From Rhodanobacter sp. B05 (GTDB lineage Bacteria; Pseudomonadota; Gammaproteobacteria; Xanthomonadales; Rhodanobacteraceae), in NCBI RefSeq assembly GCF_002001085.1, contig NZ_MUNU01000007.1, positions 1 to 64,000 on the forward strand: a stretch of 64,000 nt of DNA. Reading direction: 5' to 3'. Made by a program: the position numbers and the translations under genes. The first letter of the stretch is position 1. Every line of letters starts with the position of its first letter. Below the pieces are notes generated by a model that worked only from the letters and a program-made list of their open reading frames with translations, was not told where the DNA came from and searched no databases. Shown here piece by piece: positions 1-64,000 of the stretch.

Positions 1-1
1 C

Positions 2-76
2 AACCAGGACGGCATTTACACGCTTTACTTCGCTCATCATCGGCTGGCCAGCATCGATATGCGTGAAGCCGACTAA
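2..76 (+). pseudogene. 3' end of an IS481-type transposase (cut by window edge)
   Basis: An open frame enters from the left edge and ends in TAA at 74-76. Its last 24 residues (NQDGIYTLYFAHHRLASIDM followed by READ) resemble the C-terminus of IS481-family DDE transposases, which end in a short beta-rich stretch with a Y-x-V/L-x-F pattern followed by a D-x-R motif. The IS-like repeats directly behind the stop support this. Whether the upstream part is intact cannot be seen, so it may be a normal transposase cut by the window rather than a pseudogene. Confidence 0.55.
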
Positions 77-79
77 ACT

Positions 80-126
80 GTTACCCATGTCCTGGCACGT
101 CCGTTACCCATGTCATCGGTCTAAAC
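80..126. repeat. Probable right end of the IS481-type element with a direct repeat
   Basis: The 12-mer GTTACCCATGTC occurs at 80-91 and again at 103-114, directly after the transposase stop codon. IS481-family elements of xanthomonads carry such GTTA-C-ATGTC repeats in their terminal regions. The exact outer end cannot be fixed without the left end and the target duplication; it probably lies near 115-126. Confidence 0.5.
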
Positions 127-200
127 AGCCACACAGAGAACGGTGGCTCGGCCACCGCAGGTGGACGAGACGCTTTTGATCCTTACTCTGCGTGACGCTC

Positions 201-271
201 GGAGCGGTTTCAGCCGCGAGGCTCTTGTCGTTGAGCTTCAGGGCCAGGAGCATCGCGGCTAAAGCCGCTCC
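201..271. repeat. REP-type palindromic element (two inverted units)
   Basis: GGAGCGGTTTCAGCCGCGA at 201-219 is matched by TCGCGGCTAAAGCCGCTCC at 253-271 as an inverted pair with 17 of 19 positions complementary. The second arm also folds on itself as GCGGC-TAAA-GCCGC. This is the classic REP form of xanthomonads and pseudomonads, usually found between genes. It lies between the IS end and the 3' end of engB. I see no gene in 77-300. Confidence 0.75.
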
Positions 272-300
272 TACAATCGCTTCCGCCAAACCCGGCTGGC

Positions 301-954
301 TCAGCGCCCCTGATGCGCACCCTCACGCGGCTGCCGCAGCAGCGTCATCACCGCCTCGCGCGCCTCATCCACGCCAGTGCCGGCGGACGACGAGAAAATC
401 TGCGCGGTGGCGACCAGGCTTTCGGCCGCGAACTGCTTGCGCAGTGCCGCCAGCGCCTGCGCAGCCTGGCCGCGCGAAATCTTGTCCGCCTTGGTCAGCA
501 ATACGTGGCACGGCAGCTGGGTATCGAAACAGAACTGCAGCATCAAGCGATCGAATTCCTTCAGCGGATGGCGGATGTCGACGATCAGCACCAGTCCGCG
601 CAGGCTGCGGCGCTGGTGCAGGTAGGCGTCGATTTCCAGCTTCCAATGCTCGCGCATCTCCAGCGGCACCTTGGCGTAGCCGTACCCGGGCAGGTCGATC
701 AGGCGCACATCCAGCGCCGGCTCGGCGCCACCGGCGCCCGGCGACGGCAGGCTGAAGGCAACCATTTGCTGGGTGCGTCCGGGCGTCTTCGAGGTGCGCG
801 CCAGCCCCTTGTGGTTGGTCAGCGCATTGAGCGCGCTGGACTTGCCCGCGTTGGAGCGCCCCGCGAACGCCACCTCGGCGCCATGGTCGGCGGGCAGCTG
901 GCTGATGCGGTGCGCGGCGAGCACGAATTGCGCACCTTGTAAGAGCCTGCTCAT
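301..954 (-). CDS. engB: Ribosome biogenesis GTP-binding protein EngB/YsxC (YihA)
   Basis: This 217-residue GTPase is of the TrmE-Era-EngA-EngB family, which acts in the cytoplasm in assembly of the large ribosomal subunit. All G motifs are visible: G1 GRSNAGKSS (residues 32-40), G2 threonine in KTPGRTQ (56-62), G3 DLPG (87-90), G4 TKAD (154-157) and G5 SSS (188-190). Length is typical. The ATG at 954 has GGGGA just upstream. It is transcribed away from the cytochrome c4 gene, with a 405-bp divergent gap between them. The same engB / c4 / dsbA neighbourhood is known from xanthomonads. Confidence 0.95.
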   Translation of the reverse strand: MSRLLQGAQFVLAAHRISQLPADHGAEVAFAGRSNAGKSSALNALTNHKGLARTSKTPGRTQQMVAFSLPSPGAGGAEPALDVRLIDLPGYGYAKVPLEMREHWKLEIDAYLHQRRSLRGLVLIVDIRHPLKEFDRLMLQFCFDTQLPCHVLLTKADKISRGQAAQALAALRKQFAAESLVATAQIFSSSAGTGVDEAREAVMTLLRQPREGAHQGR

Positions 955-1359
955 GATCCCCAGATGCTCCGCGTTGTCGTTGAGTGGTCGCCAGGTGGTA
1001 GTGCGTGGCGCAGTGCCTGACTGGCCGTCAGAGCCCTGCCCCTGCGAAGGCAGGGGTCAAGCCGCGCGCTGCCGCATGGCGGCCACTCAACGGCAACCCG
1101 TCGGGCCGGGTCTGTTTGCACGCAGCCCGGCGTCATCACTCGGTCGTGGACCGACGTCCACTTCCTCGTTCTTCCTTGGCCTGCGTACAAACAGCTCCCG
1201 GCGCGGGGTATCTGGGGATTATGAGCAGGCTCTGAGGGATTGGGCATGGGAACGGTTTGACCAAGGTAGGATGGCACGGGATAATTCTCGGGTTTCTGTC
1301 CGCGGCAGGCTTCGATGGCCTGGTCGGCAGCATTTGCAAGTCTCTCGGGAGTCAAGTGT
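955..1359. other. 405-bp divergent intergenic region engB / cytochrome c4
   Basis: No convincing coding frame was found. The region must hold the promoters for engB (leftward) and the c4 gene (rightward), but no clear -35/-10 pair stands out. It contains one perfect hairpin at 1039-1056: CCCCTGC, loop GAAG, GCAGGGG. This resembles the small GC hairpins scattered between xanthomonad genes. Confidence 0.5.
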
Positions 1360-2133
1360 ATGAGTTTTCGCTCCGCTGGTTTTCGGCCTACCGTTCTCGC
1401 GGCCGCCGTGGCGCTCGCGTTTGCGCTGTCCGCCACCGCCCTGATGGCCCAGCCGCAAGCCGCCGCACCCGCGGCCGCCGCTACCGCAGCGCCACCCGCC
1501 AGCACCGGCACGGCAGCCGCGCCTGCCGCTGCAGCCGAGGTCGCGGTCAAGCCTGGTGACGCCACCGCGGGCCAGGCCAAGGCCGCAGTCTGCGGCGCCT
1601 GCCACGGGCTGGACGGCAATTCCAGCGATGCGCAGTACCCGAAACTGGCTGGCCAGAGCGAGGAGTACATCGTGCGCCAGCTGACCGATTTCAAATCCGG
1701 CGCGCGGCAGAACCCGATCATGCTGGGCATGGCCACGCCGCTGTCCAGCCAGGACATGCATGACATCGGCGCCTATTTCGCCAGCCAGAAGTCGCGGCCC
1801 GGGGTGGCCGACCAGGCCCTGGTCGAGCACGGCCAGACCCTGTTCCGCGAAGGCGACCCCACGCGCGACGTCCCGGCCTGCATGGCTTGCCACAGCATCG
1901 ACGGTCGCGGCAATCCGGGTGCGATGTACCCGCAGCTGGCCGGCCAGCATGCGCAATACATCGAAGCCACGTTGAAGGCCTGGCACGATGGCACCAGTTG
2001 GGGCAGCGATGCGCATTCGCAGATCATGCCGACGATCGCCAGGAAGCTGGACGCCGACGATATCGCCGCGCTGGCCAGCTACATCGAGGGCCTGCACGGC
2101 ACCGATGGCCAGCCGGCCGCCGCCACGCCCTGA
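1360..2133 (+). CDS. Diheme cytochrome c4-type protein
   Basis: This 257-residue exported protein has a signal peptide (about residues 1-30), an Ala/Pro-rich linker (31-62) and two cytochrome c domains. The heme motifs are CGACH (78-82) and CMACH (174-178), each followed by a KLAGQ or QLAGQ segment and a distal Met region typical of cytochrome c4. Cytochrome c4 passes electrons in the periplasm, usually towards terminal oxidases. The ATG at 1360 was chosen because CGGGAG lies about 8 nt upstream and it begins a good signal peptide. Two DsbA-like genes follow in the same direction, which fits a periplasmic redox cluster. Confidence 0.92.
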   Translation: MSFRSAGFRPTVLAAAVALAFALSATALMAQPQAAAPAAAATAAPPASTGTAAAPAAAAEVAVKPGDATAGQAKAAVCGACHGLDGNSSDAQYPKLAGQSEEYIVRQLTDFKSGARQNPIMLGMATPLSSQDMHDIGAYFASQKSRPGVADQALVEHGQTLFREGDPTRDVPACMACHSIDGRGNPGAMYPQLAGQHAQYIEATLKAWHDGTSWGSDAHSQIMPTIARKLDADDIAALASYIEGLHGTDGQPAAATP

Positions 2134-2141
2134 TTGATCGA

Positions 2142-2162
2142 GCGCCGACCCCAGGTCGGCGC
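2142..2162. terminator. Strong hairpin after cytochrome c4 gene
   Basis: A perfect 9-bp stem, GCGCCGACC at 2142-2150 and GGTCGGCGC at 2154-2162, with a 3-nt loop lies 9 nt after the c4 stop codon. There is no T-run, so it may attenuate or protect the transcript rather than fully terminate it before the dsbA gene. Confidence 0.5.
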
Positions 2163-2197
2163 CGTCGGTCCCACGCTCCACCGATTACGAGGTTGCC

Positions 2198-3085
2198 ATG
2201 TTCAAGCGTCTGCCACTCCTGTGTGCCGCCCTGCTCGCGCTCGCCGCGTGCAGCCATGACAACAACGGCAACACCGCCCAGCCCGCCACGCCAGCCGCCA
2301 CCAGCAGCACGGCCACGATTGCCACCACGCTCGCACCGGCAACCAGCAGCCCCGCCGCGGCCGCCACCACCGCGACTCCGGCCGCCAGCAGCACGGCTGC
2401 CCCGGTCAGCGACGACAACACGGCCGCGGCGGAACCTGTCGCCGCTCCGGCCACGCCTTTCGTCGACAACGGCAAGTGGGTCGAGGGCAAGAACTACTTC
2501 CTGATCGATCCGGCCCAGCCGACCAGCCATCCGGGCAAGATCGAGGTCACCGAGGTGTTTTCGTGGGGTTGCCCGGCGTGCAACGCGTTCCACACCACCG
2601 CCGATCAGATCGCGAAGAGCCTGCCGGCCGGCGCCGTGATGAACTACCTGCCCGCTGCGTTCCGTCCCGACGAGAACTGGCCGGTCTACCAGCGCGCGTT
2701 CTACGCCGCGCAGGCAATGGGCGTGGCCGACAAGACCTACGATGCGATGTTCGATGCCACCTGGAAGACCGGCGAGACCGCCACCTACAACCTCAAGGGC
2801 ACCGGATTGAAACCGAAGGAGGCGTGGCCGACGATCGACGACATCGCCGGGTTCTATGCCAAGTTCGGCGTGGATCCGAAGGAATTCGTCGGCATCGCCA
2901 ACTCGTTCACCGTCAATACCAAGATGAAACGCGCGGACGACCTGATCAAGGCCTATGGCGTCGCCGGTACGCCAAGCATGGTGGTCAACGGCAAATACCG
3001 CTACGACGTGACGTCGGCCGGCGGTTATGCGCAAACGATCGAGCTGACCCAGTGGCTGGTCGCCAAGGAAGCGGCCGGCAAGTAA
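2198..3085 (+). CDS. DsbA-family thiol:disulfide oxidoreductase, lipoprotein with CPAC site
   Basis: This 295-residue thioredoxin-fold protein belongs to the DsbA family, which makes disulfides in exported proteins. A lipoprotein signal ends at LAAC (Cys18), followed by about 65 residues of Ala/Thr/Ser/Pro linker (25-88). The thioredoxin domain carries CPAC at 125-128, and a cis-Pro loop (GTPSMVV) lies near residue 260. Typical DsbA proteins are about 190-210 residues, so the linker explains the extra length. GAGG precedes the ATG at 2198. A second DsbA-like gene follows 63 bp downstream. CPAC differs from the CPHC of E. coli DsbA, so its redox potential may differ. Confidence 0.88.
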   Translation: MFKRLPLLCAALLALAACSHDNNGNTAQPATPAATSSTATIATTLAPATSSPAAAATTATPAASSTAAPVSDDNTAAAEPVAAPATPFVDNGKWVEGKNYFLIDPAQPTSHPGKIEVTEVFSWGCPACNAFHTTADQIAKSLPAGAVMNYLPAAFRPDENWPVYQRAFYAAQAMGVADKTYDAMFDATWKTGETATYNLKGTGLKPKEAWPTIDDIAGFYAKFGVDPKEFVGIANSFTVNTKMKRADDLIKAYGVAGTPSMVVNGKYRYDVTSAGGYAQTIELTQWLVAKEAAGK

Positions 3086-3148
3086 AGTCGCCTCGATCTG
3101 CCTGGCCGCTTCGGCGTCCCCGCGCCATTCCGCGAAGAGAACACCACG

Positions 3149-3799
3149 ATGCTCAAGCGATTCGCCCGCCTGCACGTTCTTGCCCTGTTCGGCGGCCTGC
3201 TGCTGGCCAGCGCCTGCACCGCGCAATCCAGCGACTCGGCGCCGTACACCGAGGGCACCGATTACGTCACCCTGCCCGCCCCGCATCAGCGCTACAGCAA
3301 CAGCGGCAAGGTCGAAGTGGTCGAGGTGTTCTCCTACGCCTGCATCCACTGCGCCCAGTTCGCGCCCGACGCGGAGAAACTGCGCAAGGAGCTGCCGCCC
3401 GGGGCCGAATTCAAGTTGATGCCGGCGCCGTTCAACGCCGAATGGGTGCCGTTCGCCCGTGCGTATTACGCCGCCAGGGAACTCGGCGTGGTCGACCGCA
3501 CGCACTTGCAGCTGTTCGTGGCCAAGTTCGGCGAGCACTACCCGATCAACTCGATGGACGAACTTGCCGATTTCTATGCGCGCGAGGGCGTCAACCGGGC
3601 CGACTTCATGCGCATCGCCACGTCGGAAGCAACCACGGCGAAGATGAAGCGCGACCTCGACCTGATCCGCACATGGCAGGTCGACGGCACGCCAACCCTG
3701 GTGGTAGACGGCAAGTACCGCGTGCTCACGGTCGGCTCGCACGACAAGATGCTGGCCGTGGCGATGTGGCTGACCAAGCGTGAACTGGCCGGCAAATAG
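3149..3799 (+). CDS. dsbA: DsbA-family thiol:disulfide oxidoreductase with CIHC site
   Basis: This 216-residue DsbA-type protein has an N-terminal signal ending near SAC (Cys23), so it is possibly a lipoprotein. The active site is CIHC (65-68), and the cis-Pro loop GTPTLVV lies near residue 183. Its length matches classical DsbA. It is a diverged paralogue of the gene just upstream: both carry a KVEV(V/T)EVFS-like strand before the active site and end in (T/A)KRELAGK- or AAGK-type tails. The pair follows cytochrome c4, suggesting a shared role in the envelope, for example oxidation of exported proteins or apocytochromes. That link is inference. Confidence 0.88.
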   Translation: MLKRFARLHVLALFGGLLLASACTAQSSDSAPYTEGTDYVTLPAPHQRYSNSGKVEVVEVFSYACIHCAQFAPDAEKLRKELPPGAEFKLMPAPFNAEWVPFARAYYAARELGVVDRTHLQLFVAKFGEHYPINSMDELADFYAREGVNRADFMRIATSEATTAKMKRDLDLIRTWQVDGTPTLVVDGKYRVLTVGSHDKMLAVAMWLTKRELAGK

Positions 3800-3867
3800 C
3801 CGCGGCGGTTCGCGCCCGCCGGCGCATCGGATCGCACGGCAGGCATCGCGTTCACGCGGTTGCGCGC

Positions 3868-4755
3868 ATGCTGGCACCTGATGGCCTGCCCGGCACACCG
3901 GTGGAGGCGATCCCTTCCCCATTTCTGCCGTATCTCGCCATGAACCCCGCCGCAACCCATCCAGCAGCCATTCCTGCCGAGCGCCGTCTGCGCCTGCTCA
4001 GCTGCAATATCCTGGCGGGCGCCAGCGTGCAGCACTACCGCCAGTACGTCACACGCAGCCTTGCCGCGGTGCTGCCGGGGCGCAACAAGATGGACAACCT
4101 GGACCGGCTCGCCGAGGTGCTCACCGGGTTCGACGTGATCGGCCTGCAGGAAGCCGATGCCGGCAGCCTGCGCTCGGGCTTCCTCAACCAGACGCGTTAC
4201 CTCGCCGAAACCTCCGGCCTGCCGTTCTGGAGCCACCAGCCGAACCGGCCGGTGGCCAAGCTGGCGCATTCCGCCAACGGTCTGATCAGCCGGCTCGAAC
4301 CGACTTCGGTAACGGACTATCCGCTGCCCAGCCGGATTCCCGGTCGTGGCGCCCTGCTGGCGCAATTCGGCGAGGGCGAGCACGCGCTGGCGGTGATGAT
4401 CGCGCACTTGTCGCTGAGCGCACCGGCGCGCGCGCGCCAGCTCGGCTTCATTGCCGAGCTGCTGCAGGATTTTCGACACGCGGTGCTGATGGGCGATCTG
4501 AACACCGAGCCTCACAGCGCCGAAATGCGCTACCTGTTCAGCAAATGCAGCCTGCAGCCACCGGCGCAGGCGACGCCCACCTTTCCCAGCTGGAAGCCGC
4601 GGCGGGCGCTGGACCACATTCTCACCTCGGAAGCGATCCAGCTGGAGAAGACCTGGGCGTTGCCGCAGGCATTCTCCGATCACCTGCCGCTGGCGGCGGA
4701 GATCCGCTTGCCGGCGCATGTCGGCAGAAAACCCGCGGCGCGGAAGCCACGATGA
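3868..4755 (+). CDS. Endonuclease/exonuclease/phosphatase (EEP) family protein
   Basis: This 295-residue protein has the EEP (DNase I-like) fold. Family motifs are visible in order: LLSCNIL (about 43-49), GLQEAD with the metal-binding Glu (about 91-96), GDLNTEP (about 210-216), LDHIL (near 249) and SDHLPL (near 270), giving the catalytic Asp/Asn and His. The substrate could be nucleic acid or a phosphoester and cannot be read from the sequence. No clear ribosome site precedes the ATG at 3868; the ATG at 3940 is an alternative start, and the domain begins after both. Its stop overlaps the start of the next gene (ATGA). Confidence 0.82.
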   Translation: MLAPDGLPGTPVEAIPSPFLPYLAMNPAATHPAAIPAERRLRLLSCNILAGASVQHYRQYVTRSLAAVLPGRNKMDNLDRLAEVLTGFDVIGLQEADAGSLRSGFLNQTRYLAETSGLPFWSHQPNRPVAKLAHSANGLISRLEPTSVTDYPLPSRIPGRGALLAQFGEGEHALAVMIAHLSLSAPARARQLGFIAELLQDFRHAVLMGDLNTEPHSAEMRYLFSKCSLQPPAQATPTFPSWKPRRALDHILTSEAIQLEKTWALPQAFSDHLPLAAEIRLPAHVGRKPAARKPR

Positions 4756-5168
4756 AGACGTCCTCGTGGCGATCGGCACTGCCCTGGCTGCTGTTGCTGG
4801 CTGTCGGGCTGGGCGCGGCGGCGCTGCGCTTCGGGCTGATCGAATCGAGTGCGATCGGGCAATTCTGCAGCAATCATGCTCCCTGGTGGTGCCGCGTACG
4901 AACCGGGCTGGTGCTGGGCTTCCTGCACAACGTCTACGGCTTGGCGGCGCTGCTCGGCGCGCTGCTGGCGTTGCTGTCCCGACACCGCGCGCTGGCCTGG
5001 CTGGCCGCCGCACTCGGCGTTTTTGCGCTGCAGTTGTATTGCGTCGAGACAGGCGCGCTGGCCGTGCTGATCGGCAGCCTACGCCTGCTGCGACTGCAGG
5101 CGGATGCGCGCGCTGCGCCAGTCGAGCAGCGCCGACGACGCCAGCAGCAGGTTCAGTCCCAGCCATAG
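4752..5168 (+). CDS. Small membrane protein of unknown function
   Basis: This 138-residue protein starts inside the stop codon of the EEP gene (ATGA overlap at 4752), which suggests translational coupling. It has about three or four hydrophobic segments (roughly residues 8-27, 48-70, 73-90 and 92-105) and a charged Arg/Gln-rich tail. I do not recognise the family. The last 90 bp overlap the 3' end of the convergent GH17-like gene. The membrane-spanning part lies outside the overlap, so the hydrophilic tail could be read-through on the opposite strand. Confidence 0.65.
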   Translation: MKTSSWRSALPWLLLLAVGLGAAALRFGLIESSAIGQFCSNHAPWWCRVRTGLVLGFLHNVYGLAALLGALLALLSRHRALAWLAAALGVFALQLYCVETGALAVLIGSLRLLRLQADARAAPVEQRRRRQQQVQSQP

Positions 5169-6677
5169 CCACGCGACCGGATTGAGACCGGCCTCCTGCA
5201 CCACCACGATCGCCCCCAGCAGCGGCAGCCACGCGGCCAGGAAACGCTGCTCCAATCGAGGCATCGCCCGCTTGCCTGGATCGGACAAGCCACCGGCCAC
5301 GCAGTAGCCAACGCAGGGCAGCAGGAACAGGCCCAGCGGAAAATCCCGATAGCGCCCGTCGAAGATCAGCAACAGCCCGTAGTACGCCAGCGCAAACAGC
5401 CAGCCCAGCCGCAGCCGGCCGGGCTGGAACGGACGCGTCGCGCCGGCCAGGTGGGCCGCGATCCAGCGCGCCAGCCGCAACGCGGTGAACAAGGCCAGCA
5501 GGCAGGCAGCCAGCGATACCGCCCACTCCCAAAGGTTGCGACAGGCAAAAACCATTTGCCGGAATTGCCAGGCCAGCGCCGCGCCGCTGGCAAGACCGGC
5601 AAGCCCGAGCGCCAGCGCATCGCGCCAGCCGTGCCGATGCCGGCGCCATGCACCGGCCAGCAGGAACAGTCCGCCGCCTGCCGCTGCGGCCAGCCAGCCC
5701 AGCCACCAGCGCGGATCCTCGGTCACCGGCCCCTGCATCGCGAACTTCGGCCGCGCCTGCGCATCGAAGATGCCCCAGTAACCGCCGGCGGTGCCTTCCT
5801 GATCGCGCTTCCACGGCTGGTCGAACGCCTCGATCACGTTGTACGGCAGGTCAGCCTTCGCCGCATAGTCCAGGAACTCGCGCAGATAGCGCGCCTCGTT
5901 GACCACGCTGGCACTCGCCGCCTGGCGCGGCCGTCCGGCACTGGGCCAGCCGGTTTCGCCGATCATCACGCGCCGGCCCGGGAATGCCTGCTGCACCTGC
6001 GCGTAAACCTTCGCCACATGCTCCACCGCGCGCTCCGGCGGCACCGGCTTGTCCTCCCAATACGGCAGGATGTGGATGGTCAGATAGTCGACCGAAGCGG
6101 CCAGCTCGGGATGCCGCAACCAGAACTCCCACACGTCGGCGTAGGTCACCGGCTCCGGCACCGCGGCACGTACCTTGGCCAGATCGGCGGCCAATGCGAC
6201 CGATGACAGATCGCCGCGCAGCAGCACCTCGTTGCCGACGATCACGCCACGCACGACGTTCGGGTGATCACGCGCGGTGAGGATGCCGAGCCGGATCTGC
6301 TCGGCGTTCGCCTTGCGGTCGCTGCCCAGCCAGATACCGAGCAGCACCTTCATGCCGTAACGTCCGGCAATCTGCGGCACGACACTCAGGCCCTGCCCCT
6401 GCGAGTAGGTGCGCACGCAGTCGAAGCGCTGCGACAGCGCGCGCAGGTCGGCATCGACGCGCTCGGGACTGATGAACGCACTGGCATCCAGCGGCGATTC
6501 GCCCGGCAGACGGAACGGTGCGTACGACACGCAGGCAATGCGCGCCGAGGGCGCGTCCGGCAGGTTTACCGGCTGGCCAACTGCCCACCACCAGTACATC
6601 GCGGCCAACGCCGCGACCAGCAACGCCGACCACGCCAGGCTTTCCCGACGAAAAACAGGCGCAGGTTTTGTCGACAT
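5079..6677 (-). CDS. GH17-like beta-1,3-glucan hydrolase/transferase with membrane C-terminus
   Basis: This 532-residue protein has one N-terminal membrane anchor (about 14-32), an exported GH17-type TIM-barrel (about 45-330) and some six hydrophobic helices up to the C-terminus. Catalytic candidates are Glu150 in GNEVLL (acid/base) and Glu241 in GETGWPS (nucleophile), both in the family-specific settings. Related bacterial proteins act on cyclic or linear beta-glucans, such as NdvB-associated periplasmic glucans. The ATG at 6677 was chosen because it gives a clean anchor; upstream in-frame ATGs would add only low-quality sequence. It converges with the small membrane gene and overlaps its tail. 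Confidence 0.85.
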   Translation of the reverse strand: MSTKPAPVFRRESLAWSALLVAALAAMYWWWAVGQPVNLPDAPSARIACVSYAPFRLPGESPLDASAFISPERVDADLRALSQRFDCVRTYSQGQGLSVVPQIAGRYGMKVLLGIWLGSDRKANAEQIRLGILTARDHPNVVRGVIVGNEVLLRGDLSSVALAADLAKVRAAVPEPVTYADVWEFWLRHPELAASVDYLTIHILPYWEDKPVPPERAVEHVAKVYAQVQQAFPGRRVMIGETGWPSAGRPRQAASASVVNEARYLREFLDYAAKADLPYNVIEAFDQPWKRDQEGTAGGYWGIFDAQARPKFAMQGPVTEDPRWWLGWLAAAAGGGLFLLAGAWRRHRHGWRDALALGLAGLASGAALAWQFRQMVFACRNLWEWAVSLAACLLALFTALRLARWIAAHLAGATRPFQPGRLRLGWLFALAYYGLLLIFDGRYRDFPLGLFLLPCVGYCVAGGLSDPGKRAMPRLEQRFLAAWLPLLGAIVVVQEAGLNPVAWLWLGLNLLLASSALLDWRSARIRLQSQQA

Positions 6678-6804
6678 GCGGGACCCATGGATGCTGAAGC
6701 AGCAGCGCATCAGCTTAACAGGGCATGCGGCGTGCTCACCGAATCCGAACAAGCCGGGATGAGCCTTCCACTACACTGCCGCAAGATCGAATGGCGGAGT
6801 TGCC

Positions 6805-8847
6805 ATGCCTGTTTCCAAGCCCCCGTGTCGTCCCGCGTTCAATTGGCTGCTGATATGCACCTGGTTGCTCGCCGCCAGCCTGCATGCGGGCGAACCGACG
6901 GCCGCGCAGCGCGCCGCGTTCAAGCAGGCCTACGCGGCTGCGCAGCAAGGCGATGACAACTGGCGCAAGCTCGCCAGCGGGCTGCACCACTATCCGCTGT
7001 ACCCGTACCTGCAGGCCGCTGCGCTGGAGCACGATATCCAGAGTATCGACCTCGACATGGTGCAGTCCTATCTCCGGCAATACCCGGACTGGATTCCCGC
7101 CGCCGACCTGCGCCGCAGCTTCCTGCGGGAACTGGCGCGCCGGCAGGACTGGACTGATTTCCTGGCGCTTTACCAACCCGGGCTGGGCGAGTCGCTCAGC
7201 TGCGACGCGTTGCAGGCAAAGCTGGCGCAGGGCGGCAGCCTGGATTTCGAGCGGGATCTGGCGACGCTATGGGCCAGGCCGAGCCTGCCCAATGCCTGCG
7301 ATCCGGTACTGAGCGCCGCGCAGGCCCAGGGCCTGCTGACCGACGCCAGACTCTGGACGCGCATCGATCAGGCCGCAGACGCTGGCCAGGCCGGCACGAT
7401 CGTCAGCCTCACCGACTGGCTGCCGGCCGCCGAACAGGCCAGCGCCCGACAACTGGCACTCGCGTTGCGCGATCCGGCAGGCGCACTGGCCACGGCATCG
7501 AATTGGCCGGACACGCCGCGCGACCGCCAGGCCGCCACGCTGGCACTGACCCGGCTGGCACGGCGCCAGTCAAGCAGCGCGGACAGCTTCTGGCAGCAAT
7601 TGCAAACCCATTTCAGTTTCGGCCAGCAGCAACGTGACCAGGTCCTGCATGCGCTGGCCTTGTTCCATGCCACCGACTTCGATGACGGCGCACTCGCGCG
7701 CCTGATCGCGCTGCCGCCGGCCGCGCAGAGCGACAGCACCCGCGAATGGCGTGTACGGGTGGCACTGGCACGCATGAACTGGCCGGCGGTTCTGGCCGCG
7801 ATCGAGGCGATGACCGCCGACCAGCAGCAGGACGGCGAGTGGCAATACTTCCGCGCCCGCGCGCTGGCCGCCAGCGGTCACGCCGGGCAGGCCCGGCAGC
7901 AGTTTGCGGCACTCGCCGACAAATCCACCTTCTTCGGTTTTCTTGCCGCCGACCAGCTGCAACAACCGTACGCGATCTGTCCGCTAACCCTCGCCGACGA
8001 TTCACAACGCGAGCAGCAACTGCTGACGCGACCCGGCCTGCGCCGCGCGTTCGAGCTGTTCGCGGTCGATCTGCCCGCGCTGGCCCGGCGCGAATGGACG
8101 CAGGCGCTGCAGGGCGCCGACGGAGATACCTTGCGCATCGCCGCCGACCTCGCCAATCGTCGCGGCTGGTACGACCGCGCCGTGTTCACCCTGAGCAGCG
8201 GCGAGGCGTTGCGCCTGTACGACCTGCGCTTCCCGCTGGCCAGCCAGGATGGCCTGGTGCCGCAGGCCGAGCAGGCCGGCATCGAGCCGGCCTGGGCCTA
8301 CGGCATCCTGCGTGCCGAGAGCGCGTGGATGAGCGATGCACGTTCCGGCGCCGACGCGCGCGGCCTGATGCAGCTGCTGCCCGCCACCGCCGCGCTCGTC
8401 GCCAAACGCAATGGCCTGGCCTGGAGTGGCGCCGCCAGCCTGTACGACCCCAGCGTCAACATCGCGTTGGGCACGCGCTACCTGGCGCAGATGGCGCAGC
8501 GGTTCAACGGCTCGCCATGGCTGGCCAGCGCCGCCTACAACGCCGGCCCGAACCGGGTCGACCAGTGGCTGGCCGCACGCGGCACGCTGGCGCCGGCACT
8601 GTTCGTCGCCACCATCCCGTTCAAGGAGACCCGCGAATACGTGGCGCGGGTGATGGCTTTCAGCGTGATCTACGACTGGCGCCTGCATGGCAGCGCGGTA
8701 CCGCTGACGCTGCGCCTGAGCGCGATCGGCCAGCCGTATGGACTGCCGGACAAGGACACCCCGCGCCGCGCCATCAGCTGTCCGGCCGCGGCGCCGGCAG
8801 CGGCCTCCAGCGCGCCGGCGGCAGCGGCCACGGCAGCGGGGAACTGA
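6805..8847 (+). CDS. slt: Soluble lytic murein transglycosylase (Slt70 type, GH23)
   Basis: This 680-residue periplasmic enzyme cleaves peptidoglycan between MurNAc and GlcNAc, forming 1,6-anhydro ends. A signal peptide (about 1-28) is followed by a long alpha-superhelical U-domain (about 35-440) and a C-terminal lysozyme-like domain. The catalytic Glu is residue 505 in ILRAESAW, followed by GLMQLLP and the AYNAGP motif near 580. Length and order match E. coli Slt70 (about 645 residues). The tail after residue 650 is Ala/Pro-rich. The next gene starts 6 nt downstream and is probably cotranscribed. Confidence 0.94.
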   Translation: MPVSKPPCRPAFNWLLICTWLLAASLHAGEPTAAQRAAFKQAYAAAQQGDDNWRKLASGLHHYPLYPYLQAAALEHDIQSIDLDMVQSYLRQYPDWIPAADLRRSFLRELARRQDWTDFLALYQPGLGESLSCDALQAKLAQGGSLDFERDLATLWARPSLPNACDPVLSAAQAQGLLTDARLWTRIDQAADAGQAGTIVSLTDWLPAAEQASARQLALALRDPAGALATASNWPDTPRDRQAATLALTRLARRQSSSADSFWQQLQTHFSFGQQQRDQVLHALALFHATDFDDGALARLIALPPAAQSDSTREWRVRVALARMNWPAVLAAIEAMTADQQQDGEWQYFRARALAASGHAGQARQQFAALADKSTFFGFLAADQLQQPYAICPLTLADDSQREQQLLTRPGLRRAFELFAVDLPALARREWTQALQGADGDTLRIAADLANRRGWYDRAVFTLSSGEALRLYDLRFPLASQDGLVPQAEQAGIEPAWAYGILRAESAWMSDARSGADARGLMQLLPATAALVAKRNGLAWSGAASLYDPSVNIALGTRYLAQMAQRFNGSPWLASAAYNAGPNRVDQWLAARGTLAPALFVATIPFKETREYVARVMAFSVIYDWRLHGSAVPLTLRLSAIGQPYGLPDKDTPRRAISCPAAAPAAASSAPAAAATAAGN

Positions 8848-8853
8848 ACCGGC

Positions 8854-9792
8854 ATGGCCGCGCAGCAGCTCGTCATCCTCGGCGGCACCGGTTTCGTCGG
8901 CGGCCGCCTGGTGCCCAGACTGGCTGCCGATGGCCATCGCATCGTGCTGCTCAGCCGCAACCGCGAACGGCGGCGCGCACTCGGCGTGTTGCCGGGCGTC
9001 AGCGTGCGCAGCGCCGACGTCTACGACGACAACGTGCTGCGTGCGCACCTGACCGGTGCCGATGCGGTGATCAACCTGATCGGCATACTCAACCCGGACG
9101 GACGCCATACCTTCCAGCGCGCGCACGTGGACCTGACCCGGCGACTGATCGCCGCCTGCGAGGCCAGCGGGGTGGCGCGCCTGCACCAGATGAGTTCGCT
9201 CAAGGCCGGCCAGGGCCTGTCGCACTATCTCAAGACGCGGGGCGAAGCCGAGGCGCTGGTCAAGGCCTCCGCGCTCGACTGGACGATCTACCAACCCAGC
9301 GTGATCTTCGGTGCGGGCGACGGACTGGTCACCCGGTTTGCCGCGCTGTTGCGACGCCTGCCGCTGCTGCCGCTGGCGCGCACGAAGTCACGCCTGGCGC
9401 CAACCTGGGTCGGCGACGTGGCGGAGGCGATCGCCCGCTGCGTCGACCGTACCGAACTCGGGCGACGACGCAGCTTCGAGCTGTATGGGCCGGAGGTATT
9501 CACGTTCGGCGAGATCGTGCGCCGCATCCGCGACCAGGCCGGCCTTCGCACACCGATCCTCGCGCTGCCCGACAGCCTCGGCCGGCTGCAGGCACAGGTC
9601 GCCGAACTGCTTCCGGGCAAGCCTTTCTCGCTGGACAATTTCCGCTCGCTGCGCACCGACTCGGTCGGCAAGACCGACGGCTACGCCGCACTGGATATCG
9701 TGCCCCGGGCCTTCAGTGCCGAGCTGCCGTCCCTGCTTGAGCCGTCCGTGCGACAACTCCGGCTGGATCAGGCGCGCGCGCGGCGACGCTGA
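8854..9792 (+). CDS. NAD(P)-binding epimerase, complex I NDUFA9-like family
   Basis: This 312-residue protein is an atypical short-chain dehydrogenase/NAD-dependent epimerase. The Rossmann motif GGTGFVGGRLV lies at about residues 10-20. The NLIGIL segment (about 74-79) and the S..KAG...Y..(K)TRGEAE region are typical of the group related to the NDUFA9 subunit of complex I. Bacterial members are poorly characterised; a role in respiratory or lipid metabolism is inferred only from family. It sits 6 nt after slt in the same direction. Its stop faces the convergent TPR-sulfotransferase gene. Confidence 0.85.
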   Translation: MAAQQLVILGGTGFVGGRLVPRLAADGHRIVLLSRNRERRRALGVLPGVSVRSADVYDDNVLRAHLTGADAVINLIGILNPDGRHTFQRAHVDLTRRLIAACEASGVARLHQMSSLKAGQGLSHYLKTRGEAEALVKASALDWTIYQPSVIFGAGDGLVTRFAALLRRLPLLPLARTKSRLAPTWVGDVAEAIARCVDRTELGRRRSFELYGPEVFTFGEIVRRIRDQAGLRTPILALPDSLGRLQAQVAELLPGKPFSLDNFRSLRTDSVGKTDGYAALDIVPRAFSAELPSLLEPSVRQLRLDQARARRR

Positions 9793-9815
9793 TCCGGCAG
9801 CACGTCCGGGTGCAT

Positions 9816-11423
9816 TCAGCCGATGGTGACACCTGCCCGCAACAAGGCCCGCAAGCGATCCAGCTGGTCGCCGTAGGCGGCGCAGCGCAGGCTGTCCCGG
9901 CGCATCAACTCGCCCGCCGCCATGCTGCTGGCGGCGCGTTCGACACGCTGCGTGCGGTGGAAATCCACGCACGCCGGATCGAACGGCAGAGCACAGAATT
10001 CCAGCAGCCGGCGCACCTGCGGCTCGGGGTCCGATTGCCATGCCTCGTAGTCGTGATCGAGGAAACCGGCGGGAAACCTTCGTCGCCAATGCCGGGTGAG
10101 CCGGTCGTAGTCGGACCAGTAGCTCGCCACGTGATCGAGGTCGTAACTGAATTCGTGGCCGCCGACGAACAACTGCCGATAGCAGGCAAAACAGGTTTCG
10201 AGCGCGCCGCGACGGCTGTTCACCACGCGCGCTCCCGGCAGCATCGCCATGATCGCGCCGACCAGGCGCCAGTTGCGCGGCGTTCGCTCGACGAAGCGCG
10301 ACCTGCGCTGGCGCACCGGTTCGATGCGGGCGAGATAGTCCTGCCCCAGCCGCTGCCAGTCCGATGGCGTCGCCGCCGCCATCCATTCCCGGAGCGGCTG
10401 TTGTCTGCGCGCCGACTCGGCGTCGATCAGCTGCTCCATCTCGTTCGATCCGTCGGACATCGCCACCTGTGGATGGGTGGCCAGGATCTGTCCGGTCAGC
10501 AGCGAACCGGCCTGCGGCATGCCCACCACGAAGATGATGTCCCCGCCCGGAGTCGCGTCGATCGCCGACCGCAACGGCTGGGCAAACAACTGGCGCATGG
10601 TCTCCGCCATCGCCGTCGCCTTCATCGCATTCCAGCCCAGTTGCCGGTGCATCAGGCCGTTGGCCTTGCGCAACGCACGGAACGCCTCGCCAAAATTGCC
10701 CTGCTCCTCCAGTGCGCGGGTCAGGGCGAAACCGAAGCAGACGCGCGCGTGCAGATCCGCCTCGGGCAAGCGCAGGGCCCGCTGCAGCTGCACCACGTCG
10801 TCAGCGCTGAATCGCGCGGCATCCAGGTCAGCCAGTCCGATCCAGGCGCTAGGTTGGTCGGGCTCAAGGCGCAGCACTTCGCGATAATTCTGGCTGGCCG
10901 GCAGCGTGGCACCCAGGCTCGCCTGCGCCTGCGCCAGCAGCATTCGCGCAGGCACGTGCCCGGGCTCGATATCCAGCGCGCGGTGCAGTGCCGTGACGGC
11001 GCCGGCCGGGCGCTCCTGCAACATGTACATCTTGCCCAGGTTGTACCAGGCCGGCGCGAAATCCGGTGCCATCGCGCAGCCACGCTGCAGGCCGGCCAAC
11101 GCGGCATCGGCCTCCCCGCCGGCATAGCGCGAAGTCGCCAGGTTCATCTGGATCAGCGCGTCATCCGGCTTGAGGTCATGCGCCTGTTGCAGCAAGCCCA
11201 CCGCGCCAGGAAAGTCGCCGCGCAAATGCAGCACCACCCCCTGCATGCGCATCGCCTCCGCACAGGCCGGCGCCAGCGCCAGTACACCGACCAGGGCCGC
11301 CTCGGCGGCACGCAGATCCTGCGCTTCCAGCGCGCTCGCCGCACGTTCAAGCAGATCCGCCGCCGCCACCGGCAAACCGGCGGCGCGATCGCGCATCAGC
11401 GGATGAACCCGCGTTTCCCCCAT
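9816..11423 (-). CDS. TPR-repeat sulfotransferase
   Basis: This 535-residue protein has N-terminal tetratricopeptide repeats (about residues 20-260, with several A-x3-G/A-x-A-L-type helices) fused to a sulfotransferase domain. The PAPS 5'-phosphosulfate loop is FVVGMPQAGSLLTGQIL (about 298-314), and a possible 3'-phosphate site follows as RVVNSRRGALETCFACYRQLF. These enzymes move sulfate from PAPS to a hydroxyl or amine; the TPR part may present a protein or glycan acceptor. The acceptor is unknown. A cupin-like oxygenase gene lies upstream on the same strand, 207 bp away. Confidence 0.88.
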   Translation of the reverse strand: MGETRVHPLMRDRAAGLPVAAADLLERAASALEAQDLRAAEAALVGVLALAPACAEAMRMQGVVLHLRGDFPGAVGLLQQAHDLKPDDALIQMNLATSRYAGGEADAALAGLQRGCAMAPDFAPAWYNLGKMYMLQERPAGAVTALHRALDIEPGHVPARMLLAQAQASLGATLPASQNYREVLRLEPDQPSAWIGLADLDAARFSADDVVQLQRALRLPEADLHARVCFGFALTRALEEQGNFGEAFRALRKANGLMHRQLGWNAMKATAMAETMRQLFAQPLRSAIDATPGGDIIFVVGMPQAGSLLTGQILATHPQVAMSDGSNEMEQLIDAESARRQQPLREWMAAATPSDWQRLGQDYLARIEPVRQRRSRFVERTPRNWRLVGAIMAMLPGARVVNSRRGALETCFACYRQLFVGGHEFSYDLDHVASYWSDYDRLTRHWRRRFPAGFLDHDYEAWQSDPEPQVRRLLEFCALPFDPACVDFHRTQRVERAASSMAAGELMRRDSLRCAAYGDQLDRLRALLRAGVTIG

Positions 11424-11630
11424 GATCGATTGTCCCCCGCCTGCCGCGCACGCGCCAGCTTACGCGAGCGTGGCGGCAGCATAAAGCAGGGGAGATCTCG
11501 GGATCGCCATTTCGCCGCCCGTATCCCGCCTGCCTGCACTGGCGTGGTTCCTCGACAGCTGGCGAACGGTGCTGCCTCGCGGTCCGACCATGCAGCATCG
11601 ACAACTTCGGATCCGCGGCCGGACCAGCAG

Positions 11631-12569
11631 TCAAGTCGGCTCGGGGGGCGCACTCCACAGCACGCTGCGTGCGCGCCGGGTCAGGCCCATGGTTGCCGAC
11701 TTCCAGCGATCCAGCGTGGGGTTGCTGCCGACCGGTCGCGGGCGCCAGCCGATGCCGCGCAACTTCGCGTTGAACTTGTGGGCGTCGGTCCAGATGTCGG
11801 AACCGTGCGTGCGGTAGGTGACGGCCAAGGTCACCGAAACCTCAGAGCCGGTGTACACGCGGTGTGGCGCGATGAATGGATGATGCACGCCCATGCCGGC
11901 TTGCAGGTCGAAGGTCTGCGCCTTGGCTTCGAATGATTCCTTGAACGTCGGCCGTTCACCGACATGGGAGAGCAGCAGGTCCTTCTGCTGGTCGGTCATG
12001 ACGTCCTGGTCGGCCGGGTCCCACAGTTGCACCCGCTTGGTTCCGCGAACCTGGAACAGGAAGTTCATCTCGCGATCCATGTGGTAGGGCGTAACCGCAT
12101 CTCGCGTGGAAAGGAAGATATAGGTCGAATACCAGGTCATCACCGGGTCGAAGGGCTCGGTATACGCGGCGATCTCGGCCAGCACGCCCTCGATGACCGT
12201 CTGGTACTCCGGATCCAGCTCGGGGTTGTAGATCACGACATAGGCGCGCCTTTCCTCGAACCGGTCCAGTGCGTCGGCCAGGCTCAGACCCTCCCGGTAG
12301 CGCTCGAAAGTGCTGTCGAAATGCGCGTCGCCGGGAATCTCGCCGATGCGGTACTGGATCTGTCGGGGATCCATGCGCCGACACAGCTCGAACAATCGCG
12401 GCAGGGCGAAATCCGTGTTGCCGGCCAGTCGATGGGTGAACGGGAACGGCTGCCGGTTGTAACGGCCGGCCAGCAAGCCGGGATCGCATTCGAGCATGCG
12501 CGAACCGGACTGGCGCCCACTCCCCAGGAGTTCGGCGTAATGCCCAGGTGAAATGAACCTGCCAAGCAT
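11631..12569 (-). CDS. Cupin-like/JmjC-type oxygenase-fold protein
   Basis: This 312-residue protein has a cupin_8/JmjC-like fold. A metal site is suggested by H163-x-D165 in TPYHMDREM and a distal His in GVHHPFIAPHRV, with a FLFQVRGTKRVQLWDP strand between them, as in Fe(II)/2-oxoglutarate hydroxylases. The substrate is unknown. The ATG at 12569 is preceded by GAGG at good spacing. The frame stays open further upstream, antisense to cca, but that part is not a gene. Its neighbour is a TPR-sulfotransferase on the same strand, so both may modify the same envelope molecule or protein (inference). Confidence 0.8.
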   Translation of the reverse strand: MLGRFISPGHYAELLGSGRQSGSRMLECDPGLLAGRYNRQPFPFTHRLAGNTDFALPRLFELCRRMDPRQIQYRIGEIPGDAHFDSTFERYREGLSLADALDRFEERRAYVVIYNPELDPEYQTVIEGVLAEIAAYTEPFDPVMTWYSTYIFLSTRDAVTPYHMDREMNFLFQVRGTKRVQLWDPADQDVMTDQQKDLLLSHVGERPTFKESFEAKAQTFDLQAGMGVHHPFIAPHRVYTGSEVSVTLAVTYRTHGSDIWTDAHKFNAKLRGIGWRPRPVGSNPTLDRWKSATMGLTRRARSVLWSAPPEPT

Positions 12570-12827
12570 GATGGCAACCTCACATGGGTGGCGAGCCACC
12601 CGATCACCCCGAGTCACGCGGGCAGGCAATCCGATCGAATCCAAGCTTGAACAGCTGCCCGTGCGGCCATTCGATAGCGTTGCGGCCCGCATGTTCCTGC
12701 AATCCCCCGCGGCAAGCAATGCCTTGCACGACGGGCGTCTTCGAAGCGGGTAGCCGGCGTGGTTACCACGAACTTCATTCCGACTGGAGCCGGCGACAAC
12801 GCGCCGGCGCATGGCATCATCGCTCTC

Positions 12828-14075
12828 ATGCAAACCTATTTGGTCGGCGGCGCGGTACGCGACAAATTGCTGGGGCGAGCGGCGGGCGACCACGATCACG
12901 TGGTGGTCGGCGCCTCGCCCGAGCACATGCTTGCGCTGGGCTACAAGCCGGTGGGCAAGGACTTCCCGGTGTTCCTGCACCCGACCTCGGGTGAGGAATA
13001 CGCGCTGGCGCGTACCGAACGCAAGACCGGTCGTGGCTATCACGGCTTCGCGTTCCATGCCGACGCCGGCGTGACGCTGGAACAGGACCTGGCCCGGCGC
13101 GACCTCACCATCAATGCGATTGCCGAGGATGCGCGCGGCGTGCTGACCGATCCCTTCGGCGGCGTGCGCGACATCGAGGCGCGCGTGTTGCGACACGTAT
13201 CGCCGGCCTTCGTGGAAGATCCGGTGCGCGTGCTGCGGGTGGCGCGGTTCGCCGCGCGCTTTGCGCCACTGGGTTTTGCCGTCGCGCCGGAGACCATGGC
13301 GCTGATGCGGCAAATGGTGCGCGCGGGCGAGGTGAACCACCTGGTGCCGGAGCGGGTGTGGGCGGAGACGCGCAAGGCGCTGGCCGAGGCGCAGCCGTCG
13401 GCATTCCTGCGCGTACTGCGCGACTGCGGTGCGCTGGCCGTGTTGTTCCCGGAAATCGACGCCTTGTATGGCGTGCCACAGCGCGCCGAGTTCCACCCGG
13501 AAATCGACTGCGGCGTGCATCTGGAACTGGTGCTGGACCAGGCCGCGCAGCTGGCGCCGGGGGATGACCTGGTCGGTTTCTGCGCGCTGACCCACGATCT
13601 CGGCAAGGCGCTGACGCCGACGCTGGAATTGCCCCGGCACGTCGGCCACGAGCATCGCGGCATCGCGCCGCTGCGTGCGCTGGCGGCGCGGCTGAAAGTG
13701 CCCACCGAACACGCGGCCCTGGCCGAACTGGTCTGTCGCGAACATCTGAATGCGCATCGTGCCTTCGAGCTGAAACCGGCCACGCTGCTGAAGCTGCTGA
13801 GCTCGCTCGATGCGCTGCGCCGCCCGGCGCGGCTGGATTCGTTCCTGGCGGCCTGCATGGCGGACAAGCGCGGTCGCCTCGGCCACGAACACGATGCCTA
13901 CCCGCAAGCCGACTACCTGCGTGAGGCCCGCGCCGCCGCCGCCGCGGTCGATGCCGCGGTCTTCGTCGCCGGAGGGCTGACCGGTCCGGCGATCGGCAAG
14001 GCGATGGAGACGGCACGCATCGCGGCGATCGCCGCATTGAAAGCTAATCACCCCGAAAGCGGATCCGCGGTATAA
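12828..14075 (+). CDS. cca: CCA tRNA nucleotidyltransferase (multifunctional, with HD domain)
   Basis: This 415-residue enzyme adds or repairs the 3' CCA end of tRNAs. It has the class II nucleotidyltransferase start [13 protein letters not shown], metal-binding D21-x-D23 (DHDHVVVG), the [10 protein letters not shown] motif (about 90-99), [14 protein letters not shown] (about 128-141) and an HD phosphohydrolase motif (H256-D257 in LTHDLGK). The HD domain is characteristic of the gammaproteobacterial multifunctional form. The ATG at 12828 is chosen because the family begins with M-x-(I/T)YLVGGAVRD; an upstream in-frame ATG at 12759 would add 23 unrelated residues. Confidence 0.96.
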
Positions 14076-14135
14076 AGCCCGGATCGCCTCGCCCGTTGCG
14101 GGTATCGGCCGACCTTGTTTTCGCTGGAGTTGCCC

Positions 14136-16349
14136 GTGTCCAACGCCTTCACCCCCACCTCACCGCTGCGCCAGCGTTTCCGCCCGTTGTGGTGGCTGGG
14201 CATCACCTACCTGGCGATCTCGTTCGTGACCCGGATCGTGCTGCTGGTCATGTCCGGCAGCAACGTCTCGCACACGCCGCTGAACCTGCTGTACGCCTTC
14301 GGAGTGGGGCTGGGCTACGACCTGGTCACCTTCATCTACCTGGCGTGGCCGATGGTGTTGTTCCTGTGGCTGGTGCCCACGCGGTCCGGCCGCGTGGCAC
14401 CGCTGCTGCGCTGGCTGCTGTACGCCATCGGCGTGGTGCTCGCCTGCGTGCTCTGCGTCGGCACACTGCACCTGATGTATCACGCCAGCCTCAAGGTGAC
14501 CTGGCCGGCCATCATTCCGTTCCTGTTCGTGCTGCCGCTGGCGGCTTTTTCCTATACCTCGCGCGCCGGCCAGTGGGTGCTGTACGGCTTCGGCCTGCTG
14601 CTGGTCTACGGCCTGCTGTTCGTGGCCGCGTCCGAGCTGGTGTTCTGGAACGAGTTCAGCGTGCGCTTCAATTTCATCGCGGTGGACTATCTCGTCTACA
14701 CCTCCGAGGTGATCGGCAATATCCGGGAGTCGTACCCTATCGGCCGCTGGCTGGCCCTGCTGATAGTGCTGGCCCTGATGGTGTTCTTCGCCGGCAAACG
14801 CGGCCTGCGCGCGCGCGACGACGGCAGCCGGCTGTGGCAGCGCGGCAAGGTGGTGCTGGTGTGGCTGGTGCTCACGGTGATTTCCGTCGCCGCCGTGAAC
14901 GGCAGCATGAAGGACCGCACCAGCAACAACTACGTCAACGAACTGGCCGGCAACGGCATCTACGAATTTTTCGCGGCGTTCCGCAGCAGCCATCTCGACT
15001 ACGCCAAGTTCTATCGCACGCTGCCGGATGACCAGGCCTACGCGCGGTTGCGTCAGCTGCTGCAGACACCCGACGCCACCTTCATCAGCAACGATCCGCA
15101 CGACCTCACCCGCGAGATCCGCCGCGTCGGCCCGGAGAAGCGCCTCAACGTGGTGCTGATCAGCGTGGAGAGCCTGTCCGGCGATTACCTGGGCACGTTC
15201 GGCAACACCGAACACCTCACGCCCTACCTCGATTCGCTGGTCGACCAGAGCGTGTTCTTCGACAACCTCTATGCCAACGGCACGCGCACGGTGCGCGGGC
15301 TGGAGGCGCTTGCCCTGTCGGTGCCGCCGACCCCGGGCGACTCGCTGATTCGCGAGCATGACAACGAAAACCTGTTCTCGCTGGCCGACATCTTCAACGA
15401 CCGCGGCTACCAGTCGGATTTCGTCTACGGCGGCTACGGCCAGTTCGACAACATGAACTACTTCTTCGCCAACAACGGCTATCGCGACGTGGACCGGCGC
15501 GACATTCCGAAGACGGCCACGATCCACGGCCAGAACGTCTGGGGCGTCGCCGACGAGGACCTGTACACGCTGGCGCTGGGCCAGATGGATCAGATCCACG
15601 CCGAGGGGAAACCCTTTTTCCTGCACATCATGACCACCTCCAATCACCGGCCGTACACCTTCCCCGACGACCGGGTGAAGTTTCCCAATCATTCGCGTGC
15701 CGGCGCGGTGGCCTATACCGACTGGTCGATCGAGGATTTCATCAAGCGTGCGCGTGCGAAGCCGTATTTCGCCAACACCGTGTTCGTGATCACGGCCGAT
15801 CATTGCGCCTCCAGCGCCGGCAAGACCAGCCTGCCGATCAACAACTATCACATCCCGCTGTGGGTCTACTCGCCGGCCAACTTCAAGCCCGAACGCGTGC
15901 ACCGGCTGATGGGCCAGCTGGACATCCCGCCGACCCTGCTGGGCATGCTCAACTTCAGCTATCGCACGCGCTTCTTCGGCCACGACCTGTTCCAGCTGCC
16001 GCCCGATCGCGAGCATGCCTTCCCCGGCACCTACGAGAAGCTCGGCTACGTGCACGGCGACGTGCTCACCATTCTCGAACCGCAGCGCAAGCTGGAGCAG
16101 CTCAGGCCAGACTTCGCCACCGGCGACGCCACGCCGGTCCAGCCGCTGAACCAGTCGCTGGTCGACGACGCCGTGGCCTATTACCAGATCGCCAGCGAAC
16201 AGTTCAAGGATGGCAAGCTGAGACGCCGGCCGAGCGATTCGACCAAGGTGGAACCGCTGCCCCCGCCGGCCTCTTCGGCCCCTGCGCCTGCTGGTTCCGC
16301 GCCGGCACCCGCCAGCTCCACCGGATCAGCAACGCCACCGGCGTACTGA
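14136..16349 (+). CDS. LtaS-like membrane sulfatase/phosphoglycerol transferase
   Basis: This 737-residue protein has five hydrophobic segments in the first 260 residues and a periplasmic sulfatase/alkaline phosphatase-fold domain (about 345-640). The probable nucleophile is Thr385 in NGTRTVRGLEA. Metal-binding candidates are VLISVES (near 345), and DHCASSAG near the C-terminal side. Relatives include lipoteichoic acid synthase, OpgB-type phosphoglycerol transferases and phosphoethanolamine transferases. In a Gram-negative host, periplasmic glucan or envelope glycan modification is likely. The GTG at 14136 was chosen because GGAG lies 7 nt upstream; TTG at 14115 is the alternative. The C-terminus is Pro/Ala/Ser-rich. 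Confidence 0.87.
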   Translation: MSNAFTPTSPLRQRFRPLWWLGITYLAISFVTRIVLLVMSGSNVSHTPLNLLYAFGVGLGYDLVTFIYLAWPMVLFLWLVPTRSGRVAPLLRWLLYAIGVVLACVLCVGTLHLMYHASLKVTWPAIIPFLFVLPLAAFSYTSRAGQWVLYGFGLLLVYGLLFVAASELVFWNEFSVRFNFIAVDYLVYTSEVIGNIRESYPIGRWLALLIVLALMVFFAGKRGLRARDDGSRLWQRGKVVLVWLVLTVISVAAVNGSMKDRTSNNYVNELAGNGIYEFFAAFRSSHLDYAKFYRTLPDDQAYARLRQLLQTPDATFISNDPHDLTREIRRVGPEKRLNVVLISVESLSGDYLGTFGNTEHLTPYLDSLVDQSVFFDNLYANGTRTVRGLEALALSVPPTPGDSLIREHDNENLFSLADIFNDRGYQSDFVYGGYGQFDNMNYFFANNGYRDVDRRDIPKTATIHGQNVWGVADEDLYTLALGQMDQIHAEGKPFFLHIMTTSNHRPYTFPDDRVKFPNHSRAGAVAYTDWSIEDFIKRARAKPYFANTVFVITADHCASSAGKTSLPINNYHIPLWVYSPANFKPERVHRLMGQLDIPPTLLGMLNFSYRTRFFGHDLFQLPPDREHAFPGTYEKLGYVHGDVLTILEPQRKLEQLRPDFATGDATPVQPLNQSLVDDAVAYYQIASEQFKDGKLRRRPSDSTKVEPLPPPASSAPAPAGSAPAPASSTGSATPPAY

Positions 16350-16371
16350 TCCGGTTGCAACACGCATCAAC

Positions 16372-17559
16372 TCAGAGTCGGCCGCCCTGATCGGCGGCCA
16401 GTAGCTCGGCCGGCAGCGGCAGGGCATCGAGTCCGCGCGCCAGCAGCATCGCCTGGAAGCGTTCGCCCATCTGGTCGGGCAGCATCAACTTCCTGACCTG
16501 CTGCGACAGCCGATAGCGACCGTGTTCGTCCTGCGGCTGCATCTGCTCGAATACTTCCTGCAGGCCCGCGCCGATCAGGAACTGCGCCTGCGGCAGATAC
16601 GCCACCACGCCGAAGCCGGCGCTGTTGCCGGCCTCGGCCAGCGCAGTGAAATCGACCGAGGCGGTGAGATCGTTCAGGCCGGGAAGATACAGCGGATCGT
16701 TGTGCGCGTGATGGCGGTAATGCGCCATCAAGGTGCCGTCATCGCGCTCGGGCAGGTAGAACTCGCGGCGCACGTAACCGTAGTCGACGAACAGCATCAC
16801 GCCGGCGCTCAGCGAACCGGCCACAGCCTGGATCCAGTATGGCAATTGCGGCAGGACTTCCGAGCGGTAGCCGTCGGCGAATTCGGCGCCCAGATCGCGC
16901 TCGACATGGCGCACGGCACCGGCCACCAGGGCGTCGGCCGGTCGATCGAGGCGGCTCAGTCGACCGGCGCCGTCGAGCGCCACGTATTCCTCGTAGACCT
17001 CGCCCTGGCGCATGGCGAAACGCGTGGCTGGCAACGCGTCGATGACCTCGTTGGCGAACAGCACGCCGCGCCAGTCCTGCTCCGGCGGACGATCCAGCCA
17101 GCGCACGCGCGCGTTGACTTCCGCCGGCAGATTCGCCTGCAGTCGCTCGCGCTGCCGTTCGCGCAGGTCCGCACTGGGTTCCAGGATCAGGTAGTGCCGC
17201 GGCAAGGTGTCGGCGGCGGCCAGTGCATGCAAAGCCGTCTCGGCGAACGCGCCACTGCCGCCACCGAGTTCGAGGAAATCCGCCTGCTCGCCCAGCATCG
17301 CCAGCACCGGCTGCACCGCGTTGACCACGCAGCGCGCAAACAGCTCACCCAGCTCCGGCGCGGTGACGAAGTCGCCGGCCGCGCCGAACTTGGTGCGGCC
17401 GGCGCTGTAATAGCCCAGCCCGGGGGCATACAGGCAGCGCTCCATGTACTGCGCGAACGGCATCGGCCCGTGCGAGACGATCTGCTCGCGCAACAGTTGC
17501 AACAGATGATCGGAGTGGGCGCGCTCGTCGGCGCCCGGTTCGGGTAAGCGGGTTTGCAT
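16372..17559 (-). CDS. SAM-dependent methyltransferase, MidA/NDUFAF7 family
   Basis: This 395-residue protein belongs to the DUF185/MidA family. It has the N-terminal signature GYY..GRTKFGAAGDFVTAPE (about 48-68), SAM motif FLELGGGSGAFAETAL (about 94-109), the ANEVIDALPA motif (about 164-173) and LFVDYGY (near 250). The mitochondrial homologue NDUFAF7 methylates an arginine of a complex I subunit during assembly; the bacterial target is unproven. It is convergent with the sulfatase gene, and the TonB-receptor gene lies upstream on the same strand with a hairpin between. Confidence 0.9.
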   Translation of the reverse strand: MQTRLPEPGADERAHSDHLLQLLREQIVSHGPMPFAQYMERCLYAPGLGYYSAGRTKFGAAGDFVTAPELGELFARCVVNAVQPVLAMLGEQADFLELGGGSGAFAETALHALAAADTLPRHYLILEPSADLRERQRERLQANLPAEVNARVRWLDRPPEQDWRGVLFANEVIDALPATRFAMRQGEVYEEYVALDGAGRLSRLDRPADALVAGAVRHVERDLGAEFADGYRSEVLPQLPYWIQAVAGSLSAGVMLFVDYGYVRREFYLPERDDGTLMAHYRHHAHNDPLYLPGLNDLTASVDFTALAEAGNSAGFGVVAYLPQAQFLIGAGLQEVFEQMQPQDEHGRYRLSQQVRKLMLPDQMGERFQAMLLARGLDALPLPAELLAADQGGRL

Positions 17560-17614
17560 GCATGCGGCCCAGGACTTCAGCGCGGCAAGGATAGCGGATG
17601 GCAGCAGCCGATCC

Positions 17615-17640
17615 GCGTGATGGCCACGAGACCATCACGC
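17615..17640. terminator. Hairpin between TonB-receptor stop and MidA-like start
   Basis: Perfect 9-bp arms GCGTGATGG (17615-17623) and CCATCACGC (17632-17640) flank an 8-nt loop. The hairpin is just downstream of the TonB-receptor stop on the minus strand. It has no T-run, so it is a candidate terminator or transcript-end stabiliser. Confidence 0.45.
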
Positions 17641-17650
17641 GCAACGACAA

Positions 17651-19819
17651 TCAGAAATCCTTCTGCAGACTCAGGTACACACCGCGGCGCGGGCCGAACT
17701 GCGGCGCGCCGACGCCGATGCCGCTGCCGTCGCGCAGTTCGTAGGTACGATCCAGTGCGTTGATCACCGCCAGCTGGGTGTGCAGCTTGCCGAAGCGGTC
17801 GAACGTGAAGTCGCGCGAGACGTTGAGGTTGAGCTGGAAGTACGCCGGCTGCGAGGCACCGTTCGGTACCCCGCCGTCCTTGCGCAGGCCGCTGCCAAAC
17901 AGGTAATCGGCGCCGACGCGGGTATTGTCGTCCAGCGCATAGTTCACGCCGCCGGACGAGGTGAGCTTCTGGTCGTGGTCGAGGAAGATGTAGTGGCCGT
18001 CGATGTAGGCAAGATCCTCCGGCGAGAAGTTGTACTGGCTGGTGATGATGCGCTCGCCGATCGCCTTGCCGAGCGAGGCGTTGAAGTACGCCGACAGCGG
18101 TCCCTGCGCGTAGTTGGCGGTGAACTCCAGTCCCTTCACCCGCCCTTGGGCGTAGTTGAAGGTGGAATAGATCAGGGCCGCACCGAACTGGCCCTCGTCC
18201 TGCAGGCGCCGCACCTTGCGGTAGTAGGCATCCACGCCGATGGTCCAGGCCGAACCCAGGTTCTGCGAGATGCCGGCGTCGAAGTAGTCCGAGCGTTCGG
18301 CCAGCGGCGTATTGTTGCCGTTGTCGGGCACCGCATTGGTGGTCCCGTCGAACTTGGCGATGTTGGCGCTGGCGATCATCTCGGTCGCCGGCGGGGTGAA
18401 GTAGCGCGAGTAGCCGGCGTGCACGGTGGTGCTGCCGGTGGCCTGCCACACCAGGCCGACGCGCGGACTCAGCTGGCTCTCGGTGCGCGCCAGCTGGTAA
18501 CGGTCGCCGCGCAGGCCGTAGTTCAGCGTCCAGTTGTCGGCGATATTCCACTCGTCCTGCACATACGCCGACCAGGTTTTCGCGACGAGGCGGCTGTCGT
18601 CGAGGATGTTGATCGGCGTGCTGCTCAGCTGGTTGCCGTCGGCATCGGCGGGAAACACCCAGGCGTCATTGCCGCTGGCGGAGTGCTCGAAGCTGCCGTA
18701 CATCCCGTAACGCAGGGTGTGGCCATTGCCCAGGCGGGTGGCGAAGTCCGCCTGCAGGGTACTGGCCCGATTGCTGCGGCTGACGGCGGAAGCGACCCCG
18801 TTGAACATGAGTTCGCCGATCCGGTCGGGGGTATAGATCAGGCTGCTGTAACGCTGCCCCACGGACACCTGATAGTCCGTCGAACCCAGCTTGCCCTGCA
18901 GCGCCAGCACGCCGAAGCGGGTGTTCTCGCGCTGGCGTTCGTCGAGATCGGCAGAGTTGAAGTCAACCGTATCCAGATAACCGAACTGTGGCGTCTGGCC
19001 GGGATTGTTCGGAATCTGGAAGCGGTTGTTGGCCACGCCGAACAGGAAACTGAGGCGCGTATCGTTGTCGATCAGGTAGCTGATGTCGCCAAAGCCCTTC
19101 GCCTGGTTGGTGTGGTCGTGGATCGGCTTTTTGCTCGCCGTGGGATTCTCGATACCGGCATCGTCCTTCAGGTAGTTGCCGGTGAGGAACCAGCTCCAGC
19201 GATCGTTGCTGCCCCAGATCGACGCGTTCGGATTCAGCGTGCCGTTGCTGCCGCCGGTGATGCCCACGCTGCCGCCGTTGCCGAGGTCGTGCCCGCTCTT
19301 CGTGGTGATGTCCACCACCGCCGCCGTGCGCAGGCCGTACTGCGCCGGCAAAGCACCATCGAGCAGCTTCACGGTCTGGATCGTGCGTGCATCGAGACTT
19401 TGCCCGAAGCCGCCAATCGATTCGGGGATGATCACGCCGTTGATGCGATATTGCAGGTTCGCGTGATCGCCGCGCACGTGCAGGCCGCCGTACGAATCCT
19501 GCACCACGCCCGGTGCCTGCAGCAGCACCTGGTTCATCGGCGTGGACGCACCCAGCGGCAGCTGCGCGATCGCCTTGTGATCGATGACGTATTGGCTGCT
19601 GCCGGTGTCCGGTGACAGCGCGTTGCGTGCCTGGTCCAGCGCCGCCGACACCGATACCCCGGCCAGGTTCTGCACTCGCGGCAACCCGCCGCCACTGTCG
19701 CCGGCCGGATCGCCCGCGCCCGGAGCGGCAGCGGCCGGCGTCGGGGTCTCGTCGGTGGCGTGGGTGGCGGTCGTCGCCAGCGCGAGGGCCAGAGCCAGGG
19801 CAAGTGGGGCGAATTTCAT
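17651..19819 (-). CDS. TonB-dependent receptor, probably Zur-regulated (zinc uptake candidate)
   Basis: This 722-residue outer-membrane receptor has a signal peptide (about 1-22) and a disordered Thr/Pro/Ala stretch. The plug domain includes IAQLPLG, MNQVLLQAPGVVQDSYGGLHVRG (about 95-117) and ITTKSG near the plug end. A 22-strand barrel follows, ending in Phe (LSLQKDF). The ATG at 19819 has GGAG 8 nt upstream and begins a signal peptide. A near-perfect Zur operator lies 33-47 bp before the start, so zinc (or a zinc chelate) is the likely substrate; this is inference from the operator, since TonB-receptor sequence alone does not give the ligand. No inner-membrane transporter is adjacent. Confidence 0.9.
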   Translation of the reverse strand: MKFAPLALALALALATTATHATDETPTPAAAAPGAGDPAGDSGGGLPRVQNLAGVSVSAALDQARNALSPDTGSSQYVIDHKAIAQLPLGASTPMNQVLLQAPGVVQDSYGGLHVRGDHANLQYRINGVIIPESIGGFGQSLDARTIQTVKLLDGALPAQYGLRTAAVVDITTKSGHDLGNGGSVGITGGSNGTLNPNASIWGSNDRWSWFLTGNYLKDDAGIENPTASKKPIHDHTNQAKGFGDISYLIDNDTRLSFLFGVANNRFQIPNNPGQTPQFGYLDTVDFNSADLDERQRENTRFGVLALQGKLGSTDYQVSVGQRYSSLIYTPDRIGELMFNGVASAVSRSNRASTLQADFATRLGNGHTLRYGMYGSFEHSASGNDAWVFPADADGNQLSSTPINILDDSRLVAKTWSAYVQDEWNIADNWTLNYGLRGDRYQLARTESQLSPRVGLVWQATGSTTVHAGYSRYFTPPATEMIASANIAKFDGTTNAVPDNGNNTPLAERSDYFDAGISQNLGSAWTIGVDAYYRKVRRLQDEGQFGAALIYSTFNYAQGRVKGLEFTANYAQGPLSAYFNASLGKAIGERIITSQYNFSPEDLAYIDGHYIFLDHDQKLTSSGGVNYALDDNTRVGADYLFGSGLRKDGGVPNGASQPAYFQLNLNVSRDFTFDRFGKLHTQLAVINALDRTYELRDGSGIGVGAPQFGPRRGVYLSLQKDF

Positions 19820-19851
19820 CGAGGACTCCGGCAGCAAGGGAATGGATTGGA

Positions 19852-19866
19852 TGTTATGTTATAACA
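19852..19866 (-). promoter_or_regulatory. Candidate Zur operator
   Basis: TGTTATGTTATAACA at 19852-19866 matches the gammaproteobacterial Zur consensus (TGTTATA-N-TATAACA) at all positions but one outside the free centre. It contains the perfect 14-bp palindrome TATGTTATAACATA (19855-19868). It is strikingly AT-rich in a GC-rich region and lies 33-47 bp upstream of the TonB-receptor start, where a repressor would block transcription. Confidence 0.65.
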
Positions 19867-20030
19867 TATCTATGCAAGAAATTGCGACAACTGCCAGAAG
19901 TCATGGACCGCGGAAAATCGAACCGGCGCAGCGGTGACGCCCGACATTCGGCCCGGCGTCACGCAAGGCCACCTAGACTGGCAAGGACACCACGCCGTGT
20001 TCGTCGCCCTGCACGCCTGATGGAGCCCGC

Positions 20031-20687
20031 ATGACCAAGTCCGGCAGCCAGCAACTCCCCGCGGTCATCCCGCCGGTCGACCACGGCCGGATCACCACGG
20101 CGATTCTCGATTTCGTGAGCGAGGTGCCGGGCAGCCGGATCGACAGCTGCGGCGACCCGGCCAGCGAAGCGCGCCGTCTGGCCAACCGTGCCGCGCGCCG
20201 CGCTGCACTCGCCGCCGGTTCACTGGCGCTGCCGCCGGGACCGCTGGGCTGGCTGACCCTGCTGCCGGAGCTGATCGCGATCTGGAAGATCCAGGGCCAG
20301 ATGGTCAGCGACATTGCCGCCGCCTACGGCCGCCACGCCACGCTGGGGCGCGAGCAGATGATGTGGTGCCTGTTCCGGCACACCGCGGCGCAGGCGTTTC
20401 GCGACCTGGTGGTGCGCGTCGGCGATCGACTTGTGTTTCGTCAGATGTCCTGGAACGTGGCCGAGCGCGTGGCGAAGCAGGTCGGCGTCAAGCTGACCCA
20501 GCGCACGCTGGGCAAGGGGATATCACGCTGGCTGCCGGTGATCGGCGCGCTTGGGGTCAGCGCGTACGCGTATTACGACACCGGGCAAGTCGCCAGCACC
20601 GCGATCGAGATGTTCGAAAGCGAGATGACGGTGGAGGAGAGCCCCGAAACCCGTGCCGCGAAAACCGATAAATCGAAACCCGGATGA
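20031..20687 (+). CDS. EcsC-family-like protein
   Basis: This 218-residue protein has a central segment LPPGPLGWLTLLPELIAIWKIQGQMVSDIAAAYG (about 64-98, given here only as a landmark region) that resembles EcsC-family proteins. A second hydrophobic stretch lies near 165-180 (LPVIGALGVSAYAYYDTG). The C-terminus is acidic and Lys-rich. EcsC proteins are membrane-associated and of unclear function in Gram-negative bacteria. The ATG at 20031 has TGGAG 6-7 nt upstream. It is divergent from the TonB receptor across a 211-bp gap that contains the Zur box, so it could also respond to zinc, but the box is placed for the receptor. Confidence 0.6.
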   Translation: MTKSGSQQLPAVIPPVDHGRITTAILDFVSEVPGSRIDSCGDPASEARRLANRAARRAALAAGSLALPPGPLGWLTLLPELIAIWKIQGQMVSDIAAAYGRHATLGREQMMWCLFRHTAAQAFRDLVVRVGDRLVFRQMSWNVAERVAKQVGVKLTQRTLGKGISRWLPVIGALGVSAYAYYDTGQVASTAIEMFESEMTVEESPETRAAKTDKSKPG

Positions 20688-20757
20688 GCCATGCCGCGGA
20701 TGACGCCAGCGCGCCTTTGCTGCAAGCTGCATGCAGCACATCTACCGGAGCCGCAAC

Positions 20758-21504
20758 ATGTCACCACGCCATGATCGACCCGTCGCGCTGATCACCGGCG
20801 CCGGCCGCCGGGTCGGCGCGGTGATCGCGCGCACGCTGCACGCAGCCGGCTACGACCTGGCATTGCACTACCGCCGTTCCGCCGACGACGTCCACGCACT
20901 GGCCGACGAACTGGAACGGCAACGCGGCGACAGCACCTTGCTGCTGCAGGCGGAACTCGCCGAGCTGCCGGCCTTGCCGGCGATGCTCGAACGGCTGCTG
21001 GCGCATTACGGGCGGCTCGACGCGCTGGTCAACAACGCCTCGGCGTTCTTCCCCACGCCGCTAGGCACGGCGACCCCGCAGCAATGGAACGAACTGTTCG
21101 CCTCCAATGCGCAGGCACCGTTCTTCCTCAGCCAGGCGGCGATCCCGGCGCTGCGCGCAGCGCGTGGCGGCATCGTCAACATGATCGACATCTACGCCGA
21201 GCGGCCGCTGGCGAATCACCCGATCTACTGCATGGCCAAGGCCGCACACGCCGCAATGACCCGCTCACTGGCGCTGGAGCTGGGCCCGGAGATACGCGTC
21301 AACGGCGTGGCGCCCGGTGCGGTGATGTGGCCGAGCGACGGCAAACCGTACGACGACCAGCAGGCGATGCTGGCACGCACGCCGCTGCAACGTGCCGGCA
21401 CACCGGAGGACGTGGCCGGTACGGTGCTGTGGCTGTTGCGCGATGCGCCGTTCGTCACCGGGCAGATCATTCGCGTCGATGGCGGGCGCACGCTGTCGGT
21501 ATGA
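20758..21504 (+). CDS. folM: Pteridine reductase (FolM/PTR1-like SDR)
   Basis: This 248-residue short-chain dehydrogenase has the pteridine-reductase version of the cofactor motif, TGAGRRVG (residues 12-19), with the Arg pair that binds NADPH. NNAS follows near residue 87, and the catalytic Tyr-x3-Lys is YCMAK near 155. It probably reduces dihydropteridines or dihydrofolate. The ATG at 20758 has GGAG upstream; the earlier in-frame ATG at 20731 has none. Convergent folK and folB genes lie nearby, consistent with a folate/pterin role. Confidence 0.85.
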   Translation: MSPRHDRPVALITGAGRRVGAVIARTLHAAGYDLALHYRRSADDVHALADELERQRGDSTLLLQAELAELPALPAMLERLLAHYGRLDALVNNASAFFPTPLGTATPQQWNELFASNAQAPFFLSQAAIPALRAARGGIVNMIDIYAERPLANHPIYCMAKAAHAAMTRSLALELGPEIRVNGVAPGAVMWPSDGKPYDDQQAMLARTPLQRAGTPEDVAGTVLWLLRDAPFVTGQIIRVDGGRTLSV

Positions 21505-21518
21505 GGTTCTTGCTCCGG

Positions 21519-22379
21519 CTATTTCTTCTTCGGCGCGAACGCCTGCTGCAGCAACGCCTGGTCGAAGCCGACACTGGCTTCGCCGGCTTCCGCATAGCGA
21601 TATAGCGCGGCCGCGTAGATGCCCTGCAACGACGCCTGGACCAGGCTGAGCAGAACGAAGCCCATCACCACGATCACGCCAGCCACCACGATCGCGACCA
21701 CCGACTGCATCGCCACCGCAGCGCCAATCAGGACGGCGCCGACCAGCACCGCCAGCACCATCAGCACAGCGAACACCACGCCGATGCCGCCGTTGCCGAT
21801 CAGGTTCTCGCCCCAACTGCGCTTGAGCAGTTCCACGCTCTCCTTCACGGCATCGACCGGGCCCACCTCCTTGCTGGCCAGTACCGGCACCACCAGGAAG
21901 GTGGCCACGGTCCAGGCCAGGCCGATGAAGCCGACCACCAGGCGGCCGATCAGGCCGAGGCGTTCCTGGATCATCCGCAGCAGCAGGCCGACGGTGGCGG
22001 CGATCAGCGCGTAGCCGAAGATCTGCGGCAATTTCGCCCGGGCCAGTGCCAGGCCGGCGCCCACGCTGGTCGGCTCGCCGCGCAGATGCATCAGCGCCAC
22101 GCCGGTCAGCGCGGTCTGGAAGAAGATGATCACGAAGTACTGCACCAGGTAGAACGCGAACATCAGCAGGTAGCTGCCGACCGACATGCGCTGGTGGAAA
22201 TCCTCGCCGGCGTGCGCGCCGCCGATCACCAGCATGCCCACCGGGACCAGGAAACTGGCCGCCACCAGCAGCGTGCAGACACTGGACAACAGCGGAAACA
22301 GCAGCAACGACTTGTCCGAGCGCAGCACTGCCGCACTCGCCTTCAGCAACGCCCAACTGCGTGCAAACTTCCCGGCCAT
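21519..22379 (-). CDS. DUF6159-like polytopic membrane protein
   Basis: This 286-residue protein has about six transmembrane segments (roughly 23-45, 65-90, 115-135, 140-160, 200-230 and 232-255). The N-terminus is soluble with ARSWALLKASAAVLRSDKSLLLFPLLS, and the C-terminal tail is charged and ends in PKKK. The first segment is typical of the DUF6159 family, whose function is unknown. The ATG at 22379 follows GGGGAG at good spacing. It is the third gene after folB and folK on the minus strand, 78 bp behind folK, and may be cotranscribed. Confidence 0.7.
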   Translation of the reverse strand: MAGKFARSWALLKASAAVLRSDKSLLLFPLLSSVCTLLVAASFLVPVGMLVIGGAHAGEDFHQRMSVGSYLLMFAFYLVQYFVIIFFQTALTGVALMHLRGEPTSVGAGLALARAKLPQIFGYALIAATVGLLLRMIQERLGLIGRLVVGFIGLAWTVATFLVVPVLASKEVGPVDAVKESVELLKRSWGENLIGNGGIGVVFAVLMVLAVLVGAVLIGAAVAMQSVVAIVVAGVIVVMGFVLLSLVQASLQGIYAAALYRYAEAGEASVGFDQALLQQAFAPKKK

Positions 22380-22457
22380 GCCTGTCTCCCCTTTGAGCGC
22401 GAATCGCGAATGCACCATTTCTAGCATCCGTCGCGAGAGTGCGAAAGTGCGCCCCGC

Positions 22458-22961
22458 TCAGCCCGCCGGGGGCTCGACCTGCAAGGGCTCGACCCGCAAC
22501 GGTTCGCGCTGTGGCGGAAACGCCGCCCACAACTCGGCCATGCTCTGCCCGCTGACCGGATGCCGGAACCCCGGCGCGATATCCGCGATCGGCCGCAACA
22601 CGAAGGCATGCTGCAACTCGTTGCGCGGGATCTGCAGGTGACCCGGACCGTCGAGCACCAGTGCGTCGTAGAACACGATGTCGATGTCCAGCGTGCGGTC
22701 CGCATAGCGCGGCACGTCGCGGCGGCGACCATGGCGATCTTCCAACGCGTGCAGCCACTCGTTCAACGCCTCGGGCGACAGGTCGGTATTTAGCCCCACC
22801 GCCAGGTTGACGAACTCCCCGCCATCAAACCCGACCGACGCACTGCGATACGCCGGCGACACGGCCAGCTCGCCGAAATGCGCACGCAACTCCGCGATCG
22901 CCGCTGGCAGATGGCGATGCGGTTCGAGATTGGAGCCCAGGCTCAGGTAGACCCGTACCAT
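22458..22961 (-). CDS. folK: 2-amino-4-hydroxy-6-hydroxymethyldihydropteridine pyrophosphokinase
   Basis: This 167-residue protein catalyses pyrophosphate transfer from ATP to 6-hydroxymethyl-dihydropterin in folate synthesis. Signatures are YLSLGSNL (5-12), the NLAV segment (about 50-53), the family motif DRTLDIDIVFYD (about 88-99) with metal-binding Asp residues, and IPRNELQHAFVLRP. Its ATG at 22961 overlaps the folB stop by one base (TGATG), which indicates translational coupling with folB. In this group, folK follows folB directly. Confidence 0.95.
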   Translation of the reverse strand: MVRVYLSLGSNLEPHRHLPAAIAELRAHFGELAVSPAYRSASVGFDGGEFVNLAVGLNTDLSPEALNEWLHALEDRHGRRRDVPRYADRTLDIDIVFYDALVLDGPGHLQIPRNELQHAFVLRPIADIAPGFRHPVSGQSMAELWAAFPPQREPLRVEPLQVEPPAG

Positions 22962-23320
22962 CAGCCCGGTCTCACGCCGCGTTCGATGCACACGCCGACC
23001 GACTTCGCGCCGCGCACCGCGCCGGGCTTGGACAGCTTCAGCCGCACCCAGCCCACGCCGAACTCCTCGCGGATGATCGCGGCGCAGCGCTCGGCCAGCG
23101 TCTCGACCAGACCGAAGCTCGACGCACCGACGTAGTCGATCAGGCGCTTGGAGACATCCTTGTAGTTCAGCGTCAGCGCGATGTCGTCGCTGGCCGCCGG
23201 TACGGTGTTGTCGAACGCCATCTCGATGTCGAACGCCAGCGTCTGCCGCACACGGCGCTCCCAGTCGTAGATGCCGATGACGGCGTCGATGCGCAGGTCT
23301 TCGATGAAAACGGTGTCCAT
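22961..23320 (-). CDS. folB: Dihydroneopterin aldolase
   Basis: This 119-residue enzyme of folate synthesis converts dihydroneopterin to 6-hydroxymethyl-dihydropterin. It has the family start MD.VFIEDLRIDAVIGIYDWER (landmark residues 1-22), the NYKDVSKRL segment and the catalytic Lys in LKLSKPGAVRG (about 93-103). Length is typical. It is the first gene of a leftward folB-folK unit and divergent from dbpA. Confidence 0.95.
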   Translation of the reverse strand: MDTVFIEDLRIDAVIGIYDWERRVRQTLAFDIEMAFDNTVPAASDDIALTLNYKDVSKRLIDYVGASSFGLVETLAERCAAIIREEFGVGWVRLKLSKPGAVRGAKSVGVCIERGVRPG

Positions 23321-23412
23321 GGCGGTAGTCGGCAGGAGGCAGAGCTGTACAGGGTCGGCGAGGCGGCGCGCGGATGCAAGTCGCGCCGGAGCGCCCGTGC
23401 GATCATAGAGGC

Positions 23413-24807
23413 ATGACCGCCTTCACCACGCTCCCGCTCAAACCCGCCCTGCTCACCAGCATCGAAACACTCGGCTACACCGACATGACCCCGGTGCAGG
23501 CGCAAAGCCTGCCGCCGATGCTGGACGGTCGCGACGTGATCGCGCAGGCGCAGACCGGCAGCGGCAAGACCGCGGCGTTCGGGTTGAGCCTGCTGCAATC
23601 ACTGGATGTCGACACAATCCGGCTGCAGGCGCTGGTGCTGTGCCCGACCCGCGAGCTGGCCGACCAGGTCAGCAAGGCGATCCGCAAGCTGGCGGCGAAC
23701 ATCCCGAACGTGAAGCTGCTGACGCTGTGTGGCGGCATGCCGCTGGGACCGCAACTGGCATCCCTGACGCACGACCCGCACATCGTGGTCGGCACGCCGG
23801 GTCGCGTGCAGGAGCATCTGAAGCGGGAAAGCCTGCACGGCGGCGGCATCAAGGTGCTGGTGCTGGACGAGGCCGATCGCATGCTCGACATGGGTTTCAC
23901 CGAGGCGATCGACGACATCATCGGGCGCATCGCCAAACACCATCAGACCCTGCTGTTCTCGGCGACGTACCCGGACGAGATCCGTGCGGTGAGCAAGCGC
24001 GTGCAGAAGCATCCCGTCGAGGTGACGGTGGATGCGCCGGCCGATGAAAAGCCCGCGATCGAGCAGCGCTTCCACGAAGTGGAGCCGGCGCAGAAGCTCG
24101 ACGCACTGGCGCAATTGCTGGGCGGCGCGCACGCCGCGGACGCTAAACGGAATCAGGCGCTGGTGTTCTGCAATATGCGCCGCGAAGTGGACGCGGTGGC
24201 GCAGGAGCTGGACCGCCGCGGGTTCTCCGCACTGGCCCTGCACGGCGACATGGAACAGCGCGACCGCGACGAAGTACTGGTGCGTTTCGCCAACCGCAGT
24301 TGCGCCGTGCTGGTGGCCACCGACGTGGCCGCGCGCGGGCTGGACATCGTGGCGCTACCGCTGGTGGTGAGCTATGACATTGCGCACGACCCGGAAACGC
24401 ACACCCACCGCATCGGCCGCACCGGCCGCGCCGGCCAGACCGGCCTGGCGATCACGCTGTGCACGCCGCGCGAGCGGCCGAAGGCAGCGAACATCGAAGA
24501 ACTCAACGGCACGCCGCTGCCGTGGCGTCCGCTGAAAGTGGCACCGTCGCGCGGCAAGACGCTGCATCTGGCGCCGATGAAGACCCTGGTGATCGACGCC
24601 GGCCGGCAGGACAAGCTGCGTCCCGGCGACATCCTCGGTGCACTCACCGGCGACGCCGGACTCGACGCGAAAGACATCGGCAAGATCGACGTGTTCGCCA
24701 CCCGCGCCTACGTGGCGATCAGCCGTGCGCTGGCGAACAAGGCGCTGGAACGATTGCGCGCCGGCAAGATCAAGGGCCGGAATTTCCGCGTGCGCGCACT
24801 GTCCTGA
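23413..24807 (+). CDS. dbpA: DEAD-box ATP-dependent RNA helicase DbpA
   Basis: This 464-residue helicase acts on 23S rRNA in large-subunit assembly. Motifs in order are Q-motif (MTPVQAQSLP), Walker A AQTGSGKT (46-53), PTRELADQV, GTPGR, DEAD (152-155), SAT, the VATDVAARGLD block and HRIGRTGRAGQTG. The C-terminal domain contains the DbpA-type RNA-binding fold with KLRPGDILGALTGD and IGKIDVF..RAYVAI, which binds hairpin 92 of 23S rRNA. The ATG at 23413 follows AGAGG; the upstream in-frame ATG at 23374 adds unrelated residues. Confidence 0.93.
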   Translation: MTAFTTLPLKPALLTSIETLGYTDMTPVQAQSLPPMLDGRDVIAQAQTGSGKTAAFGLSLLQSLDVDTIRLQALVLCPTRELADQVSKAIRKLAANIPNVKLLTLCGGMPLGPQLASLTHDPHIVVGTPGRVQEHLKRESLHGGGIKVLVLDEADRMLDMGFTEAIDDIIGRIAKHHQTLLFSATYPDEIRAVSKRVQKHPVEVTVDAPADEKPAIEQRFHEVEPAQKLDALAQLLGGAHAADAKRNQALVFCNMRREVDAVAQELDRRGFSALALHGDMEQRDRDEVLVRFANRSCAVLVATDVAARGLDIVALPLVVSYDIAHDPETHTHRIGRTGRAGQTGLAITLCTPRERPKAANIEELNGTPLPWRPLKVAPSRGKTLHLAPMKTLVIDAGRQDKLRPGDILGALTGDAGLDAKDIGKIDVFATRAYVAISRALANKALERLRAGKIKGRNFRVRALS

Positions 24808-24836
24808 CCTCATCCACCTGACCTTCGGGCAACCCC

Positions 24837-25604
24837 ATGCACCGTCTTGCGATCGTCCTCGTCCTGCTGCTTGCCACCGTCGCCTGCCGGGCAGCGATTC
24901 CGGTCTACGGCTACCAGATCGTGCACGCCTACCCGCATGACACCTCGGCCTATACCGAGGGTTTGTTCTACAAGGACGGCTACCTCTACGAAAGCACCGG
25001 CGAAAAGGGCGCATCGAGCATACGCAAGGTGCAACTGGAGACCGGCAAGGTGCTGCAGCGGCACGAGGTGCCATCGCAGTATTTCGGGGAGGGCATCGTC
25101 GACTGGAACGGCCAGCTGGTCCAGTTGACGTGGCAGAGCGAGACCGGCTTCGTCTACGGCCTGGACGACTTCAAGTTGCGGCACACCTTCAGCTACCCCG
25201 GCGAAGGCTGGGCGCTGACCCGCAACAACCGCCATATCTACATGAGCGACGGTTCATCCGTGCTGCGCATCCTCGACCCCGATACGCTGGCCGCGATCGG
25301 CAGCATCATGGTGACGGCCGACGGCGTGCCGGTCACCAATCTCAACGAGCTGGAATGGGTCGATGGCGAGATCTACGCCAACATCTGGCTGACCAACCGC
25401 ATCGCACGCATCGATCCGGCGACCGGCCATGTCGTCGGCTGGATCGACCTGACCGGCCTGTTCGACGTGAACACGCTGCCGCGGCCCGTTGACGATGTAC
25501 TCAACGGCATTGCCTGGGATGCGCAGCACGATCGCCTGTTCGTCACCGGCAAGAACTGGCCGAAGCTGTTCGAGATCAAGCTGGTGAAGCGGGTTGCGCC
25601 ATAG
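24837..25604 (+). CDS. Secreted glutaminyl-peptide cyclotransferase (plant/bacterial type)
   Basis: This 255-residue protein has a signal peptide (about 1-19) followed by a five-bladed beta-propeller of the plant-type glutaminyl cyclase family. Landmarks are HDTSAYTEGLFY, YESTGEKGASS, YFGEGIVDW, QLTWQSE, SYPGEGWALT, SDGSS, NLNELEWVDG and NGIAWD, which match the conserved repeat of that family. These enzymes form N-terminal pyroglutamate on exported peptides. It lies 29 bp after dbpA in the same direction and converges with the diheme cytochrome gene. Confidence 0.9.
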   Translation: MHRLAIVLVLLLATVACRAAIPVYGYQIVHAYPHDTSAYTEGLFYKDGYLYESTGEKGASSIRKVQLETGKVLQRHEVPSQYFGEGIVDWNGQLVQLTWQSETGFVYGLDDFKLRHTFSYPGEGWALTRNNRHIYMSDGSSVLRILDPDTLAAIGSIMVTADGVPVTNLNELEWVDGEIYANIWLTNRIARIDPATGHVVGWIDLTGLFDVNTLPRPVDDVLNGIAWDAQHDRLFVTGKNWPKLFEIKLVKRVAP

Positions 25605-25631
25605 CGCCGCGCCACGCCGCATCGACCGACC

Positions 25632-26339
25632 TCACAACGTGCCGAGGTAAGTCGACAACGCCTGCACGTCGGCGTCGCCAAGTGTTTGCGTTACACCTTG
25701 CATCACCTTCGCATTGCTGCTGCCGGCACGCATGCCGCTCCTGTAATCGCCCAATTGCTTGGTCAGATAGAGTCCGGACTGGCCTCGAAGATAGGGGAAC
25801 GTGGCCCATGGGGGCTGTGGTGCGCTGCTCGGGTGCGGTTGCGGCCCCATTCCGGTCGGGCCGTGGCAACCCTGGCACGGCGGAATGCCTTGCGCGGGAT
25901 CGCCGGCCAGATACAACTGCGCACCGCGTGAACTCGCATCAGCCTGACCGGCCGGCTTCGGAGCCAGCGACGCGTAATAGCTGGCCAGGTCGCGCATGTC
26001 GGCGTCGCTCAACGCGGCAGCCTGGCCCGTCATCACCGGATCATTGCGCTGGCCGTCGTGGAATTCCTTCAACTGCGCGTAGAGATAGGTCGCCGACTGA
26101 CCGGCCAGGTTCGGAAAGGTCGGCGCGATCGCCACGCCCTGCGCACCATGGCAGGCCGCGCACACCGCGGCCTTGCCGGCACCGGCCTGGGCGTCGCCAC
26201 TGATCGGCTGCATCCGGCGCTGGTCGAGCAACTTGACCGGCGTTGCCGCGGCATCGGCTGCCGGCTGTTGTGCCACGCAGCCCATCGCCATGCTGCAACC
26301 AAACAGGAACACGCCAAGGAGGCTTGTGCGATTTGTCAT
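25632..26339 (-). CDS. Diheme c-type cytochrome of the electron-conduit operon
   Basis: This 235-residue exported cytochrome has two c4-like domains with CAACH (60-64) and CQGCH near residue 150. Each is followed by a FPNLAGQ- or FPYLRGQ-like segment and a YL-x-QL-x-(E/D)(F/Y) helix. The signal ends near GC (Cys21), so it may be a lipoprotein. It is the third gene of a leftward unit, 11 bp behind the MtrB-like gene, so it is likely the periplasmic carrier that exchanges electrons with the decaheme cytochrome. This is inferred from position and family. Confidence 0.9.
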
Positions 26340-26350
26340 CCGGGCGCTCC

Positions 26351-28966
26351 TCACAACTTCAAGTTCAACATGACGCCGACCAGGCTCACGCTGTAGTGCA
26401 GCTGGCCGCCCTTGTCGGTGTAGAGGCGATGGTCGTAGCTGAGCGTGTTGTCGAGCCCGGCGTAGTGCCAGTCGCTGAACGCGCCGGTTTCGTAGCGACC
26501 GTACAGGCGCACGCCGACGTTGCGGTTGACGCGGAAGCTCAGGCCCAGGTCGAGCGTATTGGTGCGGTACTTGTTGTCCGGAAAACCGGCCTCGGCCGCG
26601 GCCACGCCGGCAGGATCACGATAGGCCAGTGCACCGATGCTGGCATAGGTGTAGCCGACATGCCCGAACGAGCCGGTGTAGTTGTAGCTGATATCGGCGC
26701 GTGCGCGGCCGAAGTCGTGACTGAAGCTCAGGCCCGCGTTGCGATTGCTCTCGCGATCGAACTCCCACCACTGGTTCGCGTACGGATACAGCGGCCCACC
26801 GAGGTTCGGATTGGTCTGGCCGATCGTGCCGAGGCCGGCGCCGTTGTCGGGCGCATCCGAATCGCCGACGTTGGAGATGCCCATGCGCGAGCCCTCCACA
26901 CCGAGATAGGCGTTCATCGTGGTCGCCGGTGTCGGCTGCCAGTCCCACTGCACGGTGGCGCCGGTGGTGTTGGTGGTCTGCCGGCCGATCAGGGCATCGT
27001 AGTTGTCACGATTGCCGTAGAACGTGGCCGACAACGTGGCCGACTCGCCCCATGGATAGGTGACGATCGCGCGCGCCTTGCTCTCGGTGCGATTGGACAG
27101 GTCGTATTTGCGCATGTCGGCTACCGTGTGCGCCGGCAGACCGGTGGCCGGATCGACGAAACCCGGCAGCGACTCGGAGAAGAACTGCGCGTACGGATCG
27201 TAGTTGTACTTGTCGCCGTCGCGTTTGGCGTACTCCCAGCTCAGCCGCACGGTGGCGCCGATGACATCGCGACTGACCCAGTCGAACTTGATGCGCTGGT
27301 CATCGACGCGCTTGCGCTCGCGATACTTCGGCTGGTTGTGATCGTAGGTGTAGGTGACGCCGAGCGAAGTCTTGCGGCCGAGCTGCCAGTCGCTGCCCAG
27401 TTCGAAGATGCTGTCGGTGTACCCAAACGGATTGTTGCGCACGGTGACGTTGGACGACCAGTACAGCGGGTTGGTCGGGTCGAAGATGCCGGTCTCACCC
27501 GGCACCACGCTGCCCTGCGAGCCGTTCTCGGAGATGTAGCCGTACTGGCCGGTGAGCGGGTTGTAGGCGAGATAGCGGGTCTTGTCGTCCTCGCGATACC
27601 AGCGCAGGCCGGCATGCCAGCCGAACGCCGGCGCAGGCTGGAAGGTAACCCGTGCATCGAACAGGCCGGTGTCGATGCGCGCGTTCGCGTTCTGCCGCGA
27701 TAGTGCCGCGGTAGTGTTCCAGTTCGCGCACTGGAAGGTGTAGTTCACCGGCGGTGCGATGAAGATGCCGCCGGTGCCGGTGCAGGCGGTCGGCGGCAGC
27801 AGCGCCGCGTTCTGGCGCATCGTGCCCCACGCGCCGGCCACGGTGAACTGGCCGTTCCCTTTCAGTTCGCGCGACAGATCCAGCCGGATGTTGTGGTAGT
27901 CGTTATCCGGCTCCAGCGAGAACTGACCGTCCTTGATGTCGGCCACCTGCGGTGTGCCGACCACGTTATACAGCGCGAACGGGTTTTCGAAGTCCAGATG
28001 GTCCTTGTGGTTGCGGAAGAACGAGCCGTTGTAGGTGGCGAGGAAGTGCCAGAGCTTGCCGACGTTGCGCACGCTGAGGTTGATGTCGGTGGTGCGGAAG
28101 TCGATCGGCCGCACCGTTTCCAGCACGCCACCGTTGTCGGGGAACGGGAAGTTGAAGAACATCGAGCCGCCCCACAGGCGGGTGCCGGTGCGCTTCTCGT
28201 TGGTGATCGCGGCCGAGCCGATCCAGTTGCGGTAGAGCACGCCTTCGTAGCTCAGGCCGCTGCGCGTGCGGGTGAGGCCGATGCTGCGCCGTGGCGTGGC
28301 GGCTGATACCGCAGCGACCTGCGCCGGCGTGCTGGCACCGGCGACCAGCGATGACGGCAGGGTCAGGTCGGTGCTGCCTACACCGTTCCAGATCGGGTAC
28401 GCGCTGGTCGATACCGTGTGTGGCATGTCGCGATAGAAACCTTCGACCCGGTAGCTGCCGTAACGACCGCCGCGCAGACGGTAAAACTGGTCGTCACCGC
28501 TGATCCGGCTGCCGCGCAGATCCACATAGCTGCCGGTCTTGCGGTTATTGAAGTCGAGCGCGAACAGGCCAAGCACCGCACCGCTCTTCCAGTCGTCGTA
28601 CTGGCGGAAATATTCTGCGTTGCGATCACCACCGACGTGCAGGTAGCCGAACTCCAGCAGGCCGCTGTAGGTCCAGTCACCCTGTCCGACCGGCTTGCCG
28701 GCATCGATCAGCAGTGGATACGGATACAGTGCGCCGGTGGGTGTGCGCAGCATGCCGGCGTGCAGGTAGGACATGCCGTCCGGGTCGGCCGGATACAGCA
28801 TCGGCGTCCAGCCGCGCGGGTCGAGCCCGTTGCCGTATTGCATGTCGCCCACGCGCATGGTGCCGCTGGTGTCACCCGCCAGCGCGCCCTGCGTGCCGAA
28901 CAGCCCGCACAGCAGAGCGAGCGCCAAAGTACTCAGCGTCGTGCGATTCCCTTTCAGCGCAAGCAT
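26351..28966 (-). CDS. MtrB/PioB-family outer-membrane beta-barrel (decaheme-associated porin)
   Basis: This 871-residue barrel protein has a signal peptide (about 1-30). The family-specific N-terminal region is [28 protein letters not shown] (landmark at about 88-115), [15 protein letters not shown] and [23 protein letters not shown]. Many amphipathic strands follow to the C-terminus. MtrB/PioB barrels wrap an MtrA-type decaheme cytochrome and let electrons cross the outer membrane. The mature N-terminus lacks the CxxC seen in Shewanella MtrB. It lies 12 bp after the decaheme gene on the same strand, the usual MtrA-MtrB order. Confidence 0.92.
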
Positions 28967-28978
28967 CGTCCGCCTCCG

Positions 28979-30112
28979 TCACTCGTGGAACTTCGGTCCG
29001 GAAGGATTGTTCGAGCCGTGGATATTGCTGTGGCAACTCAGGCAGCCGCGCCCGATCAGCCGCTCGTCCGGATGCGGGCCGTTGGCGAGTCCGGCCGCAC
29101 TCTGCAGATCATTCGGGTGACGCGTCATGGTGTGGCACTGCTGGCACAGCATCGGGATCGGCGCGACCAGCAGGGTCTGCTGGTTGGAACCGTGCACGTC
29201 GTGGCAGTTGAGGCAGTTCGCGCGTACCGGCGCGTGTTCGAACAGGAACGGCCCGCGCTTCTCGGCGTGGCAGGTGTAGCAGGTCTCGTTGACCGTATCG
29301 GTCTTCAGCAGCGGCTTGGTGATGCTGCCGTGCGGATTGTGGCAATCGGTGCAGGCGATCTGCCCTTCCGGCAACGGCATGTGCGAGCGGCGGTTGAACT
29401 TGGCGCGGATGTCCTGGTGGCAGGTCGCGCAGACCTCGTTGATCGACGACTTCGCCAGCACGCCTTCGGGCGACAACTTGGCCATCGGGTTGTGGCAGTC
29501 GGTACAGGACAGGCCGCGGTTCTGGTGGATCGAACCGATCCAGTGCTGTCGCGCGCCGCCGGCATGGCAACTCAGGCAGACGCCGGCCTGCACCTGCGGC
29601 GAGGTTTTCGCGTCATGCGTGAACGCGATGATCGAACCTGGCGCAGTGGGATTCTTGGCATGCTCGGAGCCCGGGCCGTGGCAGCTTTCGCAGGCGGCTT
29701 GCGGACCACTGTTCGCCGCACCGGCACGGAACGCGCCGACGTGCAGGCTGTGCGAGGCCTGCACGTTTTCCTGCGAATGACAGGCCACGCAGGTCTTCGC
29801 TCCCACCGCATCGGCATTTGGCGCCAGCGGGTTGACCGGTATCGAGGCCGCGTCGAACGGGGTGGCCTGGCTGTCGTCCACCGGCGCCAGGTGCGGATTG
29901 TTGGCGCGGGCCGCGTGGGCGCCCATGTCAGTGGCCGGCAGCATCTTTGCGATGTCGCTCTGGCTGAGCCCGCTGGACGGACTGTGCGAGGCATCGGTCG
30001 GCGACGTCGCGGCGGCTTGCTGGGCCTGCGCGTCGTGGGAACCCAGCACCATCCCGCCGGCGCCCAGCACGACGCAAATCGAGGCCGCAAGAAACAACGA
30101 AATCACACGCAT
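28979..30112 (-). CDS. DmsE/MtrA-family decaheme c-type cytochrome
   Basis: This 377-residue exported cytochrome has a signal peptide (about 1-31), a 90-residue Ser/Ala/Pro-rich leader and exactly ten CxxCH heme sites: CVACH, CESCH, CLSCH, CTDCH, CATCH, CTDCH, CYTCH, CLNCH, CQQCH and CLSCH. The CTDCHNPHG and C-x2-CH-x2-HG spacing is that of the DmsE/MtrA/PioA family. It would form the heme wire inside the MtrB-like barrel encoded 12 bp downstream. The ATG at 30112 has AAGGGG 9-10 nt upstream. Fe(II) oxidation inward or metal reduction outward are both possible; the sequence does not decide. Confidence 0.95.
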   Translation of the reverse strand: MRVISLFLAASICVVLGAGGMVLGSHDAQAQQAAATSPTDASHSPSSGLSQSDIAKMLPATDMGAHAARANNPHLAPVDDSQATPFDAASIPVNPLAPNADAVGAKTCVACHSQENVQASHSLHVGAFRAGAANSGPQAACESCHGPGSEHAKNPTAPGSIIAFTHDAKTSPQVQAGVCLSCHAGGARQHWIGSIHQNRGLSCTDCHNPMAKLSPEGVLAKSSINEVCATCHQDIRAKFNRRSHMPLPEGQIACTDCHNPHGSITKPLLKTDTVNETCYTCHAEKRGPFLFEHAPVRANCLNCHDVHGSNQQTLLVAPIPMLCQQCHTMTRHPNDLQSAAGLANGPHPDERLIGRGCLSCHSNIHGSNNPSGPKFHE

Positions 30113-30134
30113 GGCTTGAAGCCCCTTGGCTAGC

Positions 30135-30227
30135 GTGAATACTGCAAAGCGATCGGCCGGTCCGCCCTCGCTCGGCACGCACCCCCTCAGTGCATCCGGC
30201 CTTGTCCCATGACGGAGGAGTATTCAC
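30135..30227. promoter_or_regulatory. Inverted 9-mers in the divergent LysR / decaheme region
   Basis: GTGAATACT at 30135-30143 and its exact reverse complement AGTATTCAC at 30219-30227 lie 75 bp apart in the 254-bp divergent gap. They are AT-rich against a GC-rich background. They could be two half-sites for the neighbouring LysR-type regulator, but a pair of this size can also arise by chance, so this is weak. Confidence 0.25.
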
Positions 30228-30366
30228 CTTGGATCGCGGGATTGATAAGCCCTGTGCATTGCGTTGAATGTCCACGATCGAAGAACAATCCATCAGGATT
30301 GCGCATCGCAGCAAGACATTGCGCCGTACTGCGCTAGCCTGTCCGGACACCTCGCAAGGACTTGCC

Positions 30367-31329
30367 GTGCAGGATCTCACCGACATCTACTATTTCGTGC
30401 AGGTGGTCGAACTGGGCTCGTTCACAGCGGCCAGCAAGGCGCTGGGCGTGGCCAAGTCGCAGCTCAGTTTCCGGGTGGCGCGACTGGAGGCCAGTCTCGA
30501 CGTGCGGCTGATCCAGCGCACCACCCGCCGCTCGCACGTCAGCGAGATCGGCCGCCGCTATTACGAACAATGCCGGCTGCTGCTGGCCGCCGCCGAGCAG
30601 ACCCAGCGCGTGATCGACGAAGCCCAGGCGGCGCCGCGCGGACGCATCCACGTGGCCTGCCCGGTGTTGTTCGCGCAGCTATTGCTGGCGCCGATCCTGG
30701 TCAATTTTCTGCGGCAGCACCCGGACGTGCAGGTCGACCTCGACATCTGCCACCACCAGGTCGACGTGATCGCCGGCGGCTACGACATCGCGTTCCGGGT
30801 GCGCGATTCGATCAAGGATTCCAGCCTGGTGATGCGCAGCTACGGCATGGATCCGCAGATCCTGGTAGCCAGCCCCGAGCTGCTGCTGCGCCAGGGCCGG
30901 CCGACCCAGCCGATCGAGCTCAAGCGGCTTGCCAGCCTCGGTGTGATCAACGCCGAGGGGCGGCATTTCTGGCACTTGCAGGCCGCCGACGGCCGCACCC
31001 AGCAGGTCGAACATCATCCGAGCCTGGTCAGCGACGACCTGCAGGTGCTGTACCAGGCGGTGATCGGCGGCGTCGGCATGGCGCAACTGCCGCAGTTCGT
31101 CTGCCGCGAACCGATTGCCGAGGGGCGGCTGGTGCCGCTGCTGCCGGCATGGTCGCTGCCACCGGGCAACGTGCACGCGGTGTATCCGTCGCGCCACGGG
31201 CATACGCCGGCGCTGCGCTGCTTCATCGACTTCGTGGCGCAACGCATGCCGCAGGTATTGCGCCGCACGCAGCAGGGCCTGCTGGCCGAAAACGCGCGAC
31301 CGGTACAGGAACAACGCGCCTTCGGCTAG
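30367..31329 (+). CDS. LysR-family transcriptional regulator
   Basis: This 320-residue regulator has an N-terminal winged HTH (DIYYFVQVVELGSFTAASKALGV, landmark residues 5-27, then SQLSFRVARLEASLDVRL) and a C-terminal periplasmic-binding-like effector domain. The GTG at 30367 was chosen because AAGGA lies 6 nt upstream and the HTH then starts at the usual position; an in-frame ATG at 30268 would add 33 residues not found in the family. It is divergent from the decaheme/porin/cytochrome operon, the usual position for a LysR regulator of its neighbour. Its stop overlaps the convergent flavoprotein stop. Confidence 0.9.
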   Translation: MQDLTDIYYFVQVVELGSFTAASKALGVAKSQLSFRVARLEASLDVRLIQRTTRRSHVSEIGRRYYEQCRLLLAAAEQTQRVIDEAQAAPRGRIHVACPVLFAQLLLAPILVNFLRQHPDVQVDLDICHHQVDVIAGGYDIAFRVRDSIKDSSLVMRSYGMDPQILVASPELLLRQGRPTQPIELKRLASLGVINAEGRHFWHLQAADGRTQQVEHHPSLVSDDLQVLYQAVIGGVGMAQLPQFVCREPIAEGRLVPLLPAWSLPPGNVHAVYPSRHGHTPALRCFIDFVAQRMPQVLRRTQQGLLAENARPVQEQRAFG

Positions 31330-32573
31330 GCCGCCGACCGCGCCGCCAGCCAGTGTGCGACGCCATGGCCGGCAATTCGTCCGCTGGCAAAGCAGGCGGT
31401 GAGCAGGTAGCCGCCGGTGGGCGCCTCCCAGTCCAGCATTTCGCCCGCGCAGAACACGCCGGGGCGATCACGCAACATCAGGTACTTGTCCAGTGCCTCC
31501 AGCCGCACGCCACCGGCGGTGCTGATCGCCTCGGTCACCGGCCGCGGTGCGCGCAGGCGCAGCGGTAGCGCCTTGAGTTGCATGGCAAGGGCAAAGGGAT
31601 CGGCCAGCGCAGGCTTGTCGACAAGCTCGAACACCAGCGCACATTTGGCCGCATCCAGCCCGGCGCGGCGACGCAGCCAGTCGCCGAGGCTGTGCTTGCC
31701 ACGCGGCGCCGCAAGGCGCTCGGCCAGCGCCGGCTGCGTGTAACCGGGCACCAGGTCCAGCTTCAGCAAGGCCTCGCCGCGTTCGGAAATCTGTTCGCGC
31801 AACTCGGCGCCGATCGCGTAGACCAGGCTGCCCTCGATGCCGTATTCGCTGAGCACGAACTCGCCCTGACGCGCGTGCGCCACGCCGTGCCGGTCGTGCC
31901 AGTGCGCCACCACCGGCTTCAACGGCGCGCCGGCGAAGCGGCTGCGCAGAAGCTCGCTCCAGTCCAGCTCAAAGCCGCAATTGGCCGGCTGCAGCGCTGC
32001 GACATCCACACCAGCGCGCGTCAGTGGTGCCACCCAACCGCCATTCGAACCCAGCTGCGGCCAGCTTGCTCCACCCAGTGCGAGCACGACCGCGTCGACA
32101 GGCAGCGCGCGCTCACCGTGCGGCGTGGCGAAATGCAGCGTGTCGTGCGCCTGCCAGCCCAGCCAGCGATGGTGCATGTGGAACTCCACACCGGATTCGC
32201 GCAGGCGCCGCACCCATCGACGCAACAGCGGCGCTGCCTTCATGTCGACCGGAAAGACCCGCCCGGAGCTGCCGACGAAGGTCTCCACGCCAAGCCCGCG
32301 TGCCCATTCCCGCAACGACTGCGCGTCGAACGCAGCGAGCCAGCGTGCGATCTCGGCCTGACGCGCACCGAATCGCTCCACGAAGCGCGCCGGTGCCTCC
32401 GCATGGGTCAGGTTCAAGCCGCCTTTGCCGGCCAACAGAAACTTGCGGCCCACCGAGCCCATCGCATCGTACAGATCCACGCGCATGCCAGCCGCGCAGG
32501 CGGTCTCGGCAGCCATGAGGCCGGCGGGACCACCCCCGACAATGGCGAGTCGTGGTGGCGGAACGCGTGTCAT
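31326..32573 (-). CDS. BaiN/YhiN-type FAD-dependent flavoprotein (HI0933 family)
   Basis: This 415-residue flavoprotein has the FAD motif AIVGGGPAGLMAA (about 9-21) and the family signature GRKFLLAGKGGLNLTH (about 43-58). A C-terminal FCAGEMLDWEAPTGGYLL segment (about 380-397) carries the second FAD-contact region. It belongs to the HI0933/TIGR03862 group of putative reductases with unknown natural substrate. The ATG at 32573 starts right before the FAD strand; the open frame continues upstream without a better start. It converges with the LysR gene, and their stop codons share bases. Confidence 0.87.
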   Translation of the reverse strand: MTRVPPPRLAIVGGGPAGLMAAETACAAGMRVDLYDAMGSVGRKFLLAGKGGLNLTHAEAPARFVERFGARQAEIARWLAAFDAQSLREWARGLGVETFVGSSGRVFPVDMKAAPLLRRWVRRLRESGVEFHMHHRWLGWQAHDTLHFATPHGERALPVDAVVLALGGASWPQLGSNGGWVAPLTRAGVDVAALQPANCGFELDWSELLRSRFAGAPLKPVVAHWHDRHGVAHARQGEFVLSEYGIEGSLVYAIGAELREQISERGEALLKLDLVPGYTQPALAERLAAPRGKHSLGDWLRRRAGLDAAKCALVFELVDKPALADPFALAMQLKALPLRLRAPRPVTEAISTAGGVRLEALDKYLMLRDRPGVFCAGEMLDWEAPTGGYLLTACFASGRIAGHGVAHWLAARSAA

Positions 32574-33359
32574 CCGCCCATGGTCGCATGCGCCCGCATG
32601 CCCTCGCTGCAGTGATACCTGCGCCTGCCGACGGCGGCGAAGTCGCCAACGGGGTCCGGCGCCTGAATTGAAGCTGACCGACGATGGCAAAAAGGGTGGC
32701 GCGACCGTCACGGCGGATTCGCCGCCAGGGCGACAGCTCAACAATATATTGCGACTACAAACAGCATATTTTGTCACGCCGTAATTTCATTCGGCATGAC
32801 CGAATATGTCCTGTTCCAATAAATCTGGCGCGATTTTGCGCGGATACATAATCGCCAAGTTCATGCGCGAAAAATCGGGCTGTCGCGGTAGATTTCGTAC
32901 CGGATGCCTGCGACCGAGGGGGGTTTGTCCGGCCGCCCGGTGGCTGTTGCACAGGTGTCGCGCGAGCCTCCATCATCGTGCGGAAATCGCAATTAATTGC
33001 GCCATCGCCGAGCGAATCGGACGCCCCGATCCGATGTGACGCAAATCACTCCGGGCCGGAAAAAGTCCTATTGACCGTTTTGCGGCCGCCGCCATAACGT
33101 CGAACAGTTCGCCAATCGGGAGCTTGGCGAACGATCCTGTCACGGGGCCATGCGAACAGCCTGGTCCACAGCCGTCACAAGACAAAATGCCCGCATGCTG
33201 GTCCTCAGGGATTTACCGGGGGAGGGTCAACCGAAGCGGGTACGGGATCGCCGGTCAGTTCAAGAAACCACGGGTGCCGTGTCTGTCCACGGCATTTCAT
33301 TCATGGGGCACGCATGGCCTCAGGGCCTCGTTTTGCCTTGAAAACTTCGGGAGCTACAA
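32574..33359. other. 786-bp non-coding region with AT-rich pocket, before the S53 protease
   Basis: No convincing gene is present; short open frames here have no ribosome site or family look. The stretch 32735-32880 is much more AT-rich than its surroundings and holds two palindromes, CAATATATTG (32742-32751) and ATTCGG with CCGAAT around a 5-nt centre (32789-32805). A later hairpin has arms TGCCGTG (33275-33281) and CACGGCA (33288-33294). The protease therefore probably has a long regulated leader or upstream control region. Confidence 0.55.
32789..32805. promoter_or_regulatory. Palindrome in AT-rich pocket, candidate operator
   Basis: ATTCGG (32789-32794), centre CATGA, then CCGAAT (32800-32805) form a perfect 6-bp inverted repeat in the AT-rich stretch upstream of both the flavoprotein (leftward) and the S53 protease (rightward). 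The form suits a dimeric regulator, but no matching regulator is known to me. Confidence 0.35.
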
Positions 33360-35900
33360 ATGCCAAGTCATTTTCGTCTCAAGTTGCTGGTCGCGGCCAT
33401 CGGTATCGCCGCCGCAGGTTCCATCGGCGCCACTCCGGCCGGCACGGCCGTCGGCAGCAATGCATTCGTCGCGCTGAACCAGCATGCGACCGCCCTGCGC
33501 CAGGGTGACGTGGTCACCGGTCCGCTGTCACCGGCGCAGCCGATACACATCGAGGTCGCATTGAAACTGCGCAACCCGGCCGAGCTGCACAATTTCATCG
33601 CCACCGCGAGGAACTCGACGCTGTCGATCGTGCAGCGCGCGATGACCACGTCGCAGTTCGCCACCAGCTACGCGCCAACCGCACAGCAGGCGAACCAGGT
33701 TGCCGCCTGGCTCAAGGCCGCCGGCTTCACCCATGTACAGATCGCGCCGAACCGGATGCTGGTGTCGGCCGACGGCCGCGCCGACACCGCACAGGCTGCG
33801 TTCAAGACCACGTTCGCCCAGGTGCACACGCACGATGGCCGCGCCGCCTTCATGCACAACGGCGACGTGCAGATTCCCGCGTCGCTGCAGGACGTCGTGC
33901 TGTCAGTGGTCGGCTTGCAGAGCGTGCACCAGGCACACACCTTCGCCAAGCCGATGCAGGCCGGCTACACGACCCAGGCGGTGACCGGCCACAACCCGAC
34001 CGAGTTCGCCTCGATCTACGGCGGCAGCGGCGTGGCTACGGCGGCTGGCGTGCCGGTGGGCATCGTCACCCAAGGCAACATCACCCAGACCATCACCGAC
34101 CTGAATACGTTCACCTCGCAGAACGGCCTGGCCACAGTGACCACGCAGACGATCAACACCAACGGCACCAGCAGCGACACCAGCGGGCTGGGTGAGTGGA
34201 GCCTGGACAGTCAGGACATCGTCGGCATGGCCGGCGGCCAGGTCGGCAAGTTGATCTTCTACAACATCCCGACCCTGTCCAACGCCAACCTTACCGCCGA
34301 CTTCAACGCCATCGTCAACGCCAACGCGACCAAGATCATCAACGTGTCGCTGGGCGAGTGCGAAACCAGCGCGCAGGGCGACGGCTCGGCCGCGGCGCAG
34401 GACCAGATCTTCCAGCAGGCGGTGGCACAGGGCCAGACCTTCTCCATCTCCACCGGCGACTCCGGGGCCGACGAATGCGGCAATGGCGGCGTCACGCCGA
34501 GCTGGCCGGCCGCCTCGCAGTACGTGGTGGCGGTGGGCGGCACCACGCTGAATGCCTCCACCACGACCTGGAACAGCGCCACCGTATGGAGCAGTGGCGG
34601 CGGCAGCTCCAGCACCTTCGAGCCGCAGCCGAGCTGGCAGAACGGCGTGGCCCCCGGCAGCACGCGCGGCCTGCCGGACATCGCCTACGATGCCGATCCC
34701 AACTCGGGCTCGAAGATCATCGTCAGCGGCGCCACCCAGCAGTACGGCGGCACCAGCCTGTCCGCGCCGCTGTTCGCCGGGACCTGGGCCCGCGTGATCG
34801 CGATCAAGGGCGCCGGCGTCGGCTTCGCGGCACCGCTGCTGTACCAGTTGCCGGCGTCCGATTTCCACGACATCACGTCGGGCAACAACGGTGGCGAAAG
34901 CGCCAGTGCGGGCTATGACCTGGCCAGCGGCCGCGGCGAACTGATCATCAGCGGCGCCGCGAACGACATCGGCGGTGGCGGTGGCGGCGGCAACGTGCCG
35001 CCGGTCGCGAACTTCAGCGACAGCATCAGCAACCTGGTGGTGAACTTCACCGACAGCTCCACCGACAGCGATGGCACGATCGCCTCGCGCTCGTGGAACT
35101 TCGGCGATGGCGCCACCTCGACGGCGACCAACCCCAGCCACACCTACTCGGCCGCCGGCACGTACAGCGTCTCGCTGACGGTGACCGACAACAGCGGCGC
35201 GACCAACACCAAGACGCAGTCGGTGACGGTCACGGCCGCAGGCGGTGGCGGTGGCAATCAGTTGCAGAACGGCGTGGCGCTTGCCGGCCAGTCCGGTGCA
35301 ACCGGTGCCCAGCTGTTCTACACGGTGGTGATCCCGGCCGGCGCCAGCAACCTGGTGATCTCCGAGTCCGGTGGCACCGGTGACGCGGACCTGTACACCA
35401 GGTTCGGTTCCGCGCCGACCCTGTCCAGCTACGATTGCCGCCCGTACCTCACCGGCAACAACGAGAGCTGCACCGTGGCTTCGCCGCAGGCAGGCACCTA
35501 CTACGTCATGCTGAATGGCTACCAGGCCTTCTCCGGCGTCAGTGTCAAAGCGACCTGGAGCACCGGCGGTGGTGGCGGTGGTGGCGGCAACGTGCTGCAG
35601 AACGGCGTGCCGGTAACCGGCCTGACTGCCACGCGGAACAACGCCGTGTACTACACGATGGTCGTGCCGGCCGGCGCCAGCAACCTCAACATCAACATCG
35701 CCGGTGGTACGGGCGATGCCGACCTGTACGTGAAGCTGGGTTCGCAACCGACCACCAGCAGCTACGACTGCCGTCCGTATGTCTCGGGCAACAACGAGAG
35801 CTGCACGGCCTCGGCACCCACCGCGGGCACGTACTACATCATGGTGAGGGCTTACGCGACGTACAAGAACGTCACCCTGACCGGCAGCTACACCCCGTAA
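33360..35900 (+). CDS. S53 (sedolisin/xanthomonalisin-like) protease with PKD and two PPC domains
   Basis: This 846-residue secreted protease has a signal peptide (about 1-27), an activation propeptide (about 45-200) and an S53 catalytic domain (about 215-535). Catalytic residues are Glu279 and Asp283 in GLGEWSLDSQD, Asp367 in STGDSGAD (oxyanion) and Ser466 in GGTSLSAP. A Gly-rich linker, a PKD domain (about 545-630) and two tandem PPC domains (about 634-735 and 743-846) follow. S53 enzymes are acid-active pepstatin-insensitive endopeptidases; PPC domains are usually removed after export. The ATG at 33360 has GGGAG at good spacing. The two PPC copies are nearly alike. Confidence 0.94.
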   Translation: MPSHFRLKLLVAAIGIAAAGSIGATPAGTAVGSNAFVALNQHATALRQGDVVTGPLSPAQPIHIEVALKLRNPAELHNFIATARNSTLSIVQRAMTTSQFATSYAPTAQQANQVAAWLKAAGFTHVQIAPNRMLVSADGRADTAQAAFKTTFAQVHTHDGRAAFMHNGDVQIPASLQDVVLSVVGLQSVHQAHTFAKPMQAGYTTQAVTGHNPTEFASIYGGSGVATAAGVPVGIVTQGNITQTITDLNTFTSQNGLATVTTQTINTNGTSSDTSGLGEWSLDSQDIVGMAGGQVGKLIFYNIPTLSNANLTADFNAIVNANATKIINVSLGECETSAQGDGSAAAQDQIFQQAVAQGQTFSISTGDSGADECGNGGVTPSWPAASQYVVAVGGTTLNASTTTWNSATVWSSGGGSSSTFEPQPSWQNGVAPGSTRGLPDIAYDADPNSGSKIIVSGATQQYGGTSLSAPLFAGTWARVIAIKGAGVGFAAPLLYQLPASDFHDITSGNNGGESASAGYDLASGRGELIISGAANDIGGGGGGGNVPPVANFSDSISNLVVNFTDSSTDSDGTIASRSWNFGDGATSTATNPSHTYSAAGTYSVSLTVTDNSGATNTKTQSVTVTAAGGGGGNQLQNGVALAGQSGATGAQLFYTVVIPAGASNLVISESGGTGDADLYTRFGSAPTLSSYDCRPYLTGNNESCTVASPQAGTYYVMLNGYQAFSGVSVKATWSTGGGGGGGGNVLQNGVPVTGLTATRNNAVYYTMVVPAGASNLNINIAGGTGDADLYVKLGSQPTTSSYDCRPYVSGNNESCTASAPTAGTYYIMVRAYATYKNVTLTGSYTP
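35424..35806 (+). repeat. Tandem PPC-domain repeat within the S53 gene
   Basis: The segments 35424-35473 and 35757-35806 encode almost the same string (SSYDCRPY, one or two changed residues, GNNESCT) with a 333-bp period and high DNA identity. The flanking GGTGDADLY and AGTYY segments repeat with the same period. This shows an internal domain duplication that is fairly recent or kept similar. Confidence 0.8.
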
Positions 35901-35966
35901 GCGAAAGCGCGATCCGGCTGCGCAGGGACGCGCAGCTTTCACCGGAAGCGAAGGACCAGGCTTCAG

Positions 35967-35993
35967 GCCCGCCCGGCGACGAGCGGGCTTTTT
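35967..35993 (+). terminator. Intrinsic terminator of the S53 protease gene
   Basis: Stem GCCCGC (35967-35972) and GCGGGC (35983-35988) is followed by five T (35989-35993), about 65 nt after the protease stop codon. This is a standard rho-independent terminator, so the M28 peptidase gene has its own promoter. Confidence 0.85.
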
Positions 35994-36054
35994 CATGACC
36001 AGCACGCAAAGGCATAGTCGTTGTATGGTCACGATTCTGCCGAGGAATCCGACC

Positions 36055-37437
36055 ATGCGCCTGTTCATGCTGCCGTCCGCCCTGCTGCTGTTTGTCTCCA
36101 CGACCGCCATCGCATCCACCGGGTTGCCGGCCGCGCCGCGCGAGCAACCGGCGCTGCATGCCCTGGCCGATGCGCCGAGCCAGGTCGAACTGCGCATGAC
36201 GATCACCCGCCTGATCGGCTTCGGCACCCGCCACACCATGTCCGACACGAAATCCGACAGCCGCGGCATCGGTGCCGCACGGCGCTGGGTGAAGTCGCGC
36301 TTCGAGGCGATCTCGAAAGATTGCGGGGGCTGCATCGAGGTGGTCACGCCCGCACAGACTTTTACCGGCAAGCGCCTGCCCACGCCGACCGAGGTGATGG
36401 ATGTGGTGGCGATCAAGCGTGGCAGCACCGACCCGCAGCGCGTGATCGTGATGACCGGACACCTCGATTCGCGCGTCACCGACGTGATGAACAGCACCAG
36501 CGATGCGCCCGGCGCGAACGACGACGCCTCCGGCGTGGCTGCCTTGATCGAAGCCTCGCGACTGCTGTCGAAGCAGGACAACGGCGCGACCCTGGTGTTC
36601 GCCGCGCTGTCTGGCGAGGAACAGGGGCTCTACGGCGGCAAGGTGCTGGCCGAATACGCCGTGGCCCAGGGCTGGAAGGTCGAAGCCGAGCTCAACAACG
36701 ACATCGTCGGCAACAGCCATGGCCAGAATGGCGCGATCGACAACACCACCGTGCGCGTGTTTTCCGAGGGCACCAAGACCAACGAGACCCCGGCGCAGGC
36801 CGACTACCGTCGCTATCACGGCGGCGAGGTGGACTCGCCCTCGCGCAACCTGGCCCGTTACATCGACCACCTCGCGGACAATTACCTGCCCGATTTTCGC
36901 GTGCACATGATCTACCGCACCGACCGCTTCGGCCGCGGCGGCGACCAGGTTCCGTTCCTGCAGGAGGGCTACCCGGCCGTGCGCGTCACCGAGGCCCATG
37001 AGAACTACACGCGGCAACACCAGGACCTGCGCACCGAACGCGGCATCCGCTACGGCGACACCATCGACGGCATCGACTTCCGTTACCTGGCCCGGGTCAC
37101 CGCGCTGAACGCCATCACCATGGCAAGCCTGAGCCGCGCGCCGGCGCCGCCCGGCGGCGTCACCACCGAGGGCGCGCTGGCCACCGACACGACCGTGCAC
37201 TGGAACAAGGTGCCGGGCGCCGTTGGCTACCGGGTGCACTGGCGCGACACCACCGCACCGCAATGGCAGCATGCGCGCGCGGTAGGCGACGTCGACCACG
37301 CCGTCCTGGACGACGTGGTGATCGATGACTGGTTCTTCGGGGTCTCGGCGGTGTCCGCCGATGGTTACGAAAGCCCGGTGGTCTTCCCCGGTTTCGCCGG
37401 CAGCTTCGAGCGCTCGCCGGCAGCTCAAAAACCGTAG
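36055..37437 (+). CDS. Secreted M28-family zinc aminopeptidase
   Basis: This 460-residue peptidase has a signal peptide (about 1-20). The di-zinc catalytic domain has the His in MTGHLDS (about 143), Asp in GANDDASG (about 162), Glu-Glu in SGEEQGLYG (about 195) and a late His in VTEAHENY (about 311). A C-terminal domain of about 85 residues looks like a fibronectin type III fold (VHWNKVPGAVGYRVHWR). The ATG at 36055 has GAGGA 9-12 nt upstream. Following an S53 endopeptidase, it fits extracellular protein degradation: the first cuts, the second trims. Confidence 0.88.
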   Translation: MRLFMLPSALLLFVSTTAIASTGLPAAPREQPALHALADAPSQVELRMTITRLIGFGTRHTMSDTKSDSRGIGAARRWVKSRFEAISKDCGGCIEVVTPAQTFTGKRLPTPTEVMDVVAIKRGSTDPQRVIVMTGHLDSRVTDVMNSTSDAPGANDDASGVAALIEASRLLSKQDNGATLVFAALSGEEQGLYGGKVLAEYAVAQGWKVEAELNNDIVGNSHGQNGAIDNTTVRVFSEGTKTNETPAQADYRRYHGGEVDSPSRNLARYIDHLADNYLPDFRVHMIYRTDRFGRGGDQVPFLQEGYPAVRVTEAHENYTRQHQDLRTERGIRYGDTIDGIDFRYLARVTALNAITMASLSRAPAPPGGVTTEGALATDTTVHWNKVPGAVGYRVHWRDTTAPQWQHARAVGDVDHAVLDDVVIDDWFFGVSAVSADGYESPVVFPGFAGSFERSPAAQKP

Positions 37438-37559
37438 GAGTGCGGGACTGGCGCTGCCTGCGGTTGCCCTGCTAAAAAGGGCGCGCGGTCACGCCATGGG
37501 GGAGTGATCCGCCGCGACGCCACCTGGGTTTTTGCGCGCGACCGACGGAATCCACATCG

Positions 37560-39212
37560 ATGCATCCCGACGACGACGGCCGCGCCTATGCGGGCGAGGG
37601 CCTTGCGACGGCAAGGTTCCCGCCAGTCGAACCACCGGTCCTCCCCGGCGCGCCGCCGCCGCTGCCATCGCCATCGCGCGCTGCTGCCAAACCACCAGAA
37701 CGGCGCAACTTCCTGTCCGCCCACTGGCACGGCGATCTGTCGCTGCCGGTGAGCTACTGGATCAACCTGGTGCTGGTCACCCTCCTCGCGCGCGGGCTGC
37801 TCACCGGACTGGGAACGCTCGACTGGCAGCGCCATCCGCTGACCTGGGCGATCGCGGCCACGGCGACCGCCGTCCTCATCTGCCTGGGGATCGCCGTGTG
37901 GCAGTACGTCGGTGTCTGGCGCGCCGCGGGTCGCAGCGGCAGTGGCTGGGGTGTGGTGGCGCGGATCATGGTGGTCATTGGCTGCGTGGGCAGTTGCGTC
38001 GGCATGCGCACGAATGCCCGGGTGCTGGCCGACATGCTGCATGCGTCCAGCGAGCAGCAGAGCTGGAACGACTTCCACGTCCGGGTGGCGGCGGATGGGC
38101 GCGCCATCGACGCCAGCGGCACCATGGGCGTGGGTTTCACGGACCAGATCGAACAAGCCTTCGCCAGTCATGCCGGCATCCATCTCCTGCGCATCGCCAG
38201 CCGCGGCGGCAGCGTGACCGAGGGTGTGGAGCTGCACGATTTCCTGCATGCCCACCCGGACATCGCGGTGGAGGCCGATGGCATCTGCGCCAGCGCCTGC
38301 ACGCTGGCCTTCATCGGCGCGGCGCAGCGCCTGGCCACGCCGCAGGCCTGGTTCGGCTTCCACCAGATGCGTTCCCTGCTGGCCACCACCCGCTCGGTCG
38401 ACTACGTGAGCGAACAGCAGGACCGTTTCAAGCGCGAGCTGCACGAACTCGGCGCCACCCCGGATTTTGTCCGGCTCGCGTTCGCCAGGCAGGGCAACGA
38501 TGTCTATGTTCCGGACCGCGCGGAGCTGTTCGACAACCACATCATCACCGCGATCGACGCCGACGGGCGCCACTGGCAAGCCGACGGCTGGCGCAGCGAA
38601 CAGTTCCTGCAGGCATTGCGCCATGATCCGCACGGGCGCACGCTGGCCGCGGCGTTCGACCGGATCGCCCTGGTGCAGCCGGCCATCTACCAGCAATGGC
38701 TGCAACGCGACCTTGCGGTACCGGTTCGCCCGCACCCGGCTGCAGTGGCACGCTACAACGACAACTTCTGGCACGCGCTCGACGCCGCGCGTGCGCGTCA
38801 ACTTGAAGTTGCCTCGACGCAGGACGTGCGCCGCTACGCCGTGAGCGAGCAGCAGACGCTGGAGATGCTGCGCCGGCAACTCTCGCCATCCGCCTGCGGC
38901 CGCTACGCCAGCGGCATCGCCATCACGCTGGGCAGCCATGGCGGCGCCTTCAGGGACGCCGTGGGTTCCGGTTACGTCGCGCTGTTCTCCGGCCAGGGCA
39001 CCGTTCAACTGTCGACACCGGCCTGGCGCGCGAGCCTGGGCAGCGCCTTGCGACAGCATCAGGCGGAGCGCTGGACAGCGCACGGCGAACTCGCCGACGA
39101 GGCGCACTGGACGGCGGCGTGCAGCCGCCAGCTGGCTACGCTGGATCAACTGCTGGCCGCCCCCGGCGCCAACGGCGACCTGGCCTTGCGGGCCTATCTC
39201 CGCGTGCGTTGA
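37560..39212 (+). CDS. Membrane-anchored ClpP/crotonase-fold protein of unknown function
   Basis: This 550-residue protein has a Pro/Ala-rich cytoplasmic start (1-48) and three hydrophobic segments (about 65-82, 98-115 and 132-150). A ClpP-like domain follows with LLRIASRGGSVTEGVELHDFL (about 204-225) and ICASACTLAFIGAAQR, in which Ser245 sits where the serine-protease nucleophile is in ClpP, SppA and NfeD-type enzymes. WFGFHQMR (about 265) supplies a candidate His. The last 250 residues are of no family I recognise. A membrane-bound serine peptidase role is inferred. It stands alone between the M28 peptidase and ubiA. Confidence 0.7.
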   Translation: MHPDDDGRAYAGEGLATARFPPVEPPVLPGAPPPLPSPSRAAAKPPERRNFLSAHWHGDLSLPVSYWINLVLVTLLARGLLTGLGTLDWQRHPLTWAIAATATAVLICLGIAVWQYVGVWRAAGRSGSGWGVVARIMVVIGCVGSCVGMRTNARVLADMLHASSEQQSWNDFHVRVAADGRAIDASGTMGVGFTDQIEQAFASHAGIHLLRIASRGGSVTEGVELHDFLHAHPDIAVEADGICASACTLAFIGAAQRLATPQAWFGFHQMRSLLATTRSVDYVSEQQDRFKRELHELGATPDFVRLAFARQGNDVYVPDRAELFDNHIITAIDADGRHWQADGWRSEQFLQALRHDPHGRTLAAAFDRIALVQPAIYQQWLQRDLAVPVRPHPAAVARYNDNFWHALDAARARQLEVASTQDVRRYAVSEQQTLEMLRRQLSPSACGRYASGIAITLGSHGGAFRDAVGSGYVALFSGQGTVQLSTPAWRASLGSALRQHQAERWTAHGELADEAHWTAACSRQLATLDQLLAAPGANGDLALRAYLRVR

Positions 39213-39277
39213 CGCGCACCATCAGTCCAGTGACCGGGTACGCGCTGCACGCGGAGCGCCCACGCTAAACTCGGCCG

Positions 39278-40303
39278 ATGGCCCCGACTCCGCGCAAACG
39301 CAAACCCCGCAAGACCACCGCGCTCGACGCCCGGCCCCGGCCTGGCGCTGCGAGGCCTGTTGCCAAACCCAAGCCGCAGCCGGCGGACAGCTCGACGCGC
39401 GCCACGCGCGTGTTGAACTGGCTGCTGAAGAAGCTGCCACCGCGCCAGCGCGAGAAGGCGCTGGACTATCTGGTGCTGACCCGGATGGACCGGCCGATCG
39501 GTGCGTTGCTGCTGTTGTGGCCGACCTGGTGGGCGCTGTGGCTGGCCGCCGGCGATTTCCCACCGTGGAAGCTGTTGATCATCTTCACCCTAGGCGTGTT
39601 CGCGATGCGCGCAGCGGGCTGCGCGATCAACGACTATGCCGACCGCAAGCTCGATCCGCAGGTGGCGCGCACGGCCGGACGCCCGATCGCCAGCGGACGG
39701 GTGACGCCACGCGAGGCGCTGCTCGTGTTCGCCGTGTTGCTGATGTTCGCCTTCGTGCTGGTGCTGTTCACCAACCGGCTGACCATCGAACTCTCGTTCG
39801 CCGGCGCCGCGCTGGCGGCGCTGTATCCTTTCAGCAAGCGCTACACGCACCTGCCGCAGGTGGTGCTGGGTGCCGCGTTCGGCTGGTCGATCCCGATGGC
39901 ATTTGCGGCGGTGACAAATACCGTGCCGCCGCTGGGCTGGCTGCTGTTCATCGGCAACATCCTGTGGTCGACGGTCTACGACACCGAGTACGCGATGGTC
40001 GATCGCGAGGACGACCTCAAGGCCGGCGCGAAATCCACCGCAATCCTGTTCGGTGATGCCGACCTGCCGATCCTCGGCATGCTGATGGGCACCTTCCTGC
40101 TGGCGATGCTGTTCGTCGGCCAGCGCGCGCATCTGGGCTGGCCGTACTGGCTGGCGCTGCTGCTCGCCGCCGGGCTGTTCGGCTACCAACTGTGGTTGAT
40201 CCGGGCGCGCGCCCGCGAGGCCTGCCTGACCGCGTTCCGCCACAACAACTGGCTGGGGCTGGTGGTGTGGATAGGCATCGTGCTGGCGCTGGCGGTGCGT
40301 TGA
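39278..40303 (+). CDS. ubiA: 4-hydroxybenzoate octaprenyltransferase
   Basis: This 341-residue polytopic membrane enzyme attaches the prenyl tail to 4-hydroxybenzoate in ubiquinone synthesis. The two Asp-rich motifs are present: NDYADRKLD (about 125-133) and YDTEYAMVDREDD (about 237-249), with RMDRPIGALLLLWP in the first helix region. About eight helices are visible. The first 50 residues are an unusual Lys/Arg/Pro-rich extension compared with the roughly 290-residue E. coli protein. The next gene probably starts in its stop codon. Confidence 0.93.
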   Translation: MAPTPRKRKPRKTTALDARPRPGAARPVAKPKPQPADSSTRATRVLNWLLKKLPPRQREKALDYLVLTRMDRPIGALLLLWPTWWALWLAAGDFPPWKLLIIFTLGVFAMRAAGCAINDYADRKLDPQVARTAGRPIASGRVTPREALLVFAVLLMFAFVLVLFTNRLTIELSFAGAALAALYPFSKRYTHLPQVVLGAAFGWSIPMAFAAVTNTVPPLGWLLFIGNILWSTVYDTEYAMVDREDDLKAGAKSTAILFGDADLPILGMLMGTFLLAMLFVGQRAHLGWPYWLALLLAAGLFGYQLWLIRARAREACLTAFRHNNWLGLVVWIGIVLALAVR

Positions 40304-42252
40304 ACAGTACCGCTCACCCAAAGGCCCAACGGTCACTGGAGCCCCGTTCCATCGCATCCACTTCGTGGCGCGAGCGATGCAGTGCGCTGCAATGGGGTGC
40401 CTGGCTCTGCGCTGCCCTGCTTGCGGTCCTCCAGGGGCACTTCTTTCTCGACGGCTACCGGTTGACCGGTGACGATGTTCTTTTCGAGAACGTCGTGCTT
40501 CACGGCGAGTCCTTCCATTACATCGTACAGACCGCCTTGCAGCAGGGTCGCATCGGGGCATTCGTACTGGTGCCTTTGACGTTGCTGGGTTCGCACTATT
40601 CGGACTATTTGCTGTTCCGGATCGCCTGCGTCCTGCTCTGGTACGTCGATATGCTGCTGTTCTCGATATGGGTCGCCCGGGTCGCGCAGGCACGCCTAGC
40701 ACTGCCCGTGTTCCTGGCATTGGTGGCGATCCAGCCCATGATCGGTTATCACATGCCGCCGGTTGGCTACCCGCTCGAACTTGGCCTGCCTCTGCTGGTC
40801 ATGCTGGCAACGCGGCTGGCGTTCCCGGCGGAACATCCGGCAATAGCGGATAGCAGAGGGTCGGCTGCCCAACTCGGCGTCCATGTCGTCCATGTGCTCT
40901 ATCTGCTTGCGCTGATAAGCAGCGAATACATGATCATCGTCGGCACGATCCTGCTGGCCGCGGAAATAGGCTCAGGCCGTTCGGGCCTTCGGTTCCGGCA
41001 GTTGCGGATGCTGGCTGGAAGATATCGGCGCGACATCGTGATCCTGGCGCTGGTGTACCTTGCCTACGCCTGGTTCCGGCAGAGCCAGCCGACGCATTAC
41101 GACGGTGCGACCCTGGATGGCCTGGGCCACGGTGGTGACCTGCTGCGGACATTCGCGCTGCATGTCGCCTCTGCCACGTGGCTGCCGTTTCTTGATCGCT
41201 CGGCACTGGTGCCGACGGCCTGGCCAGGCGCCCTGCTCGCCGCCGTGCTTTGTGCCGTGTCGTTGCTGTCGTACTGGCGGTTCAGCCGCCAGACCGCCCG
41301 ATCTCCCGCGCACGGCAAGTGGTTGGCCGGCGGCGCCCTGCTGCTCGGAATAGTCGCCATCACTCTACCGGTGGTTGCTGCCAGGAAACAGCAGATCTGG
41401 TGCGTGATTGACCACAACTGCAGCTATCTGGACAGTCGCATCTCGCTGTTCTTCATGCTTGCTGCCATCGGGCTTGCCCTGGTGTCGCTGTGCCGGTCAA
41501 ACAGGACACGGGACCTCCTGTACGGATTGGCGTTGCCCTCGCTGGCACTGTCCAGCGCCCTGGGTCATGCCGTCAATGCACAACAGACACAGGGCATGAA
41601 AACAGCCGCCGCGGCCTGGACGCGCGCGCGCGCGATCGCCTGCATCGGCTCCGGAATCACTCCCGCGCAAGCCAGCCAGTACATCGATCCGGATCATTAC
41701 ATTCCCATGCACACCATGATGGACCGTAACGCGTTCTGGCACGACTACATGGCCCGACTCGCTCGCGAAGGACGTTGCTCCGGGGAGCCGCCCGCACGGC
41801 CGCCGTTCCTTGTCAGCGTCATGCATCCGGATACGGTTTACCCGGTTCACCTCGACGGACCGGGATTGCGTTATCTCGGTTCGGGCTGGAGCCACGCCGA
41901 AACCGGCGGGGTCTGGAGCGACGGGACGCCAGCGCTGATCGTGACCCGACTTGCCCCCTCGCCTGTTCCACTGAAGCTGATGCTGACCTTGCAGGCATAC
42001 GCACCTGCAGAGGGCCAGCCGCAAGAGGTGGCGGTCGAGGTGAATGGCTCCCCGGCCGGCCACTGGAAAGTCGGCGCCGACCAGGCCGCCCTCTACGAAA
42101 TCGACATTCCCACGGTGCCGGCAAAGACAGGCGGCCGGATCACCATCCGCCTGGACATCATGAAACCGGTATCGCCACTGCAGCGGCACCAGTCCACCGA
42201 CGCAAGGCGGCTTGGCGTGTTGCTCAGCCATCTGGAGTTGCGGGCCCACTGA
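40300..42252 (+). CDS. Large polytopic membrane protein, glycosyltransferase-like, function unknown
   Basis: This protein is about 650 residues from the TTG at 40300, which overlaps the ubiA stop (TTGA). No in-frame ATG occurs before the first helix, so TTG or another rare start is required. About ten to twelve hydrophobic helices (roughly residues 25-430) are followed by a soluble C-terminal part of about 200 residues with a possible beta-sandwich. DGYRLTGDDVLFENVVLHGE after helix 1 recalls the acidic first loop of GT-C membrane glycosyltransferases, but I cannot assign a family. Codons such as ATA and AGA look commoner than in neighbouring genes, hinting at transfer. A sulfotransferase gene follows 6 bp downstream. 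Confidence 0.72.
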   Translation: MNSTAHPKAQRSLEPRSIASTSWRERCSALQWGAWLCAALLAVLQGHFFLDGYRLTGDDVLFENVVLHGESFHYIVQTALQQGRIGAFVLVPLTLLGSHYSDYLLFRIACVLLWYVDMLLFSIWVARVAQARLALPVFLALVAIQPMIGYHMPPVGYPLELGLPLLVMLATRLAFPAEHPAIADSRGSAAQLGVHVVHVLYLLALISSEYMIIVGTILLAAEIGSGRSGLRFRQLRMLAGRYRRDIVILALVYLAYAWFRQSQPTHYDGATLDGLGHGGDLLRTFALHVASATWLPFLDRSALVPTAWPGALLAAVLCAVSLLSYWRFSRQTARSPAHGKWLAGGALLLGIVAITLPVVAARKQQIWCVIDHNCSYLDSRISLFFMLAAIGLALVSLCRSNRTRDLLYGLALPSLALSSALGHAVNAQQTQGMKTAAAAWTRARAIACIGSGITPAQASQYIDPDHYIPMHTMMDRNAFWHDYMARLAREGRCSGEPPARPPFLVSVMHPDTVYPVHLDGPGLRYLGSGWSHAETGGVWSDGTPALIVTRLAPSPVPLKLMLTLQAYAPAEGQPQEVAVEVNGSPAGHWKVGADQAALYEIDIPTVPAKTGGRITIRLDIMKPVSPLQRHQSTDARRLGVLLSHLELRAH

Positions 42253-42258
42253 CGGCAG

Positions 42259-43431
42259 ATGCGACGCCGGATGCTCCGCAAGCCCCACGTTTCCGTCGAT
42301 GTTTTCGGCCTCGGCAGCTGGCGTCACGACATCCTCCACGTGCCGCAGACAGCTGCTACATGCGAGACTTCTCCGGCAGGAGACCGACTGAACGATAACG
42401 CCCCTGACAGGCCGTATCGACCTGCGCCACCTGGAGCCCATGCCTTGCCGTCATTGCCAGCCCGAATTTTCGAAGCCTTCCGCAATGCGGCCAACCGGCG
42501 CGAACCGGCGACTGTCGATCCGGGCACCACGCCGTGCGATGGCGCGAAGCATGAACCACCATCCACGCTGCCTGCCGGGATTGCCGCCCAGGGTCTGTTC
42601 ATCATCGGTGCCGCACGAACCGGCACCACGATCCTGCAGAATGCCCTGAACGATTCCGCCGATATTTTCCTGTTCGGCGAACCCCGCTTCCATCGCGATC
42701 CGGGCAGCGCGGATTTCGCCGAGCGCTACAATGGCATGCACCGTACCTGGGGAAACCAGGAGAACAAGAGCAGCCACTGCCCCGCGCTGTTTGAAGAAGA
42801 TGCTCCGTGGTGGCGCTACTTGGAACGTCTGGCCGATCTGTACGGCCATGTCGGTTCGAAGATCGTCATCAACCCCACCGACGCGATGGACGAAAGCCGG
42901 CAGCTGTTCGATTTCCAGTGCCGGCATTTCTACATGGCGCATTACATCTTCACTTTCCGCAATCCGCTCGACGTGCTGATGTCAACGCGGGGCCTGGCGC
43001 AGCTCAACGGGGGTCGGGTTGCCAGCCATGTCGAGGTGCTGCGTGGATTCTTCTCGGTCGTGCAGTTGTATTTCCGCGCCCTGCGCAACCTGCCGCACGT
43101 ACACGCCATTTTCCACGAGAGCATCGACGCCGGCGTGTTCGATGCCCTGCAGAACGCGCTGGCCGTTCCGTTGACCCGCGCCATGGACTACTACGACCGC
43201 GACAAGGTCCGCCACTACACCCTGGAGCAGATCCCGATGGCCCATCGAGCACTCACTGCCGAGGCGATGGCGCTCTACGAGGATTTTCGGCGCGAGGCGC
43301 TGGCCGGTTTCAGGCTCCTCCAGATCGAGCAGAACGACAGCCACCTCGACCCGGTCCACTTCACGGCGCTCGGGCGTCTGTCATGGCGCGTCACCCGCTT
43401 TCTTGACGCGCTCGTCGATCGCGACGACTAG
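42259..43431 (+). CDS. Sulfotransferase family protein
   Basis: This protein is up to 390 residues long. The PAPS-binding loop LFIIGAARTGTTILQNAL lies at about 112-129, followed by a 3'-phosphate region YIFTFRNPLDVLMSTRG (about 228-244). Acceptor specificity is unknown. The N-terminal 100 residues are Pro/Ala/Arg-rich and unlike the family, where the loop usually sits near the start, so translation may begin further downstream. It lies 6 bp after the polytopic membrane gene, suggesting one unit that builds and sulfates a glycan or lipid (inference). Confidence 0.78.
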   Translation: MRRRMLRKPHVSVDVFGLGSWRHDILHVPQTAATCETSPAGDRLNDNAPDRPYRPAPPGAHALPSLPARIFEAFRNAANRREPATVDPGTTPCDGAKHEPPSTLPAGIAAQGLFIIGAARTGTTILQNALNDSADIFLFGEPRFHRDPGSADFAERYNGMHRTWGNQENKSSHCPALFEEDAPWWRYLERLADLYGHVGSKIVINPTDAMDESRQLFDFQCRHFYMAHYIFTFRNPLDVLMSTRGLAQLNGGRVASHVEVLRGFFSVVQLYFRALRNLPHVHAIFHESIDAGVFDALQNALAVPLTRAMDYYDRDKVRHYTLEQIPMAHRALTAEAMALYEDFRREALAGFRLLQIEQNDSHLDPVHFTALGRLSWRVTRFLDALVDRDD

Positions 43432-43450
43432 ACCGAGCCTGCGCAAGGCA

Positions 43451-44179
43451 TCAGCCGCGCGGCGATGGTGCCCGCGCCAACGCCCACACATCCACCCGCG
43501 CTACGCCCGCGCGTCTCACCACGCGGGCGCATTCGGCCAGGGTGGCGCCGGTGGTCATCACATCGTCGAGGATCGCCACGTGCGTCGGCAGGACCAGGCC
43601 CTCGCGCAGAGCGAAGACACCACGCACATTGCGACGACGGCTGACCGCATCGAGTTCGGTCTGCGCATCGGTACGGCGCCGTCGTTGCAGCACGTCATGG
43701 CGCAGCGGCACATGCAGCGCGTGCGCCAGCGGTCGGGCCAGCTCCAGCGCCTGGTTATAACCGCGCTGGCGCAAACGGCTGCGATGCAGCGGCACGCTCA
43801 GCAGCAGGTCCGGCAGATCGACCGGACAGGACTCGCGCTGCCACATCGAGGACAGCACCCGGCCGGCGGCAAGGTCGCCGGAAAACTTGTAGCGCGACTC
43901 CAGCCGATCCAGTGGCCAGCCATAGCGGAATGGCGCCCACGCTGCGTCCCACGGCGGCTCGCGACGCTGGCATTCGCCGCACAGTGACGCCGACGTGGCC
44001 AGCGGCAGGGCGCAACGCGCGCAGCAGCTGCGGTTGCGCGGCAACTCGGCCGCACAGTCGCCGCACAGATCGATGCCGTTCGCCCCCGCAGCGCCGCACA
44101 ACAGGCAGCGCAAGGGCAGCACAAAGCGGTGCAATCCGAACCAGGCTCGCCGCAACACGTCCTTGTGATTCATGCCCAT
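43451..44179 (-). CDS. comF: ComF-family phosphoribosyltransferase-like protein
   Basis: This 242-residue protein has an N-terminal zinc-ribbon-like region with several Cys pairs (CLLCG, CGDC, CARC, CGEC between about 25 and 70). The C-terminal phosphoribosyltransferase fold includes VPLHRSRLRQRGYNQALELA and the PRPP loop VAILDDVMTTGATLAE (about 199-214). ComF proteins are linked to DNA uptake. The ATG at 44179 is used; the ATG at 44173 is equally possible. It is divergent from bioB, and the inverted repeat between them could affect both. Confidence 0.9.
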   Translation of the reverse strand: MGMNHKDVLRRAWFGLHRFVLPLRCLLCGAAGANGIDLCGDCAAELPRNRSCCARCALPLATSASLCGECQRREPPWDAAWAPFRYGWPLDRLESRYKFSGDLAAGRVLSSMWQRESCPVDLPDLLLSVPLHRSRLRQRGYNQALELARPLAHALHVPLRHDVLQRRRRTDAQTELDAVSRRRNVRGVFALREGLVLPTHVAILDDVMTTGATLAECARVVRRAGVARVDVWALARAPSPRG

Positions 44180-44234
44180 CCCAGCTCCGCCGGCAGCCGA
44201 GGTTCGATCGTAACGGGATCGCGGTCAGCGCGCC

Positions 44235-44271
44235 TGTGTCAACTCTACCTATACCTTTTTGAGTTGACACA
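44235..44271. promoter_or_regulatory. Candidate biotin operator (11-bp perfect inverted repeat)
   Basis: TGTGTCAACTC (44235-44245) and GAGTTGACACA (44261-44271) are exact inverted copies separated by 15 bp, located 52-88 bp before bioB in the comF/bioB divergent gap. The core GTCAAC/GTTGAC resembles BirA operators (TTGTNAACC, spacer about 15, mirrored), although the arm ends differ. Each arm contains a TTGACA-like -35 element facing outward, so a bound regulator would cover promoters. Confidence 0.6.
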
Positions 44272-44322
44272 ACGCAAGTCGACTTTCACACTTCCCATCC
44301 CATTCAACGGAGCAGGCAATCC

Positions 44323-45381
44323 ATGGTCGACGACCGCACCCGCCACGACTGGAGCCGCGACGAGGTGCGTGCGCTGTTTGACCTGCCGTTCAACGAATTG
44401 CTGCATCGCGCTCACGAGCTGCACCGCACTCACCACGATCCGAACGCGGTGCAGGTATCCACCCTGCTGTCGATCAAGACCGGCGGCTGCCCCGAGGACT
44501 GCGCCTACTGTCCGCAGGCGGCACGCTACGACACCGGGGTGCAGGCGCAAAAGCTGATGGAAGTCGAGGATGTGCTGGAACGCGCCCGCGCCGCCAGGGC
44601 TGCGGGCGCCAGCCGCTTCTGCATGGGCGCGGCGTGGCGCGGACCGAAGGATCGCGACATTCCCAAGGTGGCCGCGATCGTGCGTGCGGTGAAGGATCTT
44701 GGCCTGGAAACCTGCGCCACGCTTGGCCTGCTCGGCGACGGCCACGCGCAGGCGCTGAAGGACGCCGGGCTGGATTATTACAACCACAACATCGACAGCG
44801 CGCCGGAGTTCTACGGCGAGATCATCCACACCCGCGAATACCAGGATCGCCTGGAAACCCTGGAGCAGGTGCGCGACGCCGGCCTGAAGACCTGCTGCGG
44901 CGGCATCGTCGGCATGGGCGAGACGCGCGACCAGCGCGCCGGCCTGTTGCAGGCGCTGGCCAACCTGCCGGCGCATCCGCAGTCGGTGCCGATCAACCAG
45001 CTGGTGCCGGTGCCGGGCACGCCACTGGCCAATGCGGAGAAACTCGATCCGTTCGAGTTCGTGCGCACGATCGCGGTCGCGCGCCTGCTGATGCCGCTGT
45101 CGATCGTGCGCCTGTCGGCGGGACGCCAGCAGATGGACGACGCGGTGCAGGCATTGTGCTTTTACGCTGGCGCCGGCTCGATCTTCCACGGCGAAAAGCT
45201 GCTGACCACCGGCAACCCCGACGTCGAGGCCGACCGCGCGCTGTTCCGCCGGCTCGACCTGCGCCCGATGGAAGTAAGCGGGACATCCGGCACCGTACAC
45301 GCCGACATCATGGCGGCCGAATCCCGCACCATGGAACAACACGGCTGCGGCCACGCGTGCGGCTGCAGTGCGGTGGCGTAG
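44323..45381 (+). CDS. bioB: Biotin synthase
   Basis: This 352-residue radical-SAM enzyme inserts sulfur into dethiobiotin. The [4Fe-4S] cysteines are C56, C60 and C63 in [22 protein letters not shown] (about 97-106), the YNHNIDS motif (about 152-158), [10 protein letters not shown] and LSAGR with the [2Fe-2S] ligand Arg follow. The C-terminus is Cys/His-rich ([13 protein letters not shown]). It is the first gene of a biotin cluster; bioF, a rhodanese gene, bioH and bioC follow in order. bioA and bioD are not in the window. Confidence 0.97.
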
Positions 45382-45561
45382 CCGCGCGTCGGCGCGGTTG
45401 CGCGCCAAAGACGGGCTCAGCGGGAAGTCGCAAGCCACCTCGCCCGGCAGCGTGAGGCGCTTCTCGTCACCCAGCCGTGCCTCGTGGATCTCTTCTGTCT
45501 GCTGGCACGACCTCATCGACGCAACATGCTTCTTTGCCAGGCTGGCGTAGATTAGCGAGCC

Positions 45562-46746
45562 ATGAGTCGACCCGATCTGTTGCAACGCCTTGCCGCCAGC
45601 ACGGCCGAACGCGAGCGCACCCAGCTGCTGCGTCGGCTGCGCACGGTCGAGCATGCGGACGGCCCGTGGCTGGAGATCGGTGGCCGGCGCTTGCTGTCGT
45701 TCTGCAGCAACGACTACCTCGGCCTGGCCCGGCACCCGCAGCTGATCGACGCGCTGGTCCGTGCCGCGCGGGAGGAAGGTGTCGGCAGCGCGTCGGCACA
45801 CCTGATCTGCGGCCACCGTGCCGAGCATGCCGAACTGGAAGAAGCGCTGGCCGTGTGGACCGGGCGCGAGCGTGCGCTGCTGTTCTCCACCGGCTACATG
45901 GCGAATCTCGGGGTGCTGCAGGCGCTGCTCGGCCCCGGCGACGTGTGCGTGCAGGACAAGCTCAACCATGCCTGCCTGCTCGATGGGGCCAAGCTCAGCG
46001 GGGCCGAGCTGAAGCGCTACCCGCACGCCGATGTCGCCGCTGCCGGACGGCAGCTGGACGCCCGTCCCGACGCCGTCGCACTGCTGGCTACGGACGGCGT
46101 CTTCAGCATGGATGGCGACGTGGCGCCCCTGCGCGAACTGGCAGCGTTGTGCGCGGATGCACAGGCCACGCTGATGGTCGATGACGCACACGGCTTCGGT
46201 GTGCTGGGCCCCCACGGCTCCGGCACCGTCAACGCCGCCGGACTGGGGCAGCACCAGGTGCCCGTGCTGATGGCCACGCTGGGCAAGGCGCTGGGTTGCG
46301 CCGGCGCCTTTGTCGCCGGACCGGCCGCGCTGATCGAAGGGCTGCTGCAGTTCGCGCGACCGTATATCTACACCACGGCGATGCCGCCCGCGCTGGCCGC
46401 CGCCGCGCTGGAGGCCGTGCAACTGGCGCAAACCGAGACCTGGCGCCGCGCCAAACTTGCCGCACTGATCACCCGCTTCCGTCGCGGTGCCGGTGAACTC
46501 GGCCTGCCGCTGCTGGCATCGAGCAGCGCGATCCAGCCACTGTTGCTTGGCAGCGCCGCGGCCACCTTCGCCGCCGCGCAGGCGCTGGAGCGGCATGGCC
46601 TGCTGGTCACCGCGATCCGCGCACCCACGGTTCCCGCCGGACAGGCGCGGTTGCGCATCACGCTGTCGGCGGCACACGAGACAGCCCATGTCGATCAGCT
46701 GCTGGGCGCACTGGAAAGCCTGCACTGGCCGGGCCATTCCGGCTGA
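45562..46746 (+). CDS. bioF: 8-amino-7-oxononanoate synthase
   Basis: This 394-residue PLP enzyme joins pimeloyl-ACP and alanine in biotin synthesis. Landmarks are FCSNDYLGLARHP (about 51-63), GVGSASAHLICG with the substrate region, DGVFSMDGD (about 175-183), DDAHGFGVLGPHG (about 208-220) and the PLP lysine K242 in TLGKALG. Length is typical. It is separated from bioB by 180 bp with no gene visible, so it may also have its own promoter. Confidence 0.96.
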   Translation: MSRPDLLQRLAASTAERERTQLLRRLRTVEHADGPWLEIGGRRLLSFCSNDYLGLARHPQLIDALVRAAREEGVGSASAHLICGHRAEHAELEEALAVWTGRERALLFSTGYMANLGVLQALLGPGDVCVQDKLNHACLLDGAKLSGAELKRYPHADVAAAGRQLDARPDAVALLATDGVFSMDGDVAPLRELAALCADAQATLMVDDAHGFGVLGPHGSGTVNAAGLGQHQVPVLMATLGKALGCAGAFVAGPAALIEGLLQFARPYIYTTAMPPALAAAALEAVQLAQTETWRRAKLAALITRFRRGAGELGLPLLASSSAIQPLLLGSAAATFAAAQALERHGLLVTAIRAPTVPAGQARLRITLSAAHETAHVDQLLGALESLHWPGHSG

Positions 46747-46785
46747 ACGCGGGCCGCCACGTATAATGGCCAGCTTGCTGCCGCG

Positions 46786-47544
46786 ATGCCCCGCATGTCG
46801 ATCGTCAATATCTCCGCGTACAAATTCATCAGCCTGGACGATCTTCCGGCGCTGCGCGAGCGGTTGCTCGCGCGCTGCGAGGTGCTGGCGTTGAAGGGCA
46901 CGATCCTGCTGGCGCCCGAGGGTATCAACCTGTTCCTCGCCGGTGCGCGCGAGCATATCGACAGTTTCATGGCGCAGTTGAATCGCGACGCCCGCTTTGC
47001 CGACATCGTGCCGAAGGAGTCGCTGTCCGACAGCGTGCCCTTCGGCCGCATGCGGGTGCGCATCAAGCGCGAGATCATCACCATGCGCCTGCCCGCAATC
47101 CGCCCCGAAGGGGGCCGCGCGCCCGCGGTGGATGCGCCCACCCTGCGGCGCTGGCTCGATCAAGGCCATGACGACGCCGGCCGCGAGGTCCTGCTGCTGG
47201 ACACGCGCAACGATTACGAAACGGATCTCGGCAAGTTCCCGCAGGCGGTCGACTACCGCCTCGCCAGCTTCACCGGCTTTCCCCGGGCGATCGCCGCCGA
47301 TCGTGCGCGGTACGCCGGCAAGACCGTGGTGTCGTATTGCACCGGTGGCATCCGCTGCGAAAAGGCGGCGCTGCACATGAACGCGCTGGGCATGGAACAT
47401 GTCTACCAGCTCGAGGGCGGCATCCTGAAATACCTGGAGCAGACGAACGCGACGCACTGGCAAGGCACATGCTTCGTGTTCGACGGCCGCGGTGCCGTCG
47501 ATGCCGACCTGCTTCCCACCAAAAACGAAAGCACGCCGGCGTGA
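46786..47544 (+). CDS. trhO: TrhO/YceA-type rhodanese (tRNA uridine hydroxylase family)
   Basis: This 252-residue protein has the UPF0176 layout: an acylphosphatase-like N-domain with [18 protein letters not shown] (about 36-53), then a rhodanese domain with [16 protein letters not shown] (about 136-151) and the active-site loop [11 protein letters not shown] (Cys185). TrhO/YceA makes 5-hydroxyuridine at tRNA position 34. The gene is about 240 residues in E. coli, so the length fits. It lies between bioF and bioH, and bioH starts within its stop codon (GTGA), so it is translated with the biotin genes. Confidence 0.88.
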
Positions 47545-48344
47545 GCCTGTACATCGACAAGCGCGGCCACGGCCCGATTCCGTTGGTGCTGCTGCATGGC
47601 TGGGCCATGCACGGCGGTGTACTGCAACCGCTGGTCGACGCGCTGGCCGATCGCTGCACGATGCATGTCGTCGACCTGCCCGGACACGGCTACTCGCGCG
47701 ATTGCGGCCTGCCGCTGGAACCACGCGCCTGCGCCGCGGCGATCGCCGCGATCACGCCACCGGCGATCTGGCTGGGCTGGTCGCTGGGCGGATTGATCGC
47801 ACTCACCGCCGCGCTGGAGATACCGCAGCAGGTGCGTGGCCTGGCCATGCTGTGCGCCACCCCGAAGTTCGTGCGCGACGCCAGCTGGCCACATGGCAGC
47901 GATGCGGTACTGGTGCACCAGTTGGCCAGCGAACTGGAAACCGACTACCACGTCACGCTGGAACGTTTCCTCGCCCTGGAGGCGATGGGCAGCGCCGATC
48001 CGCGTGCCGAGCTGCGCCATCTGCGCGAGCTGGTATTCGCCCGCGGCGAGCCGGATCTGCGCGTGCTGCAGGAAGGCATCCGCATTCTCGAAGACGGCGA
48101 CCGCCGCGCCGCCCTGCCCGACCTCGGCGTACCGAGCACGTGGATTGCCGGTCGGCGCGACCGGCTGGTGCCGCCGCAGGCGATGGCGTGGTCGGCCAGC
48201 CAGTGCGGCGGCGATTACCACGAGATCGCCCAGGCGGGGCACGCCCCGTTCTTCGGCCACGTCGAAGCGCTGGTGCAGGCGCTGCAGCCCCTGTTCGAAC
48301 GGCAACCCGGCCGACCCGCCGCATTGAGTCTCCGCGATGAGTGA
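47541..48344 (+). CDS. bioH: Pimeloyl-ACP methyl ester esterase
   Basis: This 267-residue alpha/beta hydrolase removes the methyl group from pimeloyl-ACP methyl ester, ending the BioC-BioH route. The oxyanion region is [11 protein letters not shown] (about 17-27), the nucleophile Ser81 is in WLGWSLGG, the Asp is in AGRRDRL near 206 and the His is in AGHAPFF near 234. The start is the GTG at 47541, overlapping the upstream stop (GTGA); the frame is open further upstream but that part lies inside the rhodanese gene. It overlaps bioC by 8 bp. Confidence 0.93.
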
Positions 48345-49212
48345 TTTTCAACTGGACCGCCGCCTGGTGCGTCGTCATTTCGGCGACGCGGCGACCACCT
48401 ACGAACAGCACGACGCCCTGCAGCGCGAGGTGCAGACGCATCTGCTGGAGCGCCTCGGCTTCCATCCGGGCACGCCACAACGCGTGCTCGACGTGGGTGC
48501 CGGCACCGGCCTCGGCAGCGCCCTGCTCAAGCAGCGCTATCCCAAGGCCGAGGTGATCGCGCTCGACCTGGCCTTGCCGATGCTGCGCGCAGCGAAGCAG
48601 CACAGCAGCTGGCTGAAGCCGTTTTCCCGTGTCTGCGCCGAAGCCAGTGCACTGCCATTGCCCGACCACAGCATCGACGTGCTGTATTCCAACCTGTGCT
48701 TCCAGTGGATCGACGATCTGCCCACGCTGTTCGGCGAATGCATGCGCGTGCTGAAACCCGGCGGCCTGATGGTGTTTTCCAGTTTCGGTCCGGACACCTT
48801 GATGGAATTGCGTGCTGCCTGGGCCGAGGCCGACCAGCAACCCCACGTCAGCCGCTTCCTCGACATGCACGATGTCGGTGACGCGATGCTCGCCTCCGGC
48901 CTGCGCGATCCGGTGCTGGACGTGTTCCGCTACACCCTCACCTACAGCGAGCCGCGCAAGCTGTTGGAGGAATTGCAGGGCCTTGGCGCCACCAACGCCG
49001 ATCGCACCCGCGAACGCGGCCTCACTGGCAAGAGTCGCTATCACCGAATGCTCGCAGCCTACGAGGGGATGCGGGTGGACGGCCACATTCCGGCCACCTG
49101 GGAAGTGGTCAGCGCGCACGCGTGGGGGCCGCCGATGGGGCAACCGCGTCGTGTCGACGGCGGCGAGATCGCCAGTTTCTCGGTCGACAAGCTGCGCGGG
49201 TCACGGCGCTGA
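48337..49212 (+). CDS. bioC: Malonyl-ACP O-methyltransferase
   Basis: This 291-residue SAM-dependent enzyme methylates malonyl-ACP to start pimeloyl synthesis. The family start DRRLVRRHFGDAATTYEQHDALQREV (landmark residues 6-31), SAM motif VLDVGAGTGLG (about 50-60), LDLALPML and SNLCFQWIDDL (about 119-129) match BioC. Its start overlaps bioH. It ends the biotin cluster; a small hairpin follows before the convergent propeller gene. Confidence 0.95.
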   Translation: MSDFQLDRRLVRRHFGDAATTYEQHDALQREVQTHLLERLGFHPGTPQRVLDVGAGTGLGSALLKQRYPKAEVIALDLALPMLRAAKQHSSWLKPFSRVCAEASALPLPDHSIDVLYSNLCFQWIDDLPTLFGECMRVLKPGGLMVFSSFGPDTLMELRAAWAEADQQPHVSRFLDMHDVGDAMLASGLRDPVLDVFRYTLTYSEPRKLLEELQGLGATNADRTRERGLTGKSRYHRMLAAYEGMRVDGHIPATWEVVSAHAWGPPMGQPRRVDGGEIASFSVDKLRGSRR

Positions 49213-49226
49213 ATGGATTCGCGTCA

Positions 49227-49242
49227 CGCATCGAACGATGCG
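49227..49242. terminator. Small hairpin after bioC
   Basis: CGCATCG (49227-49233), loop AA, CGATGCG (49236-49242) lies 14 nt after the bioC stop, between convergent genes. No T-run follows, so termination by it alone is uncertain. Confidence 0.35.
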
Positions 49243-49257
49243 CGGTGCGACGGACAC

Positions 49258-52200
49258 TCAGGGCATGTCTTCCGACTCTTCAGATGCCTCCTGGTGGATC
49301 TGATCCGGCTCCGGCACCTTCACTGCCGTCCGGCCCGCGCTGCGCAGGTTCTGGTTGAGCTTGGCGAGGTCGTTTTCGCGGATCTGCTGCCATTGCGCAT
49401 TCGCCTTGCCATAGCGCGCCTCGCTCGCCGCGACCACCTGCCGCTGGCCATCGGTCGGCGCACGATCGGCGCCTTCCACATCGGTGGCGATATCGGTGAG
49501 GCCGTCGTTGATCGCGCGCAGATTCATGCTGTTCTCGCCGCTGCCGCTGACCAGTGGAGCGGTCTGCTTGAGCAACGCTTCGACCGATGCGCGCTGCGTG
49601 GCGTGTGCGGCATCGCCGGCCAGCTTGTCGTCGAGCGCGGTCAACTGCTTGCGCACGGCCTGCACTTGCCCGTAGTTCTGCCAGACCTGCAGCAACTGCT
49701 TGCCGATTTCCTGCGAGAACGCCAGACCGGCGCTCAGATCGGCCCGAGTAACCGCGGTCTCGCGCGGATCCATCACCACCTTCAGCGGTGCCTGGTACGA
49801 CTTGCCGTCGACATGCAGCGTCAGTTGATAGGTGCCGGGCAAGGCCATCGGTCCCTCCGGCGTCACCGGCGTATCGGAATCCCAGCTGGTGGAAATGCTG
49901 TAGCCGTACTGGATCGCCTGCGGCCGTGCATAGCGCAGATCCCACACGAAACGATGCGCGCCGGCGGCCGCCGACAGCGGTGCGCCCGGGCGCAGCCAGC
50001 CCTTGGCGAAGTAGCGGTCGGCGTCGAGCTCGGCCGGCTTGTCGGCGCTGGAGAAACGACGCACCAGCGCGCCGGCGCTGTCGCGGATTTCCAGCGCCAC
50101 CGGACCCCTCGCCGCATGCGCGAGGCGGTAGTCGATCACGGCGCCGGCCGGCGGGTTCTTGCCCAGCGGGGTTTCCGGTGGCAGCGGGGTGTCCTTGTTT
50201 TCGTTGGCGCGCACGCGCACGGTGGTTGCCGGCGTGTACAGGTGCGCCGGGGCGCGGGCGATCGCGGCGCTGGCCTGGCGCAGCGGCGTGACATCATCGA
50301 GCACCCAGATCGCGCGGCCCTGGGTCGCGGCGATCAGGTCGTTGTCGTGCACCAGCAGGTCGCGCACCCAGGCGGTGGGCAGGTTGCGCTGCAGCGACTG
50401 CCAATGGTCGCCATCGTCGAAGGAGACGAACACACCCTGATCAGTGCCGGCGTAGAGCAGGCCGGTGCGCACCGGGTCGGCGCGCAACACGGTGGTGAAA
50501 CTGGTTTTCGGCAGGCCCGCGGAGATGTCGGTCCAACTGGCGCCGTCGTCATGCGTGCGCCACAGATGCGGGCTGAAGTCGTCCTGCCGATGGCCGTCAA
50601 CCGCGGCATAGGCGGTGCCCGCCTGCGCGGCGGAGACATCGAGCGAGTCGATCCGGTCCCACGCGCGCAGACCTTTCGGGGTGACGTTGTGCCAGCTCTT
50701 GCCACCATCGGCTGTGCGCTGGATCAGGCCGTCGTCGGTGCCGATCCAGATCTCGTCGTTGCTGCGCGGCGACGGCGCGATGGAATAGATCACGCCGTAA
50801 CCGCAGTCGCGCGCCTCGGCCGTCGTCGGGTTGCCATCGCAGTTCTTGGCACCGGCGCGCTTGCCATTCAATTCGGGGCTGATCACGTCCCAGTGCGCGC
50901 CCTGGTCGGTGCTGCGGAACAGCACCTGTGCGCCCATGTACAGCGGATACGGCGCCTTCGCGGCGAACGCGATCGGGGTGATCCAGGTGTAGTGGTATTT
51001 GAAATCGGTGGGGCGCTGGCCGTAGCTGTTGACCGGCCACGGCGTGACGTTCTGCACCACGCCGGTCTGGCGGTTCCAGCGCGACACGCGACCGCCGAGG
51101 CCGGAGCCGAACACCACGTTGGCATCGGCCGGATCGGGCAGGTCGTAATCGCGCTCGTCGCCGCCGACCGGACGCCAGTCGCGGAAGCTGATCGCGCCGT
51201 AGTCGCCGCGGCTGGCGATGCCGACGGTGCCGGAATCCTGCTGGCCGGAATAGACCCAGTACGGGAACCGGTTGTCGGCAGCGAGGTGGTAGAACTGACC
51301 GGTCGGCTGGTTGTACCAGCTGCTCCAGCTCTGGCCGCCGTTGACGGTGATCACCGCGCCCTGGTCGCTGGCGGTGATCATGCGTTGCGTATTGCGCGGA
51401 TCGATCCACACGAAGTGGTAGTCGTCGCCGCCGGGCGCGCCCTTGAATACGTGCCAGCTCTTGCCACCATCGCTGGAGACGCGGATCGACTGACCCGCCG
51501 AATAGATGCGATCGGGATCGTTCGGGTCGACAGTGAGACGGCTGAAGTAGTCATTCTCCAGCCAGCCTTGCTGGCTCACCAGCTGCCACGTCGCGCCGCC
51601 GTCGTCGGAACGGTACAGACCGCCCTGGTCTTTCGACGCCGCGTGCGGAACGTTGCCGCTGTTCGGCGCGGCATTGATCACCGCATACACGCGCCCACCG
51701 CGACCGGTGGCGATGCCGATGCGACCGAGCGTGCCGGTCGGCCAGCCGTGACCACGGATGCGTTTCCAGGTCACACCACCGTCGCTGGAACGATACAGCC
51801 CGCTGCCCGGTCCCGCGTTCGGCTGGAAGTACGACAACCACGGATAGTTGCGCACCTGCCATGCCGCCGCGTAGACGATCGCGGGATTGGCCGGGTCGGC
51901 GGCGAGATCGACGATGCCGGTGTCGTCGTTTATGGTCAGCGTCTGCTGCCAGTGTTTGCCGCCGTCAGTCGAGCGGAACACGCCGCGCTCGTGGTTCGGT
52001 CCGAAGTAGTGACCGAGCGCACCGACCAGCAACGTATCCGGATGTTGCGGATCGACCAGAATCCGGCCGATATGGCGTGTCTCGTCAAGCCCCATGTGCT
52101 GCCAGGTTCGACCGCCATCGGTCGAGCGATACACGCCGTTGCCGGCGCCCACGTCATAGCGCGCGGCCACCTGTCCGCTGCCGACATAGATCACGTTCGG

Positions 52201-52515
52201 GTCCGACGGCGCCAGCGCCAGCGCGCCGATCGACGAGGCAGGTTGCTTGTCGAACAGCGCGTGCCAGGTGCGCCCGGCATCGTCGGTCTTCCACACACCG
52301 CCACCGGCGGTGCCTATGTAAAACGTGTCGGGTCTGGATGAGACGCCTGCGGCCATGGTTGCCCAGCCACCGCGGAACGGGCCGAGCTGACGCCATTCCA
52401 GCGCGCCGGTGACGCCCGCCGGCACCGGCGTTTCGGTGGCGGCGAGCTGGCTGCTGGCGCACAACAGCAACGCGCCGACAAGAATGGCCGGACGAAAGAC
52501 ATGACGAATCGACAT
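49258..52515 (-). CDS. Secreted BNR/sortilin-type beta-propeller protein (copy 1)
   Basis: This 1085-residue exported protein has a signal peptide (about 1-27) followed by LGPFRGGWATMAAG and many BNR/Asp-box repeats of the form S-(T/S)-D-G-G-x-(T/S)-W, e.g. STDGGRTW, STDGGKHW and SSDGGVTW. They form two VPS10/sortilin-like propellers (about 45-690). The C-terminal 300 residues contain a beta-sandwich and a helical tail. Such proteins are annotated as glycosyl hydrolases, but no catalytic residues can be assigned. The ATG at 52515 gives a clean signal peptide and has GGGGG upstream. Two paralogues lie 6-10 kb downstream on the plus strand. Confidence 0.85.
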   Translation of the reverse strand: MSIRHVFRPAILVGALLLCASSQLAATETPVPAGVTGALEWRQLGPFRGGWATMAAGVSSRPDTFYIGTAGGGVWKTDDAGRTWHALFDKQPASSIGALALAPSDPNVIYVGSGQVAARYDVGAGNGVYRSTDGGRTWQHMGLDETRHIGRILVDPQHPDTLLVGALGHYFGPNHERGVFRSTDGGKHWQQTLTINDDTGIVDLAADPANPAIVYAAAWQVRNYPWLSYFQPNAGPGSGLYRSSDGGVTWKRIRGHGWPTGTLGRIGIATGRGGRVYAVINAAPNSGNVPHAASKDQGGLYRSDDGGATWQLVSQQGWLENDYFSRLTVDPNDPDRIYSAGQSIRVSSDGGKSWHVFKGAPGGDDYHFVWIDPRNTQRMITASDQGAVITVNGGQSWSSWYNQPTGQFYHLAADNRFPYWVYSGQQDSGTVGIASRGDYGAISFRDWRPVGGDERDYDLPDPADANVVFGSGLGGRVSRWNRQTGVVQNVTPWPVNSYGQRPTDFKYHYTWITPIAFAAKAPYPLYMGAQVLFRSTDQGAHWDVISPELNGKRAGAKNCDGNPTTAEARDCGYGVIYSIAPSPRSNDEIWIGTDDGLIQRTADGGKSWHNVTPKGLRAWDRIDSLDVSAAQAGTAYAAVDGHRQDDFSPHLWRTHDDGASWTDISAGLPKTSFTTVLRADPVRTGLLYAGTDQGVFVSFDDGDHWQSLQRNLPTAWVRDLLVHDNDLIAATQGRAIWVLDDVTPLRQASAAIARAPAHLYTPATTVRVRANENKDTPLPPETPLGKNPPAGAVIDYRLAHAARGPVALEIRDSAGALVRRFSSADKPAELDADRYFAKGWLRPGAPLSAAAGAHRFVWDLRYARPQAIQYGYSISTSWDSDTPVTPEGPMALPGTYQLTLHVDGKSYQAPLKVVMDPRETAVTRADLSAGLAFSQEIGKQLLQVWQNYGQVQAVRKQLTALDDKLAGDAAHATQRASVEALLKQTAPLVSGSGENSMNLRAINDGLTDIATDVEGADRAPTDGQRQVVAASEARYGKANAQWQQIRENDLAKLNQNLRSAGRTAVKVPEPDQIHQEASEESEDMP

Positions 52516-52703
52516 GAAACCCCCGAGACAAGTACTCGCCGCACAAGGCATCGACGATACTCTGCCGTCGCTGGCCTCGCAGCAACGCAAGACTTTGCGC
52601 GGATCGCGGCGCTGAACCGCGCCCAACTTGCGTTCGGTGCGCGGTCGCCGCCAGGCAGGTTCGTGCGTTATCAAGGGCACACGACAACACCCAGGAGGTC
52701 GTC

Positions 52704-53867
52704 ATGCAAACCCGGACCATCACGAGCAGATCTTCCTTGCGGCACAGCTGGCTGGTGCGGGCGGCAGGCGCCCTGCTTGCCATCGGTGCCATCGCCGCGC
52801 TGCCCACGCGCGCGCAGGCCGGCGTGTACGTCTCGGTCAACATCGCGCCACCGATCCTGCCGATATACGAGCAGCCGATCATTCCCGGCCCCGGCTACCT
52901 GTGGACCCCGGGCTATTGGGCCTGGGGCGGCGACGGCTATTACTGGGTACCCGGCACCTGGGTGCTGCCGCCTTACGTGGGCGCGCTGTGGACCCCCGGC
53001 TACTGGGGCTGGGGTGGCGGCGTCTACGTCTTCCATCGCGGCTACTGGGGCCGGCATGTCGGCTTCTACGGCGGCATCGACTACGGCTACGGCTATGGCG
53101 GCCGCGGTTACGAAGGCGGCTATTGGCGCGGTGGCGGCTTCTACTACAACCGCAGCGTGAACCATGTCGGCGGCAACATCCGCAACGTCTACAACCGGAC
53201 CGTGGTTCGCAACACCACGATCATCAACAATCGACGCGCCAGCTTCAACGGCGGCCCGGGCGGGATCGCGGCACGCCCCACCTCGCAGGAGCGCGGCTGG
53301 GAACGCGATCAGCACCGCGGCCCGGTGGCGGCGCAACTGCAGCAGCGCAGCATGGCCAGCCGCACGCCGTCGATGCGCGCCGCCGTGAACCATGGCACAC
53401 CACCGATTGGCGCCACGCCGCGGGCGGGTGCCTTCAATGGCCGTGGCATCCCCACCACGCATGGCGCACCACGCGGCGCGGCCATGCATGACGGCGACGC
53501 CATGCGCTCGGCAAGTTTTGCGCCGCATGCGAATCCGTCCGCGCGCTCGTCCGGCCCATCCCGCTACGGCGCGTCGACCTCGGAAGGCAGCTACGCAAGG
53601 CCGAACAACAACTACGCGAGGAATCGCGAATCCGGCGCAGAGCGCGGCACCGCGTACCAGCCACAGGATGCTCGCGCCATGCGCTACCAGCCACAGGTCT
53701 CCCGTGCCCCACGCTACCGGCCACAGGCCTCCCGCCCGGCACCCGACTACGCGCGTGGCGGCTATCGACCGGCGAACCCGCGTCCCGCCGCGGCGCACGC
53801 CGCCGCACCACGCGGACATGCCGCAGCGCCCGCGCGCGGTGATCACCGCGACGACCATCATCACTGA
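52704..53867 (+). CDS. Exported YXWGXW-repeat protein
   Basis: This 387-residue protein has a signal peptide (about 1-39), then a Tyr/Trp/Gly/Pro-rich region (40-160) with YXWGXW-type repeats (LWTPGYWAWGGDGYYW, LWTPGYWGWGGG, RGYWGRHVGFYGG). A low-complexity basic C-terminus contains YQPQ and YRPQ repeats and ends in Asp/His (DDHHH). The family is known as YXWGXW repeat proteins, exported and of unknown function. It has its own promoter region (divergent from propeller copy 1) and a strong terminator behind it. Confidence 0.82.
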   Translation: MQTRTITSRSSLRHSWLVRAAGALLAIGAIAALPTRAQAGVYVSVNIAPPILPIYEQPIIPGPGYLWTPGYWAWGGDGYYWVPGTWVLPPYVGALWTPGYWGWGGGVYVFHRGYWGRHVGFYGGIDYGYGYGGRGYEGGYWRGGGFYYNRSVNHVGGNIRNVYNRTVVRNTTIINNRRASFNGGPGGIAARPTSQERGWERDQHRGPVAAQLQQRSMASRTPSMRAAVNHGTPPIGATPRAGAFNGRGIPTTHGAPRGAAMHDGDAMRSASFAPHANPSARSSGPSRYGASTSEGSYARPNNNYARNRESGAERGTAYQPQDARAMRYQPQVSRAPRYRPQASRPAPDYARGGYRPANPRPAAAHAAAPRGHAAAPARGDHRDDHHH

Positions 53868-53892
53868 TCCGGGCGACGCGTGAGCAAGACAG

Positions 53893-53912
53893 GGCCCGCC
53901 GCATGGCGGGCC
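53893..53912. terminator. Bidirectional terminator hairpin
   Basis: GGCCCGCC (53893-53900), loop GCAT, GGCGGGCC (53905-53912) followed by TTGT lies between the ends of the convergent YXWGXW and SMP-30-like genes. The stem is perfect, so it can serve either strand. Confidence 0.75.
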
Positions 53913-53926
53913 TTGTCGCCACCGGA

Positions 53927-54865
53927 TCAAGCCGGCGACGTCGGCAACTCGAACACGAGCAACGCCGGCTCGAGCATGCTGCCAAGGTATACCGAGCCCC
54001 GATGCTGGCAAACGCCGGTGACCATGCTGTAGCGGCCATCCTTCCAGCAGCAGTCATGCACGAGGCGGCCCGCGGAATCCAGCGCCAGCGCCCAGGCGAT
54101 CTTTTCGGGCGCAGGTTGCAGCACCTCGGGCAGACGCGCGACTACCTTGCGCAACCACAACGGCAGCTTGTGGATCCTGTCCAGCAGCGCATTGCGCGAC
54201 GAAGCGAGCGCCACCCAGAGCAGTCCATCCGCACTCATCGAGAGATTGTCCGGATACCCCGGCAGCTCGGCGAAGACTTCGTGCTGCCCGGCGCGCTCGC
54301 CTTTCAGCCAGTAACGCAGCAGTCGCGCCGCATTGGTCTCGGCGACGATGACGAACGACTCGTCGCGTGCCAGCGCCAGCCCGTTGCCGAACTGCAAGCC
54401 GTCGAGCAGCTTCTCCACGCGCCCATCGGGATGCCGATGCAGCAGCACGCCGGTGGGCAGGTGTTCGACAATGTCGAGTCGCCACTGCCGGAACGTGTAG
54501 CGCGCGCTCGAGGTGCTGACGAAAATGCTGCCGTCGCGCGCCGCCACGACATTGCTGCAGAACGGCAGCGGCCTGCCCTCGAAGCTGCTGATCAACGGCG
54601 TAACCGTGCCGTCGGCAGGATCGATCCGCACCACGCCACCGGGGCTGACGCAGGCCAGGATATTTCCATCGGGCAGGATCTCCAGCCCCAGCGGCCGGCC
54701 GTCCAGCCGGGCCAGCACCTGCACGTCGCCGCTGCGCGGATCGATACGAAGTACGCGGCCATCTTCCACGCCGGCGACCAGTCGGCCCCCGGCATCGACC
54801 ACGACATCCTCGGGCCCGTTGCCGGGCAACGGGATCAGGCGAGTGCCGGGCAGCTCGGCGGACAT
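53927..54865 (-). CDS. SMP-30/strictosidine-synthase-like beta-propeller
   Basis: This 312-residue protein has a six-bladed propeller of the SMP-30/gluconolactonase/strictosidine synthase group. Landmarks are GPEDVVVDAGGRLVAGVEDGRV, GRPLGLEILPDGNILAC, FCSNVVAARDGSIFVSTSS, FGNGLALARDESFVIVAET, GYPDNLSMSADGLLWVALA and the late VTGV.QH.GSVYLGS. The Asp/Asn residues at blade tops would bind Ca2+. No signal peptide is visible from the ATG at 54865, which has GGAG 9-10 nt upstream. It follows the TonB-receptor gene by 52 bp on the same strand and may act on the imported substrate (inference). Confidence 0.83.
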   Translation of the reverse strand: MSAELPGTRLIPLPGNGPEDVVVDAGGRLVAGVEDGRVLRIDPRSGDVQVLARLDGRPLGLEILPDGNILACVSPGGVVRIDPADGTVTPLISSFEGRPLPFCSNVVAARDGSIFVSTSSARYTFRQWRLDIVEHLPTGVLLHRHPDGRVEKLLDGLQFGNGLALARDESFVIVAETNAARLLRYWLKGERAGQHEVFAELPGYPDNLSMSADGLLWVALASSRNALLDRIHKLPLWLRKVVARLPEVLQPAPEKIAWALALDSAGRLVHDCCWKDGRYSMVTGVCQHRGSVYLGSMLEPALLVFELPTSPA

Positions 54866-54917
54866 GGGCGTTGGCTCCGTGATGACCCGCCCAGCATACG
54901 GCACCGCCATCGCCGGC

Positions 54918-57098
54918 CTACAACCCCAGCCGCACCCCCGCATACCACGACCGCCCCAGCGCCGGCTCCAGTCCGGTCTGCCACACGCGGTCGTAGTACT
55001 GGCGATCGGCGAGGTTGCTGACGCCGGCGAGCAGGGTGACGTGGCGGTTGAGCTGCCAGTCGCCGGCCAGATCCAGCACGGTATAAGCCGGGATGCGCGC
55101 CGGCAGGTAGCTGTTGCCGCTGCCCAGCGGCTGATCGGAGTCCTGCCAGAATTGCGCGGCAGAGGAGACCGCGGTGAGGCTCAGCTTGATGCGCCGCTCG
55201 ACGCGCCAGTTCACGCCGGCCTTCAGCAGGTAACGCGGCGCGTACGCCGGAATCTTGCCGACCTGGCCGGGGATCACGCTGGCGGTGAAGCGCGCGTTGA
55301 GCAGGCTGGCGCTGACGAAAGCCTCCAGATGTTCGCCACGATCGGCCAAGGCGGTATTCGCCAGGAAATCGTAGTTGAGCTGGCCCTCGAAACCGCGGCT
55401 GCGGGTATCGCCGCTGTTCACCTCGATCACGTCGGTGGCGTTGATGTGCTGCGCCTCGATGCGGTTGCGGAAATCGATCCAGAACACGCTGACGTCGTAG
55501 TACAGGCCGGTTACCGGCACACCATGCACGCCCAGCTCGTACGACAGCGATTTCGACGGATCGGGCGCATGGCCGGGCACCACGTTGGCGAACGGCGAGG
55601 CCATGTCGAAGTAGCGCAGCGGGCGCCAGCCTTGAGATACGCTGAAGTAAGTCTCGTTGCCGTGGCCGAAGTCGTTGCCGACGCCGAGCCCGAACAGCGG
55701 CAGGCTGCGCGCATCCGCCTCGTGAATCAGCGGACGACTGAGGAAAGGCGGACGCACGCTTTCATCGACGGCCACCCGCTCATGCTCCAACCGCACCGAA
55801 GGCACGATGTGGAAGCGATGCGGCAGGCGGAACACGTTCTCGGCGAAGATCGCCGCGTAGTCCGACGTACGCGCCTGCACCAGCCGCGGCGTGCCGCTGC
55901 GGTCGTGGCGATCGACGTACAGGTCGCTGCTGCTCCACTGCCGGAACGGATCATCCCCGTGGAACAGCGTGGTGCCGATCGTGAACGCATTGCCCCGGCC
56001 CCACTTCTTGCGCAGGCGCAGGTCGGCGCCAGCGGTGCGGAACTGCTCGTCCTGCAAGGTGGTGCCGGTCGGTGGCGGTTGCGGCGCCAGCGCACCGTTC
56101 GCGCCGCGGCTGGCCAGATCCTGGTACGCAAACCACAGCTTGCCCTCGAACAGCCAGCCGTCGCCGAATGTGCGGCGGTGGCCGAGCACCAACTGGTCGC
56201 GCGTCACCCAGTCCCGGTTGTACGGCGTCGGCGTGGCACGCGGGTTGGCCTGCCATTGCGGATAGCCGAGTCGGCCCGCATCGCCGGAGGCCGCATTGAT
56301 CGCGTGCAGGTCGATCCACCACAGCTGCCTGTCGTCCGGGCGGTAGTCGAGATACAGATCGGCCTGGCGCATCTGCGAGCCGGCGTTGGGCCGGCTGCCG
56401 TCGCTGCGGACATAGGCGGCGTCGGCGCGATACGTCCAGCGCCCGCTGCTGCCCTCGACCGCGTCGTAGGTCGAGTACAGGCCGTGGTTGCCGACCACCT
56501 GCTCGCTGCTCGCGGAGAACGGCGCGCCCGGCTTGGGGCGACGCGAAACCAGGTTGATCACCGGCGCAGGCTCTGGCCCGTACAACAGACTGGAACCGCC
56601 ACGAATGAGCTCGACCTCGGACAAGCTCTGCGTCAGCGGCATCGCATACAGCGTGGGGAAACCGATCCAGTCGCTTTCCAGCGGAATGCCGTCCTGCATC
56701 ACCAGCACGTATTCCGATTCCTGCGGATTGCCCAGGCCGCGATAGCTCAGGTTGAACTGGGTCGGCGTGGGCTGCTGCGACACCTGCACGCCGGGCGAGC
56801 GCGCCAGCAACTGGTCGAGGTTGTTGCCGATCACGGTCGGCTGGTCGGCCAGGTGGGTCACCGTGGTCTTCCTGGTCACGGTGATCTTGGTGCCATCGAC
56901 CTCGGGCAGCATGTGTTCGAGCTTGGCCTTGAGCGTCTCGCGCCAGGCTTCTGAATTCACGTCGACCGGCGCCAGGTTGGTCGCCTTCCTGGGCGTCGCC
57001 CGAGGGGCATCCGTCGCGGACTGCTGCGCCCGCGCCGCGAACGCAGCGAGTGAGAGGACGACGGCAAGTGGCAACAAGGCATGGCGCGGAATCGGCAC
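54918..57098 (-). CDS. TonB-dependent receptor, FecA/siderophore-like
   Basis: This 726-residue outer-membrane receptor starts at GTG (57098) with a signal peptide (about 1-24). The plug contains VIGNNLDQLLARSPGVQVSQQP, FNLSYRGLGNPQESEYVLVMQDGIPL, VELIRGGSSLLYGPEPAPVINLVSRRPKPG, landmarks of the siderophore-type group. The barrel extends to the C-terminus (WYAGVRLGL). No clear Fur box or riboswitch was seen upstream. The SMP-30-like gene follows 52 bp downstream on the same strand. The ligand is unknown. Confidence 0.88.
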   Translation of the reverse strand: MPIPRHALLPLAVVLSLAAFAARAQQSATDAPRATPRKATNLAPVDVNSEAWRETLKAKLEHMLPEVDGTKITVTRKTTVTHLADQPTVIGNNLDQLLARSPGVQVSQQPTPTQFNLSYRGLGNPQESEYVLVMQDGIPLESDWIGFPTLYAMPLTQSLSEVELIRGGSSLLYGPEPAPVINLVSRRPKPGAPFSASSEQVVGNHGLYSTYDAVEGSSGRWTYRADAAYVRSDGSRPNAGSQMRQADLYLDYRPDDRQLWWIDLHAINAASGDAGRLGYPQWQANPRATPTPYNRDWVTRDQLVLGHRRTFGDGWLFEGKLWFAYQDLASRGANGALAPQPPPTGTTLQDEQFRTAGADLRLRKKWGRGNAFTIGTTLFHGDDPFRQWSSSDLYVDRHDRSGTPRLVQARTSDYAAIFAENVFRLPHRFHIVPSVRLEHERVAVDESVRPPFLSRPLIHEADARSLPLFGLGVGNDFGHGNETYFSVSQGWRPLRYFDMASPFANVVPGHAPDPSKSLSYELGVHGVPVTGLYYDVSVFWIDFRNRIEAQHINATDVIEVNSGDTRSRGFEGQLNYDFLANTALADRGEHLEAFVSASLLNARFTASVIPGQVGKIPAYAPRYLLKAGVNWRVERRIKLSLTAVSSAAQFWQDSDQPLGSGNSYLPARIPAYTVLDLAGDWQLNRHVTLLAGVSNLADRQYYDRVWQTGLEPALGRSWYAGVRLGL

Positions 57099-57330
57099 GG
57101 TTCATCTCGGGGAAAATCCAGCCGCACGTTATCACCCGCTTCGCGATCTGGCGCCATAGGCCAGAGGTTTACCCGCTGCCCCATCGCGGAGCGCCGCTTG
57201 CGGGCGTAAGCTTTCGGCTTGTCGCATGTCTCCGACGTTGCGCGAGAGAGGCATGCACCGTGCTGGCCGCCACCATGTTGCCAGTCGCTGCCCGCGCCTT
57301 GCGGGCGCCACCAGAGGGAGGTCTGGTTCC

Positions 57331-58080
57331 ATGCGTATGCCCTTGCTGTGCTGTGCACTCCTGCTACTCGCCACGTCCGCGCGGGCGACGACGGCGGACG
57401 AACTGGTCGCGAAGAATCTCGCCGCCCGCGGCGGTCTCGACAAGATCCACGCGATCACCACGCTGAAGCTCGAAGGCAAGCTGCGTATCGGCGGCCAGTT
57501 CGACCTGGCGTTCACCTCCTACCAGAAGACGCCGGACTCGACCCGCATCGAAGCCACGATCCAGGGCCTGACCCAGATCCAGGCCTGGGACGGCAAGGAT
57601 GCCTGGCAGATCTCGCCGTTCCAGGGCCGCCGCGATCCGGAACGCATGTCCGGCGACGACGCCAAGGGCCTGGCCGACGACGCCTCGATCGGCGGTCCGC
57701 TGGTTGATTGGAAGGCCAGGGGCAGCACGCTGGCCTACCTGGGCACCGAGGACATCGACGGCACCCCGGCACACAAGCTCAAGCTCACGCTGAAGAACGG
57801 CGACGTCGAATACGTCTATCTCGACCCGGATCATTTCCTGACCATCCGCACGGTCAGTCAGATGACGGTGCGCGGCACGTTGGTGAAATCGACAACCGAC
57901 TATGGCGATTACGAACGGATCAACGGCGTGTACTTCCCGTTCTCCTCCACCACCAGCTCCGACGGCGGCGGCGACGGCGGTGGCAGCCAGCAGCTCTCCG
58001 TGCTGAAGGCCAGCGCGAACGTGCCGATGGCCGACAGCCTGTTCGCGTTCCCGGCAGGCGCCGGCAAAGGAGCGAAGTGA
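57331..58080 (+). CDS. LolA-like exported protein
   Basis: This 249-residue protein has a signal peptide (about 1-18) and a LolA/LolB-like fold (outer-membrane lipoprotein-sorting type). Landmarks are ADELVAKNLAARGGLDKIHAITTLKLEGKL, YQKTPDSTRIEA, AWDGKDAWQISPF, YLGTEDIDGTPAHKLKLTLKNGD and YVYLDPDHFLTIR. A Gly/Ser/Asp-rich stretch precedes the C-terminus. True LolA acts with LolCDE; this relative is not next to those genes and may have another hydrophobic cargo. The ATG at 57331 follows a GGGAGG stretch. The next propeller gene starts on its stop codon (TGATG), so the two are coupled. Confidence 0.75.
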   Translation: MRMPLLCCALLLLATSARATTADELVAKNLAARGGLDKIHAITTLKLEGKLRIGGQFDLAFTSYQKTPDSTRIEATIQGLTQIQAWDGKDAWQISPFQGRRDPERMSGDDAKGLADDASIGGPLVDWKARGSTLAYLGTEDIDGTPAHKLKLTLKNGDVEYVYLDPDHFLTIRTVSQMTVRGTLVKSTTDYGDYERINGVYFPFSSTTSSDGGGDGGGSQQLSVLKASANVPMADSLFAFPAGAGKGAK

Positions 58081-61000
58081 TGAAACACCTCGTGCAGAAG
58101 CAACTCGTCATTTCGGCGCTCGCCGTGACCTTGTCACTGATCAGCGTTGTCGCCATCGCCGCATCCGCCAGCAGCGCAGGCATGGCCCGTTTCGACGCTG
58201 GCGCGATCTCCGGCCTCGGCGCGCGCAACATCGGTTCGGCCGCCATGAGCGGGCGCATTGCCGCGCTCGCCGCCGCGCCCGAGAAGGACGGCAAGCTGCT
58301 GATCTACGTCGGCGCCGCCAGCGGCGGCGTGTGGAAATCCGACGACGGCGGCACCACTTACACGCCGGTGTTCGACAAGCAGCCGGTACAGTCGATCGGC
58401 GACATCGAGATCGACCCGCAGCACCACGACACCGTCTGGGTCGGTACCGGCGAGTCGTGGACGCGCAACTCGGTGTCGATCGGCGATGGCATCTACAAGT
58501 CCACCGACGGCGGCGAAACGTGGACGAACATGGGGCTGAAGGGCTCCGAGCGGATCTCGAAGATCATCATCGATCCGCAGGACAGCAACACCGTCTACGC
58601 CTGCGCCCCGGGCAAGCTGTGGAGCGACTCGGCCGACCGCGGCCTGTACAAGACCCGCGACGGCGGCAAGTCGTGGACGCTGGTGCTGAAAGGCCGCAAC
58701 CTGTCCACCGGCTGTTCCTCGCTGGCGATGGATCCGAAGAACCCGAATGTGCTGTTCGCCGGCATGTGGGATTTCCGCCGCAAGGGCTGGACGTTCCGCT
58801 CCGGCGGCGAATCGCCCACCGCGCCGTCGGCCAGCGGCCTGTTCCGTTCCGACGATGGCGGCAAGTCGTGGACCGAAATCACCAGTGCGGCCAACAAGGG
58901 TTTCCCGGTGAAGCCGTATGGCCGCATCGCGGTGGCGGTGGCGCCGTCCAATCCATCGATCGTCTACAGCCTGGTCGAGTCGCCGCATTCGGCGCTGTAC
59001 CGCTCCGACGACGGCGGCAAGACCTGGCAGCAGCGCGACAAGAGCCAGTTGATGGTGTGGCGACCGTTCTACTTCGCCAACCTGATCGTCGACCCGCACA
59101 ACCCGGAGCGCCTGTTCAAGCCCGACCTCAACCTGATCCAGAGCGTGGACGGCGGCAAGAGTTTCGCCAACGTCGGCGGCGGCGCCCATGGCGATTCGCA
59201 CGTGGTGTGGATCGATCCGCGCGATACCCAGAACGTCATCGTCGGCGACGACGGCGGCCTGTGGTATTCGAAGGATGGCGGCAACAAGTGGTGGAAGGCG
59301 GACAACCTGCCGGTGTCGCAGTTCTACCACGTGAGCGTGGACAACGCCGATCCGTACCGGGTCTACGGCGGCCTGCAGGACAACGCCTGCTGGGTCGGCG
59401 ATTCGGCCTTCCCCGGCGGCATCGCCAATTCGCAGTGGGCGAATTACTGCGGCGGCGACGGCTTCTGGATGTTCGACGATCCGGCCGACCCTAACTACAT
59501 CTACATGGAAACCCAGGGCGGCACGGTGACCCGGGTGAATCGCCACACGCACGAGGCGCGCGACATCCAGCCCAAGCCGAACTACAACGAAAAGCTGCGC
59601 TGGAACTGGAACACGCCGATCGCGCTGAGCCCGAACGAGAAGGGCACGATCTACATGGGCGCGCAGTTCCTGTTCCGCTCGCGCGATCACGGCCAGAGCT
59701 GGGATCGCATCTCGCCCGACCTCACCACCAACGATCCGGCCAAGCAGCAGCAGGAGAAATCCGGCGGCGTCACCGTGGACAACTCGTATGCCGAGACCTA
59801 CACCACGATCTACTCGATCAGCGAATCGCCGAAGCAGGCCGGCCTGATCTGGGTCGGCACCGACGACGGCAACCTGCAGCTGACCCGCGACGACGGCAAG
59901 CACTGGAGCAACGTGGTCGGCAACATCCACGGCCTGCCCAGGGGCGAGTGGGTGTCGTGGGTGCAGGCCAGCAGCTTCGATCCCGGCACCGCCTACGTCG
60001 CGTTCGACCGGCACAGCTTCGGCGACATGGCGCCGTACATCTACCAGACCCGCGACTACGGCAAATCGTGGACCGCGCTGGTGACGCCAACGCAGGCCAA
60101 GGGCCTGCGCGGCTACGTGCACGTGATCAAGCAGGATCCGGTGAAACCGAACCTGCTGTATGCCGGCACCGAATTCGGCCTGTGGATCTCGATCGACGAC
60201 GGCGGCCACTGGGCACAGTTCAAGGGTGGCCGCTTCCCCGCGGTGGCGGTGCGCGACATCGCGTTCCAGAATCGCGATGCCGCGCTGGTGCTTGCCACCC
60301 ACGGCCGCGGCATCTGGATCGTCGACGACATCACGCCGCTGCGCGCGCTCGATGCGACGGTGCTGGACAGCGAGGCAAGCTTCCTCCCTTCGCAACCCGT
60401 GCAGCAGCGCATCCAGGGCTACGGCGGCTGGCCCGGCGGCGATGCCGCCTTCGTCGGACCCAACCCCACCGACGGTGCGGTGATCACCTATTACCAGCGC
60501 AGTCGCCACCTGTTCGGCAAGTTGAAGATCGATGTGCTCGACAGCAGGGGTGATCTGGTGGACAGCCTGCCCGCCAGCGTGCGCCGCGGCATCAATCGGG
60601 TGACCTGGTCGATGCGCACCAGGCCGCCGCGGGTGCCGCCGGCGGCGCAGATCGCCGGCAACTCGATCATCGGTCCGCGCGTGGTGCCGGGCGTCTACAC
60701 GGTGCGCATGACCAAGGGCAAGGATGTGTTCGAAACGAAGCTGACGGTGGTGCTGGACCGGCGCGACACGTTCAGCCTCGCCGATCGCCAGGCCCAGTTC
60801 GACGCGGCCACGCGGGTCAAGACGCTGTTCGGCAACATGAGCGACCTGGTCGCGCGCATCAACGCCGTGCGCAGCGCCGCCGACGCCGAAGCGGCCAGCC
60901 TGCCCGCGCAGGACGCCAGCCGCAAGCAGCTGGCCAGCCTCAGCGAACAGGCCAACGCGATCCGCCAGAAGATCGTGGCCACCACCGAGGGCGGCGCGAT

Positions 61001-61301
61001 CACCGGCGAGGAACGCCTGCGCGAACACGCCGACGAACTGTACGGCGCGATCATGTCGTGGGATGGCCGACCCGCCGATTACCAGCTGGCCTACATCGAC
61101 ACGCTCAACCGCGAACTCGGCGACGTGCAGAAAGCCTTCACTGCGTTCCAGGACGGGCCACTGGCCAGGACCAATGCCGAGCTGAAGTCACACCAGCTCA
61201 AGGAAATCAGCGTGCCGGCCACGGTACCCGAACAGGACGGCGACTCGGGCGGCGGCAAGGAAGGCCTCGAAGCCCTGCTGCGCGGCCTCGACCGCGACTG
61301 A
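58080..61301 (+). CDS. Secreted BNR/sortilin-type beta-propeller protein (copy 2)
   Basis: This 1073-residue protein has a signal peptide (about 1-29), then ARNIGSAAMSGRIAAL and repeated Asp-boxes (KSDDGGTTY, KSTDGGETW, KTRDGGKSW, RSDDGGKSW). The layout is like copy 1, including the QFYHVSVDN..PYRVYGGLQDN segment and a C-terminal part with a beta-sandwich (MRTRPPRVPP) and helical tail. The ATG at 58080 overlaps the stop of the LolA-like gene by one base. The function is unproven; the family includes secreted peptidase- and glycosidase-like annotations. Confidence 0.86.
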   Translation: MKHLVQKQLVISALAVTLSLISVVAIAASASSAGMARFDAGAISGLGARNIGSAAMSGRIAALAAAPEKDGKLLIYVGAASGGVWKSDDGGTTYTPVFDKQPVQSIGDIEIDPQHHDTVWVGTGESWTRNSVSIGDGIYKSTDGGETWTNMGLKGSERISKIIIDPQDSNTVYACAPGKLWSDSADRGLYKTRDGGKSWTLVLKGRNLSTGCSSLAMDPKNPNVLFAGMWDFRRKGWTFRSGGESPTAPSASGLFRSDDGGKSWTEITSAANKGFPVKPYGRIAVAVAPSNPSIVYSLVESPHSALYRSDDGGKTWQQRDKSQLMVWRPFYFANLIVDPHNPERLFKPDLNLIQSVDGGKSFANVGGGAHGDSHVVWIDPRDTQNVIVGDDGGLWYSKDGGNKWWKADNLPVSQFYHVSVDNADPYRVYGGLQDNACWVGDSAFPGGIANSQWANYCGGDGFWMFDDPADPNYIYMETQGGTVTRVNRHTHEARDIQPKPNYNEKLRWNWNTPIALSPNEKGTIYMGAQFLFRSRDHGQSWDRISPDLTTNDPAKQQQEKSGGVTVDNSYAETYTTIYSISESPKQAGLIWVGTDDGNLQLTRDDGKHWSNVVGNIHGLPRGEWVSWVQASSFDPGTAYVAFDRHSFGDMAPYIYQTRDYGKSWTALVTPTQAKGLRGYVHVIKQDPVKPNLLYAGTEFGLWISIDDGGHWAQFKGGRFPAVAVRDIAFQNRDAALVLATHGRGIWIVDDITPLRALDATVLDSEASFLPSQPVQQRIQGYGGWPGGDAAFVGPNPTDGAVITYYQRSRHLFGKLKIDVLDSRGDLVDSLPASVRRGINRVTWSMRTRPPRVPPAAQIAGNSIIGPRVVPGVYTVRMTKGKDVFETKLTVVLDRRDTFSLADRQAQFDAATRVKTLFGNMSDLVARINAVRSAADAEAASLPAQDASRKQLASLSEQANAIRQKIVATTEGGAITGEERLREHADELYGAIMSWDGRPADYQLAYIDTLNRELGDVQKAFTAFQDGPLARTNAELKSHQLKEISVPATVPEQDGDSGGGKEGLEALLRGLDRD

Positions 61302-61343
61302 ACGCGGCGCACCAAGACCGCGCCCGGATCGACCAGCGGTCAA

Positions 61344-61379
61344 GACCACGGGTTGGGGCATCTGCCCCTGCCCGTGGTC
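61344..61379. terminator. Nested strong hairpin between convergent genes
   Basis: Outer arms GACCACGGG (61344-61352) and CCCGTGGTC (61371-61379) enclose inner arms GGGGCA (61355-61360) and TGCCCC (61363-61368). Together they form a 15-bp stem with one small internal loop. It sits between the stop of propeller copy 2 (+) and the small exported protein gene (-) and can end transcription on both strands, though a T-run is lacking. Confidence 0.6.
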
Positions 61380-61385
61380 CTGCAA

Positions 61386-61790
61386 TCAATGGCGCTGCAG
61401 CAGCTTGAAGACCTGCTGCGCGTCGGCGTGGGCACGCTCGAGCGTCGTCGCATGCGCGCCCTGTTCGGCCTGCTTCAGCGCCAACAGCAAATTGGATTCG
61501 ACAGCGGGCTCATCCTTCGCATCGACGATGGCTCCCGCACCCATGCCATGACAGGGATTGGCCGCCTTCGCATCGAAGTCCTTGCCAGCCGGACCCTCCA
61601 GACAGTTGATGACATGGTGCAAGTGCAGGTGCACCGCCTCCAGCTCGGTGGCATCAAGCGCCATGTCGGCGTGAATACCCGCCACGCTGACCTGGTTGGA
61701 TACCGCGCTGCTTGGCATCGCGGCGTGCGCCAGCGCGGGCAGCGCGAGCGCCGGAAGCAGCAGCAGGCAGCGGGAAACAGGTTTGATCAC
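61386..61790 (-). CDS. Small exported protein of unknown function
   Basis: This 134-residue protein starts at GTG (61790) with GAGG 6 nt upstream and has a signal peptide (about 1-23). The mature part is helical and contains a distinctive motif: HLHLHHVINCLEGPAGKDFD (about 55-74) followed by NPCHGMGAGAI. The closely set His and two Cys could bind a metal or form a disulfide. I recall no named function; similar NCL-x-GP...NPC-x-G-x-G patterns occur in other exported proteins. The ATG at 61877 upstream would add 29 residues that hide the signal peptide, so GTG is preferred. Confidence 0.72.
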   Translation of the reverse strand: MIKPVSRCLLLLPALALPALAHAAMPSSAVSNQVSVAGIHADMALDATELEAVHLHLHHVINCLEGPAGKDFDAKAANPCHGMGAGAIVDAKDEPAVESNLLLALKQAEQGAHATTLERAHADAQQVFKLLQRH

Positions 61791-62217
61791 GTCACACCTC
61801 CGAACAGGAGCGGCATGCGCCGCAGTCCGTGCAGCATAGGACGGCAGCGCGTGGAGCAAAAGACGGAACCGACGCATCGTCGTGCGCGAGCAGCAGGCAC
61901 CGGCGCAACCGCGTCGGAGTAATAACGTGCACCGCCTGCCACTCGACCTGGACGGTCCGGACAGCGAGCACGCGAAGCTCGACGTGGCAGGCGAATCGGA
62001 CCGGATGACGTTGCGGTTTGTGAAACCTTGAGCAGCACCGGTGAACGCAAGGACACCTGCTGCCCGTGGCAGCTCTCAATGTGTTGCATCCACCGCTTGA
62101 ATCCGCCGTCGAAAGCAGCCTTCCCCGATCGGCCCCATGACTTCCGACCCATAAGCGGGACCCATGGAACGGGCCTACACTGAACGTCTTGTCCAGATCC
62201 ACACCAGGAAGCTTTCC
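61791..62217. other. 427-bp divergent intergenic region, nothing definite
   Basis: The region lies between the leftward small exported gene and the rightward propeller copy 3, so promoters for both should lie here. No clear promoter pair, repeat, RNA gene or coding frame with a ribosome site was found. Open frames across it are GC-driven and have no family resemblance. Confidence 0.4.
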
Positions 62218-64000
62218 ATGCGCCTGCGTCGCTGCCTTGCCGTCTTCGCCCTCGGCCTCGCCACCACCCTCGCCGCCCATGCCACGGTCGATCCCTCGCT
62301 ATACCAGGGCCTGAGCTGGCGACTGGTCGGGCCGTTCCGCGGGGGTCGGGTGCTGACGGTGGCAGGGATACCCGGCGACAGCCGGCATTTCTATTTCGGC
62401 GCGGTGGATGGTGGCGTGTGGGCCACCGCGGATGCGGGGCGCACCTGGCAGCCGATCTTCGACAGCGAGCCGGTCGGCTCGATCGGTGCGCTGGCGCTGG
62501 CGCCATCCGACCCGAAGACGATCTACGTGGGCAGCGGCGAGGCGGACATGCGCTCGGACATCGCCCACGGCAACGGCATGTACAAGACCGTCGACGCCGG
62601 CAAGCGCTGGTCGCACATCGGACTGGACGACAGTTACCAGATCAGCAGCGTGCTGGTCGATCCGCGCAATCCGAACGTGGTGTTCGTCGCGGCGCTGGGG
62701 CATGCCTACGGGCCGAATGCCGAGCGCGGCGTGTTCCGTTCCACCGATGGCGGCGCGCACTGGAGCAAGGCGCTGTTCAAGGACGACAACACCGGCGCGA
62801 TCGACCTCGCGTTCAAGCCCGGCGACCCGGACACCATCTACGCGGCGCTGTGGCAGACCCGCCGGCCGCCGTGGAGCGTGTACCCGCCCTCGAACGGGCC
62901 GGGCAGCGGCCTGTATGTATCGCATGATGGCGGCACGCATTGGAGCCAGGTGCAGGGCAACGGCTTTCCCGCGCACCCCGGTCGCATCGGCATCGCGGTG
63001 GCACCGAGCCAGCCGGGCCGCGTGTATGCGCTGGTCGATGCCACCGGTGGCGAAGGTGGCCTGTACCGTTCCGACGACAGCGGTGCGCACTGGAACCACA
63101 TCACCGCGGACCAGCGCATCTGGAATCGCGGCTGGTATTTCTGCCGGCTCACGGTGGATCCGAAGAACGCCGACCGCGTCTACGTGATGGATACCATCGT
63201 GTTGCGCTCGGACGATGGCGGCAAGCACTTCATCGCGCTGAAGGGCGACCCTACCGGCGACGATTTCCACCAGCTGTGGATCGACCCGACCAACCCGGAC
63301 CGGCAGATCCTCGGTATCGACCAGGGCGCCGTGATCACCTTGAACGGCGGCAAGACCTGGTCCAGCTGGCTGAACCAGCCGACCGCGCAGATCTATCACG
63401 TCAGTACCGACAACCAGTTTCCGTACTGGGTCTACGGCGCACAGCAGGATTCCGGTGCGGTGGCGCTGCCCAGCCGTGGCCACAGTGGCGACGGCATCAC
63501 CATGGAGCAGTTCCACGAGGTCACCGCCGGCGGCGAGAGCGGGATGATCGCGCCCGATCCGGACGACCACGACATCGTCTATGGCGACAAGGTCGACAAG
63601 CTCGACATGCACACCAACCAGACCCGCAGCGTCGACCCCACCCTGGCCTACCCGGCCGCGCATTACCGCAGCGCCTGGACGCTGCCGCTGACCTTCTCCA
63701 AACGCGGCACCAAGACGCTGTACTTCGCCAACCAGCGCCTGTTCCGCACCACCGACGGCGGTGACCACTGGGCGCCGATCAGCCCCGACCTCACGCGCGA
63801 GGATGCCGGCACGCCGGCCAATCTCGATCCGACCACGGCGGCCGACGACAACCATGTCAGCAAGCGGCGCGGCGTGATCTATTCCATCGCACCGTCACCA
63901 TCGAGTGCCAGCGCACTGTGGGTCGGCACCGACGACGGCCTGGTCTGGCGCACCGATGACAGCGGCGCACACTGGCGCCAGGTCACCCCGAAGGCGCTGA
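62218..64000 (+). CDS. Secreted BNR/sortilin-type beta-propeller protein (copy 3, cut by window end)
   Basis: At least 594 residues are visible from the ATG at 62218 (AGGA 8-11 nt upstream), and the frame is still open at 64000. A signal peptide (about 1-21) is followed by WRLVGPFRGGRVLTVAG, close to copy 1, then Asp-box repeats (ATADAGRTW, RSTDGGAHW, RSDDSGAHW, RSDDGGKHF). NQPTAQIYHVSTDNQFPYWVYGAQQDSG (landmark near 390-418) matches copy 1 very well. It is the third paralogue in 15 kb. The function is unproven. Confidence 0.88.
   Translation, partial: MRLRRCLAVFALGLATTLAAHATVDPSLYQGLSWRLVGPFRGGRVLTVAGIPGDSRHFYFGAVDGGVWATADAGRTWQPIFDSEPVGSIGALALAPSDPKTIYVGSGEADMRSDIAHGNGMYKTVDAGKRWSHIGLDDSYQISSVLVDPRNPNVVFVAALGHAYGPNAERGVFRSTDGGAHWSKALFKDDNTGAIDLAFKPGDPDTIYAALWQTRRPPWSVYPPSNGPGSGLYVSHDGGTHWSQVQGNGFPAHPGRIGIAVAPSQPGRVYALVDATGGEGGLYRSDDSGAHWNHITADQRIWNRGWYFCRLTVDPKNADRVYVMDTIVLRSDDGGKHFIALKGDPTGDDFHQLWIDPTNPDRQILGIDQGAVITLNGGKTWSSWLNQPTAQIYHVSTDNQFPYWVYGAQQDSGAVALPSRGHSGDGITMEQFHEVTAGGESGMIAPDPDDHDIVYGDKVDKLDMHTNQTRSVDPTLAYPAAHYRSAWTLPLTFSKRGTKTLYFANQRLFRTTDGGDHWAPISPDLTREDAGTPANLDPTTAADDNHVSKRRGVIYSIAPSPSSASALWVGTDDGLVWRTDDSGAHWRQVTPKAL

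Follow-up and report, generated by a model that had tools for sequence, protein, structure and literature searches.

Conduits that combine a decaheme cytochrome with an outer-membrane barrel are represented by MtrCAB of Shewanella (PDB entry 6r2q), which is associated with MtrC, CymA and an N-terminal CxxC in the barrel. PioABC of Rhodopseudomonas contains the same core pair and a HiPIP partner; in the available part of PMC6831781 it has no extracellular cytochrome, and PioA carries an N-terminal extension of about 200 residues. As far as the excerpt of PMC5566968 goes, the systems MtoABD-CymA (Sideroxydans) and mtoABD (Thiomonas) have no MtrC and encode a small cytochrome c in the same operon as decaheme and barrel. 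A c552-MtrA-MtrB operon, again without MtrC, is described for Telmatospirillum, a goethite-reducing alphaproteobacterium; according to the accessible passages of PMC6933298 its diheme cytochrome is encoded upstream and proposed to be extracellular, a CymA-like protein is present and the culture reduces goethite. In Acidithiobacillus ferrooxidans, electrons travel from iron to the oxidase by way of cytochrome c4 and a blue copper protein, and the outer-membrane entry is Cyc2 rather than a decaheme-barrel pair (sections of PMC5982212). For most of the MtrCAB carriers found by Baker et al., net direction could not be inferred, according to the portion of PMC8805035 used here.

The locus described here lies in a 64,000-nucleotide stretch of Rhodanobacter sp. 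B05 DNA (the window) and is an MtrAB-type porin-cytochrome conduit, a variant form of an already known kind. Its decaheme and barrel fold resemble those of MtrCAB, but MtrC, CymA and the CxxC are missing, the pair belongs to its own clade, its partner is cytochrome c4 and the decaheme bears a particular N-terminal tail. Compared with PioABC, the clade is separate and c4 stands where PioC would be; compared with MtoABD-CymA, the two-heme c4 is not MtoD. As in Telmatospirillum a diheme cytochrome accompanies the pair, and the combination of c4 with a blue copper protein known from A. ferrooxidans recurs in azurin-bearing relatives of the window.

Components of the locus and its genome

28979..30112, minus strand: decaheme c-type cytochrome (MtrA/DmsE family), from ten CxxCH motifs and TIGR03508, start set by alignment
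26351..28966, minus strand: MtrB/PioB-type outer-membrane barrel, 871 aa, from PF11854, the model and Foldseek
25632..26339, minus strand: diheme cytochrome c4, from PF00034 and PDB c4 matches
30367..31329, plus strand: divergent LysR-type regulator, from PF00126 and PF03466

The sequence-only reading had described a ten-CxxCH cytochrome, an 871-residue barrel and a two-heme cytochrome on one strand, separated by gaps of 12 and 11 bp and lying opposite a LysR gene. This layout holds, with two shifted starts: alignment with relatives moves the decaheme start from GTG 30178 to ATG 30112 and that of LysR from ATG 30268 to GTG 30367. The diheme start was taken at ATG 26339.

In the profile search the decaheme, with ten CxxCH by motif count, scores 258 bits against TIGR03508 (cut-off 192), a DmsE-family model whose name also covers MtrA, and it matches 6r2q_A with an E-value of 4.8e-64. 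Heme 1 is preceded by 107 residues, signal included, and the PioA-type extension of about 200 residues is absent. Tail motifs show that this N-terminal segment is specific to the clade. Single-chain modelling of the decaheme gave a weak model (pLDDT 63), which was used for its single structural match and no further.

The barrel scores 313 bits against PF11854 (cut-off 23) and 230.7 bits against TIGR03509, slightly below the cut-off of 240. Its model (pLDDT 87.7, pTM 0.84) has 26 long strands by our own count, and MtrB (6r2q_B) is the top Foldseek match (E 5.4e-47, TM 0.90 by target length), which bears out the proposed outer-membrane conduit. The barrel had also been said to lack the N-terminal CxxC of Shewanella MtrB. 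Indeed, none was found in the window barrel, and only one of 57 aligned barrels (L073) has a CxxC within its first 90 residues.

The diheme protein is a cytochrome c4 with two class I heme domains (PDB 6q2u, E 4.9e-40; 1etp, E 1.2e-33; PF00034 in the Pfam search), hence its suggested role as a periplasmic shuttle is plausible. It also matches 1h1o, which we take to originate from A. ferrooxidans. Like the decaheme it has a clade-specific N-terminal tail: in 36 of 37 c4 proteins from clade cassettes the N-terminal linker or tail contains a DxR motif, which is absent from all 31 remaining proteins of their cluster. A lipobox on c4 was considered and rejected; the regular expression matched four of 68 two-heme cluster members, and the window c4 is not one of them.

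The following absences refer to family searches of the 19-contig assembly, which covered MtrC/OmcA, molybdopterin reductases, RuBisCO and, of the quinol dehydrogenases, the CymA/NapC family. MtrC/OmcA (TIGR03507) has no match in the whole genome, and the only PF03264 match, as a search for CymA/NapC, is the decaheme itself. The absence of both from the neighbourhood, seen earlier in the sequence, therefore extends to the whole assembly by family search, and a Shewanella-type MtrCAB was dropped on these grounds. The only PF00384 match is a subunit of complex I, so that no molybdopterin reductase was found; since the same search finds neither Nar nor Nap, the nitrate option of the earlier interpretation is weakened as far as nitrate reductases are concerned. 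RuBisCO was not found in the genome by family search. A cbb3 oxidase is present (ccoN above cut-off), as are a second such cassette (L032) and two HiPIPs at C13 and C4, neither adjoining the window pair. The host is probably an aerobic heterotroph.

Clade and gene neighbourhood

In both the decaheme and the barrel tree the window pair belongs to a separate clade made up almost wholly of Lysobacterales, and the rows labelled MtrCAB, MtoAB-like and PioABC all fall outside it. Membership in PioAB or MtoAB, for which a gene-tree check had been suggested, is not supported by these trees. The PioABC reference rows are those of Afifella (L127, L129); the trees include neither PioA of R. palustris nor MtoA of Sideroxydans nor DmsE of Shewanella. 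Afifella PioA lies in the same half of the decaheme tree as the window, not as its sister, and Afifella PioB lies across the midpoint root of the barrel tree. In both trees the MtoAB-like row L033 joins the MtrCAB rows instead of the window pair. The MtrCAB label was assigned from neighbours, and the neighbour of L178 has seven heme motifs, not ten. For the decaheme tree 111 loci were offered (L091, L108, L116, L179 and L180 gave no row); 107 rows got through the motif filter, of which 104 were used after removal of L081, L124 and L131 as partial. The barrel tree comprises 57 hand-chosen barrels out of 94. Both trees come from quick searches, have SH-aLRT as their only support measure and carry a long-branch warning, several such branches being found among the MtrCAB-side rows. 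The parts occur in genomes with the titles Rhodanobacter, Dyella, Frateuria, Dokdonella, Pseudoxanthomonas and Stenotrophomonas, several of which belong to named strains.

Synteny was compared over 40 cassettes from 39 clade loci, four of them cut by contig ends (L052, L062, L063, L080); L185 was left out of the counts. Up to four genes upstream and five downstream, taken from a home-made gene caller, were considered. The c4 gene follows the barrel in all 36 uncut cassettes, and since this is so, the three-gene layout is not due to chance. Azurin adjoins five cassettes, a cupredoxin five and a HiPIP four, so that 12 of the 36 have at least one of them. The HiPIP and copper-protein labels come from clustering, with Pfam confirmation in sampled proteins. 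Within the window's own subclade none of the 15 uncut cassettes has such a neighbour. A PioC-like HiPIP follows the Afifella pairs, and the one tested scored 22.2 against a Pfam cut-off of 22. Apparent cytochrome c maturation genes adjoin nine of the 36 cassettes. The labels ccm, nap, complex I and EngB, like those of several further neighbours, were assigned from sequence and gene order rather than by family search. No recurrent catabolic neighbour was seen among the clustered genes, few of which were put to a family search.

Regulator and intergenic region

30269..30287, minus strand: dyad TGTTC-N9-GGACA, candidate LysR operator, invariant in 6/6 aligned intergenic regions
30219..30228, minus strand: conserved block GGTGAATACT, possibly part of the decaheme promoter, invariant in the same six
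30122..30131, minus strand: AGCCAAGGGG, conserved and probably the decaheme gene's ribosome-binding site, invariant in the same six

The LysR gene (PF00126 and PF03466 matches) has relatives at the equivalent position in eight further cassettes, with 40.6-89% identity. Seven of the nine LysR-linked cassettes have the dyad in the gap that separates LysR from the decaheme gene. L046 has a perfect version at the same place with one base different, and in L072 and L078 this gap contains no dyad at up to two mismatches. At one mismatch or less, a longer form of the pattern occurs once in the genome, namely at this locus, and no dyad was found in the stretches tested upstream of the second cassette (L032), L059, L060, L061 and L058. 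A sigma-70 consensus scan of 25500-31400 found no promoter. Of the role proposed earlier for LysR, the part that the conserved dyad supports is that of a regulator: judged from sequence, LysR is likely the cassette's own dedicated regulator and may bind the dyad to control this cassette alone.

Direction of electron flow

We give a probability of about 0.58 to an inward conduit in a LysR-controlled cassette, in which an extracellular reductant would feed decaheme, c4, cbb3 oxidase and oxygen. As judged from the 6r2q homologues, the decaheme would sit inside the barrel; its last heme would be open to the cell exterior, uncapped by any extracellular cytochrome, and the N-terminal tail of the decaheme would face the periplasm and touch the co-encoded c4, whose tail bears DxR. 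Electrons from reductants such as complexed Fe(II), Fe(II)-bearing minerals or humic matter in reduced form would presumably pass inward via the decaheme to c4, which would hand them to the cbb3 oxidase and then to oxygen; azurin, cupredoxin or HiPIP may be further links of this chain in relatives. Because no RuBisCO was found, the process would be a supplement to heterotrophic growth or maintenance.

The inward direction is suggested by the relatives that pair the conduit with other high-potential carriers, as c4, azurin and HiPIP are. From the PioAB/MtoAB-like oxidising route originally proposed, inward flow is retained as the better guess, and the family membership finds no support in the trees. 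Inward flow is called into question by the lack of adjacent high-potential carriers in the window's subclade and by the fact that such conduits can run both ways. At low oxygen, electrons could instead leave the cell, from bc1 via c4 and decaheme to an extracellular acceptor, for example Fe(III), Mn(IV) or humic quinones. The PdsA family, whose name recalls a diheme shuttle of a reducing pathway, gave a match to the window far below its cut-off. Two-heme genes occur near four MtrCAB-side reference loci (L178, L179, L180, L035), and the Thauera/Pseudothauera cassettes (L109, L114) stand beside a four-heme NapC-type gene and genes which we read as nap. The goethite-reducing Telmatospirillum with its diheme-MtrA-MtrB operon (excerpt of PMC6933298) points the same way. 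However, outward flow appears unlikely, as the family searches of this genome found neither CymA/NapC nor MtrC/OmcA. Moreover, the high potentials of c4, azurin and HiPIP fit Fe(III) oxides poorly.

That the lineage acquired a known Fe(II)-oxidising PioAB or MtoAB proper is improbable. The core pair, the missing MtrC, the periplasmic carrier alongside, the three-part form of Thiomonas mtoABD (available part of PMC5566968) and the position of Afifella PioA on the window's side of the decaheme tree are consistent with it, but the separate clade in both trees, the missing PioA-type extension (excerpt of PMC6831781), the lack of an adjacent HiPIP and of CymA, and c4 in place of MtoD argue against it. 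A role in redox balance or protection, with electrons exchanged in either direction with extracellular quinones or phenolics and a LysR sensing a phenolic, would agree with the divergent regulator, its dyad found once in the genome and the missing RuBisCO; as no recurrent catabolic neighbour was seen among the clustered genes, we consider it very improbable. A DmsEF-type conduit serving an extracellular DMSO or similar reductase can draw on the name of the decaheme profile. A DmsEF pair beside a DMSO reductase, named beforehand as evidence against the proposed route, was looked for; with a complex I subunit as the sole PF00384 match in the assembly, its probability is close to negligible and it was dropped; it would need a reductase from a different family or one hidden in a gap of the assembly.

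Returning to inward flow, the Lysobacterales cassettes may form a separate inward-conduit lineage with its own c4 wired via matched N-terminal tails, part of the clade adding azurin, cupredoxin or HiPIP, through which ordinary soil and water heterotrophs would feed oxygen respiration. We put this wider proposal forward tentatively, with the odds somewhat against it. If it is true, outer-membrane electron uptake extends beyond specialist iron oxidisers and phototrophs and would be a widespread sideline of such heterotrophs, and culturable organisms would be at hand for testing which way an MtrAB-type conduit runs, which partners it uses and how it is regulated. The conduit may also bear on iron weathering in soils: the available part of a diorite-weathering study (PMC7767972) discusses a bin related to Dyella that has a homologue of Cyc2, as well as isolates of Dyella obtained at weathering sites.

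Cassette genes and predicted structures

The layout proposed by the sequence-only reading proved to be real. An MtrB/PioB-type barrel gene lies on the minus strand between a decaheme and a two-heme cytochrome gene, separated from them by 12 and 11 bp, and a LysR gene lies opposite:

25632..26339 (-), cytochrome c4
26351..28966 (-), MtrB/PioB-type barrel
28979..30112 (-), decaheme cytochrome
30269..30287 (-), dyad TGTTC-N9-GGACA, candidate LysR operator
30367..31329 (+), divergent LysR

Alignment with five relatives reset the starts of the decaheme and LysR genes to ATG 30112 and GTG 30367, respectively. In the family search TIGR03508 recognises the decaheme (258 bits against a cut-off of 192) and PF11854 the barrel (313 bits, cut-off 23), which stays just under the cut-off of the narrower TIGR03509 (230.7 vs 240). 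The barrel could be modelled well (pLDDT 87.7, pTM 0.84; 26 long strands by our count), and the model's best match is MtrB of the Mtr complex (6r2q_B; E 5.4e-47, TM 0.90 by target length), with the runner-up chain far behind (E 6.6e-12). Only a weak model was obtained for the decaheme (pLDDT 63), with MtrA (6r2q_A) as its sole structural match. The match of the two-heme protein to 6q2u (E 4.9e-40) identifies it as a cytochrome c4.

Phylogenetic position and distribution

A quick decaheme tree of 104 rows (SH-aLRT support only) places the window protein in a 41-row clade (SH-aLRT 99) that is nearly all Lysobacterales by record title and is itself nested in a clade of 81 rows (99). Another group, of 16 rows (99), unites those labelled MtrCAB, MtoAB-like and same-genus second type with five unlabelled ones. 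Afifella PioA, labelled from its HiPIP neighbour, belongs to the half of 88 rows but lies outside the 81-row clade. The Lysobacterales-type clade of the barrel tree (57 rows) comprises 29 rows (support 100); there the midpoint root puts Afifella PioB on the same side as MtrB. In both trees, sampled by query, with long branches flagged and lacking R. palustris PioA, Sideroxydans MtoA and DmsE, the window pair is nested in neither MtoAB-like nor PioABC rows, nor in MtrCAB, and they lend no support to the suggested PioAB/MtoAB membership. The two Afifella loci have a HiPIP-like gene after the decaheme-barrel pair (L127 11428-11712, L129 11400-11678), i.e. PioABC-like operons.

The clade is also marked by its N-terminal tails. 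Before heme 1 of the decaheme, LPx[TSN] occurs in 26/29 clade rows and NP in 28/29, vs 0/21 others for each. A DxR motif in the c4 linker was counted in 35/36 clade members vs 1/32 others in the cluster; since the lone outsider, L081, is a same-type Rhodanobacter cassette that was unlisted for its cut decaheme, the count becomes 36/37 vs 0/31. Both tails may aid docking of partners. A second cytochrome c4 in the window (1408-2133), near a GTPase gene that is presumably EngB-like, shares 38% identity with the cassette c4 and has no DxR motif. Alphaproteobacterial decahemes (L084, L090, L091, L123) carry 135-177 residues ahead of the first heme, unlike the Lysobacterales tail.

PF11854 was detected in 56/120 relatives at E <= 0.001, and in 51/120 over the cut-off. 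From the scan of named genomes the best 80 of 564 related loci were taken; among the matches listed, the window-type cassette occurs, by record title, in Rhodanobacter, Frateuria, Dyella, Fulvimonas, Dokdonella, Tahibacter, Pseudoxanthomonas, Luteimonas and Stenotrophomonas. It is tandemly duplicated in a Rhodanobacter MAG (L083 7775-16780), where the locus end cuts the last c4. Two Rhodanobacter loci (L037, L038) hold the other, MtoA/MtrA-like conduit type with single-heme neighbours, and one genome, G009, has both types. In Thauera and Pseudothauera (L109, L114) a decaheme-barrel pair with two diheme genes adjoins a four-heme NapC-type gene and nap-operon-like genes, and in an Opitutaceae MAG (Verrucomicrobiota; L093 11638-12114) an azurin-like copper protein lies downstream of the pair.

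Synteny was sampled in 40 clade cassettes from 39 loci, 36 of them uncut beyond the barrel, covering up to 4 upstream and 5 downstream genes. In 36/36 a c4 gene comes no more than two genes after the barrel; within this range no other protein with at least two heme motifs was labelled, except in the tandem second cassette. Azurin follows 5/36 cassettes, while a plastocyanin-like cupredoxin adjoins 5/36 and a HiPIP 4/36, these being confirmed by Pfam in sampled proteins. Their union is 12/36, namely 12/21 outside the window's subclade vs 0/15 inside. Genes read as cytochrome c maturation genes adjoin 9/36; in seven loci (L068, L070, L050, L065, L066, L074, L075) the cassette, with HiPIP or azurin, is situated within such an operon, between ccmE and ccmF or ccmB and ccmC.

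We found no description of this cassette in Lysobacterales in the portion of the open-licence literature covered. Close in form are mtoABD of Thiomonas (PMC5566968) and a diheme-MtrA-MtrB operon of Telmatospirillum (PMC6933298). Cyc2 homologues in Rhodanobacteraceae or Rhodanobacter are mentioned in PMC10654088 and PMC5566968.

Direction of electron flow

The absence of MtrC/OmcA and CymA, first noticed next to the cassette, extends to the 19-contig genome: our search found no MtrC/OmcA, and no CymA/NapC match except the decaheme itself. The single molybdopterin protein sits among genes read as complex I, hence the genome has no DMSO or nitrate reductase of this family. RuBisCO was not found, a cbb3 oxidase is present, and two HiPIPs are both distant from the cassette. 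This gene content suggests an aerobe. A second decaheme-barrel-c4 cassette is located on contig C17 (L032 8849-13349), and the gene run after it, including sigma-factor-like and peptidase-like genes, recurs next to the L059 and L060 cassettes.

Inward flow through the conduit is slightly favoured, with a probability of about 0.58. Cytochromes of the c4 family are oxidase donors, which argues for this direction, as do the missing MtrC and CymA, the high-potential partners in relatives and the cbb3 oxidase. A precedent comes from A. ferrooxidans, which pairs c4 and a blue copper protein (PMC5982212). However, such conduits are reversible, and PMC8805035 warns against inferring a net direction for most carriers studied. 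The Telmatospirillum operon comes from a goethite-reducing culture (PMC6933298), four MtrCAB-side reference loci (L178, L179, L180, L035) also have two-heme genes nearby, and the window's own subclade has no adjacent azurin, cupredoxin or HiPIP; all three speak against inward flow.

LysR-decaheme intergenic region

A LysR gene of the same kind as the window's lies divergently in 9/36 cassettes, the window included, the other eight being 40.6-89% identical. The dyad is kept in 6/6 aligned LysR-decaheme gaps, as are GGTGAATACT and AGCCAAGGGG. With the perfect palindrome TGTTC-N9-GAACA in the gap of L046, and none at up to 2 mismatches in those of L072 and L078, it is present in 7/9 LysR-linked cassettes. 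The C17 cassette has no LysR beside it, and the dyad was not found in the upstream stretch tested. Throughout 1.97 Mb of loci the exact dyad occurs in those six places (the window's repeated in an overlapping locus) and two others, where chance would give ~3.8, assuming even base composition. A reversed control pattern had no match in the own genome, and the longer dyad pattern, at up to 1 mismatch, occurs there once, at the LysR-decaheme gap. Elsewhere in the window, 33360-35900 encodes a kumamolisin-type protease with PKD and two PPC domains (Pfam).
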